Shown piece by piece: positions 1 to 48,152 of a stretch of DNA of 48,152 nucleotides. The notes below the pieces were generated by a model. It worked only from the letters and a program-made list of their open reading frames with translations. It did no database searches and was not told the origin of the DNA. This stretch comes from an uncultured Flavonifractor sp. (lineage in GTDB: Bacteria > Bacillota > Clostridia > Oscillospirales > Oscillospiraceae). Location of the stretch: the NCBI GenBank assembly GCA_947346365.1, contig CANAAV010000020.1:1-48152 (forward strand), in the 5' to 3' direction. The position numbers and the translations under genes were made by a program. The first letter of the stretch is position 1. The number at the start of each line of letters is the position of its first letter.

Positions 1-447
1 TGGTGTGTCACGACTTCATTCTACCAGAGACTGCAAACCTTGTCCTTTTTATTTGCGCAACTTATTGTACCTTATCCCGAGTTCACCGAGCTTTCTGTCA
101 AAGAGCGGCAGGGAGACCCCATCGAACTGACCAAGTTGAAAGTTCGGGCTGACGAGATTGAAAAAGAAATCGCCACACTCATAGACAAAATCGTGTCTGC
201 GAGCGAAGCGACAATGGAGTATATCAACAAGCGGGTGGATGCGCTTGACGTGGAGAAAAAGGAGCTGCGGGAAAAGGTATCTCAGATGTCCGCTGAAATG
301 TATGGCAGGAAGAACATTGGAACAAGCAATGGGTACATGAACAACTGGGAGAGCATAGGCATGGATGATAAATTATCGGTCGCCGATGCGCTAATTGAAA
401 GTATTCATGTCGGACACGGCAAGGTGCAGATATCTTGGAAAATTTGA
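1..447 (+). CDS. C-terminal part of a large serine recombinase (partial at window edge)
   Basis: The reading frame is open from the first base of the window, so the true start lies upstream or is lost. About residues 35-95 form a charged heptad-like coiled coil (EIEKEIATLIDKI, then LDVEKKELREKV). The chain ends in a short beta-type tail, IHVGHGKVQISWKI. Large serine recombinases (TnpX/phage-integrase type) end in just such a coiled coil plus a final strand. No catalytic serine domain is in view, so it is unclear whether the gene is intact upstream or only a remnant of an excised element. The DNA after the stop is AT-rich and holds two hairpins, which fits the edge of a mobile element. A generic coiled-coil protein is the alternative. 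Confidence 0.6.
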   Translation, partial: WCVTTSFYQRLQTLSFLFAQLIVPYPEFTELSVKERQGDPIELTKLKVRADEIEKEIATLIDKIVSASEATMEYINKRVDALDVEKKELREKVSQMSAEMYGRKNIGTSNGYMNNWESIGMDDKLSVADALIESIHVGHGKVQISWKI

Positions 448-554
448 CGTGGTAGTCTGATTGTTTTGGTTTGTCATGTTATTCAAATAACAAAATGATT
501 TAAAACCACTCCCATTACATTGCCTGTTATTATATCTCAATCTGAATTTTTTAC

Positions 555-585
555 CAAGATGTTATGTGGGAAAAATAACATCTTG
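555..585. repeat. 11-bp inverted repeat (hairpin)
   Basis: CAAGATGTTAT (555-565) pairs perfectly with ATAACATCTTG (575-585) around a 9-nt loop. No run of T follows on either side, so a simple Rho-independent terminator is not clear. It lies between the recombinase end and rpsU, in an AT-rich stretch (448-644) with no gene that I can support. Confidence 0.6.
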
Positions 586-609
586 ACGGCGTCCGTATTT
601 TTTCAGTGC

Positions 610-643
610 TATGGGGACACTTTCACAGGAAAGTGTCCCCATA
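610..643. repeat. 34-bp near-perfect palindrome, REP-like
   Basis: TATGGGGACACTTTC (610-624) and its exact complement (629-643) are separated by ACAG, giving a 15-bp stem with a 4-nt loop. It could stop transcription from either side, although neither side has a T tract. Palindromes with a GGGGACA core are scattered in many genomes as REP-type elements mobilised by Y1 transposases; that link is inference here. Confidence 0.7.
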
Positions 644-734
644 ATTAACTAAATATCACTTTTTCGATGCTCTCAACGGTGGTTTTGTTGTTGTCCTTGT
701 GCGGGGTGACCCTTACGGCGCGGGGCTTGGGGTT

Positions 735-917
735 TTAATAGAACTTTTTCCGGTTCTTGCGGGCCGCCTCAGACTTCTTGCGGCGCTTGACGCTCGGACT
801 CTCGTAATGCTCACGCTTACGCACTTCCGCCAGAACGCCCGACTTCGCGCAACTGCGCTTGAAACGCTTCAGCGCGTTTTCCAAGGACTCGCCGTCCTTC
901 ACATGGACTTCCGACAT
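735..917 (-). CDS. rpsU: 30S ribosomal protein S21
   Basis: The 60-residue basic protein starts [20 protein letters not shown] and ends [13 protein letters not shown], the whole-length signature of bS21, a small-subunit protein that sits near the anti-Shine-Dalgarno end of 16S rRNA and helps initiation. The ATG at 917 is chosen over the longer open frame (to 968) because a GGAGGGAG ribosome site lies just upstream and the family starts at this methionine. The gene is alone: an intergenic stretch follows upstream, and the 34-bp palindrome lies downstream. Oddly, the same frame stays open for 29 codons after the TAA, to another TAA at 645-647; see findings. Confidence 0.97.
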
Positions 918-1007
918 TGACTTTCCCTCCCTCCGAAGCGGCGGATTACCACCGCCAAAGGGCCACAAAGTTATGGCTTTAACGTTTTTATTATAAGCGC
1001 TAGGGAC

Positions 1008-1703
1008 CTAATTGTCAAGAGGGCAATTTTCAGAACTTGTCCCCCGCTCCTGGAAAAACTCCACGTCCTCCCCCGCCGGTCCCCTGCAAAAGGCCACGCG
1101 CACCGGCCACACGCCGCCCAGATTCCTGTCCGACGGCTCCATAAACACCTCAAATCCCGCCCGGTGCACCCGCTGCGTTACGGCGTCCACGTCCTCCGCG
1201 GCAAAGGCGATATGTCCGAATACTCCCTTCTCCAGGCCGGGGGCGCCGCTGGCGGTAACCTCCAGCAGGGCGCCGCCCAAATCCAGCATGGCGCCGCTGA
1301 GCGTCCCCTCTCCCCAGGCGCGCACCAGCGGACAGCCCAGCACATCCCGGTAAAAAGCCAGCACCTGCCGGAACTGCTCCTCCCCGCAGGCCTTCAGGGA
1401 CACGTGGTGCAAACCCCGGCGCTTCGTTCCGGCAGCCGGGCTCTCACGCGAAAGCCTGCCTCCGGACAGCAGCGCCCCCAATCCTCCGGTCAGGGCGCAC
1501 ACCGCCCCGGCGATCTGAAACCCGAGCATATTTGAAAATTTCACCAAATATAGCTCCTCTGTCGGCATACCGCCCCTTCGGCGCAGCACGGCGGTTCCGA
1601 TTCCCTCTCCGATCGACGGGCCCAGAAAAATCAGCATCAAGCCCACCGCGAACAAAATCGCCCCCGCCAGCGCGGCATATTTCACACCATTCTGCTTCCC
1701 CAC
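1008..1703 (-). CDS. membrane-anchored VOC (glyoxalase/dioxygenase-fold) protein
   Basis: This 231-residue protein has two parts. Residues about 8-90 contain two hydrophobic segments (AALAGAILFAVGLMLIFLG and IAGAVCALTGGLGALLSG). Residues about 95-225 are a vicinal-oxygen-chelate domain: GLHHVSLKA opens the first beta-alpha-beta-beta-beta module, followed by FYRDVLGCPLVR, then GHIAFAAEDVDAVTQRVHRAGFEV and a final DVEFFQE. The conserved His and Glu positions fit VOC metal ligands (family knowledge). Substrate is unknown. The start is GTG at 1703 with a GGGTGAGG-like site upstream. It follows leuS by 51 nt on the same strand and is probably cotranscribed. VOC domains are usually soluble, so fusion to a two-helix membrane anchor is unusual. 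Confidence 0.75.
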   Translation of the reverse strand: MGKQNGVKYAALAGAILFAVGLMLIFLGPSIGEGIGTAVLRRRGGMPTEELYLVKFSNMLGFQIAGAVCALTGGLGALLSGGRLSRESPAAGTKRRGLHHVSLKACGEEQFRQVLAFYRDVLGCPLVRAWGEGTLSGAMLDLGGALLEVTASGAPGLEKGVFGHIAFAAEDVDAVTQRVHRAGFEVFMEPSDRNLGGVWPVRVAFCRGPAGEDVEFFQERGTSSENCPLDN

Positions 1704-1754
1704 AGCGCACCCTCACCCTAAGCCGCCGGCAGCATCCACTTTGCATCCGGATTC

Positions 1755-4190
1755 TTACTTTTTAGATCGGACGATCAAATTGACCAGCTTGTTTTTGACC
1801 AAAATGACCTTTACAGTCTCCATCCCCTCGGTAAACTTCCGCACTTTGGGGTCCTTCATGGCCTCGGCCACCACGGCGTCCTGCTCGCTGTCCAAGGGCA
1901 CAGTGATGGTCGCCCGCAGCTTACCACCCACCTGGACGGCCATGTTCACCTCAGCAGCCACGGTCTTGCTCGCATCATAGGCGGGCCAGGCCTGCTGGCA
2001 GGCCTGGCCGCCCCGCTGCGCGGCAAAGCCCAGGCTCTCCCACAGCTCTTCCGCCATGTGGGGGGCGAAGGGGGAGAGCATCAGCAGTACAGCCGCATAA
2101 TCCCCCCGGGAACATCCGTTTGCATAGAAGTCGTTGACCAGCGCCATCAAAGCGGCAATGGCGGTGTTGAACTTCATGGCCTCAATGTCGTCCGCCACCT
2201 TTTTGATAGTCTTGTGAATGGCGCTTTCATTTGCGGCGGAGTACGCCCCACTGTCTGCCAGCTGCTCCGAGAGATTCCACACCCGGTCCAGAAAGCGCTT
2301 GCAGCCCTTGACCGCCTTGGCCGACCAGGCGGCGGCCTTCTCAAAGTCGCCGATGAACATGATATACAGCCGCATGGTGTCCGCGCCAAACTCTGCTACC
2401 ACATCGTTGGGGTTGACCACGTTGCCCCGGCTCTTGCTCATCTTCTCGCCGCCCTCGCCCAGAATCATGCCGTGGCTGGTGCGCTTGTGATAGGGCTCCT
2501 TGGTGGGAACTACGCCGATATCATAGAGGAACTTGTGCCAGAAGCGGGAGTAGAGAAGGTGCAGGGTGGTGTGTTCCATACCGCCGTTGTACCAGTCCAC
2601 CGGGGACCAGTAATCCAATGCCTGTCGGGAGGCCAGGGCCTGTTTGTTGTGGGGGTCCATATACCGCAGGAAATACCAGCTGGAGCCCGCCCACTGGGGC
2701 ATGGTGTCCGTCTCCCGCCGGGCGGGGGCGCCGCAGTGGGGACAGGTGGTGTTCACCCAGTCCGCCATTTTGGACAAAGGACTCTCCCCTGTGTCGGTAG
2801 GCTCATAGGAATCCACCTCAGGCAGCAGCAGAGGCAGCTGCTCCTCCGGCAGGGGGACCCAGCCGCACTTGTCGCACCACACCATGGGGATGGGCTCTCC
2901 CCAGTACCGCTGGCGGGAGAACACCCAATCCCGCAGCTTATAGTTCACCTGCTCATGGCCGATGCCCTTTTCCTCCAGCCACTTTGTAATGGCAGGGATG
3001 GCCTGCTTAACCGTCAGGCCGTTGAGAAACTCCGAGTTAACCAAAACGCCGGTGTCGTCCTTGGCGGTAAAGGCCTGCTTCTGCACGTCCTCCCCGCCGG
3101 CAACCACTTCGATGATCTCACAGCCGAACTTTTTAGCAAAGGCCCAGTCGCGGGTATCGTGGGCGGGCACCGCCATGATGGCCCCCGTACCGTAGGAGGA
3201 GAGCACATAGTCCGAGATAAAAATGGGAATCTCCCGCCCGTTGACGGGGTTGACCGCCCGCACGCCCCGGAGCTCCACGCCGGTTTTCTCCTTGTCCGCG
3301 GCAAGCTCCGTGCGCTCAAAGTCGCTCTTCCGGGCGGCGGCGGCCACGTACTCCTCCACCGTGCTCAGGTTCTCCAGCTTGTCCGCCCACTGCTTCACAT
3401 AACGGTGCTCCGGCGAGATAACCATGTAGGTGGCGCCGAACAGGGTATCCGGCCGGGTGGTAAACACCACAATGTCGTCCCCGGTGGTGGCCTTAAAGGT
3501 GACCTCAGCGCCCGTGGAGCGTCCGATCCAGTTTTTTTGCTGGGTCTTGACCCGCTCGATGAAGTCCAGCTCGTCCAAATCGTCAATCAGCCGCTGGGCA
3601 TACTCGGTGATCTTCAGCATCCACTGACTCTTCTCCCTGCGGACCACAGGCGCGCCGCAGCGCTCGCACACGCCGTCCACTACCTCCTCGTTGGCCAGCA
3701 CGCACTTGCAGGAGGTGCACCAGTTCACAGGCATCGTGGTTTTATAGGCCAGGCCTTTCTTATACAGCTGGAGGAAGATCCACTGGGTCCATTTATAGTA
3801 TTCCGGATCGGTGGTGTTGACTACCCGGTCCCAGTCAAAGGAGTAACCCAGCATTTTCAGCTGCTTGGTAAAATTTTCAATATTATCGTGGGTGACCTTG
3901 GCGGGATGGATGTGGTTTTTAATGGCGTAGTTTTCCGTGGGCAGGCCGAACGCGTCGTATCCCATAGGGAAAAGGACATTATAGCCGTCCATGCGCTTTT
4001 TCCGCGCCACCACGTCCATAGCGGTGTAGGGACGGGCGTGCCCCACATGCAGGCCTTGTCCGGAAGGGTAAGGAAACTCTACCAGGCCGTAAAATTTTGG
4101 CTTGCCGCTCCCCGTCTCGGTGGCAAAGGTTTTTTCCTGCTGCCATTTCGCCTGCCACTTAGGCTCAATGGATGCAAAATCGTACTTCAT
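1755..4190 (-). CDS. leuS: leucine-tRNA ligase
   Basis: The 811-residue class I aminoacyl-tRNA synthetase charges tRNA-Leu with leucine. The HIGH-type ATP motif is HVGH at about residue 48 ([18 protein letters not shown]), a zinc-finger insert has paired CxxC (CTSCKC, CERCG), the CP1 editing domain contains [17 protein letters not shown], and the KMSKS loop is [15 protein letters not shown] near residue 580. Length is typical for bacterial LeuRS. The ATG at 4190 is chosen because AAGTGGGAG lies just upstream and [12 protein letters not shown] is the usual family start; the frame is open further upstream. A promoter is visible 40 nt upstream. I found no T-box leader (no GGTGG acceptor-type motif) in the short upstream region. 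Confidence 0.98.
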
Positions 4191-4229
4191 CTCTCCCACT
4201 TCCTTGTGTTTTCTGGATAATCGAACACC

Positions 4230-4258
4230 ATTATAATAGAAGCGTCCCCAGATTGCAA
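4230..4258 (-). promoter_or_regulatory. sigma-A promoter of leuS
   Basis: On the minus strand TTGCAA (4253-4258), 17 nt, TATAAT (4230-4235). Transcription would start near 4223, giving a leader of only about 33 nt, too short for a T-box. Confidence 0.75.
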
Positions 4259-4345
4259 GTGAAACCGGGCTTTCCCACAAAATTGTATCGTCCAAAAATT
4301 CCCAGTTCTTTTCCATCCGGCAGGCGACTTTGCCCGCTCCGCAGC

Positions 4346-4374
4346 TTGACTGCGCACCGATTTCATTTTATAAT
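4346..4374 (+). promoter_or_regulatory. sigma-A promoter of the PepSY gene
   Basis: TTGACT (4346-4351), 17-nt spacer, TATAAT (4369-4374). It reads toward the PepSY gene at 4421, whose TGGAGG ribosome site is at about 4409-4414. It is back to back with the leuS promoter. Confidence 0.8.
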
Positions 4375-4420
4375 AAGAGCGCGATTTTTCCTATCACTTT
4401 TCAGTACTGGAGGCTGCTCT

Positions 4421-5176
4421 ATGAACAAACAATTCAAACACGGTTTCTTCGCTGGACTGGCTGCCGCCGGACTTGTCTTGTGCCTGGGCGTAACCGTTCT
4501 GGCGGCCGGACGCACCATCTCAGTGGACGATGGAATTCAGATCACCTTTAACGGCGCGGCGTTTACCCCCAAGGACGCTAACGGCACTCCGGTGGAGCTG
4601 TTTACTTATAACGGCACCACCTACGCCCCTCTGCGGGCGATCTGTGAAGCGGCGGGACTGAAGGTAAGCTATAACGCCGCCACCCGCACCGCCCAGGTTT
4701 CCGCCGCCTCTGCTCCTCCCACTGCGCAAACCTCCGGCAACCGCTACATTACTCCCGAGCGGGCCCAGGAGATTGCCCTGACCCATGCGGGGGTCACAGC
4801 CGCGGACGCGTCTTTTGTCCAGACCCGTCTGGACTACGAGCACGGGCAGGCAGAATACGAGGTGGAGTTCTACGTGGGAAACACCGAATATGACTACGAC
4901 ATCGATGCCCTGAGCGGAGAAATCCGCTCCTTTGACCATGACATAGAGGGCTACCAGCCCCCTGCGGCAGACGCTTCCGGTCAAATCACCCCCCAGCGGG
5001 CCCAGGAAATCGCCCTGGCACAGGCCCCCGCTGGAAGCTCGGTAATAAAATGCAAGCTGGACTACGACGGCGGGCGAGCCGTCTACGAGCTGGAGCTGCG
5101 CAGCGGTGCGGTGGAGTACGACTGTGAAATAGACGCGGCCACCGGGGCGGTTTTGTCCTGGGAGATAGACGACTAA
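4421..5176 (+). CDS. secreted protein with copper-amine-oxidase-like N-domain and two PepSY domains
   Basis: The 251-residue protein starts with a signal peptide (lysine at residue 3, hydrophobic stretch GLAAAGLVLCLGVTVLAAG). Residues about 30-95 resemble the copper-amine-oxidase N-terminal-like stalk domain common on clostridial exported proteins (VELFTYNGTTYAPLRAICEAAG). Two tandem PepSY domains follow at about 110-175 and 185-250; each opens with IT(P)xRAQEIAL and continues with the LDYxxGxAxYExE pattern. PepSY domains often inhibit proteases or act at the cell surface (family knowledge); the target here is unknown. The ATG at 4421 is preferred over the open frame upstream because of TGGAGG and the signal peptide. 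It is monocistronic, with its own promoter and a long hairpin after the stop. Confidence 0.85.
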   Translation: MNKQFKHGFFAGLAAAGLVLCLGVTVLAAGRTISVDDGIQITFNGAAFTPKDANGTPVELFTYNGTTYAPLRAICEAAGLKVSYNAATRTAQVSAASAPPTAQTSGNRYITPERAQEIALTHAGVTAADASFVQTRLDYEHGQAEYEVEFYVGNTEYDYDIDALSGEIRSFDHDIEGYQPPAADASGQITPQRAQEIALAQAPAGSSVIKCKLDYDGGRAVYELELRSGAVEYDCEIDAATGAVLSWEIDD

Positions 5177-5189
5177 CCTGTATCAGATC

Positions 5190-5229
5190 AGCAGAGGAGG
5201 GCGGATGCGTGCATCCGCCCTCCTCTGCT
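5190..5229 (+). terminator. 19-bp perfect hairpin after the PepSY gene
   Basis: AGCAGAGGAGGGCGGATGC (5190-5208) pairs perfectly with 5211-5229 around a 2-base GT. It sits 13 nt after the stop. There is no T tract, so it is a terminator by position and stability, possibly acting only as a 3' stabiliser. Confidence 0.7.
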
Positions 5230-5238
5230 GTGTGCTGC

Positions 5239-5373
5239 TAGACCTTGCTTGAAAAAGGGGAATATACCCAAGGGGCTTTAACGCGGGAAGCCTGGCGGAC
5301 TTCAAGGAGAAGCCCCGCCGTCCAGGTGGAAAAACGTCAGTTGGGTGTGTTAACAAGTTTCAAACAAGGCCTA
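5239..5373. repeat. dispersed repeat copy R1 (MITE-like, inverted ends)
   Basis: The element runs from TAGACCTTGCTTGAAA (5239) to TTTCAAACAAGGCCTA (ends 5373), near-perfect terminal inverted repeats of about 16 bp with TA at both outer ends. Its inner part (AAGGGGCTTTAACGCGGG) resembles the other copies. The right end overlaps the galU stop codon: the TAG of galU is the first triplet of the repeat. Confidence 0.7.
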
Positions 5374-6240
5374 TAGCTCTTTCGCTTTTTGCTGAATGAA
5401 TTTCCTCAGCCAGGGTCCGCTGGCCGGGTGATCTAGGGCAAAGTCAATGGTAGCCTCTAAAAATCCGTTCAGATTTCCCGTGTCATACCGGCGGCCCTCA
5501 AAGTCCACCGCTACCATCCGGCTGTGCTGGCTCAGCTCCCGCAGGCCGTCCGTCAGCTGAATCTCTCCGCCGTAACCGGGGCGCATATGCTCCAGTATCT
5601 CAAAAATGCCCGGGGTAAGCACATAGCGGCCCAAAATGGCGTAATTGGAAAAAATCTGCTCTGGACTGGGCTTTTCATTCATATCGGACACGGAAAAAAT
5701 CCGCTCCTCCAGCGGGCTCACCTTCACGGAGGAATAGCGGGAAATCGCCTCGGTAGAAACCTTCTGCACCCCCACTGCCGAGGCGCCGTATTTTTCAGCC
5801 GCCTCCACTAGCTGCAACGTCACCGGCTTTTCCGCCCGCATAATGTCGTCCCCCAGCAGCACCGCAAAGGGCTCGTCCCCTACAAAGCGGCGGGCCCGGG
5901 AAATGGCATGGCCCAGCCCTCGGGTCTCCTTCTGGCGGACATAAAAAATATTCGCCAAGTCCGCCGCCCGGCGGACCTCAAACAGCTCCTTGTCCTTTCC
6001 CGCCTGGTTCAGCCGGGTCTCCAGCTCCGGATAATAGTCGAAATAATCGTCCATCGCCGACTTGGCCCGGTTGGTGACAATGAGAATATCCTCAATGCCG
6101 GAGGCCACCGCCTCCTCAATGATGTACTGAATCACCGGTTTGTCCACCATCGGCAGCATCTCTTTGGGGACCGTCTTGGTGGCGGGGAGCATCCGGGTAC
6201 CCAGCCCGGCGGCGGGGATGACAGCTTTGCGGACCTTCAT
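5371..6240 (-). CDS. galU: UTP-glucose-1-phosphate uridylyltransferase
   Basis: The 289-residue enzyme makes UDP-glucose from UTP and glucose-1-phosphate, for cell-envelope and exopolysaccharide sugars. The N-terminal nucleotide-binding motif is AVIPAAGLGTRMLPATK (residues about 6-22), followed by KEMLPMVDKPVIQYIIEEA; VLLGDDI lies near residue 130 and GGEIQLTDGL near residue 225, all GalU hallmarks. The ATG at 6240 has an AGAAGG-type site. It is 19 nt downstream of the QueT-family gene on the same strand, so the two are probably one transcript. The stop codon coincides with the end of repeat R1. Confidence 0.96.
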   Translation of the reverse strand: MKVRKAVIPAAGLGTRMLPATKTVPKEMLPMVDKPVIQYIIEEAVASGIEDILIVTNRAKSAMDDYFDYYPELETRLNQAGKDKELFEVRRAADLANIFYVRQKETRGLGHAISRARRFVGDEPFAVLLGDDIMRAEKPVTLQLVEAAEKYGASAVGVQKVSTEAISRYSSVKVSPLEERIFSVSDMNEKPSPEQIFSNYAILGRYVLTPGIFEILEHMRPGYGGEIQLTDGLRELSQHSRMVAVDFEGRRYDTGNLNGFLEATIDFALDHPASGPWLRKFIQQKAKEL

Positions 6241-6259
6241 GGTAAGGACCTTCTTTCTC

Positions 6260-6793
6260 TTATATGGTTTCCCTGTGTCTCCGCGCCAATCTCTCCGGCG
6301 GAATCAGTCTTTTAAAATAAGCCACTCTGGGCAATACGGACAGCAGCACGCCTCCCAGCACATAGCACGCGCACACCTCGCCCAGGGCCACGCCGGGGCC
6401 CGCAATGGCAAACATGGGCCAAAACCCCGGACCAAGCCCCGCCTCGTACCAGGCCAGCATTCCCCCCACAATCACCCCGTTGCACAGCACCGGCGGCAGA
6501 GGGGCCAGCCATTTATATCTGCACTTCATCGTCAGCACGGCAGCCAGCCCCGTGGCGGCAGTGCCGCACACAATGTCCACCAGCCCATAGGGGGAAAGCA
6601 GGTTTGCCGCCAGGCATCCCACCAGCAGTCCGGGGGCGGCGGCAGGAAACAGGAAGGGCAGCACAGTCAACGCCTCGGCAATCCGCAGCTGGGCATAGCC
6701 ATAGGAAGGGCCGGGAAACAGCAGGGTCAGAGCTGCATAGGCCGCCGCCGTCAAGGCGGCAAGCGTCAGCTCGCGGGTGGTCCATTTGTGCAT
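6260..6793 (-). CDS. QueT-family (queuosine precursor) transporter
   Basis: The 177-residue integral membrane protein matches the QueT/DUF988 pattern: TRELTLAALTAAAYAALTLL, then SYGYAQLRIAEALTVLPF, then GLLVGCLAANLLSPYGLVD and a C-terminal helix pair. Five to six membrane segments are visible. Family members are thought to import preQ1/queuine-type precursors with an ECF module; no ECF ATPase genes are nearby, so it would share a central module (inference). The ATG at 6793 is chosen because GGAGG lies about 10 nt upstream; the frame is open further upstream into a structured leader. It is followed closely by galU, with no obvious functional link. Confidence 0.85.
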   Translation of the reverse strand: MHKWTTRELTLAALTAAAYAALTLLFPGPSYGYAQLRIAEALTVLPFLFPAAAPGLLVGCLAANLLSPYGLVDIVCGTAATGLAAVLTMKCRYKWLAPLPPVLCNGVIVGGMLAWYEAGLGPGFWPMFAIAGPGVALGEVCACYVLGGVLLSVLPRVAYFKRLIPPERLARRHRETI

Positions 6794-6826
6794 CGTCAGA
6801 ATACCTCCATTTTCGTATTTAGAGAA

Positions 6827-6908
6827 CGGCGGAGCCCGCCCCGCCGAACGAACGCGGCCGGACAGGCCGCGCTTGGACCGGGTGTGGAAACCGGTCAAAA
6901 ATATTCTA
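6827..6908 (-). promoter_or_regulatory. structured leader and -10 box of the queT-like gene
   Basis: On the minus strand a TAGAAT -10 box (6903-6908) is followed by three stem-loops: GACCGG/CCGGTC (6891-6896 with 6876-6881), CGCGGCC/GGCCGCG (6865-6871 with 6853-6859) and CGGCGG/CCGCCG (6841-6846 with 6827-6832). The GGAGG ribosome site comes next. A leader of about 100 nt with serial hairpins suggests regulation, but the class-I preQ1 riboswitch core was not found. Confidence 0.5.
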
Positions 6909-6985
6909 CCATGATTTTCTTTAAAAATCCAGAGCCACCGGGTGAGAAATTTTTCACTTCTGTCCCTCCGCCGGTATATCTTCTC

Positions 6986-7014
6986 TTGCCTTTTCCAAGG
7001 TTATCTCTTATAAT
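6986..7014 (+). promoter_or_regulatory. sigma-A promoter of the phosphorelay operon
   Basis: TTGCCT (6986-6991), 17 nt, TATAAT (7009-7014), about 60 nt upstream of the ATG at 7077 and reading toward the three overlapping signalling genes. Confidence 0.75.
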
Positions 7015-7076
7015 ATCCAATGAGATGTCGTCAACCATTTTCCCCATCTTCATTTTTACATAAAGAAGGAGACTCT

Positions 7077-9191
7077 ATGGCTAACGAACAAACACGCAGA
7101 CAAAAAATCCTCATTGCGGACGATTCTGAAATGAATCGTTCCATTTTGGCGGATATGCTGGAGGACGAGTTCGACATCGTTGAGGCCGAAAACGGGCTGG
7201 AAGCAGTCTCCATTCTCCAAAAGCACGCAGACGAGATTTCCCTGGTCCTGTTGGATATCGTCATGCCGGAAATGGACGGCTTTGAAGTGCTGATGGTCAT
7301 GAACCAGCGCCAGTGGATCGACGACGTGCCTGTCATTATGATCTCTGCGGAAACCCGCTCCTCCCAGATTGAGCGGGCCTACAAGCTGGGCATTACTGAC
7401 TTTATCAGCCGGCCCTTTGACGCGTTGATCGTACACCGCCGGGTGGTCAACACCATTCTGCTCTACGCCAAGCAGAAAAAACTGGTGGGCCTGGTGGAGG
7501 AGCAGATCTATGAAAAAGAACGGCACAGCAACCTGATGATCGAGGTGCTCAGCCACATTGTGGAATTCCGCAACGGCGAGAGCGGAATGCATGTGCGCAA
7601 CGTGCGCACTTTGACCGAGCTTCTGCTGCGGCAATTGGTCCAGAAAAACAACCGCTACCAGCTCTCTCCCATGGACATCTCCATCATCGGCACCGCCTCC
7701 GCCCTGCACGACATCGGCAAAATCGCAATTGACGAGGCCATTCTCAATAAGCCGGGCAAATTCACCGATGAGGAATTTGCCATCATGAAGACCCACACCA
7801 CCATTGGCGCCAAAATGCTGGATGAAATGGTCATCTACCGGGACGAACCCCTGGTCCGCGCCGCCCACGACATCTGCCGCTGGCACCACGAGCGCTATGA
7901 CGGCCGGGGCTATCCGGATGGACTGGCGGGAGACGCCATTCCCATCTCCGCCCAGGTGGTGGCTGTGGCCGACGTATATGATGCGCTCACCAGCGAGCGC
8001 TGCTATAAAAAAGCCATCCCCCACGAGCAGGCCATTATGATGATTCTGGAGAGCAAATGCGGCGTATTCAATCCTGAGCTGATGGAGTGCCTGATCGCTA
8101 CGGCGGACGTCATCCAGGACGTCGCCCATAATATCAAGCCCGAGGAGGTCAGCCGCCGGAATATCCAGAGCATTACCCAGGAAATGCTCAGCCACGAGGA
8201 GCTCACCGCCTCCGAACGCACCTTAGAGCTGCTGGAGCATGAGCGGATGAAATACAACTTCTTCGCCGCCCTGACCCAGGAGATTCAATTTGAGTACACC
8301 CTATCCCCGGCCATGCTCACCCTCTCCTCCTGGGGCGCCAACCGCCTGAAGCTGGGAGAGATCGTCATGGACCCCCTTCACAATGAGAACGTTTTGTCCA
8401 TTCTGGACGAAAAAAATCTAAAGAGCATGACCGCTGCCCTGCACAGCACCTCGCCTAAAAAGCCGGTAGTAACCCATGACTGCCGGGTCTGCCTGGACGG
8501 GGAGAAGCGCTGGTTCCGCATCATCGCCCGCGCCACCTGGTCCTCAGAAGAACCCCCCCGCTACACCGGCTGCATCGGCAAAGCCATGGATGTTCACGAC
8601 TCCCGCATGAAGCTCACCGCTTTGGAGCAGCTGGCCTCCCATGACCCGCTGACCGGCCTGCTCAACCACGCCTATGCCCGGCAGCGGATTACAGAACGTC
8701 TGGCGGAGCTCCCCAACTGCCACTATGCCATGGTCATTTTCGACCTGGACCATTTCAAATCCGCCAACGACACCTACGGACACATTTTCGGCGATCAGGT
8801 GCTCAAGCACGTGGCCAACTGCCTGCAGTCCAGCATCCGCACCGGCGATATCGCCGCGCGGGCGGGCGGCGACGAGTTTCTGCTCTTTTTGGAGTACGAC
8901 ACCGATCTGGAATCCATCATCCAGCGGATCTTTCACGCCCTGTGCGGTCAGTATGAGGATTTCCCCATCTCCATCAGCATGGGCATCGCCCGCACCCAAA
9001 TCGTGGGCACCGTTTATGAGAACCTGTTCCACGCGGCGGATCAAGCGCTTTATACCGTCAAGCGTTCCGGGCGGGGCCAGTATAAGTTCTATAACGATAC
9101 GATGAAGCAGATGCTCTCCGTTATTTCCCCCATCGACGGCAGTCAGGAGGACGACACCCATTCAGCGCAGGAAGGAGCGGATTACAAATGA
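7077..9191 (+). CDS. response regulator with REC, HD-GYP and GGDEF domains
   Basis: The 704-residue soluble protein has a receiver domain at residues about 10-125 (ILIADDSEMNR, phospho-acceptor Asp in LVLLDIVMPEMDG near residue 58, TDFISRPFD). An HD-GYP phosphodiesterase domain follows at about 160-340, with metal-site HDIGK near 211, WHHERYDGRGYPDGL near 275 and the DVYDALTSERCYKKA tail. A PAS-like linker lies at about 385-510, and a GGDEF cyclase domain with ARAGGDEFLLFLEYD near 596. HD-GYP domains cleave cyclic di-GMP and GGDEF domains make it, so one protein carries both activities or one half is regulatory. The ATG at 7077 has an AGAAGGAG site. It overlaps the next gene by 4 nt (ATGA), so the three genes are translationally coupled. 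Confidence 0.93.
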   Translation: MANEQTRRQKILIADDSEMNRSILADMLEDEFDIVEAENGLEAVSILQKHADEISLVLLDIVMPEMDGFEVLMVMNQRQWIDDVPVIMISAETRSSQIERAYKLGITDFISRPFDALIVHRRVVNTILLYAKQKKLVGLVEEQIYEKERHSNLMIEVLSHIVEFRNGESGMHVRNVRTLTELLLRQLVQKNNRYQLSPMDISIIGTASALHDIGKIAIDEAILNKPGKFTDEEFAIMKTHTTIGAKMLDEMVIYRDEPLVRAAHDICRWHHERYDGRGYPDGLAGDAIPISAQVVAVADVYDALTSERCYKKAIPHEQAIMMILESKCGVFNPELMECLIATADVIQDVAHNIKPEEVSRRNIQSITQEMLSHEELTASERTLELLEHERMKYNFFAALTQEIQFEYTLSPAMLTLSSWGANRLKLGEIVMDPLHNENVLSILDEKNLKSMTAALHSTSPKKPVVTHDCRVCLDGEKRWFRIIARATWSSEEPPRYTGCIGKAMDVHDSRMKLTALEQLASHDPLTGLLNHAYARQRITERLAELPNCHYAMVIFDLDHFKSANDTYGHIFGDQVLKHVANCLQSSIRTGDIAARAGGDEFLLFLEYDTDLESIIQRIFHALCGQYEDFPISISMGIARTQIVGTVYENLFHAADQALYTVKRSGRGQYKFYNDTMKQMLSVISPIDGSQEDDTHSAQEGADYK

Positions 9192-9547
9192 CATTGCAGG
9201 AATGCTACGCCGCTATCGGCGGCGACTATGAAGAGGTGCTCGGCCGGCTGCGCAGCGAGCGGCTGATCCAAAAATTTGTGCTGAAATTCCTCAACGACCC
9301 CAGCTACAGCCTTCTGGTCGAAACCATGGCGGCTCAGCAGTATGACGAGGCCTTCCGGGCCGCCCACACCATCAAGGGCGTATGCCAAAACCTGGCTTTT
9401 ACCACGCTTTATCAGTCCAGCAGCGCCCTCAGCGAGGCGCTGCGCAACGGTTTTACCCCGGAAGCTCCCGCCCTGGCCAGGCAGGTGGGCGCCGACTACC
9501 AGATGACCGCAGACGCCATCCGCGCTTACCAAGAGGGGCTGGGGTAA
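9188..9547 (+). CDS. histidine phosphotransfer (HPt) protein
   Basis: The 119-residue all-helical protein carries the HPt signature [12 protein letters not shown], with the phospho-accepting His at about residue 60, then a second helix ending SSALSEALR. HPt proteins relay phosphate between receiver domains of a hybrid kinase and a response regulator. Its position between the REC-HD-GYP-GGDEF protein and the hybrid kinase, overlapping both (4 nt and 1 nt), makes it the obvious intermediate of that relay (inference from context). Confidence 0.92.
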
Positions 9548-12096
9548 TGGATATTAAGGCAAAGCAGACGACGCGGTTTTTAAAATTCACTATCGCTCTG
9601 GTACTGGTGGCCAGCGTGGCAATTTTCTCCACCCTGGCCCTGTTCCTCAACCGGCAGAGCGCCGACACCATCCAGGAAATCGGCCGGATGTATATGTCCA
9701 CTACCAGCGCACAGATCGCCATGCATTTTGAAACCACCATCGGCCTGCGCCTGGACCAGCTGAAGGTGCTTGTGGACACCGTCATCACCGACGACATACA
9801 CAGCAACCTCTCCCAGCAGGAAAATCTGATTTTCAGCGCTCAGGCACGGGAATTTGACTCCTTAGCCTTCTATCACGATGACGGTACATTCGATATGCTC
9901 TATGGCCCCCAGCTCCATGTAGTGGAACCGCAGCCCTTTCTCTCTTCCCTGCAAGACGGCAAAAGCAAGGTCGCCGCAGGCACCGACAGCAACGGCAACC
10001 GGGTGATCCTGCTGGGCGTTCCCACACAGCATACCCCTGCGGACGGAAAAGTGTGCACAGCCTTAGTCGCCACACTGCCTGTATCCTATATCAGTGAAAC
10101 TCTCTCCCTTAACGAAGACGCCGACCATATTTACTCCTTTATCATCCGAAAGGACGGCAGCTTTGTGATCCGCACCAGCGACGCCTTCCGCCAGAGCTAC
10201 TTTGACCGGGTGCGCAACCTTTACTCTGCGGTAGACAACGAGGACCCGGAAGTCTATATCGCCGCCCTGACGCAGGCTATGGCCAACGGCGAGGACTACT
10301 CCGCCGAAATCACCACTCCCGAAGAATCCCGGCAGATGTACTCTACCAAGCTGGCCCAGTCGGAGTGGTTCCTGCTTACGTTTATGCCATACAATACGCT
10401 GGACCAGATCATCAGCGGCTTTACCAGCCGCTGGACCGGCATGGTGTTTGCGGCCTGCGCCCTGGCGCTGGCAATCCTGCTCATCGTATTTTCAAAGTAT
10501 TTCCAGGTAATGCGGGAACAGATGCGGGAGCTGGTGACAGCCCGGCAGGAGGCCGAACACGCCAACAAAGCAAAAAGCGAATTTCTCTCCAACATGAGCC
10601 ACGACATCCGCACCCCCATGAACGCTATCGTCGGCATGACGGCTATCGCCACCGCAAATATAGATAATATCCAGCAGGTGCAAAACTGTCTGAAGAAAAT
10701 TTCCCTGTCCAGCAAACATCTGCTGGGCCTAATCAACGATGTGCTGGATATGTCTAAGATCGAAAGCGGCAAAATGACCCTGAACATCGATATGGTTTCC
10801 CTGCGGGAGCTGATGGAGGGCATCGTCAACATCGTTCAGCCCCAGGTGCGGGCCAAGCACCAGCAGTTCGACGTACTCATCCGCGATATCATCGCGGAAA
10901 ATGTCTGCTGCGACAGCGTGCGGCTCAACCAGGTGCTGTTGAATTTCCTGTCTAACGCCGTCAAGTTCACTCCCGACGGCGGTACAATCGCCGTATCCTT
11001 ATATGAGGAGGAGTCTGTCAAAGGTCCCAATTATGTCCGCGTCCATTTGCAGGTGGAGGACAACGGGATTGGTATGGCGCCGGAGTTCAAGGATAAGATT
11101 TTTGAATCCTTTACCCGCGAGGACAATACCCGCGTCCACCGGACAGAGGGCACCGGCCTGGGCATGGCCATTACAAAATACATCGTGGACGCCATGGGCG
11201 GCTCTATTCAGGTGGAGAGCGAGCAGGGCAAGGGCACCAGATTCCATGTGGTCCTGGATCTGGAGATTGCCGACGTACCAGAGGCCGACATGATTCTGCC
11301 GCCCTGGAAAATGCTGCTGGTGGACGACGACAAGCTCCTGTGCGAGAGCGCGGCCTCCTCTTTAAAGTCCATCGGCATCTCCGCCGACTGGACTTTGGAT
11401 GGGGAATCCGCCCTGCAGATGGTGGAGGAGCACTACAACAAGCACGACAATTACCAGGTGATCCTGCTGGACTGGAAGCTGCCCGGTATCGACGGAATTC
11501 AGACCGCGCAGATGATCCGCGAACGCCTGGGCCAGGATGTGCCGATCCTCCTGATCTCCGCCTACGACTGGGGTGAGATCGAGGAAAAAGCCAAAGCGGC
11601 GGGCATCAGCGGCTTTATTTCCAAGCCTCTATTCAAGTCCACCCTGTACTATGGCCTGCGCCCCTTTGCCGGAGAACAGATTGAGCTTGTCGAGCAGCCC
11701 GAAGAGCACTCCGCTGACTTTACTGGCAAACGCATCCTGCTGGCGGAAGACAACGAGCTTAACTGGGAAATCGCCTCTGAACTTCTCTCCGAATTGGGGC
11801 TGGAGCTGGATTGGGCGGAAAACGGTCAAATCTGCGTGGACATGCTTCAGCGCTCTCAGTCTGGCTACTACAGCGCGGTTTTGATGGACATTCGAATGCC
11901 TGTCATGACCGGCTATGAGGCCACTGCCGCTATCCGCGCCCTGGACCATCCAGACGCCAACCTGCCCATCATCGCTATGACGGCGGACGCCTTCGCCGAG
12001 GACATCAAAAAGTGTCTGGACTGCGGTATGAACGCCCATGTATCCAAGCCTATTGATATACGGGAGGTATCTAGGCTCCTCGAAAAATACATTTAG
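9547..12096 (+). CDS. membrane hybrid histidine kinase with two receiver domains
   Basis: The 849-residue protein has a membrane helix at residues about 12-35, an extracytoplasmic sensor region (about 36-290, probably Cache-like), and a second helix at about 297-320 ([20 protein letters not shown]). A coiled coil leads to HisKA with the phospho-His in [19 protein letters not shown] near 352. The HATPase domain has its N box in [18 protein letters not shown] near 505 and [10 protein letters not shown] near 535. Two receivers follow: residues about 588-705 (Asp in [13 protein letters not shown]) and 729-848 (Asp in [13 protein letters not shown], lysine in HVSKPID). The start codon overlaps the HPt stop by one base (TAATG). 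Likely signal flow: sensor, kinase, receiver, HPt, then the c-di-GMP protein. Confidence 0.94.
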
Positions 12097-12116
12097 TAAT
12101 TTCATAGTACACGCAC

Positions 12117-12146
12117 AGAGCGCCCCGGCATACGCCGGGGCGCTCT
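12117..12146 (+). terminator. hairpin ending the phosphorelay operon
   Basis: AGAGCGCCCCGGC (12117-12129) pairs exactly with 12134-12146 across ATAC. No strong T tract follows. The rest of 12147-12317, up to the frlD stop, shows no gene. Confidence 0.75.
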
Positions 12147-12317
12147 CAACCTCTCCAAGCGGCTCTGCATAGCGCGCGGCGGGCGCTCGTTCTCCTGCCA
12201 AGTTGCCCCACCCGACGCTGTAAAAGCTATTCCCCTAAAAGCATGTCCTTTCCCTGCGAAGGCGGGACTCTTCCCCCTGGTTTCACCGCGGACCAGCCGC
12301 AGGGCGCGTCTTTCTCT

Positions 12318-13121
12318 CTACCAGGCTCCGCCGTAACCCAGAGTTATACTGCTGCACTGGGCTCCCTGCGCCATACAGCCGGGAATATCCATTCCCCGCA
12401 GCAATCCGTAAAGGAAGCCGGCAATAAAGCTGTCTCCGGCTCCCATGGTATCTACAACTTTGCACGGCACGATGCCGTGCTCAAAAAAACGCTCTCCGTC
12501 AAAGGCCAGACTTCCCCGCTCACCCCGGGTCGCGACCGCCAGAGCGGGCCCTTTGGCGTGGGCGGCGCGGAGGAACTCCCGCACCTGCTCCATCTCTCCG
12601 TCGTGGGAAAAGAAGGCATAATCCACATAGGGCAGGGCCTGTTCCGCCCTGGGGTCTCCCAGCTTATCCGCGCAGTCGAAGGCAATTTTTACTCCCCGGG
12701 CCTTGAGCTGAGGCAGATCCGGAGCCGTATGGCTCCAAAGGCCTGTCACCACCAGGTCATGTCCCGCCAGGAAATCCATATCCTCCTGCGTCATACGAAA
12801 GTGCTCCATAACGCCCTCATCGTACTCGCCAAAAACCCGGTCTCCATCGACCAGTTCCACATGGGACACGGCGGTGGCCCCCGGCTCGGTACGCAGGTGG
12901 GACACATCCACCCCTTTCCCGGCAATCGCCTCCCGCATAAGGGCGCCGTAGCGGTCGCTCCCTACCACTCCCGTGTAGGAGGCCGTCCCGCCCAGCCGGA
13001 CGGTGTACACCGCCACATTCACCGGATTGCCGCCGGGGTACGCCTCCCCAGTCCGGTCGTATACGTCCATGCAGTTGTCGCCTACGGCGGCCAGCTTGTA
13101 TCTGCGCTCCATACTCTTCAT
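12318..13121 (-). CDS. frlD: fructoselysine 6-kinase (PfkB family)
   Basis: The 267-residue sugar kinase phosphorylates the C6 of fructoselysine so that the deglycase can split it. The PfkB signatures are GGNPVNVAVYTVRLGG near residue 30 and DTMGAGDSFIAGFLYGLL near 225, with the catalytic Asp in GAGD. AVGDNCMDVY at the start, DRVFGEYDEGVM in the middle and the terminal GAW all match my memory of E. coli FrlD, which supports this substrate over a generic ribokinase. It overlaps frlC by 4 nt (ATGA). A second in-frame ATG at 13112 is possible but has a poorer ribosome site. It is the last gene of the frl cluster. Confidence 0.88.
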   Translation of the reverse strand: MKSMERRYKLAAVGDNCMDVYDRTGEAYPGGNPVNVAVYTVRLGGTASYTGVVGSDRYGALMREAIAGKGVDVSHLRTEPGATAVSHVELVDGDRVFGEYDEGVMEHFRMTQEDMDFLAGHDLVVTGLWSHTAPDLPQLKARGVKIAFDCADKLGDPRAEQALPYVDYAFFSHDGEMEQVREFLRAAHAKGPALAVATRGERGSLAFDGERFFEHGIVPCKVVDTMGAGDSFIAGFLYGLLRGMDIPGCMAQGAQCSSITLGYGGAW

Positions 13122-13951
13122 CCTTTCTCCGCCCGCTCCAGCAGCTCCCGCACCCGCGCCAGGGCCCGCCGCGCATAGAGGGCCGGCTCGTTTTGATAGG
13201 CGCTCACCAGCTCAATGGTACACCGGCCCCGGTAGCCCCGCTCCAGCAGCTCGCGCAGCAGCTCCTCCAGGGGAATGCGTCCCTCTCCGGGCAGCAGATG
13301 GTCCGCGCTGGCTCCGTCGCTGTCCACCAGATGCAGGTGCGCCATCCGCTCCCCCAGCAGATCCAGGTAATTGGCGGCCGGCTCGCGGATCACGAAAGGG
13401 GGCACCACATCGCACATGCCCACTAGACAAGGGGAGTTCACCTCCTCCAGCACCTGAGCCAGCTCTCCGGCGGTGGTGCACAGGCCGCTTTCATAGGGCG
13501 TCAGCCCCTCCAGCACCACACAGTGCCCAATTTCTTCCCCGTGGCGGGCGAGTTCTTTCAGGCTGGCCGTCAGCCGCCGCCACTGGGCCTGCCGCGGCAG
13601 GGCGTAGTCTCCGCGGCCCACGGAGACAAGGGTGTACTCCGCGCCCAGCGCCTTTCCCATGTCCATGGCCAGCTTCAGGTAATCCAGCGCATCCTGCCGC
13701 TGCGCCTCGCTGCCCAGCATGTAATTGTAGGGGTAGGCGTTGTGCTCCGGGGTATATACCCGCACAGGCATCTGGCAGCGGTCCATCAGCGCCCGAACCT
13801 CTGCCAGTCCGCCCCGGGACAAATCCGGAGCAAAGGCGTGGGGACGGCCGCCCCAAAGCTCAATATAGTCGTATCCAAACCGCCTGGCGTCGGCAAAGGC
13901 CCGCTCCAGAGGGTAATACTGATACCCGCTGGTGAACATGCCCAGTTCCAT
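13118..13951 (-). CDS. frlC: fructoselysine 3-epimerase (xylose isomerase-like TIM barrel)
   Basis: The 277-residue sugar epimerase-fold protein interconverts fructoselysine and psicoselysine in the FrlC family. MELGMFTSGYQYYPLERAF, DYIELWGGRPHAF and VYTPEHNAYPYNYM near the N-terminus and CVVLEGLTPYES with the metal-ligand Glu near residue 150 fit that family; later ligands sit in GMCDVVPP, HLHLVDSDG and IELVSAY. The ATG at 13951 has an AGGAGG site and is preferred over the open frame upstream. It overlaps frlD by 4 nt but is separated from frlB by 266 nt that hold repeat R2, so frlCD may be expressed at a different level from the upstream genes. Confidence 0.85.
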   Translation of the reverse strand: MELGMFTSGYQYYPLERAFADARRFGYDYIELWGGRPHAFAPDLSRGGLAEVRALMDRCQMPVRVYTPEHNAYPYNYMLGSEAQRQDALDYLKLAMDMGKALGAEYTLVSVGRGDYALPRQAQWRRLTASLKELARHGEEIGHCVVLEGLTPYESGLCTTAGELAQVLEEVNSPCLVGMCDVVPPFVIREPAANYLDLLGERMAHLHLVDSDGASADHLLPGEGRIPLEELLRELLERGYRGRCTIELVSAYQNEPALYARRALARVRELLERAEKG

Positions 13952-14056
13952 AGAAATCCTCCTAAAAAAGGGCCTGCCTCCCGCCTGATAAAACAGTTTT
14001 TTACAGGCCGGAGGCCGCTCCGAATGAAAATCCGGGGCGGCCCCTTGGATGATGCT

Positions 14057-14220
14057 TAGGCCTTGTTTAATCGTTAGCAATGCGTCCAGCGGCGAGAAAA
14101 TTTTTCGCCGGACAGGGCAAATTTTCGCAGGACCACTTCGTGTATCGCAAGAAAATTTAACGCGGTATGGCGGAAAAAGGCCCGCCGCTTGGCATGTTGA
14201 CGATTTTTAAACAAAGCCTA
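14057..14220. repeat. dispersed repeat copy R2 (MITE-like, inside the frl cluster)
   Basis: A 164-bp element running from TAGGCCTTGTTTAATCGT (14057) to an imperfect inverted end finishing AAACAAAGCCTA at 14220, with TA at both outer ends. The core has GCAAATTTTCGCAGG (14117-14131) and GCAAGAAAATTTAACGC (14147-14163), both repeated exactly in R3. Its right end supplies the TAG stop of frlB. Just before it, at about 14006-14045, is a GC-rich hairpin. Confidence 0.75.
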
Positions 14221-15213
14221 ATAGTTCAATCTGCGGTAATACCGGCGGATCTCCATAGGATGACAGTTCAGCTGCTCCATATGGGCGTCGATCCGCTGGG
14301 TAACCGCATGGGTAACCAGGTGGGACAGGTTGCCCCGGAAACGCTCGTCAATACCGGGCAGATCGTAATCCTTGGAGTCAATTACCGTAAAATTAGCGCA
14401 GATGCGGGGGAGAAAGTCCACCACGCGCTGGCTCAGAGGCCGCTGCTTGTCCTCGCCCACGAAGACAGTGACGGCGGTGTCCCGGTCTACAATCTCCAGC
14501 ATCCCGTGGAAAAATTCTGCGCAGTGGATGCTCTTGGTGCGAATCCAGTGCTGCTCCTCCCAATAGCACATGGCATAGGAGTAGGTGGAGCCGTACTGAT
14601 TGCCCGCGCCGACAAAATAGTGGATGGAGTCCTCATGGTGCTTTTGGGCGAATTCCAGGCCGAACGCGTCCGCGGCCTTCTCCACCTCCACCAGGTCCCG
14701 GGCCAGATGGGCGTCCAGCTGGGCGTAGTACTCATCGTACTCGGCAAACTCCCCGTGGTTGTACATAAACCGGTCGGCCACCATAAAGAACTTCAGCTGT
14801 TCGTTGGCGGGGTAGGCAATTTCCCAATCCATGAGCTTGGCAAGCTCAGTGGTGTCAATGTCGATGAATCCCAGAATCTTGGCTCCGGCGGCCTTGGCTT
14901 TTTTCACGCCATCCACCATCTCCACCGTGCTCCCGGTGACGGAGGAAACCACTACAACGGTGCCCTCCCCCACCCGCAGGTCCCCGGTGGTCAGGTATTC
15001 CGCGGCGTTGACCACGAAGAAGTCCAGCTTAGAACGCTCCCGCATGTGGACTTCCGCCTGGAGGCAGGAGGCGTATGTGCCCCCAATGCCCAGCCAGCAG
15101 ATGTTTTTAAATCCAGTTTTGCAGATGCCATCTACAGTCTCTTCAATGCGGGGGCGCAGGGCCAGAGCCCCCTGGACGCTGGCGATCTGTTTTTCTTCGT
15201 CAAATTTCAGCAT
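14218..15213 (-). CDS. frlB: SIS-domain deglycase (fructoselysine-6-phosphate deglycase type)
   Basis: The 331-residue protein has two sugar-isomerase (SIS) domains: NICWLGIGGTYASCLQAE near residue 40 with VVSSVTGSTVEMVDGVKKAKAAGAKILGF-type phosphosugar binding, then IHYFVGAGNQYGSTYSYAM near residue 195. The catalytic region HCAEFFHGMLEIVD near 235 and the C-terminal RRYYRRLNY resemble FrlB and GfrF, which split fructose- or glucose-6-phosphate-amines into glucose-6-phosphate and the free amine (lysine). It lies directly downstream of the importer's binding protein, with frlC and frlD after it. A related deglycase for another Amadori amine cannot be excluded. The ATG at 15213 is preceded by GGGAG. 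Confidence 0.85.
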   Translation of the reverse strand: MLKFDEEKQIASVQGALALRPRIEETVDGICKTGFKNICWLGIGGTYASCLQAEVHMRERSKLDFFVVNAAEYLTTGDLRVGEGTVVVVSSVTGSTVEMVDGVKKAKAAGAKILGFIDIDTTELAKLMDWEIAYPANEQLKFFMVADRFMYNHGEFAEYDEYYAQLDAHLARDLVEVEKAADAFGLEFAQKHHEDSIHYFVGAGNQYGSTYSYAMCYWEEQHWIRTKSIHCAEFFHGMLEIVDRDTAVTVFVGEDKQRPLSQRVVDFLPRICANFTVIDSKDYDLPGIDERFRGNLSHLVTHAVTQRIDAHMEQLNCHPMEIRRYYRRLNY

Positions 15214-15238
15214 ATGAGGTCTCCCTTCCGGCGGCGGC

Positions 15239-16318
15239 TTACTCGCCGACCTTCAGCTTCTGATAGTAGTCGTTGTAGATTACCAGGGCGTCGCCCACGT
15301 CCTCCTGGAAGAACACGTTCTCCTTGTAGGAGAAATCCCGGGCGGGATCGCTGCGGTAGGCTTCGCTGGCGGCGGCCACGGCGGCGTCATTGGGGCAGGA
15401 GTAGGGGTACTCCTCCAGGTTGGCGGCCATCACCTGGGGATCGCAGATATAGTTGAGGAATTTTTCCGCCAAGTCCACATGGGCCGCACCCTTGGGGATG
15501 ACGTACAGGTCAAAGCCCAGCTGCACCGCGTCGCTGGTGAAGGGCGCCACCACCAAGGGATTGTTCTCCCCCATTTCGGTCATGGCCCAGGAGGCGTTGC
15601 CGTCAAAGGTCAGGGCCACAGAGGCGGTGCCGTTGGTCAGGTTCTGCTCGGCATTGCCATAGGCCACCACGTTTTCGTTAAACTTCACCAGCCATTCATA
15701 GGCTGCGGCAATTTCGCTCTCCTCGGTAGAGTTGGGGTCATAGCCCAGGGCAATCAGGGCGATGGGGAAGAGGTTGCGGGCACCGTCGATGGTGCTGATC
15801 TGCCCCTTCAGAGCGGGGTCCAGCAGGTCGTTGTAGCAGGTGATATCAATAGGACAGGTTTCGGTGTTGTACACCACGTAGATGTAGTTCATCAGGTAGG
15901 GGATGCAGTAGTCCTTAGCCGTCCAATAGGCCTCGTTGATGTTGGCCCCGGCGTTGGGGATGTTGTCCAGATTGAGCTTCTGCACGTAGTCGCCAGCCAC
16001 CAAAGACTCCATATAGGCGTCGCATGTCATAATGAGGTCGTACTCCTGCCCTCCGCCGGCGGTCAGGCGGGTGATGGCGTCGGCGTTGTCGCTCATATAG
16101 GACAGATTGACCTTGCAGTTGTTGGCGGCTTCAAAGTCGGAGATGAGTTGGTCGGAAATGTACTGCTGCCACATGTAGATGTTCAGCTCCGTGCTGGCCG
16201 CTTCATTGCCGGAACCGCCGCCGTTAGGAGCGGGCGTGGCGGAACCGCCGCCGCCGGAGCAGGCGGCCAGGGAGAACACCAGTGCAAGAGAGAGTATGCC
16301 GGTTAAAAGCTGTTTCAT
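15239..16318 (-). CDS. PotD-type solute-binding lipoprotein, probably for Amadori amines
   Basis: The 359-residue exported lipoprotein has signal peptide and lipobox LALVFSLAACSGG with the lipidated Cys near residue 20, followed by a Gly/Ser/Pro linker. The mature part, from LNIYMWQQYISDQLISDFE, is a spermidine/putrescine-binding PotD-like fold (YDLIMTCDAYMESLV, YIPKGAAHVD region). It captures the substrate outside the membrane and hands it to the PotB/PotC-like permeases. Position between the permease genes and frlB suggests that the substrate is fructoselysine or a related glycated amine rather than a polyamine (inference). Confidence 0.85.
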   Translation of the reverse strand: MKQLLTGILSLALVFSLAACSGGGGSATPAPNGGGSGNEAASTELNIYMWQQYISDQLISDFEAANNCKVNLSYMSDNADAITRLTAGGGQEYDLIMTCDAYMESLVAGDYVQKLNLDNIPNAGANINEAYWTAKDYCIPYLMNYIYVVYNTETCPIDITCYNDLLDPALKGQISTIDGARNLFPIALIALGYDPNSTEESEIAAAYEWLVKFNENVVAYGNAEQNLTNGTASVALTFDGNASWAMTEMGENNPLVVAPFTSDAVQLGFDLYVIPKGAAHVDLAEKFLNYICDPQVMAANLEEYPYSCPNDAAVAAASEAYRSDPARDFSYKENVFFQEDVGDALVIYNDYYQKLKVGE

Positions 16319-16385
16319 TTGATTTTCCTCCTAGAAATATAATTTATCCCAAACCGCCCAGATTTATCAGACGGTAACGGGTCGT

Positions 16386-17204
16386 TCACTGGGGGACCCT
16401 TTTGTTCAGCCGCCCCTTGACCAGGTTGCTCAAAACCATACCCGCCACGATCACTAAAATCATAATTGTGGTCAGGGCGTTGACGTCGGGGGTAATGCCC
16501 GTCTTGTTCATCGAGAGAATCAGCACCGGCAGGGTAGAATTCTTGGCGCCCGCCAGCAGGTTGCTCATCACCACATCGTCAATGGACAGCGTGAAGGAAA
16601 GGAATGCCGCAGACATGACGCCGGGCATAATGCTGGGCAGCGTTACCCGCCAGAAGGTCTGCATCCGGTTGGCGCCCAGATCCATAGAGGCTTCCTCCAG
16701 GCTGTCCCCATCGCCGCTGATGCGGCCCTTGATGGTGACTACCGCATAGGGAATGCAGAACGTGCAGTGGCCGATGAGAATCGAACCCATGCCCAGGGCA
16801 AAGCCCAGGTTCATAAAGATGATGAGCAGCGCTACCGCCAGCACGATCTCCGGCACAATGATGGGCACATAGAGCATGTTGTTGACAAGCTTTTTCCCCC
16901 GGAATTCAAACCGCTTCAACCCCAGAGCGCCTAGGGTGCCGATGACCACCGAAATCACAGTAGCCAGCACGGCAATCACCAGGGAATACCACAGACTGCC
17001 GATCAGTGCGTCGTTGGAAAAGAGCTTTCCATACCACTGGGTAGTAAAACCGTTCCAATAGTAGTTATAGCGCTGGTTGTTAAAGGAAAAAATCATCATT
17101 ACCACAACGGGGATATAGAGTACGGCGTAGATGAGCACCGAGTATATGTTGCCCAGAATGCCCAGGGCCTTTTTGCGGCGCTGTACCTTAGTGAGCTTCG
17201 CCAC
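16386..17204 (-). CDS. ABC importer permease, PotC type
   Basis: The 272-residue inner-membrane permease has about six membrane segments, starting YSVLIYAVLYIPVVVMMIFSF. The EAA loop for the ATPase is SLEEASMDLGANRMQTFWRVTLP (about residues 160-185), and the C-terminal end is short. It pairs with the adjacent PotB-like permease to form the channel. The start is GTG at 17204, immediately after the TGA of potB, with GGAGGTGG upstream. Spacing and order match polyamine-type operons. Confidence 0.9.
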   Translation of the reverse strand: MAKLTKVQRRKKALGILGNIYSVLIYAVLYIPVVVMMIFSFNNQRYNYYWNGFTTQWYGKLFSNDALIGSLWYSLVIAVLATVISVVIGTLGALGLKRFEFRGKKLVNNMLYVPIIVPEIVLAVALLIIFMNLGFALGMGSILIGHCTFCIPYAVVTIKGRISGDGDSLEEASMDLGANRMQTFWRVTLPSIMPGVMSAAFLSFTLSIDDVVMSNLLAGAKNSTLPVLILSMNKTGITPDVNALTTIMILVIVAGMVLSNLVKGRLNKRVPQ

Positions 17205-18113
17205 TCAGACCACCTCCATATCTTCCAGCTTGGCAAAGCGGGTGTAGATGAAGATTAAAAGGCCGGTGATGACCAGCAGCAGCACCGACAGCGCCGCGCC
17301 CAAGGGCCAGTTGCGAATGGAGCCAAACTGATTTTTGATGATATTGCCGATGTAAAGCACTTTGCCGCCGCCCAACACGTCAGACACGGTGTAGATGCCC
17401 AGAGAGGGAATAAACACCAAAATAATGGCGGAAAAGATGCCGGGGAAGGTCAGGGGCAGGGTGACCTTCAAGAAGGTCTGCACCGGAGTGGCCCCCAGGT
17501 CGGAGGACGCCTCCAGCAGAGATTTTTGCAGCTTTTCAATAGTGCTGTACAGGGGGAGCACCGCAAAGGGCAGCATGTTGGTAATCATGCCCAGCACCAC
17601 CAGCGCATCAGTGTAAATAAACGTGATGGGGTGGTCGGTGATACCGCTCCACTGGAGAAAGGTGTTGATAGGCCCGCTGGTCTGAAACAGGAGCAGCCAG
17701 CTGTTGAGCCGCATCAGGGAGTTGGTCCAAAAGGGGATCATAATGAGCATAATCAGCTTGGAGGCCACCTCCGGCGGCTTGCGGGCAATGTAATAGGCGA
17801 AGGGGTAGCCAAGCCCCAGGCAGAGCACAGTGGTAAACACCGCCACCTGAAGAGATTTAAGGATAACCTTAAAGTAGGTGGTATCCAGCAGGGTCTGATA
17901 GCTCTCCAGAGAGAACTCGTATACCACGTCGCCGAACACGCCCCGGGACATAAAGCTGATATAGATGATAAACAGCATGGGGATGGTGACGAAAAGAATC
18001 ATCCACACGGACACCGGGCCCGCCTGAGCCAGGGCCGGAAGGGTTTTGCGCCGCACGTCCCGGCGGCGATTGATGGCCTGAAGGCTGCTGGCATCGTCTA
18101 TCGGCTTTTTCAT
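17205..18113 (-). CDS. ABC importer permease, PotB type
   Basis: The 302-residue permease begins with a basic cytoplasmic N-terminus, then VSVWMILFVTIPMLFIIYISFM. The EAA motif is SLLEASSDLGATPVQTFLKVTLP near residue 205. It forms the heterodimeric channel with the next gene product. The ATG at 18113 lies 3 nt from the stop of the ATPase gene, so the genes are tightly coupled. Confidence 0.9.
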   Translation of the reverse strand: MKKPIDDASSLQAINRRRDVRRKTLPALAQAGPVSVWMILFVTIPMLFIIYISFMSRGVFGDVVYEFSLESYQTLLDTTYFKVILKSLQVAVFTTVLCLGLGYPFAYYIARKPPEVASKLIMLIMIPFWTNSLMRLNSWLLLFQTSGPINTFLQWSGITDHPITFIYTDALVVLGMITNMLPFAVLPLYSTIEKLQKSLLEASSDLGATPVQTFLKVTLPLTFPGIFSAIILVFIPSLGIYTVSDVLGGGKVLYIGNIIKNQFGSIRNWPLGAALSVLLLVITGLLIFIYTRFAKLEDMEVV

Positions 18114-18116
18114 GGC

Positions 18117-19199
18117 TCAGCCCCCCTGCACGGCGGACTTTTTAATGGCCACCGACTTCTCCGGCCGCCAGAATATGTAAACCGGATCGCCTTCCTGGAA
18201 TTGTTCGTCCTGCTCGAAGCGGGAGAACTTGGTCTCGGTGCCATCCTTCATGTCCAAAGCGGTTTTAATTACCGTGCCCATATAGGTGAAGTCCTTCACC
18301 GTGCCCGGCAGGTCAAAGCCCTCCACCGGAGTTTTAGAGGCCTCCAGGTATTCCGGACGGATGGACACATGCATCTGCTCACCCACCTGGAACCCCTCGC
18401 CTAAGGTGCTCAGCAGGCCTGCCTGTGTCTCCACCAGCACCCGCCTGCCGTCTACAGCCTTGACCGTACCGTCAAAAATATTGGACTCGCCGATAAATCC
18501 GGCCACAAAGCGGGTCTTGGGATGGTCGTAGATGGTGCGCGGGTCATCCAGCTGCTCAATCACGCCGCCGTTCATAACGGCGATGCGGTCGGACATGGTC
18601 AAGGCCTCCTCCTGATCGTGAGTGACGTAGACAAAGGTGATGCCCAGCTTGCGCTGGAGGCGCTTGAGCTCGATCTGCATCTGCTTGCGCAGCTTGAGAT
18701 CCAGCGCCCCCAGGGGTTCGTCCAGCAGGAGTACCTTGGGCCGGTTGATCAGCGCCCGGGCAATGGCCACCCGCTGCTTCTGCCCGCCGGAGAGCTCGTC
18801 TGGCTTGCGCTTTTCGTATCCGTTAAGCTGCACCAGAGTGAGCATTTCCGCCACCCGCGCGGCAATTTCGTTTTTGGGCACCTTTTTGATGGTCAGCCCG
18901 TAGGCCACGTTGTCGTAGACTGTCATGTGGGGAAACAGGGAGTAATTCTGGAACACCGTATTTACGTCCCGCTGATAGGGCTCCTTGTTCTCTACCCGCT
19001 CCCCCTGGACCTTAATGATGCCGGAGGACGCATCCTCAAAACCGGCGATCATGCGCAGGGTGGTGGTCTTGCCGCAGCCGGAGGGTCCCAGGAGGGTCAG
19101 GAATTCCCCTTCCTGTATCTCCATGTTCATTTTTCGGACCACTAAATTGGAACCGAACCGCTTTTCCACGTTTTCCAGGGAAACAATGGATTCCGCCAT
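18117..19199 (-). CDS. ABC importer ATPase, PotA type
   Basis: The 360-residue ATPase has Walker A GPSGCGKTTTLR near residue 38, a Q loop (VNTVFQNYSLFPHMT), signature LSGGQKQRVAIARALI near 135 and Walker B VLLLDEPLGALD, followed by VTHDQEEA. A C-terminal regulatory beta domain (TOBE, residues about 280-350, with IRPEYLEASK) is the mark of PotA/MalK-type importers. The ATG at 19199 is chosen because GAGGTGAGG lies upstream and the protein then starts MAESIVSLENVEKRFG. It is the first gene of the frl transport and catabolic operon, about 79 nt after a strong promoter. Confidence 0.92.
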   Translation of the reverse strand: MAESIVSLENVEKRFGSNLVVRKMNMEIQEGEFLTLLGPSGCGKTTTLRMIAGFEDASSGIIKVQGERVENKEPYQRDVNTVFQNYSLFPHMTVYDNVAYGLTIKKVPKNEIAARVAEMLTLVQLNGYEKRKPDELSGGQKQRVAIARALINRPKVLLLDEPLGALDLKLRKQMQIELKRLQRKLGITFVYVTHDQEEALTMSDRIAVMNGGVIEQLDDPRTIYDHPKTRFVAGFIGESNIFDGTVKAVDGRRVLVETQAGLLSTLGEGFQVGEQMHVSIRPEYLEASKTPVEGFDLPGTVKDFTYMGTVIKTALDMKDGTETKFSRFEQDEQFQEGDPVYIFWRPEKSVAIKKSAVQGG

Positions 19200-19284
19200 G
19201 TGTGCCCTCACCTCATTTTTGTGTACTTTATAGAAAATACCCGTCATATTTTGAGAAGATTCGCCGTTCTCCTCGCTTGCTTGC

Positions 19285-19313
19285 ATAATAGCACAGCCGC
19301 AGAGTGATGGCAA
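19285..19313 (-). promoter_or_regulatory. sigma-A promoter of the frl operon
   Basis: Minus strand TTGCCA (19308-19313), 17-nt spacer, TATTAT (19285-19290). It reads into potA, frlB and beyond. Confidence 0.8.
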
Positions 19314-19412
19314 GCACTTTTTACAGATAAGTAAAAAATATTTTCATACCAATTTTGCCGCGAGAAAAAATTTGTCGCGCAGATATGGCGGAATTTTAAG
19401 AAATTTTTCAAT

Positions 19413-19434
19413 TATCACCTTGTATTTGGCGATA
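19413..19434. promoter_or_regulatory. candidate operator between the frl operon and its regulators
   Basis: TATCACC, 8 nt, GGCGATA is an inverted repeat with one mismatch, extendable outward to CAATT and AATTG-like arms with a bulge. It lies between the divergent promoters, where a GntR/UTRA repressor would be expected to bind. No experimental support. Confidence 0.4.
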
Positions 19435-19477
19435 AATTGGTTTGAAATTAAAGCTCACTCATTTATTGTTTACACCG

Positions 19478-19506
19478 TTGCACCGCTTTACGGACTGTGG
19501 TAGGAT
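19478..19506 (+). promoter_or_regulatory. sigma-A promoter of the GntR gene pair
   Basis: TTGCAC (19478-19483), 17 nt, TAGGAT (19501-19506), about 34 nt upstream of the ATG at 19540. Confidence 0.7.
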
Positions 19507-19539
19507 AAGCGTAGTGACAGGCCGGAGGAGGCAGAGTAA

Positions 19540-20289
19540 ATGCAGGAGTACAGGGCCAGACCCAGGGAGCGGGCGGAAGAGCTGCTGGAGGGATATCTGT
19601 TGGAGCACAGGCTGAAGCCGGGGGACCGGCTGCCGCCGGAGCGGGAGCTGAGCCAGCTGTGGGGACTCAGCCGCTCTACCCTGCGCACCGCCATTGCCCA
19701 CATGGAGCAGGACGGCCTGTTGTACAGCCGGGAGGGTTCTGGCAACTATATCGCCGCGCCGAAATATAACCGGGACCTGCGCGGCCTTTTATCTATGAGT
19801 CAAGCCGCCGCAGCCCAGGGCCTGCGGGTGGAGACCCGGCTGCTCGACATCAAGCGCATGGAGTGCGGCAAGGATTTGGCCCGGCGGTTTGGGCGGATGC
19901 TGGGTGCGCCCGTGTATAAAGTGGCCCGTCTGCGCTGTGTGGACGCAGCGCCGCTGATGCTGGAGACCGCTTTTATTCCAGCAGAGCTGGCGGAGGGATT
20001 AGAGTACAAAGAGCTGGAGCGGCGCTCACTTTTTTCTGTCTTGGAGGAGGACTATGGTCTCGTGCCGGAGCAAGGGGATGAAAAAGTGGGCATCACTTAC
20101 GCCACCGCCGGAGAGGCTGAGCTGATGGGCGTTGCGGAGGAATCCCCTCTGTTCTGGATCGTCAGCCAGACCTATGACCGGCAGGCGGGACTGATCGAAT
20201 ACTGCCGGGCGGTGGCCCGCCCAGACCGAATGCGGCTGACCACGGTGCTCGAGCGCCAGGGCGAGGAGGAGGATATCCATGAGACATGA
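19540..20289 (+). CDS. GntR-family regulator with UTRA domain (first of pair)
   Basis: The 249-residue regulator has an N-terminal winged helix (residues about 8-75: HRLKPGDRLPPERELSQLWG, then SRSTLRTAIAHMEQDGLLYSREGSGNYI) and a C-terminal UTRA ligand domain (about 95-240), the HutC subfamily layout. Such proteins usually repress sugar or amine catabolic genes and are released by a phosphorylated sugar ligand. It is divergent from the frl operon and is most simply its repressor, like FrlR. GGAGGAGG precedes the ATG. The end overlaps the second GntR gene by 11 nt. Confidence 0.9.
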   Translation: MQEYRARPRERAEELLEGYLLEHRLKPGDRLPPERELSQLWGLSRSTLRTAIAHMEQDGLLYSREGSGNYIAAPKYNRDLRGLLSMSQAAAAQGLRVETRLLDIKRMECGKDLARRFGRMLGAPVYKVARLRCVDAAPLMLETAFIPAELAEGLEYKELERRSLFSVLEEDYGLVPEQGDEKVGITYATAGEAELMGVAEESPLFWIVSQTYDRQAGLIEYCRAVARPDRMRLTTVLERQGEEEDIHET

Positions 20290-21016
20290 AGACGCCATCG
20301 GCCCCAATTCTCCCCTATACCTTCAGCTCAGGGAGTTGATTCGCGGCAAAATCGAAAACGGTGAATACCTGCCGGGCACGGCAATCCCTTCCGTGGGAGC
20401 GCTGGCGGAAACCTACGGCATTCACCGCCTGTCTGTGCGTTCGGCGGTATCCGCCCTCATCGGCGAGGGACTTTTAAAGGCCGTCCAGGGCAAGGGCATT
20501 TTTGTCGTAGGGGACAAGCTGGAACAGGAGCTGGAGAGCGTCGGCGGATTTCGTCAAAACATGGTGGCCCAGGGAAAAAAGGCCGAAACCCGCGTACTGG
20601 TCAAAACCCTCCGTCCAGCAGGAGCCGCCTATGGCGCCCTCCTGGGCGTCCCGGCGGATACGGCGCTGTATTTCATCAAGCAGGTGTGCAGCGTGGGCGG
20701 CGAACCGGTCTCCCTGGAGGAGATCTATCTTCCGGCGGAGCTGGTTCCCAATCTGGATAAGGTGGATTTAGGCGTATTCTCCATTCTGGAGATTCAGGAT
20801 TTTTACGGCATTATCCCGGTCCGGGGAGAACAGAGCTTGGAGATCACTCAGCTCAATCCCGCTGACGCCCGGCAGCTGGGGGTAGAACCTGGCCGGGGTG
20901 TGCTGCGCCTGCAATGCGTCAGTTATGACGGTGGGGGCCGGGCCGTGGAGCTCACCCGGACCTACACCCGCGGAGACCGCTGCACCTTCAGCGTCCATTT
21001 TCAGAGGGAGTACTAG
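20279..21016 (+). CDS. GntR-family regulator with UTRA domain (second of pair)
   Basis: The 245-residue protein is a paralogue-type partner of the preceding regulator. Its winged helix (YLQLRELIRGKIENGEYLPG, HRLSVRSAVSALIGEGLLKAVQGKGIFV) is followed by a UTRA domain (residues about 90-240). The two are clearly diverged in sequence, so they probably read different ligands or operators. The start codon overlaps the previous gene, and GGAGGAGGA precedes it. The TAG stop is immediately followed by GCCTTGTTTGA, the repeat end found at four other stop codons here, then a strong terminator. Confidence 0.9.
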   Translation: MRHEDAIGPNSPLYLQLRELIRGKIENGEYLPGTAIPSVGALAETYGIHRLSVRSAVSALIGEGLLKAVQGKGIFVVGDKLEQELESVGGFRQNMVAQGKKAETRVLVKTLRPAGAAYGALLGVPADTALYFIKQVCSVGGEPVSLEEIYLPAELVPNLDKVDLGVFSILEIQDFYGIIPVRGEQSLEITQLNPADARQLGVEPGRGVLRLQCVSYDGGGRAVELTRTYTRGDRCTFSVHFQREY

Positions 21017-21040
21017 GCCTTGTTTGATCACTGGCAGGAT
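21014..21040. repeat. dispersed repeat end R5 at a stop codon
   Basis: TAGGCCTTGTTTGATCACTG starts with the stop codon of the second GntR gene. Only the left end of the family is present; a terminator stem follows directly. Confidence 0.55.
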
Positions 21041-21042
21041 GC

Positions 21043-21084
21043 AAAAGCGGCCGGAGGGATCTTCCTATGCCTCCGGCCGCTTTT
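21043..21084 (+). terminator. Rho-independent terminator of the GntR pair
   Basis: AAAAGCGGCCGGAGG (21043-21057) pairs exactly with 21070-21084, ending in TTTT and a T-rich run. Confidence 0.85.
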
Positions 21085-21135
21085 CTCCTATTTCACCCCT
21101 TTAGGTAGGTCTTTTTACCCCCTTTGCCAGCAGAA

Positions 21136-21173
21136 AGCGGGGCGGAACATATCTTAATATGTCCCGCCCCGCT
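21136..21173 (-). terminator. terminator of the dipeptide importer operon
   Basis: A stem of 17 pairs with one mismatch (21136-21152 with 21157-21173) around a 4-nt loop, with TTTC on the minus-strand side. It lies 30 nt beyond the last ATPase gene. Confidence 0.8.
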
Positions 21174-21203
21174 CTTCTATTCACTTTCTCATCCCGCCGC
21201 GGC

Positions 21204-22163
21204 TCACTGATTGGCCGCCTCCACATTGTGGCAGGCGACAAAATGGCCCGGGCAGTACTCCCGCAGCTGGGGGTCCTGCTCAAAGCACGCAGGAGTGGCA
21301 TAGTTGCAGCGCACGGCAAACCGGCAGCCGGGCTTGGGGTCAATCGGCGAAGACAGCTCCCCCTTGAGGAGAATGCGCTGCTGCTGCTGCCGGATGCTGG
21401 GTCTGGGAATCGCAGAGAGCAGAGCCTTGGTGTAGGGGTGCAGGTTATTGGAAAACAGCTCCTTTGCGCTGCACAGCTCCACCATCTGCCCCAGGTACAT
21501 GACCATGATGTTGTCCGAGATATGCTTCACGACCGACAGATTATGGGTAATGAACATGTAAGTGAGACCGTGCTCTTCCTGGAGGTCCTGCATCAGGTTC
21601 AATATCTGGGCCTGAATGGACACGTCCAGGGCGGACACCGGCTCATCACAGACGATGAACTTGGGGTCCAAAGACAATGCCCGGGCGATGCCGATCCGCT
21701 GGCGGCGGCCGCCGTCCAGCTCGTGGGGGTAGGAGTTAATAAACCGCTGGTCCAGACCTACCACCCGCATCAGCTCCTTCACCCGCTCCTCCCGGGCCTC
21801 CTTTTCGGGACACAGGCCAAAAATCTGGAGGGGCTCGCCAATGATATCGCCTACGGACATGCGGGGATTCAGCGAGGAATAGGGGTCCTGGAAAATAATC
21901 TGCATCTTCCGCCGCAGAGCGTGAAACTGCTCCTGGGAAACGTTGGTAATGTTTTCTCCCTCGAAAAAAATCTCGCCGCCGGTGGAATCCAGCAGACCCA
22001 AAACCACACGGCCCAAGGTGCTCTTGCCGCAGCCGGACTCGCCCACCACGCCCAGGGTCTCGCCCTCAGGAATAGAAAATGTGACGTCGTCCACCGCGTG
22101 CAGCATACCGGAGGCAGTCTTAAAATATTTTTTCAGGTGTTTGACCTCAAGCAGGCTTCCCAT
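21204..22163 (-). CDS. oligopeptide/dipeptide ABC importer ATPase, DppF/OppF type
   Basis: The 319-residue ATPase has Walker A GESGCGKSTLGR near residue 40, signature region LDGGRRQRIGIARALSLDPKFI near 150, Walker B FIVCDEPVSALD, and the Opp/Dpp-specific C-terminal domain with the Cys cluster CRFAVRCNYATPAC. The signature is LDGGRRQR rather than LSGGQQQR. Its ATG (22163) overlaps the stop of the partner ATPase gene. It energises the permease pair together with that partner. Confidence 0.92.
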   Translation of the reverse strand: MGSLLEVKHLKKYFKTASGMLHAVDDVTFSIPEGETLGVVGESGCGKSTLGRVVLGLLDSTGGEIFFEGENITNVSQEQFHALRRKMQIIFQDPYSSLNPRMSVGDIIGEPLQIFGLCPEKEAREERVKELMRVVGLDQRFINSYPHELDGGRRQRIGIARALSLDPKFIVCDEPVSALDVSIQAQILNLMQDLQEEHGLTYMFITHNLSVVKHISDNIMVMYLGQMVELCSAKELFSNNLHPYTKALLSAIPRPSIRQQQQRILLKGELSSPIDPKPGCRFAVRCNYATPACFEQDPQLREYCPGHFVACHNVEAANQ

Positions 22164-23143
22164 TACGCCTCCTCCTTCCCAAACAGATGACAGCGGATGG
22201 TGTGTCCCGGCGAAACCTCATGAGGCTTTGGGGGAAGCGTCTCACACTCCGGCCGCCGGTGGGGACACCGGGGACAGAAATTGCAGCCCTGCGGCAGCGC
22301 CATGGGGTCGGGCATCAGACCGTCAATGGGGGTAAGCCGGTCGGTATCCTTATCCAGATCGGGAATCGCGCCAAACAGCCCTACCGTATACGGATGGTGG
22401 TGCTCGCCCTCATAAATGTCCTCCAAGGCGCCGTACTCCACCACCTCGCCGGCGTACATAATAGCCACCTTATCACACATCTCGGCCACCACGCCCAAAT
22501 CGTGAGTGATGAGGATCATGGAGGTCTTGAGCTCCTCCTTTAACCGGCCCATCATCTCGATCACCTGGGCCTGAATGGTCACGTCCAGAGCAGTGGTGGG
22601 CTCGTCGGCGATGAGCAGGCTGGGATTACACGCCAGGGCGATGGCGATGACCACCCGCTGCTTCATGCCGCCTGAAAATTGGTGGGGATAGTCGTTAATC
22701 CGCTCGGCGCTGATGCCCACCAGCTCCAGCATCTCACAGGCCTTGCGCAGGGCGTCGGCCCGGGACAGCTTCTGATGCAGCCGGATTACCTCGCTGATCT
22801 GATCGGCCACGGTCTTGACCGGATTTAAAGCGGTCATTGGATCCTGGAAAATCATAGAGATTTTATCGCCCCGGATCCTGCGCATCTCTTTGGGCTTCTT
22901 TTTCAGCAGATCCTCGCCCTCGAACACGATCTCGCCGGCTTTGATCTTTCCAGGCGGGTTGGGCACCAGGTTCATGATACCCAGAGCGATGGTCGTCTTT
23001 CCGGCGCCGGTTTCCCCCACCAGACCCAGGGTTTCTCCCTGCGCCAGCGAGAAGCTCACGCCGTTGACAGCCTCCACCACGCCGCCGTCCGTCTCATAGT
23101 GGATGGTCAGATCCTTAACTTCCAGAAAATTTTTCTCACTCAT
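22163..23143 (-). CDS. oligopeptide/dipeptide ABC importer ATPase, DppD/OppD type
   Basis: The 326-residue ATPase has Walker [14 protein letters not shown] near residue 40, signature [19 protein letters not shown] near 150, Walker [15 protein letters not shown], the switch His in ITHDLGVV and the C-terminal cysteine cluster [14 protein letters not shown] seen in DppD/OppD proteins. It is 13 nt downstream of the permease gene and overlaps the second ATPase gene. Confidence 0.92.
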
Positions 23144-23156
23144 GCCTGCGCCCTCC

Positions 23157-24053
23157 TTATCTCTTCAGACGCGGGTCAAGCGCATCCCGCAGGCCATCGC
23201 CAATCAGGTTCATGGACAACACGGCCAGGAAAATGGCAATACCGGGGAAGAGGACCATATGGGGATAGTCCCGGAAGTACGTCCGCCCGGCGGAGAGCAT
23301 GGCGCCCCACTCTGGGTTGGGCGGCGCGATGCCCAGGCCGATAAAGCTCATAGACGCCGCGGAAATGATGGCCCGGCCTACGCCCATGGAGGCCTGAACA
23401 ATCAAGCCAGACAAGGAGTTTGGCACAATATGCTTGCTGATAATGCGGGAATTGCTGGCGCCAATCGCCCGGGCGGCTTCCACATACTCCTGCTGCTTGA
23501 TGGACAAAATGGAGGAGCGGAGAATCCGGGCGTAGTTGGGAATGGAAGCCACACCCACGGCGATCATCGTGTTTACCAGGCCGGGGCCCAGCGCCGCGCA
23601 GATGGAGATGGCCAGAATGACGCTGGGAATCGCCATCAGAATGTCGATAAAGCGCATCAGCGTATTATCCAGCTTGCCGCCGTAGTAACCGGCCAAGGCG
23701 CCGATCAAGCCGCCGCACAGCAGGCCGATGCCCACGGAGATAATGCCGATGGTCAGGGAGACCCGGCCGCCATACAGCAGGCGGCTGAATACATCACGGC
23801 CCAGGTTGTCCGTGCCGCACAGGTGCTGAAGCGAAGGACTGGCAAAAATTTCATAGTAATTCTGCTCATCAAAGCCGTAAGGGGCAATGATGGGAGAGAA
23901 AATCACCATGAGGATCATCAGAAGAATCAAAAGCATTCCGAACAGGGCCAGGTGGTTCTTTTTAAACCGGCCCCAGACCTCCTGGAACTGGCTCTTTTTC
24001 TTGGCCGCAGGCGCAGGCGCTGCCGCGCCGCCAGTCTTTACCGCCGTCTTCAC
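23157..24053 (-). CDS. dipeptide importer permease, DppC type
   Basis: The 298-residue membrane protein starts with an unusual basic, Ala/Pro/Lys-rich cytoplasmic tail, then FKKNHLALFGMLLILLMILMV, about six segments in all. The ATPase contact motif is EAARAIGASNSRIISKHIVPNS near residue 190. The start overlaps the upstream permease gene by 4 nt. Confidence 0.92.
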   Translation of the reverse strand: MKTAVKTGGAAAPAPAAKKKSQFQEVWGRFKKNHLALFGMLLILLMILMVIFSPIIAPYGFDEQNYYEIFASPSLQHLCGTDNLGRDVFSRLLYGGRVSLTIGIISVGIGLLCGGLIGALAGYYGGKLDNTLMRFIDILMAIPSVILAISICAALGPGLVNTMIAVGVASIPNYARILRSSILSIKQQEYVEAARAIGASNSRIISKHIVPNSLSGLIVQASMGVGRAIISAASMSFIGLGIAPPNPEWGAMLSAGRTYFRDYPHMVLFPGIAIFLAVLSMNLIGDGLRDALDPRLKR

Positions 24054-25030
24054 GATGCCGCCGCCCCCTTTACTTCTTCTTTTTTGCTGCTCTTGGCCTT
24101 TTTGCCCACGTAAAGGGCTTTAATCCGAGGATCGATAAAGGCGTACAGGATATCCACCAACAGGTTAACTACGGTAAAGGAGATGGCGATCATCAGCACG
24201 CCGCCCTGCACCACCGGGTAGTCCCGGGCGGTGATGGAGTCCACCATCAGCTTTCCAATGCCGGGGATTGCAAAAATCTGCTCTGAAATAACGGCTCCGC
24301 CCAGGCCGTGGCCAAACTGCATCCCCAACACCGTGATGATGGGAATCAGCGCATTGGGCAGAGCGTGGCCCATGACAACCTTCAGCTCCGTCTGGCCCTT
24401 GGCCTTGGCCGTGCGGATGTAGTCCTGGCGGACTACGTCCAGCATGGCGGAGCGGGTCTGCCGCATCACCGTGGCCGCCTGCACCAATCCTACGGTAATC
24501 GCGGGCAAAATCCAGTACTCCGGCCCGTAAAAGCCCGAGGAGGGCAGCCACTTGAGGTTGACAGAAAAGACGATAATTAGCATCAGACCCAGCCAGAAGG
24601 AGGGAATCGAGATGCCGGCCAGGGCCAGAACGCGGGATACGTTGTCAAAGATGGTATATTGCTTTACCGCCGATACAATGCCGAAGATAATGCCTATGAT
24701 GGCGCCCACCACCGTGCACAGTATAGACAGCAGCAGCGTAGTGGGGAAGCGCTCAAGCAGCTCCTTCGTCACCGGCTGCTTGGAGCTATAGGAGGTTCCC
24801 AGATCGCCGTGGAGCATGTCCCATATGTAGCGGACATAGCGCACGGGCAGCGGATCGTTGAGGCCCAGCTCTTCCCGCAGCTCCTCTACCTGCTCCTCGG
24901 TCGCCTCGCCGCCCAGAATCTGCCGGGCGGGATCGCCGGGGGTGAGGGCCAGCATGATAAAAATAATCAGCGTTACGCCCAGGATAACAGGGACAAGCAT
25001 CAGCAGTCGTTTTCCGATGTATTTCAGCAT
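24050..25030 (-). CDS. dipeptide importer permease, DppB type
   Basis: The 326-residue membrane protein begins MLKYIGKRLLMLVPVILGV, the usual DppB start, with TPGDPARQILGG in the first loop and the EAA-like contact IRTAKAKGQTELKVVMGHALPNA near residue 210. The ATG at 25030 is chosen by this match; the frame is open further upstream across a long inverted repeat. It is separated from the binding protein gene by 158 nt containing that repeat. Confidence 0.92.
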   Translation of the reverse strand: MLKYIGKRLLMLVPVILGVTLIIFIMLALTPGDPARQILGGEATEEQVEELREELGLNDPLPVRYVRYIWDMLHGDLGTSYSSKQPVTKELLERFPTTLLLSILCTVVGAIIGIIFGIVSAVKQYTIFDNVSRVLALAGISIPSFWLGLMLIIVFSVNLKWLPSSGFYGPEYWILPAITVGLVQAATVMRQTRSAMLDVVRQDYIRTAKAKGQTELKVVMGHALPNALIPIITVLGMQFGHGLGGAVISEQIFAIPGIGKLMVDSITARDYPVVQGGVLMIAISFTVVNLLVDILYAFIDPRIKALYVGKKAKSSKKEEVKGAAAS

Positions 25031-25096
25031 AGCTCTGTTAAGCGGCCCACATCCGGGGAAACGGGCCGCCCACTCCTTTCCTTCAGAGTAGGTATA

Positions 25097-25165
25097 CAAG
25101 GGCCCAAAGGCTTTCCTTCCATACACGTATCTATGTCTGATGTACAGTCAGCCTTTGGGCCCTTG
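25097..25165 (-). promoter_or_regulatory. intercistronic 16-bp hairpin between dppA-like and dppB-like genes
   Basis: CAAGGGCCCAAAGGCT (25097-25112) and its exact complement (25150-25165) enclose 37 nt. Such stems after a binding-protein gene commonly lower downstream transcription or protect the upstream mRNA, giving more binding protein than permease. Confidence 0.65.
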
Positions 25166-25188
25166 CGCTGATCTATATTACCTGGGGC

Positions 25189-26766
25189 TTAGCCGAAAGT
25201 AATTCCGGTAAGATTGGGAGTCTTGTCGGGATGGAACACGAAGCCCTGCACGTTGGAGCGAACGCCGAAGATATTCTCGCCGGTGGCGATGGGGATGACG
25301 GTGTTCAGGTCCCAGCACTGCTGCTGAAGATCCGCATAAGCGGCCTTGCGCTCGGCGTCGTCCATGATGCCCTTGGCGGCCTTGATCGCGGCAATCAGCG
25401 CTTCGTCGTCGGTAAAGCCGGTCTCAGGCTTCTCCCACTGACGGAACACCGACTCGATGTTGCCGTCGGAGCAGGTCACGCTGGTGATGCACATGGGAGT
25501 CTTGCCGGAGGAGTTGTTCGTCACCATGGTGGCGCGGTCCACTACCTCAATCTGCACGTTCAATCCCACGGCAGTCCACATGTTGGCGATAATCTCCGCC
25601 ATGGACTGAATCTGCTGGTTCTTATAAATCTGCAGCACAATGGGGGTGGAGGTATCGAAGCCGGACTCGGCAATCAGCGCCTTGGCGCCTTCGGGATCAA
25701 AGGCGGTGGGGCCGACCTTGGCAAACTCGGTGGTGCTGTTGGGGGACAGGCTCTCCGCCACGGTGGCATAACCCTTGAAGGCCACGGCCACGATTGCGTC
25801 CATATCCAAAGCCATGTGCATGGCCTGACGGACCTTGGGGTCCTTCAGGGTGTCAAAGTTCACGCTGTTAATCACGATGTGGTTCATGGTGGAGCTGGCG
25901 CCCCGGACCACGTTTACATTGGGGTCGTCCTCCAGGCGGGCCACGTCGTCAGACCCGATATCCCAGGCGATATCCACGCCGCCGGTCTCAATCTCAATGG
26001 TGCGGCTGGCATTCTCGGTAATAATGCGGAAGGTCAGATCCTTATAAGCGGGCTTGGCGCCCCAATAGTTGTCGTTGCGGGTGAGCTCAATGCGGTCGCC
26101 GGAGGACCAGTTGGTCACGATGAACGCGCCGCTGCCCACGGGAGCGCGGCCATAAGCGTCCTCGCCCATCTCCTCAATGGCGCTCTTGCACACGATGCCG
26201 CCCCGGCCACCGGCCAGAACTCTCAGCGCATTGGGGTAGGGGGCCTTGAGCTTGATATTCACGGTATATTCGTCCACTTTGGCCGTGTTGGGGCCGTCAA
26301 AATAGTCAAAAGTGGCGGCGCTCTGAGACATAGAGCAGGCTCGCTGGATGGAGTAGACCACATCGTCGGCGGTCATATGCTGGCCGTTGGAAAAGTCCAC
26401 ATCCTCACGGATTTTGACCTGGAGGGTGGTGTCGTCCAGCCACTCATACTCCTCCGCCAGGGAGGGCGTAATATTGTAGTCGGCGTCGGCCACAAACAGA
26501 CGGTCAATCACATGCTGGCCGATCATAAAAGCGGTTACCATGTTGACGTTGTGAGGATCCAGGCTGGAGGGCTCGGTGCTGACAGCCACAATCAACTCAT
26601 CCTTGGCGGAGGCGCTGGGAGCCGCAGTCGGAGCAGCCGAGCCGTTGCCAGTCGAAACCGGTGCAGGAGTGCCCTGGCCGCCGCCCTGGGACTGGCTGGG
26701 CGCGCAGGCCGACAGCAGCATCAGCGTACCCAAAACCAGCGCCAAAATGCGTACCTTTTTCTTCAT
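25189..26766 (-). CDS. dipeptide/oligopeptide-binding lipoprotein (SBP family 5)
   Basis: The 525-residue exported lipoprotein has signal peptide and lipobox LGTLMLLSACAPS (Cys near residue 21), a Gly/Ala/Ser/Pro linker, then the family-5 core from ELIVAVSTEPSSLDPHNVN. The family motif appears as SIQRACSMSQ, APYPNALRVLA and PVGSGAFIVTNWSSGDRIELTRNDNYWG. Family-5 proteins bind peptides, opines or nickel chelates. The neighbouring peptidase-like genes point to peptides or N-modified amino acids (inference). It is the first gene of the importer operon. Confidence 0.92.
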   Translation of the reverse strand: MKKKVRILALVLGTLMLLSACAPSQSQGGGQGTPAPVSTGNGSAAPTAAPSASAKDELIVAVSTEPSSLDPHNVNMVTAFMIGQHVIDRLFVADADYNITPSLAEEYEWLDDTTLQVKIREDVDFSNGQHMTADDVVYSIQRACSMSQSAATFDYFDGPNTAKVDEYTVNIKLKAPYPNALRVLAGGRGGIVCKSAIEEMGEDAYGRAPVGSGAFIVTNWSSGDRIELTRNDNYWGAKPAYKDLTFRIITENASRTIEIETGGVDIAWDIGSDDVARLEDDPNVNVVRGASSTMNHIVINSVNFDTLKDPKVRQAMHMALDMDAIVAVAFKGYATVAESLSPNSTTEFAKVGPTAFDPEGAKALIAESGFDTSTPIVLQIYKNQQIQSMAEIIANMWTAVGLNVQIEVVDRATMVTNNSSGKTPMCITSVTCSDGNIESVFRQWEKPETGFTDDEALIAAIKAAKGIMDDAERKAAYADLQQQCWDLNTVIPIATGENIFGVRSNVQGFVFHPDKTPNLTGITFG

Positions 26767-26870
26767 CTTTCATTCTCCTTTTCTCGATAGGAATTCGGGG
26801 GAATCTATTTGAATAAAGAGGGGCGTATCCCTCCTCATTCCGCCGCTGGACAGCGCATGCCGCGCCATTC

Positions 26871-26928
26871 GGTATACCAAGTAGCTAAAAGTTATGATAA
26901 ATATACCGCATTTTTTCTCAATTGTAAA
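26871..26928 (-). promoter_or_regulatory. promoter and GGTATACC site of the importer operon
   Basis: Minus strand TTTACA (26923-26928), 17 nt, TATATT (26900-26905). The palindrome GGTATACC (26871-26878) lies about 20 nt into the transcript, where a repressor would block elongation. Confidence 0.6.
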
Positions 26929-27027
26929 GATAAAACTTTACCCAGCACGCGCCGCTTCTTCTGCATCTTTTATCTGCAAATTTTGGTATTTTCGGGTCAC
27001 TCAAATTGGAATCTGCACTTAAATATG

Positions 27028-27113
27028 CCAGTTTCATTGTGTATCTTTCAGTTTTTTCTTCGGTATACCATTCCCTGAAACTGGTTGCGCCTGACACACA
27101 GCCGTGCTATAAT
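27028..27113 (+). promoter_or_regulatory. promoter and operator region of the M20 gene
   Basis: TTGCGC (27085-27090), 17 nt, TATAAT (27108-27113). Just upstream, CCAGTTTCA (27028-27036) and TGAAACTGG (27076-27084) form a perfect 9-bp inverted pair that encloses another GGTATACC (27062-27069). The 26767-27169 stretch is otherwise an AT-rich divergent regulatory region without a gene. Confidence 0.65.
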
Positions 27114-27169
27114 CACCTTTAGAATACGATTCTCCATGCCAATTTTCTCATGAAAGGACGGGATTTTCT

Positions 27170-28342
27170 GTGAAAGAAGCGTTAATTTCCAAGGCAGAAG
27201 CCCTTGCGCCACAGCTGTACCAGCTGTCCGATTACATCTGGGACCATCCAGAGGTGGGCTACCATGAGGAGAAGGCCTGCCGGGTGCTGACCCAGCGGCT
27301 GGCTCAGGATGGGTTCCAGGTAGAAACCGGGGCAGGCGGCCTGCCCACCGCCTTCCGCGCGGTCTACCAACAGGGTCAGGGCGGCCCTTCCATCGGACTG
27401 CTGGCAGAATATGACGCTCTGCCCGGACTGGGGCACGGCTGCGGCCACCATATGCAGGGCCCCGCTTTGCTCCTGTGCGCCGAGGTTCTTCAGGCGGTGC
27501 TCAGGGAGCAGTCCTACCGCCTGGTATTTTACGGCACGCCCGCTGAGGAGGTGGCTCCCGCCAAGCAAACCATGTGGGACAACGGCTGCTTCCGGGATAT
27601 TGATATTGCGCTGATGGTGCACGGCTCGGTCAATACCGCCTGCGATGAGAGCTCTTTGGCCAGTATGAACTATACCGTTACCTTCCACGGCGCCGCCGCC
27701 CACCCCGGCCTCTTTCCGGAACGGGGCCGCAGCGCCTTCGGCGCTCTCCAGCTGGCATTCCACGGGATGGATATGATGCGTGCCCACGTCACCGACGACA
27801 CCCGCCTGCACTACGCCTGTACACAGCCTGGCACGCCCTCCAACGGCATTCCGGCCGAGGCCTCGGGTAAATTCCTGCTCCGCTGCCGCAACTCCTTTTC
27901 TTATCTTTTAGAGCTCCGGGACCGCTTTTTTAATGTGGTCAAGGGCGCGGCGCTGATGACCGGCACTACCTATGAGATTGAGGAGGGGGGCGTCTGGCCC
28001 AATAAGATCCCCGCGCTGGTGCTCAATGAAAACGTGATGTCCAATGCTGCGGCGGTGGGCTGTCCAGAGATTGCTCCGCCCCGTCTGCGCACCGGCACCA
28101 CTGATTTTGCCTCGGTTCTCCAGCACGTGCCCGGCGTCTGCCTGCGTATTAAGATGGTAGACGCGCCCACCACCTCCCACACGCCGGAATTCGCCGCCGC
28201 GGGTAAAAGCGAAATGGCCCACACCGCCATTCTCAAATCTGCCCAAGCCCTGGCCTGCTCCTGCGCGGACATCATCTGCGACCCAGAACTGCTCCCCCGG
28301 ATTCAGGCAGACTATCTCCAACGACAAAAGCTATGCCAGTAA
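27170..28342 (+). CDS. M20-family metal-dependent amidohydrolase/peptidase
   Basis: The 390-residue enzyme belongs to the M20D group (aminobenzoyl-glutamate/N-acyl amino acid hydrolases). HPEVGYHE near residue 24, LLAEYDALPGLGHGCGHHMQG near 80 (metal ligands), GTPAEEVAPAK near 123 (catalytic Glu) and FHGAAAHPG near 165 (dimerisation lid) are all present, with a C-terminal DAPTTSHTPEF. It probably cleaves an amide bond in an imported dipeptide or N-acyl amino acid. No signal peptide, so it acts in the cytoplasm. The start is GTG at 27170 with AAAGGACGG upstream; the nearby ATG at 27150 is out of frame. It is divergent from the peptide importer. Confidence 0.88.
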   Translation: MKEALISKAEALAPQLYQLSDYIWDHPEVGYHEEKACRVLTQRLAQDGFQVETGAGGLPTAFRAVYQQGQGGPSIGLLAEYDALPGLGHGCGHHMQGPALLLCAEVLQAVLREQSYRLVFYGTPAEEVAPAKQTMWDNGCFRDIDIALMVHGSVNTACDESSLASMNYTVTFHGAAAHPGLFPERGRSAFGALQLAFHGMDMMRAHVTDDTRLHYACTQPGTPSNGIPAEASGKFLLRCRNSFSYLLELRDRFFNVVKGAALMTGTTYEIEEGGVWPNKIPALVLNENVMSNAAAVGCPEIAPPRLRTGTTDFASVLQHVPGVCLRIKMVDAPTTSHTPEFAAAGKSEMAHTAILKSAQALACSCADIICDPELLPRIQADYLQRQKLCQ

Positions 28343-28412
28343 TCCGCTTTTCCCAGGCTCATCATCCCGCCAGAAGCGCCCGGATCAACTTTTATCAAAC
28401 CGTTTAAAGCGC

Positions 28413-28457
28413 AAAACGCGCGGAAATCTGCCGCCATAGCAGAGCTCCGCGCGTTTT
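28413..28457. terminator. bidirectional terminator between two convergent hydrolase genes
   Basis: AAAACGCGCGGA (28413-28424) and its complement (28446-28457) form a 12-bp stem, extendable inward through TCTGC/GCAGA. It has T runs on both strands. Confidence 0.85.
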
Positions 28458-28501
28458 CTTGCAGAACATTTTTTACAGACGGGCCGGAAAAATCCCGCGC
28501 C

Positions 28502-29782
28502 TCACCCGGCAGGCTGCGCACCCTGCGCCTGATCCACCACCTGGCCGTCCTTCATGACAAAAGCGCAGTGGGACAGGGCCTCGTGGTCCTCCAGCAGATC
28601 CCGGTCCCAGCCCGCCAGATCGGCCGTCTGACCCGGGGCAATCGAACCCAATTCCGGACGCTGGAGAATTTTTGCATTGTCGCTGGTGGCGGCCCGCAGC
28701 GTCCGCAGGGCCGGAATTCCGCTGTCCCTCCAGGCCTTAAATTCCCGCCAGCAGTCATAGTTGGGATAGAGGCTGACAATATCTGTGCCATACCCCACCA
28801 GCAGATTTGTATGGAGAATGGCGTCCACCAGCACCTGCCGGCCCTGGCGGAGCTGGGCGGCATACCGCAGCAGCTTTGCCCGGAATTCCGGCGTCTTCCT
28901 GTCCAGCATGGCCCGGTCCTCCCGGATGATCTCCTCATAGGGCACAAAGGTGGGCACCACATATGTCCCGTGGGCCAGGAGCTTTTCCAGCGCCGCCCGG
29001 TCAATCATAGAGGCGTGCTCCACACCGGTAATGCCCAGTTCCGCCAGCAAAGAGACCATCTCGGCGGTATAGACATGGGCCGTGGTGGGCTTGCCCATGT
29101 GCCGGGCCACGTCCAGAACCGCACGGATCTCGTCCTCCTCCATCTGCATGTCCTCCGGGCCGTCGTTGGGGGAGGCAAAGCCGCCGGTGACCATCAGCTT
29201 CACCACGTCAACCCCGTACTTGATCTCCCGCCGGGCCGCCGAGCGGGCAAAATCCGCCCCGCTGCCGATATTGGGGTACATCCCCTGCAACGCGTCGGCC
29301 AGGTGGGGATTCCCCCGGAAATAGGTCGAGGCGTCGGTATGGCAGCCCGGCGTGCTCACGGCATGGGCGACCACCACCAGCCGGGAGCCTTGGAACATTC
29401 CGGCGTCAATCGCCCGCTTCACATCCAGCGCGCCGAAGGTAGAAATCTTGCCGCCGGCGTGGCGCACCGTGGTAAAGCCCCGCCGCAGGGACTGTCCGGC
29501 ATTGTACAGCAGCGTCAAGGTCTTCATCTCGTCGGAAGCCAAAAAACGAGCCCCCGGCCCGCCGGTCTGGTCGGAGAGAAAATCAAAATGTACATGGGCG
29601 TCGATGAGCCCCGGCGTCACCGTCAGATGGCTCAAATCCAGCACCTGCGTCCCCCTGGGGCAGGGCAGCTCTTGTCCGGCCTGGACAATGCGGCCCTCCC
29701 GCACCAAAATTCCTACGTTTTTCTGCAATTCCTCGTGGACCCCGTCAAAACAGGCGCCGCACCTGACGTAATATTCATCCAT
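28502..29782 (-). CDS. imidazolonepropionase-like metal-dependent amidohydrolase
   Basis: The 426-residue TIM-barrel hydrolase has the metal HxH in TPGLIDAHVHFDF near residue 65, the carboxylated-lysine region VDVVKLMVTGG near 185, then HVYTAE and GVEHASMID with further His ligands, and YGTDIVSLYP near 315 with the catalytic Asp. N- and C-terminal beta strands form the usual composite domain (GQTADLAGWDRDLL). This group includes Xaa-Pro and Xaa-Arg/Lys dipeptidases and imidazolonepropionase relatives; the exact substrate is unknown. The ATG at 29782 has AAAGGAG upstream. It is convergent with the M20 gene. Confidence 0.85.
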   Translation of the reverse strand: MDEYYVRCGACFDGVHEELQKNVGILVREGRIVQAGQELPCPRGTQVLDLSHLTVTPGLIDAHVHFDFLSDQTGGPGARFLASDEMKTLTLLYNAGQSLRRGFTTVRHAGGKISTFGALDVKRAIDAGMFQGSRLVVVAHAVSTPGCHTDASTYFRGNPHLADALQGMYPNIGSGADFARSAARREIKYGVDVVKLMVTGGFASPNDGPEDMQMEEDEIRAVLDVARHMGKPTTAHVYTAEMVSLLAELGITGVEHASMIDRAALEKLLAHGTYVVPTFVPYEEIIREDRAMLDRKTPEFRAKLLRYAAQLRQGRQVLVDAILHTNLLVGYGTDIVSLYPNYDCWREFKAWRDSGIPALRTLRAATSDNAKILQRPELGSIAPGQTADLAGWDRDLLEDHEALSHCAFVMKDGQVVDQAQGAQPAG

Positions 29783-29911
29783 TTTCTGCTCGGCTCCTTT
29801 CTCGCCCAACATCCTCCAAGCTCCGCGGCGCCCGCGCCTCCGCGGCTTTAGAAGAGGCCCCGTACCCGGCCCCCACCCACGCCGGCAGGGATCACCGTAC
29901 AGCTTGCAGGC

Positions 29912-29932
29912 GGTATACCACAAAAAATTATA
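29912..29932 (-). promoter_or_regulatory. -10 box and GGTATACC site of the amidohydrolase gene
   Basis: Minus strand TATAAT (29927-29932), with a weak TTCCAT 17 nt upstream. GGTATACC (29912-29919) covers the expected start point. The leader to 29782 is about 130 nt and GC-rich. Confidence 0.55.
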
Positions 29933-30074
29933 CCATATGACCCATTGGAATGGAAGTCCCGGGCAAAATTATCCCTTTTACCTTTCGTGTTGACGGAAGC
30001 TCTAGTTCTTGGCTTTTCGCCAAAGCAACGATGCAGGAGTTATCCATCGCGAAGAACTCCCGGTGAAATGGAAC

Positions 30075-30446
30075 TTATTTCCTTAATAAAGTTCCATTTT
30101 TGAACCTTTCCGAATAATCCAAAATTTCTTCTTTATTAAGCATAGGCTCGGAACTTACTCCTTCAAAAATAATTTTGTCATCTCGATATGCGAACTGAAA
30201 AAGAATACCGGGTTCTTTCTTAAACTCTACAGATATTATCCATTCGTTATAGCTAAGGATTCGATTTAAATAAGAATGCTTAATTTTTATTTCGCTAATA
30301 TCCTGTGTGGTGTAGCCTCTGTATTCAAGTTCGGTATAAGTGTACGTTTTAATCAATTTTTGCATTACAAAGATATTCATGCTAAGCGCAAAAATAATTA
30401 CCACTAAAACAACAACGCTTATTATTAGCGTCTTTTTCTTCTTCAC
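30075..30446 (-). CDS. DUF3139 small membrane-anchored protein
   Basis: The 123-residue protein has one N-terminal membrane helix (LIISVVVLVVIIFALSMNIF) and an extracytoplasmic part with EYRGYTTQDISEIKIKHSYLN, VEFKKEPGILFQFAYRD and GVSSEPMLNKEEI, the DUF3139 pattern. Function is unknown. The gene and its flanks are much richer in A and T than the neighbours (AAA/ATT codons dominate), so recent acquisition is likely. AGGTAA-type ribosome site upstream; no operon partner. Confidence 0.75.
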   Translation of the reverse strand: MKKKKTLIISVVVLVVIIFALSMNIFVMQKLIKTYTYTELEYRGYTTQDISEIKIKHSYLNRILSYNEWIISVEFKKEPGILFQFAYRDDKIIFEGVSSEPMLNKEEILDYSERFKNGTLLRK

Positions 30447-30746
30447 AATTATTTTACCTCCGCATCAAATATAAGGTTGTGATCTTTTTATATAACTGAT
30501 AATTTTCAGCGTCAATCCATGATTCGTCAAGTTGCCAGAGTTCTGGTCAAACAACACGAAAAGTAAAAGGAACGCAAAATTTTGCATGGGCGGTCAAAGA
30601 CAGAACCGCCGCCGTCCAGAGGATGGCGCGGCCCGCCCGAAAACGGACGGCGCCGCAGATTTCTTCCGCCGCATACCGGCCCGCCTTTTCAGGGCCCGAA
30701 CGCCGCTTCGGACACCGCCCTCCTCTCCCAAGGAACGCCGGAGGGC
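30447..30746. other. intergenic stretch with small palindromes, no gene seen
   Basis: The AT-rich part upstream of the DUF3139 gene passes into GC-rich DNA at about 30585. It holds the 12-bp palindrome GCAAAATTTTGC (30574-30585) and GGCGGT/ACCGCC (30589-30594 with 30605-30610). Short open frames here have no recognisable product. Confidence 0.5.
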
Positions 30747-32156
30747 TTACGCTCCATCCTCCGGCTTTAGCTTCCGGTAGAGGGCGGAGCGGTGTACGCC
30801 CAGCAGCCGGGCCGCCTGGGTTACGTTTCCTTCACAGCGCTCCAGCGCTTTCCGGATATGGAGCCGCTGAAATTCCGCCGTCGCCTGAGCCAGGGGGAGC
30901 AGCGGCACTTCCCCGTCTTCCGGAAGGCCAGAGCCGGACGGCTCCGGGAGAAGGGACTCCTCCGTGATGGGGCCCTTCAGGGAGATGATATCCGACCGGG
31001 ACACCGTAGCCAGCCGCTCAATCAAATTTTTCAGCTCCCGGATGTTCCCCGGCCAGGAGTACTGGATCAAATAGTCCTGGGCCTGCATGGACAGTTTCTT
31101 CCCGGTATCATACTTTCGGTTATAGCTGTCTAAAAACTGATCCGCCAGCACCAGAATGTCCTCTTTCCGCTCCCGAAGGGGTGGGATATGGATGGGGATG
31201 ATATTCAGCCGGTAAAACAGGTCCTCCCGGAACAGGCCCTGAGACACCATCTTCCGCAGATTCCGGTTGGTCGCGGCGATAATCCGCACGTCGGTCTGGC
31301 GCGCGGTCTGCCCGCCCACTCTTCGGAACTCACCGGAATCCAGCACACGCAGCAGCTTGGGCTGGAGCAGCAGGGGCAGCTCGCCAATCTCGTCCAAAAA
31401 CAGCGTGCCCTGGTCCGCCAGCTCAAACAGCCCCGGCTTCCCGTTTCGGTCCGCTCCGGTGAAGGAGCCCCGCTCGTAACCAAAAAATTCCGCCTCCATC
31501 AGCTCCATGGGGATTGCCGAACAGTTCACCGGCACAAAAGGCCGTTCCCGCCGGGTGCTGTTCTGGTGAATGTACCGGGCCAGTACCTCCTTGCCTACTC
31601 CCGGCTCTCCCGTAAGCATCACGCTGCTGTCCCGCTGGGCCACCTCCTCCGCCACGGAAAAAATATGCAGGCTGGCCGGGCTGCGGGCCACAATCGCCTG
31701 TTTCAGCCCTGGGTGGCTGGGTTCTACTCTATCCTCCAGCAGGCTGCGCTCCTGATAAATCACATTCATTTTGTGGATCAGGTCCTGCTCCGTCTCGCTG
31801 CGGTTAATAATCAGCTCTATTTCTCCCGCCTCATCGAACATCGGGCAGCTATTAGAGAACATGACCTCATTGGTTTTCAGCGCCTTGACCGATACCAGCG
31901 CCTGCCGGCCGCTGCGCCGGACAAATTCTGAGGCGGAGCGCTCTGTAAAGCCCTGACTGATCAGCAGACTCTTGTGCCGCCCCACCATCTCCTCCCTGCT
32001 GCACCCCAGATCCCGGCAGACGGCGGAGCTCATAAAGACAATGCGGTCCTCCCGGTCAAAAATCAACACATACCCCAGGTAATCATCCATCAGCCGGGAT
32101 ACCAGCTTGATATACGCCTGCGGCTGTTCCCCTCTCATTCGGTAAAAATCCAGCAT
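30747..32156 (-). CDS. sigma-54-dependent transcriptional activator (PAS, AAA+, Fis-type HTH)
   Basis: The 469-residue enhancer-binding protein has an N-terminal PAS sensor at residues about 20-140 (YVLIFDREDRIVFMSSAVCRDLG). The AAA+ domain (about 165-395) has Walker A GEPGVGKEVLARYIH, the sigma-54 contact loop GSFTGA (a variant of GAFTGA), Walker B GTLFLDEIGELP and the arginine-finger region FREDLFYRLNIIPIHIPPLRER. The C-terminal HTH at about 440-469 is ALERCEGNVTQAARLLGVHRS. It needs ATP hydrolysis to open sigma-54 promoters, triggered by a small ligand on PAS. The ATG at 32156 follows GGAGGGA. It is divergent from the BKACE operon, which has a perfect sigma-54 promoter, so that operon is its target (inference). 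Confidence 0.95.
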   Translation of the reverse strand: MLDFYRMRGEQPQAYIKLVSRLMDDYLGYVLIFDREDRIVFMSSAVCRDLGCSREEMVGRHKSLLISQGFTERSASEFVRRSGRQALVSVKALKTNEVMFSNSCPMFDEAGEIELIINRSETEQDLIHKMNVIYQERSLLEDRVEPSHPGLKQAIVARSPASLHIFSVAEEVAQRDSSVMLTGEPGVGKEVLARYIHQNSTRRERPFVPVNCSAIPMELMEAEFFGYERGSFTGADRNGKPGLFELADQGTLFLDEIGELPLLLQPKLLRVLDSGEFRRVGGQTARQTDVRIIAATNRNLRKMVSQGLFREDLFYRLNIIPIHIPPLRERKEDILVLADQFLDSYNRKYDTGKKLSMQAQDYLIQYSWPGNIRELKNLIERLATVSRSDIISLKGPITEESLLPEPSGSGLPEDGEVPLLPLAQATAEFQRLHIRKALERCEGNVTQAARLLGVHRSALYRKLKPEDGA

Positions 32157-32192
32157 GACATTCCCTCCTGCCCGCCCCGCTCCCTTCAAAGT

Positions 32193-32239
32193 GCGGGAGA
32201 TCTCCCGCCCATTATACCACAGCACGGCGATTGTCGCAA
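32193..32239 (-). promoter_or_regulatory. sigma-A promoter of the activator gene with a 16-bp palindrome at its start point
   Basis: Minus strand TTGCGA (32234-32239), 17 nt, TATAAT (32211-32216). GCGGGAGATCTCCCGC (32193-32208) is a perfect palindrome placed over the transcription start and early leader; it may be an operator for autoregulation or for another factor. Confidence 0.65.
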
Positions 32240-32250
32240 TTTCAAGTCAG

Positions 32251-32291
32251 TGTCTTATTTTTGCAACTCCATCTGTCTTATAAATAAGACA
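32251..32291. promoter_or_regulatory. candidate enhancer sites for the sigma-54 activator
   Basis: TGTCTTATAAATAAGACA (32274-32291) is a perfect 8-2-8 palindrome, and a half-site TGTCTTAT lies 23 nt upstream (32251-32258). They end about 80 nt before the sigma-54 promoter, the usual place for activator binding. Confidence 0.65.
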
Positions 32292-32372
32292 TCCCCATCT
32301 GTTATTTTCCCCGGGCCCGTCAAAACCTATTTAACCGCCTTTTACCGCGGCTTTTTTCACTGCCGCGCAGTT

Positions 32373-32389
32373 TTGGCACACGGTTTGCA
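32373..32389 (+). promoter_or_regulatory. sigma-54 promoter of the BKACE operon
   Basis: TTGGCACACGGTTTGCA matches the -24/-12 consensus TGGCAC-N5-TTGC exactly, with GG and GC at correct spacing. Transcription would start near 32400, and the first gene starts at 32427 with AAAGGAAG. Confidence 0.9.
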
Positions 32390-32426
32390 CTGTTTAGGGG
32401 TAACCTCTTTGAAAAGGAAGTGCCAT

Positions 32427-33269
32427 ATGGAAAAAACATTGAAGTTCTGCATTGACCATTTCAGCTTTGCCACCCCCAGGCGCATGGAAGCCGCCGCCAT
32501 TATGCGAGGCCTGGGCTTTGTCACGGGCGACACCTCGGCAGACCGTTCCACCCATTTTATTTTCGACAACGTCCTCACCGAGATCTGTTACCGTAAAGAG
32601 GGAGAACCCGCCGTATGGCAGGGCAATTCCATCGATGTGGGCAAAATGCCCCGGGTGCACTCCTACCGCCTGAGCAACGCCGGCCTGGACCCCAATACCG
32701 CCCGCAACGCGCTGCTGTCCGCCGGCATCCCCGGCGTGGGCCCCATCAATGATCCCTCCAGCCAGCGGGTAAAGTACGGCGCCGTTCAGGGCACCGGCCG
32801 CTATCAGACCTTTTTCATCACCGGTCTGGAGCCCTTTACGGACATCCTCTTCGGCGTGACCACCCAGCTGACAAAAGAGCTTATTGTCAATAACCCCACA
32901 AAGTACCCACACGTCAACGGTGCCAAGCGAATCTCTGAGCTGACCTTCTACTGCCCCACCAGCGAGGTTTTTGCCGCCGCGGAGGAGTCCATCACAAAGC
33001 TCTATGCCGCTCTGGAGCCCGTCACCGACAAGGGCCGCAACCTGGACACCGTCCGTCTGCTGGACCGGGACAGTTACGCGGCCGAGTTTGGCTGTGAACC
33101 CCCTGCGGAGCACCATTTCCCCGCCGTATCCGCCATGTACGCTGGCTGTGACCTGGAATACGTCCGGGAGGCCGCCGCCGACACCGGCCTGAACGTCTTT
33201 GACCGCGGCGGAAAGGTCTATGTGGATACCCGGGACGTCATCGGCTGCTTCAGCGTCTTTGCCCAATAA
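32427..33269 (+). CDS. VOC-like (glyoxalase-fold) protein of the sigma-54 operon
   Basis: The 280-residue protein opens LKFCIDHFSFATPRRMEAAA, followed by LGFVTGDTSADRSTHFIFDNVLTEIC, which resembles the glyoxalase-like VOC opening with the His ligand in a DH-F motif. A second repeat may start at ISELTFYCPTSEVFAAAEES (about residue 175). I do not recognise a specific enzyme. It could be a ring-cleaving or lyase-type enzyme, an epimerase, or a binding protein acting before the beta-keto acid cleavage enzymes (inference). The ATG at 32427 is chosen because GAAAAGGAAG lies just upstream and the sigma-54 start point is at about 32400; the frame is open further upstream. Confidence 0.65.
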   Translation: MEKTLKFCIDHFSFATPRRMEAAAIMRGLGFVTGDTSADRSTHFIFDNVLTEICYRKEGEPAVWQGNSIDVGKMPRVHSYRLSNAGLDPNTARNALLSAGIPGVGPINDPSSQRVKYGAVQGTGRYQTFFITGLEPFTDILFGVTTQLTKELIVNNPTKYPHVNGAKRISELTFYCPTSEVFAAAEESITKLYAALEPVTDKGRNLDTVRLLDRDSYAAEFGCEPPAEHHFPAVSAMYAGCDLEYVREAAADTGLNVFDRGGKVYVDTRDVIGCFSVFAQ

Positions 33270-33287
33270 ACCGTCCTTCAACCTTTC

Positions 33288-33450
33288 AGAACCTGTATTC
33301 ATAACCGGGGGATGCTGGATTGGTGGAGGATTTTGCCGTCAATCAAGGCAAATTTTCGCAGGCATCCTGACGGATGGCAAGAAAATTTAACGCAGAGTGC
33401 CGGCAAAAGGGACGCCAAGACAGCGTCAAACGGTTGTGAATACAGGTTCT
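33288..33450. repeat. dispersed repeat copy R3 with different ends
   Basis: A 163-bp element bounded by AGAACCTGTATTCATAAC (33288) and its near-exact inverted copy ending 33450. The core repeats GCAAATTTTCGCAGG (33348-33362) and GCAAGAAAATTTAACGC (33377-33393) exactly as in R2. It sits between the first two genes of the sigma-54 operon. Confidence 0.75.
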
Positions 33451-33483
33451 CATTTTATAAATACAAAAAGGAGTGTCGAACCC

Positions 33484-34503
33484 ATGTCTTTGGAGCAAAA
33501 CTTTATCAACTGGGAAATGGTCCGTAAGTACAGCGAGCAGTATGGCCACATCGTGCCCAACGTCCGTTTTGGAAAGGATGCCGTGGTGCCCGACCGCTCT
33601 CAGTTCGTACTGGGCGACATCAACATTCAGCCCAAGTGGGAGATTCCCAACAAGATCATGATTAATACCACCATTTGCGGCGGCTTCTTCAGCAAAGACA
33701 CCAACCCCAACATTCCCATCACCACCAAGGAGATCTATCAGGCCGCCCGCGAAATCTGCCTGGCCGGGGCCCCCATGCTCCACGTCCACGTGCGGGACGA
33801 CAACGGCTATAATACCCTGGACCCCGACAAATTCCACGAGGTTCTCGACCCCATCCGCGAGGAGTTTCCTGATGTCATCATCGACGGCTGCCTGGTGGCA
33901 AACCGGGAAGGATATTGGGAAAAGATGGAGATGCTCCTCAAGGAGCACCTGTTCGACATCACGCCCATCAACGCCACTTCCAACTATGCCGGCGACCGAC
34001 TTTTCACTCCCTATCCCCATCATATCATCGAAAAGGCCGAGCTGGTGATGAAATACAATGTAAAGCCCCACATCGCAGTATTTACCGACGGCGACGTGGA
34101 CACCGCCTATCGTTATCTCATCAGCACCAAGCTGGTTGACCCCCCCTATGACTTTGGCATTCTGCCCGCCCTGCCTGGATGTAGCTCTATGAACACCCCT
34201 GAACGGATGCTGGAGGGACTCATGCGCATGAACGGCCTCATTCAGGAGGCCGCCCCCGGCGCCCACGTGATCGTCTGCTGCTCCGGCCGGGCCTCCAGCT
34301 ATCTGGCCGCCGCCTCTATGCTGCTGGGCCTCCACGTCCGGGTGGGAATGGAAGACACCCCCTGGATGTGGCCTCACAAGGACGAGCTCATCACCAACAA
34401 CGCCAAGATGTTTACTATGTTCAAGACTATGGCTGAAATGCTGGGCCGCGAGGTCTACACCCCGGCAGAGTACCGCGCGGAAATGAATATTTTCAAGAAA
34501 TGA
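33484..34503 (+). CDS. divergent beta-keto acid cleavage enzyme (BKACE/DUF849)
   Basis: The 339-residue TIM-barrel protein resembles BKACE enzymes, which use acetyl-CoA to split a beta-keto acid into acetoacetyl-CoA and a shortened CoA ester with one zinc. Seen: IPITTKEIYQAAREICLAGAPM, the zinc pair in LHVHVRDDNG (near residue 100) and LHVRVGMEDTPWMWPH near 285. Differences from the family: an extra 50 or so N-terminal residues, IIDGCLVAN where an STGG loop is expected, and HIAVFTDGD where ELEIFDTG is expected. It may therefore act on an unusual substrate. AAAGGAG precedes the ATG at 33484. Confidence 0.82.
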   Translation: MSLEQNFINWEMVRKYSEQYGHIVPNVRFGKDAVVPDRSQFVLGDINIQPKWEIPNKIMINTTICGGFFSKDTNPNIPITTKEIYQAAREICLAGAPMLHVHVRDDNGYNTLDPDKFHEVLDPIREEFPDVIIDGCLVANREGYWEKMEMLLKEHLFDITPINATSNYAGDRLFTPYPHHIIEKAELVMKYNVKPHIAVFTDGDVDTAYRYLISTKLVDPPYDFGILPALPGCSSMNTPERMLEGLMRMNGLIQEAAPGAHVIVCCSGRASSYLAAASMLLGLHVRVGMEDTPWMWPHKDELITNNAKMFTMFKTMAEMLGREVYTPAEYRAEMNIFKK

Positions 34504-34730
34504 CCCTTCCCACAGAAAAACAAACAAACCCTTTCCGCACGCCGCCGCATCCGTTGGCACAGTGGAGTCTTCCCCGGTAACGGAGTCATGCGTTTGGCCA
34601 AAACGGTATCACCTGTGCGTTTTCTCTCTCTTTCACCCATCGGCTGGGGGCGGGCGGCGGACGCGGCTTTCTGCCAGGCCCGCCGTCCGCCCCGTCCGCT
34701 GGGAAACGCAATACATACTGGGAGGGCTCT
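34504..34730 (+). other. 227-nt gap inside the sigma-54 operon
   Basis: No gene seen. It contains GC-rich inverted segments (about 34648-34700, GGGCGGCGGAC against GTCCGCCCC) that could attenuate or protect mRNA between the two BKACE genes. TTGGCAC at 34554 lacks the -12 element and is not a second sigma-54 promoter. Confidence 0.4.
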
Positions 34731-35042
34731 ATGGAAAATTTTTTTGAAATGCTGATGGTTGTCTGCTTCGGCATCTCCTGGCCTCTGAATATCCGCAAGC
34801 TGCTTCAGTCCAGGACCGCCAAGGGCACCAGCGTACTCTTTTATTTCTTCATTTGGATTGGCTATATCTTTGGCCTCGCCAGCAAGAGCATCAAAGCCGC
34901 CCACGGCGGCGTTACCCCGGCTTACGTCTGGTTTTTCTACATTCTCAACACGGTAATGGTCTCCTGCGGCATCCTGCTCTATTTCCGCAACAAGGGACTG
35001 GACGCGGCCCGGGAGATGGAACAGAAGGAGGGTGGAGCATGA
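34731..35042 (+). CDS. PQ-loop/SemiSWEET-like small membrane protein
   Basis: The 103-residue protein has three membrane segments. The first carries CFGISWPLNIRKLLQSRTAKGTS, matching the PQ-loop pattern (Pro-Leu in place of Pro-Gln, then K-S/T-x-x-x-G-x-S) of SemiSWEET half-transporters, which dimerise to form a sugar or metabolite channel. The second segment is VLFYFFIWIGYIFGLASK, and the third YVWFFYILNTVMVSCGILLYF. It lies between two BKACE genes and overlaps the second by 4 nt, so it is probably the uptake or export partner of this pathway (inference). GGGAGG precedes the ATG. Confidence 0.7.
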   Translation: MENFFEMLMVVCFGISWPLNIRKLLQSRTAKGTSVLFYFFIWIGYIFGLASKSIKAAHGGVTPAYVWFFYILNTVMVSCGILLYFRNKGLDAAREMEQKEGGA

Positions 35043-35848
35043 AAAAACTGATTATCTGCTGCGCCCTCACCGGCTCTCTGCCCACCAAGGAGCAAAACCC
35101 CCATGTGCCCATCACACCGGATGAGATTGTAGCCGATGCTCTGGCCGTCTATCAGGCCGGGGCCTCTATCGTCCACATTCACGCCCGGGACGCGCAGGGC
35201 AAAAACTGTCACGACCGCGGCATCTTTCAGGAAATCCACACCAAGCTCAAGGCCCAGGCCCCGGAGCTCATTGTCCAGCTCTCCACCGGCGGGCGGGCAG
35301 GTCAGGGCTTTGACAGCCGGAACGCCTGCCTGTTCTCCAATCCGGAGATGGCCAGCCTCTGCACCGGCTCCACCAATTTCCCCACGGGAATTTACGCCAA
35401 TGACATGGAGCTGGTCATTCAGCTGGCTGAGATGATGAAGCAGAGGAACATCAAGCCTGAGCTGGAAATTTTCGACACCAATATGGTCGGCGCCGCCGTC
35501 ACCCTGGAACAGATGGGGCTGCTTCAGCCCCCCCTTTACTTCGACTTTGTCATGGGCGGCCGGAACGGCCAGAGCGCCGACATCCGCCAGCTGGGCTATC
35601 TGGTGAGCATGCTGCCCGCCGGCTCCCAGTGGTGCGCCTCCGGCATCGCCGCCAACCAGGTCAACACCATGCTCATGGCCATTGCCGCCGGCGGACATGT
35701 CCGGGTGGGACTGGAGGACAACCTCTACCTCCGCCGGGGCGTCAAGGCCACCAATGTGGAGCTGGTGGAGCGGGTGGTGCGCATCGCCAGCGAGGTCAAC
35801 CGGGAGATTGCCACCCCCGCCGAGGCCCGCGCAATGCTGGGCCTGTGA
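35039..35848 (+). CDS. beta-keto acid cleavage enzyme (BKACE/DUF849), canonical type
   Basis: The 269-residue protein has the full BKACE signature: ICCALTGSLPTKEQNPHVPITPDEI at the start, zinc ligands in IVHIHARD (near residue 47), QLSTGGRAGQG near 80, PELEIFDTNMVGAA near 145, and GGHVRVGLEDNLYLRRG near 225. The family converts a beta-keto acid plus acetyl-CoA (or another CoA ester) to a new keto acid and CoA ester; Kce of lysine fermentation is one member. Which acid is used here cannot be told from sequence. It starts inside the PQ-loop gene (ATGA overlap, GGAGGGTGGAGC upstream) and ends the operon. Confidence 0.92.
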   Translation: MKKLIICCALTGSLPTKEQNPHVPITPDEIVADALAVYQAGASIVHIHARDAQGKNCHDRGIFQEIHTKLKAQAPELIVQLSTGGRAGQGFDSRNACLFSNPEMASLCTGSTNFPTGIYANDMELVIQLAEMMKQRNIKPELEIFDTNMVGAAVTLEQMGLLQPPLYFDFVMGGRNGQSADIRQLGYLVSMLPAGSQWCASGIAANQVNTMLMAIAAGGHVRVGLEDNLYLRRGVKATNVELVERVVRIASEVNREIATPAEARAMLGL

Positions 35849-35897
35849 CGCGTTCCCCCATTCACGCTTTGGCGCGAGCTCTCTGAGACAGTTTCGT

Positions 35898-35919
35898 CCC
35901 GGGTCTTTTAAGACCCGGG
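35898..35919 (+). terminator. terminator of the sigma-54 operon
   Basis: CCCGGGTCTT (35898-35907) pairs with AAGACCCGGG (35910-35919), followed by GCGCTTTTCTCC. Confidence 0.85.
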
Positions 35920-35939
35920 GCGCTTTTCTCCTCAAACGG

Positions 35940-35969
35940 TTGACATATCCTCTGAAAATAGTATGATAT
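35940..35969 (+). promoter_or_regulatory. probable sigma-A promoter before the cca remnant
   Basis: A consensus -35 TTGACA (35940-35945) is followed 18 nt later by TGATAT. It shows that the remnant is probably still transcribed. Confidence 0.5.
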
Positions 35970-36030
35970 AGGCGGATGGAACCGTTGGCTTCCTCCAACC
36001 CATCCCACGCAAGCAAAAAGGAGGTGCGCC

Positions 36031-36378
36031 GTGAAGCATCCCATTCCACAGGGCGCCCGCTATATCCTGCACACCCTGACGCAGGCCGGCTTTGAGGCCT
36101 GTCTGGTCGGCGGCTGTGTTCGCGACCTTCTGCGCGGCGCGGCGCCTCACAACTGGGACATCTGCACTTCCGCTCTCCCGGCGCAGATAAAAGCCTGCTT
36201 TTCCGGCTGCCGCATAATCGAAACCGGTCTTGCACACGGGACCGTGACGGTTCTGGCCGGTGAAACCGCCTTTGAGGTCACCACATACCGCGCAGACGGC
36301 CAGTACACCGACGGCCGCCCCCCAGACAGCGTTCAGTTTGTACCTGACCTGGAACAAGATCTGGCCCGCCGCTTGTGA
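36031..36378 (+). pseudogene. truncated CCA tRNA nucleotidyltransferase N-terminus
   Basis: The 115-residue frame matches the N-terminal nucleotidyltransferase domain of CCA-adding enzymes: LTQAGFEACLVGGCVRDLLRG near residue 22, then NWDICTSALPAQIK, TGLAHGTVTV and VTTYRADGQYTDGRPPDSV. Intact enzymes have about 400 residues and read LARRDFTINAMA where this chain stops at LARRL. The catalytic DxD is also changed: NWD instead of DWD. The next gene begins 44 nt later, so the remaining two-thirds is missing. AAGGAGG precedes the GTG at 36031. A functional stand-alone domain is unlikely; a working cca must exist elsewhere if the genome needs one. Confidence 0.8.
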
Positions 36379-36422
36379 AATAAAGTCACAGCGGAACAAA
36401 TTACGCGATTGGAGGGTGAACT

Positions 36423-36746
36423 ATGACAGAACAAAACTCGCCCGCCTGTCCGGTGGAGACTACTCTAACCCTAATCAGCAACAAGTGGAAGGTACTGATC
36501 CTGCGGGACCTGATCCCGGGCAGCAGACGGTTCGGAGAACTGCGGCGGTCTCTCGGCGGCGTGAGCCAGAAGGTGTTGACCGCCCAGCTGCGCCAGATGG
36601 AGCACAGCGGCCTGCTTACACGAACGGTCTACCCAGAGGTGCCTCCAAAGGTGGAGTATGCTCTAACGGACGTAGGGCACAGCTTAAAACCAATTTTGGA
36701 CGCCATGCAGGCCTGGGGCGAATCCTATCAATCCCAAAATATTTAG
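36423..36746 (+). CDS. HxlR-family winged-helix regulator
   Basis: The 107-residue protein shows the HxlR pattern: CPVETTLTLISNKWKVLILRDL with the conserved N-terminal Cys (residue 9), then GSRRFGELRRSLGGVSQKVLTAQLRQMEHSGLLTR and the wing VYPEVPPKVEYALTDVGHSL. These dimeric regulators often sense redox or aldehyde stress through the cysteine. The ATG follows GGAGGG. It lies between the cca remnant and feoAB; a role in iron or redox control of feoAB is possible but unproven. Confidence 0.92.
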   Translation: MTEQNSPACPVETTLTLISNKWKVLILRDLIPGSRRFGELRRSLGGVSQKVLTAQLRQMEHSGLLTRTVYPEVPPKVEYALTDVGHSLKPILDAMQAWGESYQSQNI

Positions 36747-36773
36747 CAGCTGCGCCAAGGCCCCCTGGCGGTG

Positions 36774-36802
36774 TTGCAAGAACTCGCAAATCATTGTATA
36801 AT
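36774..36802 (+). promoter_or_regulatory. sigma-A promoter of feoAB
   Basis: TTGCAA (36774-36779), 17 nt, TATAAT (36797-36802). The transcript would start near 36809, only about 20 nt before the GTG start. No clear Fur box was seen. Confidence 0.8.
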
Positions 36803-36828
36803 ATCCGCAGACAAACGAGAAACAGGCG

Positions 36829-39282
36829 GTGGCGCATTTGGGCACACAAGCAGAACAAAAACAGCAGACCCTGGAGCGCACAGCTCCGGGAGAAAACGGC
36901 GTTATTCTCCAGGTCGGCAGCCAGCGGGGCGCGGTCAAGCGGCGGCTGGTGGACATGGGTCTCACCCCCGGCACGGAGATTACCGTTCGGAAAACCGCCC
37001 CTTTTGGGGACCCTATCGAAGTCAACCTGCGGGGGTACGAGCTCTCCCTGCGCAAGGCCGACGCCGCTCACATCATCCTGGCGACCGGCTCTGAAGCGGC
37101 CGCTCTGACCCAGGCCCGGCGGCAGCGGGCCGGCATGGTCCAGCACATTCCCGATCCGGAGACCCTCCGCCGCATGAGCCAGAGCCATCTGCACGAGAGG
37201 GCCGAGCACGGCGGCGTTCCCGATTACGCCAGCCATGACACCCGCGAGATGAAAATTGCTCTGGTGGGCAACCCCAACTGCGGCAAAACCACCCTCTTTA
37301 ACGCCCTGACCGGTTCTAACCAATATGTAGGCAATTGGCCCGGCGTAACGGTGGAAAAAAAGGAGGGCCGGGCCCAGGTGGACGGCCGGCAGGTGACGGT
37401 GGTGGACCTGCCGGGCATCTACTCTTTATCCCCCTACTCTATGGAGGAAATTGTGGCCCGTGATTTCATAGTGGGAGAACACCCTGACGCCATCATCGAC
37501 ATTGTGGACGCCACCAATATCGAGCGCAACCTCTACCTGACCGCTCAGCTGCTGGAGCTGGAACGGCCCATGGTGGTGGCGCTGAACTTTATGGACGAGG
37601 TGGAGCGCCACGGGGACAAGCTGGATTTGGACCGGCTCTCCCGCGCCCTAGGCGTGCCGGTAATTCCCATCACCGCCCGCTCCGGAAAAAATATCCAGGA
37701 GCTGCTGCAGGAGGCCCACCGCCAGATGCACGCGGGCTTTACGGTGGAGCCGGACGACCTTTACGACGGCTACACCCACCAGGTTCACCATAAAGTGGGC
37801 GAACTCATCCACGATCGGGCCTATGCCGCCGGCATCCCCGCCCACTGGGCGTCCATCAAGCTCATTGAGGGAGACACGCTGGTAGAGAAGGCCCTGGAGC
37901 TGGACGAGGCGTCCAAGGCCCAGCTGGAGGCGATCTGCCAGGAGTACGAGGGAGCTTACACCCTGGGAGACCGGGAGACGCTCATTGCCGACGCCCGCTA
38001 CCAGTTCATCCAGCGGGTGGTGGCTCTGAGCGTCAAAAAGGGCCGCCCCCTAGGCAGCCCCACCCGCTCGGACCGGATCGACGCTATCGTCACCCACAAA
38101 ATCTTGGCCATCCCGGTCTTTCTGCTGATGATGCTGTGCATGTTCGCTTTGACCTTCGGCCCCGGCCAGGTTCTATCCGACGGGGTGGACCTTCTCATCA
38201 GCGGATACTTCGCCGGGTGGGTCCGCGCCGGGCTTGCCGCCGCCGGCACCGCCCCCTGGGTGGAGGCCCTGCTGGTGGACGGCGTCATCACTGGGGTGGG
38301 CGGCGTACTCACTTTCCTGCCCCAAATCGCGATCCTCTTCCTCTTCCTCTCCTTTTTAGAGGATTCCGGCTACATGGCCCGGGCCGCCTTTATTATGGAC
38401 CGGCTGCTGCGGCGCTTCGGCCTGAGCGGAAAAGCGTTTATCCCCATGCTTATGGGCTTTGGCTGCACCGTACCCGCCGTCATGGGGGCCCGCACGATGG
38501 AGAACGAGAAGGACCGGCGCATGACCATTATGCTGGCCCCCTTTATGTCCTGCTCTGCCCGGCTGCCGGTGTACGGCTTGCTCACCGCCGCTTTCTTCCC
38601 CGGGAAGGGGGGGCTGGTGGTGTTCTCCCTGTACCTGCTGGGGCTGGCCTGCGCCATTCTATCCGGCATTCTTCTAAAAAAGCTCATTTTTAAGGGCGAA
38701 CCCGCCGCCTTTGTGCTGGAGCTGCCCCCCTACCGCCTGCCCACCCTGAAAAATATCGCCCTGCACGTGTGGGAAAAGGTCCGCGGCTTCCTGGTCAAAG
38801 CCGGAACCCTTATCCTGGCTATGAGCGTTCTGCTCTGGTTTCTCCAGGCCTTCGGCTTTGAGAACGGATCCTTCGGCCTGGTGGACGACGCGGGGCACTC
38901 CCTGCTGGGCTCCGTGGGCGGGCTCATCGCCCCCCTGCTGCGCCCTCTGGGCTTTGGCACCTGGCAGGCTGCGGTGGCCCTGCTCACCGGCCTTGTGGCA
39001 AAGGAGATGGTCGTCTCCTCCATGAGCATGTTTTACGGCTTCTCCGTCACGGCTGGCGGAGCCACCATAGCCGCCGCCCTGTCGGGAACCTTTCAGAGCC
39101 CCGCCGCCGCATACGCATTCCTGGTGTTTGTGCTGCTGTACGTGCCCTGTGTGGCGGCAGTGTCCACCATCCGCAAGGAGATGGGTTCGGTCAAGTGGAC
39201 CCTTGCCAGCGTAGGCTGGCAGGTGGGCGCGGCCTACCTGGTGTCCCTGCTGGCCTATCAGGCAGGCAGTCTGTTCTGCTGA
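36829..39282 (+). CDS. feoB: ferrous iron transporter, FeoA-FeoB fusion
   Basis: The 817-residue protein imports Fe2+. Residues about 20-90 are a FeoA SH3-like domain (RGAVKRRLVDMGLTPGTEITVRK), normally a separate protein. The G domain starts near 140 with GNPNCGKTTLFNALTG (G1), VTVEKKEG, DLPGIYSLSPYS (G3) and NFMDE (G4). A helical spacer and about ten membrane helices follow, with GFGCTVPAVMGARTMENEKDRR and the two gates typical of FeoB. Start GTG at 36829 has a weak ribosome site. The next gene encodes a Cys-rich membrane peptide, as in many Firmicutes feo operons. Confidence 0.95.
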   Translation: MAHLGTQAEQKQQTLERTAPGENGVILQVGSQRGAVKRRLVDMGLTPGTEITVRKTAPFGDPIEVNLRGYELSLRKADAAHIILATGSEAAALTQARRQRAGMVQHIPDPETLRRMSQSHLHERAEHGGVPDYASHDTREMKIALVGNPNCGKTTLFNALTGSNQYVGNWPGVTVEKKEGRAQVDGRQVTVVDLPGIYSLSPYSMEEIVARDFIVGEHPDAIIDIVDATNIERNLYLTAQLLELERPMVVALNFMDEVERHGDKLDLDRLSRALGVPVIPITARSGKNIQELLQEAHRQMHAGFTVEPDDLYDGYTHQVHHKVGELIHDRAYAAGIPAHWASIKLIEGDTLVEKALELDEASKAQLEAICQEYEGAYTLGDRETLIADARYQFIQRVVALSVKKGRPLGSPTRSDRIDAIVTHKILAIPVFLLMMLCMFALTFGPGQVLSDGVDLLISGYFAGWVRAGLAAAGTAPWVEALLVDGVITGVGGVLTFLPQIAILFLFLSFLEDSGYMARAAFIMDRLLRRFGLSGKAFIPMLMGFGCTVPAVMGARTMENEKDRRMTIMLAPFMSCSARLPVYGLLTAAFFPGKGGLVVFSLYLLGLACAILSGILLKKLIFKGEPAAFVLELPPYRLPTLKNIALHVWEKVRGFLVKAGTLILAMSVLLWFLQAFGFENGSFGLVDDAGHSLLGSVGGLIAPLLRPLGFGTWQAAVALLTGLVAKEMVVSSMSMFYGFSVTAGGATIAAALSGTFQSPAAAYAFLVFVLLYVPCVAAVSTIRKEMGSVKWTLASVGWQVGAAYLVSLLAYQAGSLFC

Positions 39283-39291
39283 GGCGGCCAC

Positions 39292-39447
39292 ATGAAACAT
39301 CTCATTTATTTGGCGGCCGCCCTGCTGATCGCCTGGTCGGCCGGATACCTGATTTACCGCTTTCACCAGCGGCTGAAACACAAGCACGGCTGCGGCTGCG
39401 GCGGGTGTGCCAGCTGCCCGCACAGCTTTTGCAGGCATAGAAAATAG
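39292..39447 (+). CDS. FeoB-associated Cys-rich membrane peptide
   Basis: This 51-residue protein has one N-terminal membrane helix (HLIYLAAALLIAWSAGYLIY) and a basic C-terminal tail with five cysteines (HGCGCGGCASCPHSFCRH). Short proteins of this kind follow feoB in many clostridia and may bind iron or assemble FeoB (family knowledge, function unproven). It starts 9 nt after the feoB stop, with GAGGCGG upstream, and is clearly in the same operon. Confidence 0.88.
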   Translation: MKHLIYLAAALLIAWSAGYLIYRFHQRLKHKHGCGCGGCASCPHSFCRHRK

Positions 39448-39470
39448 TACAAAAATCGGAGGCGCAGCTC

Positions 39471-40196
39471 ATGGATCAAGCGCGCAATACCCTTCAGCAG
39501 TGGATTTCTGAAAGCAGCGGCATCGTCTTTTTCGGCGGAGCGGGCGTGTCCACCGAGAGCGGGATCCCTGATTTCCGCAGTGTAGATGGTCTTTACAACC
39601 TGCACTACAAATACCCGCCGGAAACCATCATCAGCCGGAGCTTTTTTGACGCCGACCCGGAGGAATTCTACCGTTTCTACCGGGACAAAATGCTCTGGCC
39701 CGACGCCAAGCCCAACGCCGCCCATTTAAAGCTGGCGGAGCTGGAGCGCGCCGGAAAGCTCAAGGCGGTAGTCACCCAGAATATCGACGGCCTCCACCAG
39801 GCGGCGGGAAGCCGGACGGTATACGAGCTCCACGGCTGCGTCCACCGGAACTACTGCATGAACTGCCATCAGTTTTACCCCTTGGACTTCATGCTCCAGG
39901 GGGAGGGCGCGCCCCGCTGCTCTGTCTGCGGCGCCCTAGTGAAACCGGACGTGGTCCTCTACGAGGAGGGGCTGGACCCCCAGACTATGGACGCGGCGGT
40001 ACGCGCCATCGCCCGGGCGGACCTTCTCATCATTGGCGGCACCTCCCTGGCGGTCTACCCCGCGGCGGGATTGGTTAACTACTACCGGGGGCACAGGCTG
40101 GTCCTTATCAACAAGAGCCCCACCCCCTACGACCACAGCGCCAATCTTCTCCTCTCCGGCCCCATCGGGGAGATATTAGGCGAAATTCAAATTTAA
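39471..40196 (+). CDS. NAD-dependent protein deacylase, sirtuin family
   Basis: The 241-residue enzyme removes acyl groups from lysines using NAD. FGGAGVSTESGIPDFRS (NAD site, residues about 18-36), TQNIDGLHQAAGS (NID motif near 100), the catalytic His in ELHGCVHRNYC near 120 and a zinc site with CMNC and CSVC are all present, as are IIGGTSLAVYPA and LVLINKSPTPYD. GGAGG precedes the ATG, 23 nt after the Cys-rich gene. The last codons run straight into a repeat end at the TAA stop. Confidence 0.95.
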   Translation: MDQARNTLQQWISESSGIVFFGGAGVSTESGIPDFRSVDGLYNLHYKYPPETIISRSFFDADPEEFYRFYRDKMLWPDAKPNAAHLKLAELERAGKLKAVVTQNIDGLHQAAGSRTVYELHGCVHRNYCMNCHQFYPLDFMLQGEGAPRCSVCGALVKPDVVLYEEGLDPQTMDAAVRAIARADLLIIGGTSLAVYPAAGLVNYYRGHRLVLINKSPTPYDHSANLLLSGPIGEILGEIQI

Positions 40197-40227
40197 ACCC
40201 TGTTTGAAAATTGGAAAGACGCCCAAG
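40194..40227. repeat. dispersed repeat end R4 at a stop codon
   Basis: The TAA stop of the sirtuin gene opens TAAACCCTGTTTGAAAATTG, the same motif as R1 and R6, followed by GACGCCCAAG. The terminator stem follows. Confidence 0.55.
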
Positions 40228-40263
40228 CAGCGCGGCTCCCGGTCTGTTCCGGGGTCCGCGCTG
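40228..40263 (+). terminator. terminator after the sirtuin gene
   Basis: CAGCGCGG (40228-40235) pairs with CCGCGCTG (40256-40263), with an inner CCCGG/CCGGG step. TGTTTAT follows. Confidence 0.75.
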
Positions 40264-40357
40264 TGTTTATAAAATTTTCCCGCCCATGTGTGAAAACCGC
40301 CCCGGGAAACGTCTTACTTTATGAGGCCTCAAGAAACACCCAAAAGGAAGTGCCCCT

Positions 40358-40846
40358 ATGACAGAAACAGAGTTTCTCTCTCTTTTTGACCGCTACCATG
40401 ACATGGTTTACCGTCTGGCCCTGAGCTGTACCCGCTCCACCCAGGACGCGGAGGATATCGTACAGACGGTCTTTCTCAAGCTGCTGGACGTTCGGACCCC
40501 ACCCACACCGGGGAAAGAGCGGGCATGGCTGGCCCAGGTGACGGTCAATGCCAGCCGGGACCTGCTGCGCGCCAACCGGCGCCGGCAGTGGGAGCCCCTG
40601 GACGCGGACATTCCCTTCTCCGCCCCGGAGGAGGGGGCCCTATTCGACGCGGTGATGGCCCTGCCGGACAAATACCGCGCCGTGGTGCACCTGCACTACT
40701 ACGAGGGATACTCTTACGCCGAGACTGCCCAAATCCTGCGCACCAGCCCGTCGGCAGTCTCCATGCGCCTGCACAGGGCACGAAATTTGCTGCGGAGCAG
40801 CTTAGAGGAGGACACATATGGACCGTCTGTATCAAAGGACCTTTGA
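40358..40846 (+). CDS. ECF-type RNA polymerase sigma factor
   Basis: The 162-residue protein has sigma region 2 at residues about 5-70 (LFDRYHDMVYRLALSCTRSTQDAEDIVQTVFLKLL) and region 4 at about 100-155 (LPDKYRAVVHLHYYEGYSYAETAQILRTSPSAVSMRLHRARNLL). There is no region 1 or 3, so it belongs to the extracytoplasmic-function group. It overlaps the next gene by 29 nt; that product has the layout of a partner anti-sigma or sensor protein. The signal it answers is unknown. AAAAGGAAG precedes the ATG. Confidence 0.95.
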   Translation: MTETEFLSLFDRYHDMVYRLALSCTRSTQDAEDIVQTVFLKLLDVRTPPTPGKERAWLAQVTVNASRDLLRANRRRQWEPLDADIPFSAPEEGALFDAVMALPDKYRAVVHLHYYEGYSYAETAQILRTSPSAVSMRLHRARNLLRSSLEEDTYGPSVSKDL

Positions 40847-41429
40847 CCAGATCCATCTGCCGGAGGAGCGCGCCGCCGTTGTGCGCAAGGCCCTGGCCTC
40901 CCGGTGCTCCCAAACAGAACAGGAGGTCATTCCCATGAAACATTTCAAACGCCTGCCCCGGCCTGTCACGGCCGCTGCCGCCCTCATTTTGGTATTCGCT
41001 CTGTCCGCCACCGCCTTCGCCTATGGACAGCGCTTTTACAGCTTTATGAGCGGAGGCTCTGTCCAGGACATTACGGACGAAAACGGCCAGGTCATCGGCG
41101 TTCAGGGATCCGTAGACCCAGATCTGGCCGTCCCCCCGGTGGAGCTGCGGGACGATGGGCGGCTCTATCTGACCGCCAATGGAGAAAACGCCGACATCAC
41201 CGGCCTATGCTCCGATGAGACGCCGTATATCTATGAGTGCACCGGCTCTGACGGCCTGCGCCACACCTTTATCATCGGCGGGGAGCCGGACGCCGTCGGC
41301 TGGGCTGAGTTCATCTGGGACGAGGACGGCCTGCCCACCGCCGGCACCTCCCAGTTCGCCACCCCGGAGGGCCGGGACGGCGCCCCTTGGTTCGACGCGG
41401 CGATGGAACAGCTGAATCTGCCCTGGTAA
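40818..41429 (+). CDS. single-pass membrane protein, probable anti-sigma partner
   Basis: The 203-residue protein has a cytoplasmic N-terminal part of about 45 residues, one membrane helix (VTAAAALILVFALSATAFAYG, residues about 49-69) and an extracellular domain of acidic and Gly-rich character (DITDENGQVIGVQGSVD). No zinc-binding HxxxCxxC motif was found, so it is not a classical ZAS anti-sigma factor. Context (overlap with the ECF sigma gene) and layout favour a sigma-regulating or sensor protein; this is inference. The start codon lies inside the sigma gene. Confidence 0.75.
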   Translation: MDRLYQRTFDQIHLPEERAAVVRKALASRCSQTEQEVIPMKHFKRLPRPVTAAAALILVFALSATAFAYGQRFYSFMSGGSVQDITDENGQVIGVQGSVDPDLAVPPVELRDDGRLYLTANGENADITGLCSDETPYIYECTGSDGLRHTFIIGGEPDAVGWAEFIWDEDGLPTAGTSQFATPEGRDGAPWFDAAMEQLNLPW

Positions 41430-41446
41430 ACCGCCGTCCGCCATGC

Positions 41447-41486
41447 AAAAAGCCCCGCGGGAGCGCATCGCTTCCGCGGGGCTTTT
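41447..41486. terminator. bidirectional terminator
   Basis: AAAAAGCCCCGCGG (41447-41460) pairs with CCGCGGGGCTTTT, extended inward by GAGCG/CGCTT. It serves the anti-sigma gene and the facing DUF975 gene. Confidence 0.85.
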
Positions 41487-41490
41487 CTGA

Positions 41491-42372
41491 TCAAAACGAG
41501 CCGCCCGGATTCTGAGGTCCGGAGCCGTAGTTTCCCTGATAGCCTCCCGGCTGTCCGGGATTGGGCGCGTCTGTACGGGGTCCGAAGGAGCCGTGCACCA
41601 CGTGGTCATAGAAATTGGCCTCCGCCGCGGACATGTAGGGGGACAGCCACAGGGAGAGGATGCCTAGCGTAAAGGGCGCCAGCAGCATCCAGCCCAGGAA
41701 GGACAGATCCAACATGAAAAGCGCGCCCTTCCAGCCCTTCATAGCCTGCTTGCTGTGGCGTATGGCCTCCATAGCGCCCATCTCCGGGTTATCCAGCAGG
41801 AAATAATAGGCCAGCTGATAGCGCAGGCCCGCAACCACCGCGCACACTACCGCAAACACCAGCAGCAGCATGGCCAGAGCCAGCAGCCCCTCGCTCTCCA
41901 TTACAACCGCCAAAATCAACGCAACCATATAAGGAATCATGCCCAGCATCGTCCAAAGCCAGATAAGCACATAGGTCAGCACGCCTGCGGCCAGCACCCG
42001 CCCCACGCTGGAAAAGCCGTCCATCAGGTTGCGGTAGCCCGGCTGCTCTCCCCGGGCCAGCCGCAGGCCATAGGACTTATAGCCAAAGCCCATGATGCAG
42101 CCGTACAGGCTCAATACAATCTGGACGGCCGCAAACAGACCTGTCCGGGCAGGGGTAAACACATGCCGGACGATGGTGTCCCACTCATAATTCCCTACTA
42201 TCAGATATTGATAGGCCAGAGTAAAGGGGTCCGCCACAAAACGCGTGATCAGGGTCGTCAAACCCGCGGTGAGCAGCAGGTAAACCAGGCTCACCAGCAT
42301 GGGGTGGGGATAAGCCCCCCGTATGGCCTCCCGCGCTTTCCACTTGGCCTCCTGCCGGTTGAAAAAGCCCAT
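41491..42372 (-). CDS. DUF975 family integral membrane protein
   Basis: The 293-residue protein has about six membrane helices. The start RQEAKWKAREAIRGAYPHPMLVSLVYLLLTAG and the middle MGFGYKSYGLRLARGEQPGYRNLMDGF are the DUF975 signatures, as is EAIRHSKQAMKGWKGALFMLDLSFLGW. The C-terminal 35 residues are a Gly/Pro/Asn-rich tail (NPGQPGGYQGNYGSGPQNPGG). Function is unknown. It follows the two-component genes on the same strand by 47 nt and may be controlled with them. Confidence 0.9.
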   Translation of the reverse strand: MGFFNRQEAKWKAREAIRGAYPHPMLVSLVYLLLTAGLTTLITRFVADPFTLAYQYLIVGNYEWDTIVRHVFTPARTGLFAAVQIVLSLYGCIMGFGYKSYGLRLARGEQPGYRNLMDGFSSVGRVLAAGVLTYVLIWLWTMLGMIPYMVALILAVVMESEGLLALAMLLLVFAVVCAVVAGLRYQLAYYFLLDNPEMGAMEAIRHSKQAMKGWKGALFMLDLSFLGWMLLAPFTLGILSLWLSPYMSAAEANFYDHVVHGSFGPRTDAPNPGQPGGYQGNYGSGPQNPGGSF

Positions 42373-42419
42373 TGGAACATCCCTCGCAATCTCTTTTATG
42401 ATGGCCCTATTTTATCACA

Positions 42420-44090
42420 TCACCCTTGAGATTGCAAGACGGGCAAGCTCACCGTAAAGCGCACCCCTCCGGGGATATTCTCCCCGCTGCACCAGCCGCC
42501 GTGGGCCTGGGCCGCCGCCTTGACCAGGGCCAGCCCCAGTCCCGCGCCCCCCTGTTCCCGGCTGCGGGCGGGGTCGGCCTTGTAGAAGGGCTCCCACAGA
42601 TGGGGCAGCGCCTTGGCGGGAATGGGCGCCCCGTCGTTCTCCACCGTCAGGCGGGCCTGCTTCCCTTCCCGGACCAGGCTCACCCGCACCGCGCCCCCGG
42701 CCGAGCAGTACTTCAGGGCGTTGGCGCACAGCTCCTCTGCCATTCGCTCCAGCTGCGTCCGGTCTCCGGAGACCCAAACGGGGGCAAGCTTTTCCTCCAG
42801 CCGCACGCCCTTTGCCTGCGCGGCGGGCTCCAGCCGCCGGAGCACCGCCCCCACCGGCTCCTCCAGACAAATCTCCTCCCGGCCCAGCGCCACCCCCGCC
42901 TCCAGCCGGGACAGATCCAGCAGACCGTCCACCTGCGCCGCCATGCGGTCGCTCTCGTCCAGCATGATCTCCAGATACTCGTCCCGCTTCTCCGGCGCGA
43001 TCTCCTCCCGCAGGGCCTCCGCGTGGGTGCGCAGCACCGCCAGAGGGGTCTTGAGCTCATGGGCGGCGGCGCGGGTAAACTGCCGCTCCCGCCGGACCGA
43101 CTTTGCCTGAATATGGGCGGTAAACACCGCCAGAGCCGCCGCTGTCAGGAGGGTCAGCCCTCCCGCCAGCCCCAGCCCGAAGAAGGGATAGCGGGGGTCC
43201 ACCTCATAGCTGTAAGCAATGCTGGGGGAATCCCAATACCGGACGGTATTTCCTCCTCCGGCAGGGTACATGGTAACCCCGTACTGCTCCCCTTCCAGCT
43301 CCTCATCGCCCCTCTGCCTCCGGACGGCCTCCAACCGCTTATCTACCTCTTCTGCCGCGTCCAGCCTCCCCTCCAGCCTTCGAAAAGTCTTCAGGCGTCC
43401 CTCCGGCGTGCCGGGCCCCACCAGGGCGCTGGAAAATTCCATGTAGCGGGCCTGAACCGTCGCGGACAGCCAGGGCCGCTCCATCCGCTCCGACGGCAGA
43501 TCCAGCAGGGTAAATTCCCCCTCCTCCAGGTGAAAGACAATCCGCTGGGGAATCAGAAACGTACCGTCCTTCTCCCCGGTGATCTCCACCCAGCTCTCCT
43601 GCTCCTCTCCCGCGAAAAAGTGCATCAGGTCCTCCCGTTCCCGGAGATTGTGGGCCAGCTCCAGCTGTTCTTCATCGCTCAGCACCCCGTCAAACAGCAG
43701 GTAGAGGAGATCCGGCCCGGTGATGACGACCTTGCTCCCGCCCTCCCGAACGGTAACGCGGGAGGCAAAGCCCACCAGCAGCTGGCTGCGCCCCGGCGCC
43801 GTCTCGTCCAGTCCGGTCCCACCGTAGCAGCGCAGGACCATTTGTCCCCCATAGCGCTCCAGCAGCTCTTCGGCATACTCGCTCAAAGCAACATTGTTCT
43901 CCTGCGTCTGTGAAACCGACTGCACCATCCTTCTGACACCGGTCTGCACGCCCCCAACTCTCCGGCTGATGTCCTCTTGTCCCCAGCGGTAGTTGTTGTA
44001 GACCAGCGTGCCCATCATCACTCCCCACAGCAGCAGGAACACCGGCAAGGTCCGCCCCAAAAACCGCCCAAACAGCCATTTATCTTTCAT
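42420..44090 (-). CDS. sensor histidine kinase
   Basis: The 556-residue membrane kinase has helix 1 at about 12-30, a large extracytoplasmic region (about 31-300), helix 2 near 305-325 (LGLAGGLTLLTAAALAVF), and HisKA with the phospho-His in AAAHELKTPLAVLRTHAEAL near residue 345. The ATPase domain has AEELCANALKYCS (N box), LTVENDGAPIP and GGAGLGLALVKAAAQAHGG. Its start overlaps the regulator gene by 1 nt (TAATG), so the two are coupled and form a pair. The signal is unknown. Confidence 0.93.
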   Translation of the reverse strand: MKDKWLFGRFLGRTLPVFLLLWGVMMGTLVYNNYRWGQEDISRRVGGVQTGVRRMVQSVSQTQENNVALSEYAEELLERYGGQMVLRCYGGTGLDETAPGRSQLLVGFASRVTVREGGSKVVITGPDLLYLLFDGVLSDEEQLELAHNLREREDLMHFFAGEEQESWVEITGEKDGTFLIPQRIVFHLEEGEFTLLDLPSERMERPWLSATVQARYMEFSSALVGPGTPEGRLKTFRRLEGRLDAAEEVDKRLEAVRRQRGDEELEGEQYGVTMYPAGGGNTVRYWDSPSIAYSYEVDPRYPFFGLGLAGGLTLLTAAALAVFTAHIQAKSVRRERQFTRAAAHELKTPLAVLRTHAEALREEIAPEKRDEYLEIMLDESDRMAAQVDGLLDLSRLEAGVALGREEICLEEPVGAVLRRLEPAAQAKGVRLEEKLAPVWVSGDRTQLERMAEELCANALKYCSAGGAVRVSLVREGKQARLTVENDGAPIPAKALPHLWEPFYKADPARSREQGGAGLGLALVKAAAQAHGGWCSGENIPGGVRFTVSLPVLQSQG

Positions 44091-44764
44091 TACGATCCCT
44101 CCTCCATTCGGTAGCCCGCCTTAAACACCGTCTTAATCTGCCGTCCGGCGCTCCCCAGGGCACAGCGGAGGTTTTTGACCTGCACATCTACCGCCCGCTC
44201 GCCCCCCTCGAAGTCGATGCCCCACACCTTGTCCAGCAGCTCCCCCCGACTGAGCACCCTTCCCCGGTTGCGCAGCAGGCATTCCAACAGCTGGTATTCC
44301 CTGGGGGACAGGAAGATTTCCCGCCCGTCCACCCGGCACTCCCGCCGGGTCAGATCCAGGGACACCGCTCCGCAGGACAGGGCCGCTCCGCCACTGCTCC
44401 CCCGGCTGCGGCGGACAAGGGCCAGGGTCTTGGCGTAAAGCACCGCCAGGGAATATGGCTTTGTAATATAGTCATCCGCCCCCAGAGCATACCCCCGCAG
44501 GGCATCCTCCTCCCCACCCAGGGCGGTGAGGAACAGGATGGGCGTCTGGCTGTGTTCCCGCACCGCCCTGCACACGGCAAACCCGTCCAGCCGCGGCATG
44601 AGCACATCCAGCAGAATGGCGTCATAGTCGTGGTCCCGCAGCAGGTCCAGGGCCTCCGTCCCGTCTCTGGCCAGGTCGCACTCCACTCCGTGGGCTGTAA
44701 AATAGTCCCGCACTACATCCCGCAGGCGCTGCTCATCCTCTACCATCAGAATATGGGCTTGCAT
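44090..44764 (-). CDS. OmpR-family response regulator
   Basis: The 224-residue regulator has a receiver domain (HILMVEDEQRLRDV; acceptor Asp in AILLDVLMPRLDG near residue 50; TALGG; lysine in DYITKPYS) and a C-terminal winged helix (LSPREYQLLECLLRNRGRVLSRGELLDKVWG, then ERAVDVQVKNLRCALG). The ATG at 44764 is preferred over the open frame upstream because GAGGAGGGG lies just before it. It is coupled to the sensor kinase gene by a 1-nt overlap. A direct target could be the DUF975 gene downstream. Confidence 0.95.
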   Translation of the reverse strand: MQAHILMVEDEQRLRDVVRDYFTAHGVECDLARDGTEALDLLRDHDYDAILLDVLMPRLDGFAVCRAVREHSQTPILFLTALGGEEDALRGYALGADDYITKPYSLAVLYAKTLALVRRSRGSSGGAALSCGAVSLDLTRRECRVDGREIFLSPREYQLLECLLRNRGRVLSRGELLDKVWGIDFEGGERAVDVQVKNLRCALGSAGRQIKTVFKAGYRMEEGS

Positions 44765-44805
44765 GGGCGTCCCCTCCTCTCTACGGTCATAGTATATCAC
44801 AAACT

Positions 44806-45566
44806 TATGTCCGAGTTGTGTACCACTCGTTGATGATGTTTGAGAATATCCACAAAGCGATTATTGACAGGAAGACGTAGGAAATCGTACAGAAAAATCG
44901 GGAGCAGCGCCGCCGTCCAGCCAAAAAGAACAGGAGAGTTACACTTGTGCGAATTACCGCTCCAGAAAACAATGCACCGCCCATTATATCAGGGCCGTGG
45001 TACCGGAAGAGCTTGCACTTCAGAACCTGCAGCGTGTTGTGACCTACGCCCAGGATGGCGAGGACGAGTTTGTACGGCGCGTCATGGAAAATAAGACGGC
45101 GGCACAGCGTACCGAGCAGGAGCGGGCCAAGCGCAAGCTGGAAAAGCAGGAGCGGCGCATCAGCGAGCTTGACCGCATTATTCAACAGCTTTATGAAGAT
45201 CGTGTAGCGGGGGCGTTGAGCGTAGAGCGGTTTACCCGGTTGTCTGAGGGCTACGAAAAGGAACAGGCGGATCTGAAACAGTCCGCAGAGGAATTGCGAG
45301 GTGCTGTAGCCGAGACGGAAGCCCAGGCTGTCAATGTCCAGAATTTTCTGAAGATTGTAAAGAAGTACACCGAACCCACGGAGCTGACTCCGGCCCTTTT
45401 GCGTGAGTTTGTGGAAAAGGTAGTTGTTCACGCCCCGGATAAATCCAGCGGCCATCGCACCCAGCGCATTGACGTATACTACAACTTTATTGGGCAGGTT
45501 GATTTTTCCCCGGAATTTAGCCGATGCAGCAGTCAAAACCTCCGGCTAAGCCGGAGGCATGAGTAA
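44806..45566 (+). pseudogene. decayed large serine recombinase (C-terminal half)
   Basis: Two frames carry pieces of one gene. First, from about 44806, HSLMMFENIHKAIIDRKT, the usual recombinase-domain end. After a frameshift near 44880, EIVQKNREQRRRPAKKN follows, then most of the zinc ribbon is missing, and YTCANYRSRKQCTAHYIR (about 44940) leads to the coiled coil (residues AQRTEQERAKRKLEKQERR) and the C-terminal EFVEKVVVHAPDKS...DVYYNFIGQVDF. The catalytic serine domain is absent. The chain ends against the IS200 element. It was once the integrase of a Tn4451/ICE-type element. Confidence 0.85.
45539..45557. repeat. hairpin at the IS200 right end
   Basis: CCTCCGGC, TAA, GCCGGAGG: an 8-bp perfect stem. 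IS200/IS605 elements have subterminal hairpins recognised by the Y1 transposase. This one marks the likely right end, just where the recombinase remnant stops. Confidence 0.65.
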
Positions 45567-45635
45567 GCCCTAGAAGGGCATAATACGGACGAAGCCCTTT
45601 AAGGGGCCCCGAAAGGTTTGCCAACTGCATTTCTT

Positions 45636-46139
45636 TCACGGGCCACCCCTTAAGGGGTTTTTCTTACGCTTTCTTGTTCTCGCGACCCGTAAACGGGTCC
45701 ACAACTCCTTCAGCCCTAGCTGCTCTTCCAGTTGATCCGACTCAAGCTGATTCCGGATATATTCCGCTATCTGCTTTTTATTCCTCCCTGCTGTATCCAC
45801 ATAATATCCTCTTACCCAGAAATGCCGGTTTCCGTACTTATACTTTAAATTTGCATCACGGTCGAATATCATCAAGCTGCTCTTTCCCTTCAAATATCCC
45901 ATAATCTGAGATACACTATACTCCGGCAGTATACTCACCAGCATATGAATGTGGTCTGGACATGCTTTTGCTTCTATAATTTCTACGCCTTTCTGCTGGC
46001 ACAATTTTCGCAGAATTACTCCTATATCCTGCTTGATCTGCCCATATATCTCCATCCTGCGATATTGGGGTGCAAATACGACGGGGTATTGACATCTCCA
46101 GCTAGTATGTTCTAAACTACTTATGTCTTTGTCTTTCAC
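45636..46139 (-). CDS. tnpA: IS200-type Y1 (HUH) transposase
   Basis: The 167-residue enzyme cuts and joins single-stranded DNA ends. WRCQYPVVFAPQYRRMEIYG opens the fold, the HUH metal site is PDHIHMLVSI near residue 60, and the catalytic tyrosine lies in RGYYVDTAGRNKKQIAEYI near 130. Length is normal for IS200 TnpA, with a basic C-terminal tail. GTG at 46139 is chosen because GGGAGG lies upstream and the family starts near here. It appears intact, so the copy may be active. Confidence 0.9.
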   Translation of the reverse strand: MKDKDISSLEHTSWRCQYPVVFAPQYRRMEIYGQIKQDIGVILRKLCQQKGVEIIEAKACPDHIHMLVSILPEYSVSQIMGYLKGKSSLMIFDRDANLKYKYGNRHFWVRGYYVDTAGRNKKQIAEYIRNQLESDQLEEQLGLKELWTRLRVARTRKRKKNPLRGGP

Positions 46140-46500
46140 GATGAGGACCTCCCTGTTTTGTATTTGTGTGGGCGGCAAACCACTTTTACTTTAACAGGGA
46201 ATCTTTTCCTTTTCTACTCGCTATACGCTATTTTTTACCCCCGGCAAAACCGGGGGCTGCCTTTGGTACTACCAAGACGACAACCGCATGACGCTACAGC
46301 ATCATGCGGTTGCGCTCCCAGTAGGGAAGACTTCTTTATGCGTATTGCCCATACAATCCTGATTCATTTTCACACTACGCAGCCTGCACAACCTGCGGCC
46401 ATTGCTGCTGAACACGCCTCTTCTCCATCTAAATCAATGCAGGGTCTAACGAAATCATTCACTTCGTTTTATTCAAAACATCCCATTGAATCGAGATTTT

Positions 46501-46933
46501 TTAAATCACATAGTCATTGCCGCCAGTCTCCCGCCGCATCAAATCCGCCAGCGTCACATGGCCCAGATAATCGTGAATGACCTGGTTAAGCCCTCGCCAC
46601 ATAGGCAGGGTACGGCACTCCGCCGCCCTGGGGCAGACCGGAGCGCCCCGCTCCAGACAGGCCACCGGCGTCAGGGCCTCCTCCGTTAAACGCAGAATCT
46701 CTTCCACCGGATACGCCTCGGGGGGTCTGGTCAGCCGGTAGCCGCCGCCCTTGCCCCGCAGGCCCCTTAGCAGCCCATCTCTGACCAGCAGCTTAACGAT
46801 GCCTTCCAAAATACTTTTCCGAAATATCCTGCCGCTGAGCAATTTCTTTTAATGGGATATAGCCTCCCGTCTGGTGCTCCGCGAGATCGACCATGACCCG
46901 CAGCGCATAGCGGCCCTTTGATGAAACCAGCAT
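46501..46933 (-). pseudogene. Rrf2-family regulator (CymR/IscR type) split by a frameshift
   Basis: Frame one starts at ATG 46933: MLVSSKGRYALRVMVDLAEH, then PLKEIAQRQDISEKY. Here a run of four T (minus strand; 46808-46811) shifts the frame, and the rest continues as LEGIVKLLVRDGLLRGLRGKGGGYRLTRPPE to TLADLMRRETGGNDYVI at 46501. Removing one T would restore a normal protein of about 144 residues. The sensing cysteines remain (VACLERGAPVCPRAAECRTL). Rrf2 proteins next to cysK repress cysteine synthesis genes (CymR). Either the gene is recently inactivated or the base is a sequencing error. Confidence 0.85.
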
Positions 46934-46963
46934 AGCCTGTCTCCTATTTTCCCTATTTTTTTA

Positions 46964-46992
46964 ATATTACAGTTTAACCGATAGGAAATCAA
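46964..46992 (-). promoter_or_regulatory. sigma-A promoter of the Rrf2 gene
   Basis: Minus strand TTGATT (46987-46992), 17 nt, TAATAT (46964-46969). It carries GATAGGAAAT on the plus strand (46980-46989), a sequence also seen as ATAGGAAT in the cysK promoter. Confidence 0.65.
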
Positions 46993-47025
46993 TATCCCCA
47001 GCCAAAAAAGCTTGCCAGCTTTTTC

Positions 47026-47054
47026 TTGACATACGGCCCGCTTTGATTTATAAT
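47026..47054 (+). promoter_or_regulatory. consensus sigma-A promoter of cysK
   Basis: TTGACA (47026-47031), 17 nt, TATAAT (47049-47054): a perfect match. About 90 nt upstream of the start codon. Confidence 0.9.
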
Positions 47055-47086
47055 TCCTATATACCTAGTTTATAAATCGGTAATTA
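47053..47086. promoter_or_regulatory. candidate Rrf2/CymR operator at cysK
   Basis: ATTCCTATATACC followed by TATAAATCGGTAATT covers the start point. The complement reads AT-rich with ATAGGAAT, resembling the AYWGGAAT end of the CymR box known from Bacillus. Match is partial. Confidence 0.45.
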
Positions 47087-47142
47087 CACAGATGGTTCTA
47101 TTTCCGATTCCCGCAGCTTATTTGAAAAAGGAGCGGCAAGAT

Positions 47143-48075
47143 ATGGGTAAAATTTACACCTCTGCCGATCAGCTGATCGGCGGCACTCCTCTGCTGGAGC
47201 TGGTCCACATTGAACGCGAGGAGGGTCTCCAGGCCCGCATCCTGGGCAAGCTGGAATATTTAAATCCCGCCGGCTCAGTCAAAGACCGCATCGCTAAGGC
47301 TATGATCGACAGCGCACAGGCCAGCGGCAGGCTCAAGCCCGGCTCTGTTATCATTGAGCCCACCTCCGGCAATACCGGTATCGGTCTGGCGGCGGTGGCC
47401 GCCGCCAGAGGCTACCGCATCATTATCGTCATGCCTGAAACCATGAGCATAGAGCGGCGGCAGCTGATGCGCGCTTATGGCGCTGAATTGGTCCTTACCG
47501 ACGGCGCAAAGGGGATGACGGGCGCCATTGAGAAGGCCGATGAGCTGGCCCGGGCCCTGCCCGACAGCTTCATCCCCGGCCAGTTTGTCAATCCCGCCAA
47601 TCCCGCCGCCCATCAAGCCACCACCGGACCGGAAATTTGGGCAGATACTGACGGCAGGGTTGACATTTTTGTAGCGGGCGTCGGCACCGGCGGCACAATC
47701 ACCGGAGTGGGCGCATACCTCAAAAGCCAGAATCCAAACGTCAAAGTGGTAGCCGTAGAGCCCAAGGACTCCCCTGTACTCAGCCAGGGCCGTGCCGGCG
47801 GACATAAGATTCAGGGCATCGGCGCAGGCTTCCTGCCCCAGGTGCTGGACACCTCGGTCTATGACGAGGTAATCGCCGTGTCCAATGAGGACGCCTTCGC
47901 TTCCGGGAAACAGGTGGGCCGGTCTGAGGGCGTGCTGGTGGGCATCTCCTCCGGCGCGGCGGTGTGGGCGGCGGTCCAGCTGGCAAAGCGCCCGGAAAAC
48001 GCCGGCAAGACCATCGTCGCCCTGCTGCCTGATACGGGAGACCGCTATCTCTCCACTCCCCTATTCGCAGAATAA
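47143..48075 (+). CDS. cysK: cysteine synthase (O-acetylserine sulfhydrylase)
   Basis: The 310-residue PLP enzyme makes cysteine from O-acetylserine and sulfide. [30 protein letters not shown] (PLP lysine near residue 45), [12 protein letters not shown] near 70, [14 protein letters not shown] (phosphate loop near 180) and [12 protein letters not shown] near 265 are the full family set. The ATG at 47143 is preferred over the open frame from 47092, because AAAGGAGCGG lies upstream and the protein then has the standard start. It is divergent from the Rrf2 gene. The TAA stop opens a copy of the dispersed repeat. Confidence 0.97.
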
Positions 48076-48152
48076 GCCTTGTTTGAAAAATGGGAATATG
48101 CCCAAGGGCGAGGGATTTTTTCGGCTGGCAAGGGGTTTTGACGCAGGAATCC
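48073..48152. repeat. dispersed repeat copy R6 (cut by window end)
   Basis: TAAGCCTTGTTTGAAAAATG begins with the cysK stop codon and continues with GGGAATATGCCCAAGGG, matching R1 at about 29 of 33 positions. GGCAAGGGGTTTTGACGC recalls the core of R2 and R3. It runs off the window. Confidence 0.7.

Follow-up and report, generated by a model that had tools for sequence, protein, structure and literature searches.

A probably sigma-54-controlled gene unit with two BKACE-family proteins in an uncultured Flavonifractor sp.: a possible branch of an undescribed catabolic pathway

Introduction

What is degraded by a gene set that encodes two members of the family of beta-keto acid cleavage enzymes (BKACE) next to a sigma-54-dependent activator, and is the set sufficient by itself? 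The question is raised by a unit at 30747..35919 of the analysed stretch of contig CANAAV010000020.1 from an uncultured Flavonifractor sp. (the window; 48,152 nt), which had been described in the initial annotation as a self-contained catabolic unit with two beta-keto acid cleavage enzymes. According to the present analysis, this inducible gene set seems to belong to a breakdown pathway for a nitrogen-containing acid that is both rare and undescribed.

Regulatory region and gene order

The open reading frames lie where the initial annotation had placed them; four genes of the same direction, in the order P0001, P0002, P0004 and P0003, are divergent from the activator gene P0005 (30747..32156, minus strand; the start at 32156 was picked from a GGAGGG upstream). 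The proposed PAS-AAA+-Fis architecture of P0005 is borne out by Pfam for the AAA+ (Sigma54_activat, 228 bits) and Fis-type HTH (HTH_8) domains, both above cut-off, while the PAS match (PAS_9) stays below it (24.5 bits vs 27); the translation reads GSFTGA where the GAFTGA motif is expected. A sigma-70-like promoter of the activator gene, TTGCGA-17-TATAAT (32211..32239, minus strand), is assigned by consensus only, with 10 of 12 positions matching. The sigma-54 promoter that the activator faces, TGGCACACGGTTTGCA (32374..32389, plus strand), is indeed perfect; the window contains no second exact match to the box, against 0.08 matches expected by chance, and 8 of 100 shuffles had one. Upstream of it are found a palindrome with perfect 8-bp arms, TGTCTTATAAATAAGACA (32274..32291), whose pattern, picked post hoc, has a single match in the window even if three mismatches are tolerated (expectation 0.08; a match in 7 of 100 shuffles), and the half-site TGTCTTAT (32251..32258, plus strand), detected by a repeat search, whose three sites in the whole window all fall inside the gap between P0005 and P0001; palindrome and half-site together are a possible activator site. 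A genome devoid of sigma-54 had been named as an argument against this regulation, but a genome search returned an encoded RpoN; with promoter, AAA+ activator and RpoN all present, the predicted anatomy gives good support to a sigma-54 catabolic unit. As a separate observation, a MAG from horse faeces carries a further unit composed of a sigma-54 activator, an exact sigma-54 box, a dehydrogenase and a BKACE, so that the present locus is not the only one with a BKACE under this type of control.

The gaps between the four genes amount to 214 nt (P0001-P0002), 227 nt (P0002-P0004) and -4 nt (P0004/P0003), and tight coupling is therefore expected for the last two genes only. Genes 1 and 2 are separated by a palindromic, MITE-like repeat of 163 nt (33288..33450) with 36-nt inverted ends, 81% complementary, and with partial copies elsewhere; the folding energy of the 180-nt stretch around it is -86.5 kcal/mol. 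The initial annotation mentions neither the repeat nor the long gaps; P0001 may be uncoupled from the other genes by the repeat and by the 214 nt that lie between it and P0002. The closing terminator corresponds to an intrinsic-terminator-like hairpin at 35895..35922 (plus strand; 12 pairs, 9 of them GC, and a T-rich tail), hits of this kind across the region being not above chance (6 found vs 6.7 expected).

The BKACE-family proteins P0002 and P0003

Both P0002 (33484..34503, plus strand) and P0003 (35039..35848, plus strand) belong to the BKACE fold family (PF05853, 161.8 and 317.4 bits; cut-off 24.8) and, according to the residue table, both retain the Zn ligands, Arg226 and Asp231; the idea of two cleavage enzymes holds to this extent, but only P0003 keeps the catalytic-base Glu. 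In P0003, the equivalents of H46, H48, E230, E143, R226 and D231 are all present, and the solved structure 2y7d is matched with E=9.8e-60. In P0002, an N-terminally extended protein placed by the tree in a long clade, the base is replaced by Ala198; Ala occupies this position in 8/8 close long-clade rows, Glu in 7/7 canonical rows and in the three solved chains whose printed alignment covers the place (2y7d, 3fa5, 3no5), and Thr in the distant G914, a long relative too diverged to be counted among the close rows. Because of this distribution, P0002 is probably not a standard BKACE; the accessible portion of PMC11961710 describes the role of the base Glu and the loss of activity in the E171L variant of BKACE15, E171 being equivalent to Glu143 of Kce through the correspondence Tyr173=Tyr145 (accessible text of PMC12871164).

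As to the substrate of P0003, the informative position is 14, occupied by an amine-contacting Glu in the lysine enzyme and by Trp in the phloroglucinol TAL (PMC10470551, in the part available), and by Leu in P0003; residue roles were not found in the available part of PMC12133276. Another BKACE of the same genome, at locus C8, bears Glu14 within an operon that, judged by eye, looks of the lysine-fermentation type. Leu14 and this separate enzyme make a lysine-type cationic substrate disfavoured for P0003, and lysine fermentation was rejected as the role of the unit; of the earlier substrate guesses, a carnitine-like acid is also disfavoured by Leu14, more weakly, while an amino-acid-derived keto acid is plausible, since relatives of the unit are adjoined by a PatB-type PLP enzyme and, in the horse MAG, also by RidA. 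P0003 falls under the cut-offs of all four NCBIfam BKACE models matched (three equivalogs and one exception).

The first and third genes

P0001 (32427..33269, plus strand; 280 aa) had been called VOC-like, a label that no database match above cut-off supports: it matches no Pfam family at E<=10 and a single NCBIfam model far below cut-off (E=0.094, 12.4 bits vs 311), has no credible relative among solved structures and no VOC-type internal repeats according to hhalign. It represents a family without a model in either library, whose relatives are found at a second locus of the same genome (C30), in the horse MAG (two copies), in G930, in G1224 and, more distantly, in G863; the carriers thus amount to five genomes, the distant one lacking an adjoining PatB. 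Most genome surveys were nearly empty, and the viral contigs and plasmids surveyed contained no relative.

P0004 (34731..35042, plus strand; 103 aa) displays three hydrophobic segments, taken as maxima of a hydropathy profile, and is possibly of PQ-loop/SemiSWEET type; it has an orthologue (69%) in the horse MAG. The name PQ-loop is not sustained by Pfam: PF04193 is matched by the horse orthologue only, below cut-off (E=0.07, 13.3 bits vs 22) and slightly less well than DUF2427, and P0004 itself gives no PF04193 match.

A second locus and relatives in other genomes

The unit does not look self-contained, because P0001 has a paralogue (51%) at C30. This second copy adjoins genes for a transporter of the TAXI-TRAP type, for a PLP enzyme of the PatB type and for a further BKACE; divergent genes encode MmgE/PrpD, TtdA, TtdB, FumC and malic enzyme. 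The 16 kb of C30 contain no sigma-54 box with 10/11 core matches, and the two loci are therefore probably under different regulation. Relatives of both gene sets are spread over several separate contigs of the horse MAG: one carries, in order, a P0001-type protein, a long BKACE, RidA, PatB, a second P0001-type protein, a second long BKACE and a PQ-type protein; on another, the P0003 orthologue (74%) starts at the contig end and is followed by MmgE/PrpD, TtdA, TtdB and FumC; malic enzyme lies on a contig other than this one, and a thiolase and a CoA-transferase adjoin a BKACE. In G930 and G1224, PatB and a P0001-type protein are accompanied by TRAP, TAXI, an FAH-family protein, CoA-transferase A/B, TtdA, TtdB and MmgE/PrpD (TRAP, TAXI and TtdB named by eye), with malic enzyme next to them in G1224; no BKACE match is found in these drafts (98 and 89% complete).

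The PatB-type proteins of C30 and G930 exceed the cut-off of the C-S lyase model TIGR04350 (404.4 and 400.1 bits vs 340) and group closely, with 863 and 858 bits as against 467 for the next of the 249 genomes searched, the horse and G1224 copies being 85% and 64% identical to that of C30; all four carry YHHF vs YYPF in two other PatBs. Among solved structures, the C30 MmgE/PrpD protein comes closest to IDS-epimerase (IDS, iminodisuccinate) and cis-aconitate decarboxylase; the solved relatives of the FAH-family protein include hydrolases, decarboxylases and isomerases.

A proposed pathway and its alternatives

The reading to which we assign a probability of about one half is that the window operon forms the branch under sigma-54 control of a catabolic pathway that is undescribed, probably runs anaerobically and is distributed over at least two loci of the genome; on the best reading, this pathway would degrade an amino-acid-derived beta-keto acid to acetoacetate/acyl-CoA together with a C4 dicarboxylate. 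The TAXI-TRAP transporter would import the amino acid or a similar acid; the PatB-type enzyme, joined by RidA in the case of the horse MAG, would take off the nitrogen or cleave the side chain; the intermediate may then be handed to proteins of the P0001 family and to the BKACE-like protein without the Glu; a canonical BKACE, whether P0003 or the one at C30, would use acetyl-CoA to split a beta-keto acid, giving acetoacetate plus an acyl-CoA; MmgE/PrpD, the fumarase-type enzymes and malic enzyme would handle the C4 dicarboxylate. The occurrence, in another lineage, of an FAH-family hydrolase and a 3-oxoacid CoA-transferase in the place of the BKACEs suggests that the acid undergoing C-C cleavage is of the beta-diketo or beta-keto kind; this is an argument from context, and the FAH protein might catalyse another step. 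Observed gene content, shared context, residue losses and promoter anatomy are the basis of the proposal; from these we infer the reactions, their order, anaerobiosis and the assignment of both loci to one pathway.

The C30 paralogy, the contexts in the horse MAG, G930 and G1224, the tight PatB set, the sigma-54 box, the palindrome and RpoN argue for the split pathway. Against it count the want in the window operon of PatB, of fumarase and of a transporter of proven kind, the dependence of the link with C30 on paralogy and on a MAG whose key contigs stay separate, the fact that P0001 resembles the copy of G930 (62%) more than it does the C30 paralogue, the missing sigma-54 box at C30, the few carriers, the draft state of G930 and G1224, and the repeat and gap after gene 1.

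Among the alternatives, the one that survives best, although unlikely, is that P0002 and P0003 are both true BKACEs performing two successive Claisen cleavages, e.g. of a fumarylacetoacetate- or fumarylacetate-like acid, to fumaryl-CoA and acetoacetate. It would account for the TtdAB-type genes in C30, the horse MAG, G930 and G1224 (TtdB of the last two by eye), for FumC in the first two, for malic enzyme in C30, on another horse contig and in G1224, for the thiolase and CoA-transferase adjoining a horse BKACE, for the FAH-family hydrolase and CoA-transferase of G930 and for the zinc ligands, Arg226 and Asp231 conserved in both proteins; yet against it stand the Ala at the base position of all eight close long-clade rows and the inactive E171L variant of BKACE15 (PMC11961710, accessible portion), and it has no evident anaerobic source of such an acid; no oxygenase was noticed among the cluster genes.

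Still less probable is the degradation of an S- or N-linked succinyl amino acid, such as 2-succinocysteine, in which PatB would free the thiol or amine part, MmgE/PrpD would free or epimerise the C4 acid, the fumarases would consume it and the BKACEs would be a side branch. The PatB-family score, the solved relatives of the C30 MmgE/PrpD and the fumarase-type and malic enzyme genes close by agree with it, but it leaves without a role the BKACEs of this genome and of the horse MAG and the FAH and CoA-transferase proteins of G930 and G1224, and a cysteine conjugate may be the wrong substrate for the four PatB copies, given their YHHF. Mimosine/pyridone degradation, considered from the likeness of PatB to C-N lyases, was set aside, the literature consulted offering no gene cluster for comparison. 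Equally improbable is an ordinary BKACE operon of the lysine, carnitine or phloroglucinol kind, which the canonical sequence of P0003 and the other sigma-54-linked BKACE unit of the horse MAG would allow, but against which stand the Glu14 enzyme at C8 (genes named by eye), Leu14 itself, neither Glu nor Trp (PMC10470551, available part), the scores under the NCBIfam cut-offs and the lack of a phloroglucinol or carnitine enzyme among the ORFs inspected by eye.

To return to the split pathway, the claim that the combination is new stands in that it is rare in the sampled genomes and not recognisable in the portion of the open-access literature available, though as one part of a larger pathway. 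More tentatively, with somewhat less than an even chance, the pathway may be altogether new and of rare occurrence within the phylum sampled. Proteins of the P0001 family and of the BKACE clade without the Glu would then convert an amino-acid-derived beta-keto or diketo acid by a C-C reaction or an isomerisation, BKACE and FAH-plus-CoA-transferase being interchangeable cleavage modules. If so, the long clade, rhizobial plasmids included, would represent a new activity in the DUF849 family and P0001 an enzyme family new to Pfam and NCBIfam; a defined gene set is now available for a pathway without an assigned substrate, and since the apparent interchange of modules narrows the chemistry, a substrate screen can be designed.

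Comparison with known systems

A precedent for a non-BKACE activity of P0002 is BsfD, a DUF849 protein of flavophos synthesis (9zsc), described in the accessible text of PMC12871164 as a BKACE homologue with altered chemistry. The change stressed by its authors there, Phe for Tyr145, is also seen in the seven canonical rows, which rules it out as a diagnostic for P0002; what stands out in P0002 is the replacement of Glu143 by Ala. Plasmids of Rhizobium, Sinorhizobium and Agrobacterium also encode long DUF849 proteins. The ten records listed, out of 31, are 41-45% identical to P0002 across 99% of its length, and the three rhizobial-type proteins compared share the residue set of P0002; their genes adjoin acyl-CoA ligases, together with CoA-transferases in two of three cases and with hydrolase and ABC transporter genes in one, a setting that differs from the window unit, no P0001 relative occurring in the plasmid collection. 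All three records examined are annotated as 3-keto-5-aminohexanoate cleavage protein, and the long clade is probably misannotated.

With the lysine enzyme Kce, P0003 shares the family and the conserved Zn ligands, catalytic Glu, Arg and Asp, but differs by Leu for Glu14, by the absence of lysine genes seen adjoining it and by the separate Kce-like gene at C8. The anaerobic phloroglucinol pathway of Clostridium scatologenes, whose TAL is a BKACE (PMC10470551, available part), offers a similar cluster of BKACE, CoA-transferase and thiolase leading through acetoacetate to fermentation; the present system differs from it in PatB, RidA, MmgE/PrpD, the fumarase-type enzymes and the P0001 family, and in Leu, not Trp, at position 14.

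Organization and Control of the Unit

The genes of the unit (30747..35919) are ORFs at the positions given in the initial annotation: the divergent activator P0005, followed in one direction by P0001, the long, divergent BKACE P0002, the PQ-type protein P0004 and the canonical BKACE P0003. In the PAS-AAA+-Fis architecture ascribed to the activator, the AAA+ and Fis HTH domains score above cut-off, as does a lid domain, the PAS match falling just under it; the start was set at 32156, because GGAGGG precedes it. The perfect sigma-54 box is indeed present: within the window, TGGCACACGGTTTGCA (32374-32389) alone matches TGGCACNNNNNTTGCW exactly (1 found against 0.08 expected; at least one in 8 of 100 shuffles); with one mismatch allowed, 4 matches are found against 2.1 expected, so that the weight rests on the exactness and position of the box. 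A perfect palindrome, TGTCTTATAAATAAGACA (32274-32291; a pattern picked after inspection), is found 82 bases before the box, with an extra half-site at 32251 upstream of it, and the window's three TGTCTTAT sites all fall within the activator/P0001 intergenic gap. A palindrome upstream of a sigma-54 box is the usual layout of activator sites, which palindrome and half-site fit as a candidate site. The sigma-54 presupposed by such control is encoded elsewhere in the genome (RpoN, at C12). The terminator proposed to close the unit corresponds to a terminator-like hairpin 3' of P0003; over the whole region such hairpins number 6 against 6.7 expected, not above chance, but this one has 12 pairs, including 9 GC.

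A genome from horse faeces (the horse MAG) holds a second sigma-54 unit (L025, 2197-7073), with a PAS-AAA+-Fis activator, an exact box at 3723 and genes for a 3-hydroxyacyl-CoA-dehydrogenase-like protein, a BKACE with Trp14 and a transporter-like protein; sigma-54 control of a BKACE therefore has a parallel.

P0002 and the Long BKACE Clade

Of the two proposed BKACEs (PF05853/DUF849), P0003 keeps the catalytic-base Glu; P0002 belongs to the fold family but carries Ala at that position. In an alignment to 2y7d of 16 rows (7 canonical, 8 close long and the long row of genome G914), numbered after Kce of the lysine pathway, the Zn ligands, Arg226 and Asp231 are kept in 16/16. The Glu143 position is Glu in 7/7 canonical rows, and in three solved chains whose printed alignments span that place, and Ala in 8/8 close long rows, G914 having Thr; Phe occupies position 14 in 9/9 long rows, and the close long rows have Cys at Ser82 (8/8) and Pro at Thr106 (8/8), where canonical rows have Ser or Thr, these eight including near-copies (88-89% pairs; two nearly identical plasmid rows) and amounting to about five lineages. 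In the tree a branch with support 100/100 separates the long rows from the others, G914 being a long branch.

In BKACE15 the catalytic base is reported to be E171, E171L abolishing activity and E171D leaving 5% (PMC11961710); since Tyr173 of BKACE15 is equated with Tyr145 of Kce in PMC12871164, E171 corresponds to Glu143. DUF849 groups described as not BKACE exist, one with decarboxylation activity (PMC4922564), and database matches include family members named cis-epoxysuccinate hydrolases. Because the catalytic-base Glu is replaced and DUF849 groups with other activities are known, P0002 is, judged from its residues, probably a member of the fold family without BKACE activity.

Long-clade members in G970 and G1006, both absent from the P0001 matches among 398 phylum genomes, occur singly, next to what read by eye as cupin-type regulators, and those on rhizobial plasmids adjoin acyl-CoA ligase genes; the plasmid rows are 3 of 31 matching records, and some of the others, those of Fusobacterium and Acetoanaerobium for example, may be standard BKACEs. 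The long DUF849 proteins on the three rhizobial plasmids (L073, L074, L075) are labelled 3-keto-5-aminohexanoate cleavage protein and are without the catalytic-base Glu. At L012 7217-7927 (G000 C14), the C-terminal part of a BKACE sits immediately upstream of an N-terminal part, so that the gene is broken or rearranged, or else two incomplete genes are present.

The P0001 Family

The description of P0001 as VOC-like found no backing: no Pfam model matches at E<=10, the one NCBIfam match (precorrin-8X methylmutase, E=0.094) is far under cut-off, as it is for the distant copy in genome G863 (E=0.049), the structure-database search gave no credible solved relative, and hhalign gave no internal repeat; other family members have weak, unrelated Pfam matches only. 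By eye, the N-terminus looks beta-alpha-beta-like, and its H11 and E52 would be compatible with VOC. In overlapping samples, relatives occur in 1/60 genomes and 1/391 class genomes (its own in both), 2/394 order genomes (its own and G863), 3/398 phylum genomes (its own, G930 and G1224), 1/99 relatives of the horse MAG (itself) and 2/149 relatives of G930 (G930 and G1224), and in none of the viral contigs and plasmids searched; P0001 shares 62% identity with the copies of G930 and G1224, 51% with the paralogue in its own genome and 26% with that of G863.

Gene Neighbourhoods and a Proposed Pathway

The genome (85.8% complete) has a second locus, C30, with a run of BKACE, PatB, the P0001 paralogue, a fused TRAP permease and a TAXI receptor, from which MmgE/PrpD, TtdA, TtdB, FumC and malic enzyme diverge. 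When 84,980 species genomes were scanned for P0002 by exact peptide patterns, which reach close relatives only, one locus emerged, in the horse MAG (titled Clostridia bacterium), whose contig reads P0001-type, long BKACE, RidA, PatB, P0001-type, long BKACE, PQ-type protein, contig end. A second contig carries a P0003 orthologue (74%) within two bases of its end, then MmgE/PrpD, TtdA, TtdB and FumC, and the two are likely neighbours; a third carries a C30-type BKACE (76%), thiolase, a succinyl-CoA:acetate-type CoA-transferase, a GntR-like regulator (by eye) and malic enzyme.

In the unit, successive gaps from P0001 to P0003 are 214, 227 and -4 nt. The first holds a palindromic repeat (33288-33450, 163 nt; 36-nt inverted ends, 81% complementary; -86.5 kcal/mol for a 180-nt stretch spanning it), with partial copies at 14113-14186 (74 nt, 77%) and at L012 1-26 (26 nt, at the cut edge of L012); from these three pieces in the stretches examined, this MITE-like element is probably a dispersed repeat. 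In the horse MAG, one P0001-type/long BKACE pair has a gap of 13 nt and the other of 86 nt, and 6 nt separate the second long BKACE from the PQ-type gene; the gene order is therefore conserved, and the repeat was probably inserted later.

In G930 and G1224, LysR is followed by PatB, P0001-type, TRAP, TAXI, an FAH-family hydrolase, 3-oxoacid CoA-transferase A/B, TtdA, TtdB and MmgE/PrpD; in G1224 malic enzyme comes after these (TRAP, TAXI and TtdB named by eye in both, LysR and CoA-transferase also in G1224). A BKACE search of G930, G1224 and G863 found none; the G863 homologue adjoins amidohydrolase-like genes, without PatB (by eye). PatB scores 863 bits at C30 and 858 in G930, the next best among 249 genomes being 467. 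The four PatB copies (L010 8637-9833, L009 2387-3580, L030 10162-11352, L031 10259-11458) have YHHF against YYPF in those of G1103 and G1117, a possible substrate-site change. Adjoining the unit (27170-29782) are an M20-type amidohydrolase and an amidohydrolase nearest Xaa-Pro dipeptidase (under its cut-off).

PatB and RidA suggest that the pathway may start from an amino-acid precursor. FAH and BKACE enzymes both cut a C-C bond adjoining a carbonyl, and the finding that one replaces the other in clusters otherwise alike suggests that the cleavage step would act on a beta-keto or beta-diketo acid; one product may be a C4 dicarboxylate (fumarase-type genes, malic enzyme), the other acetoacetate (CoA-transferase, thiolase). 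Searches of the open-access literature gave no entry recognised as this gene combination.

Comparison of P0003 with Known BKACEs

According to PMC10470551, the Kce residue in contact with the amine is Glu14, and the triacetate acetoacetate-lyase of phloroglucinol breakdown has Trp there; P0003, in contrast to both, has Leu14, and therefore neither lysine nor phloroglucinol is indicated.
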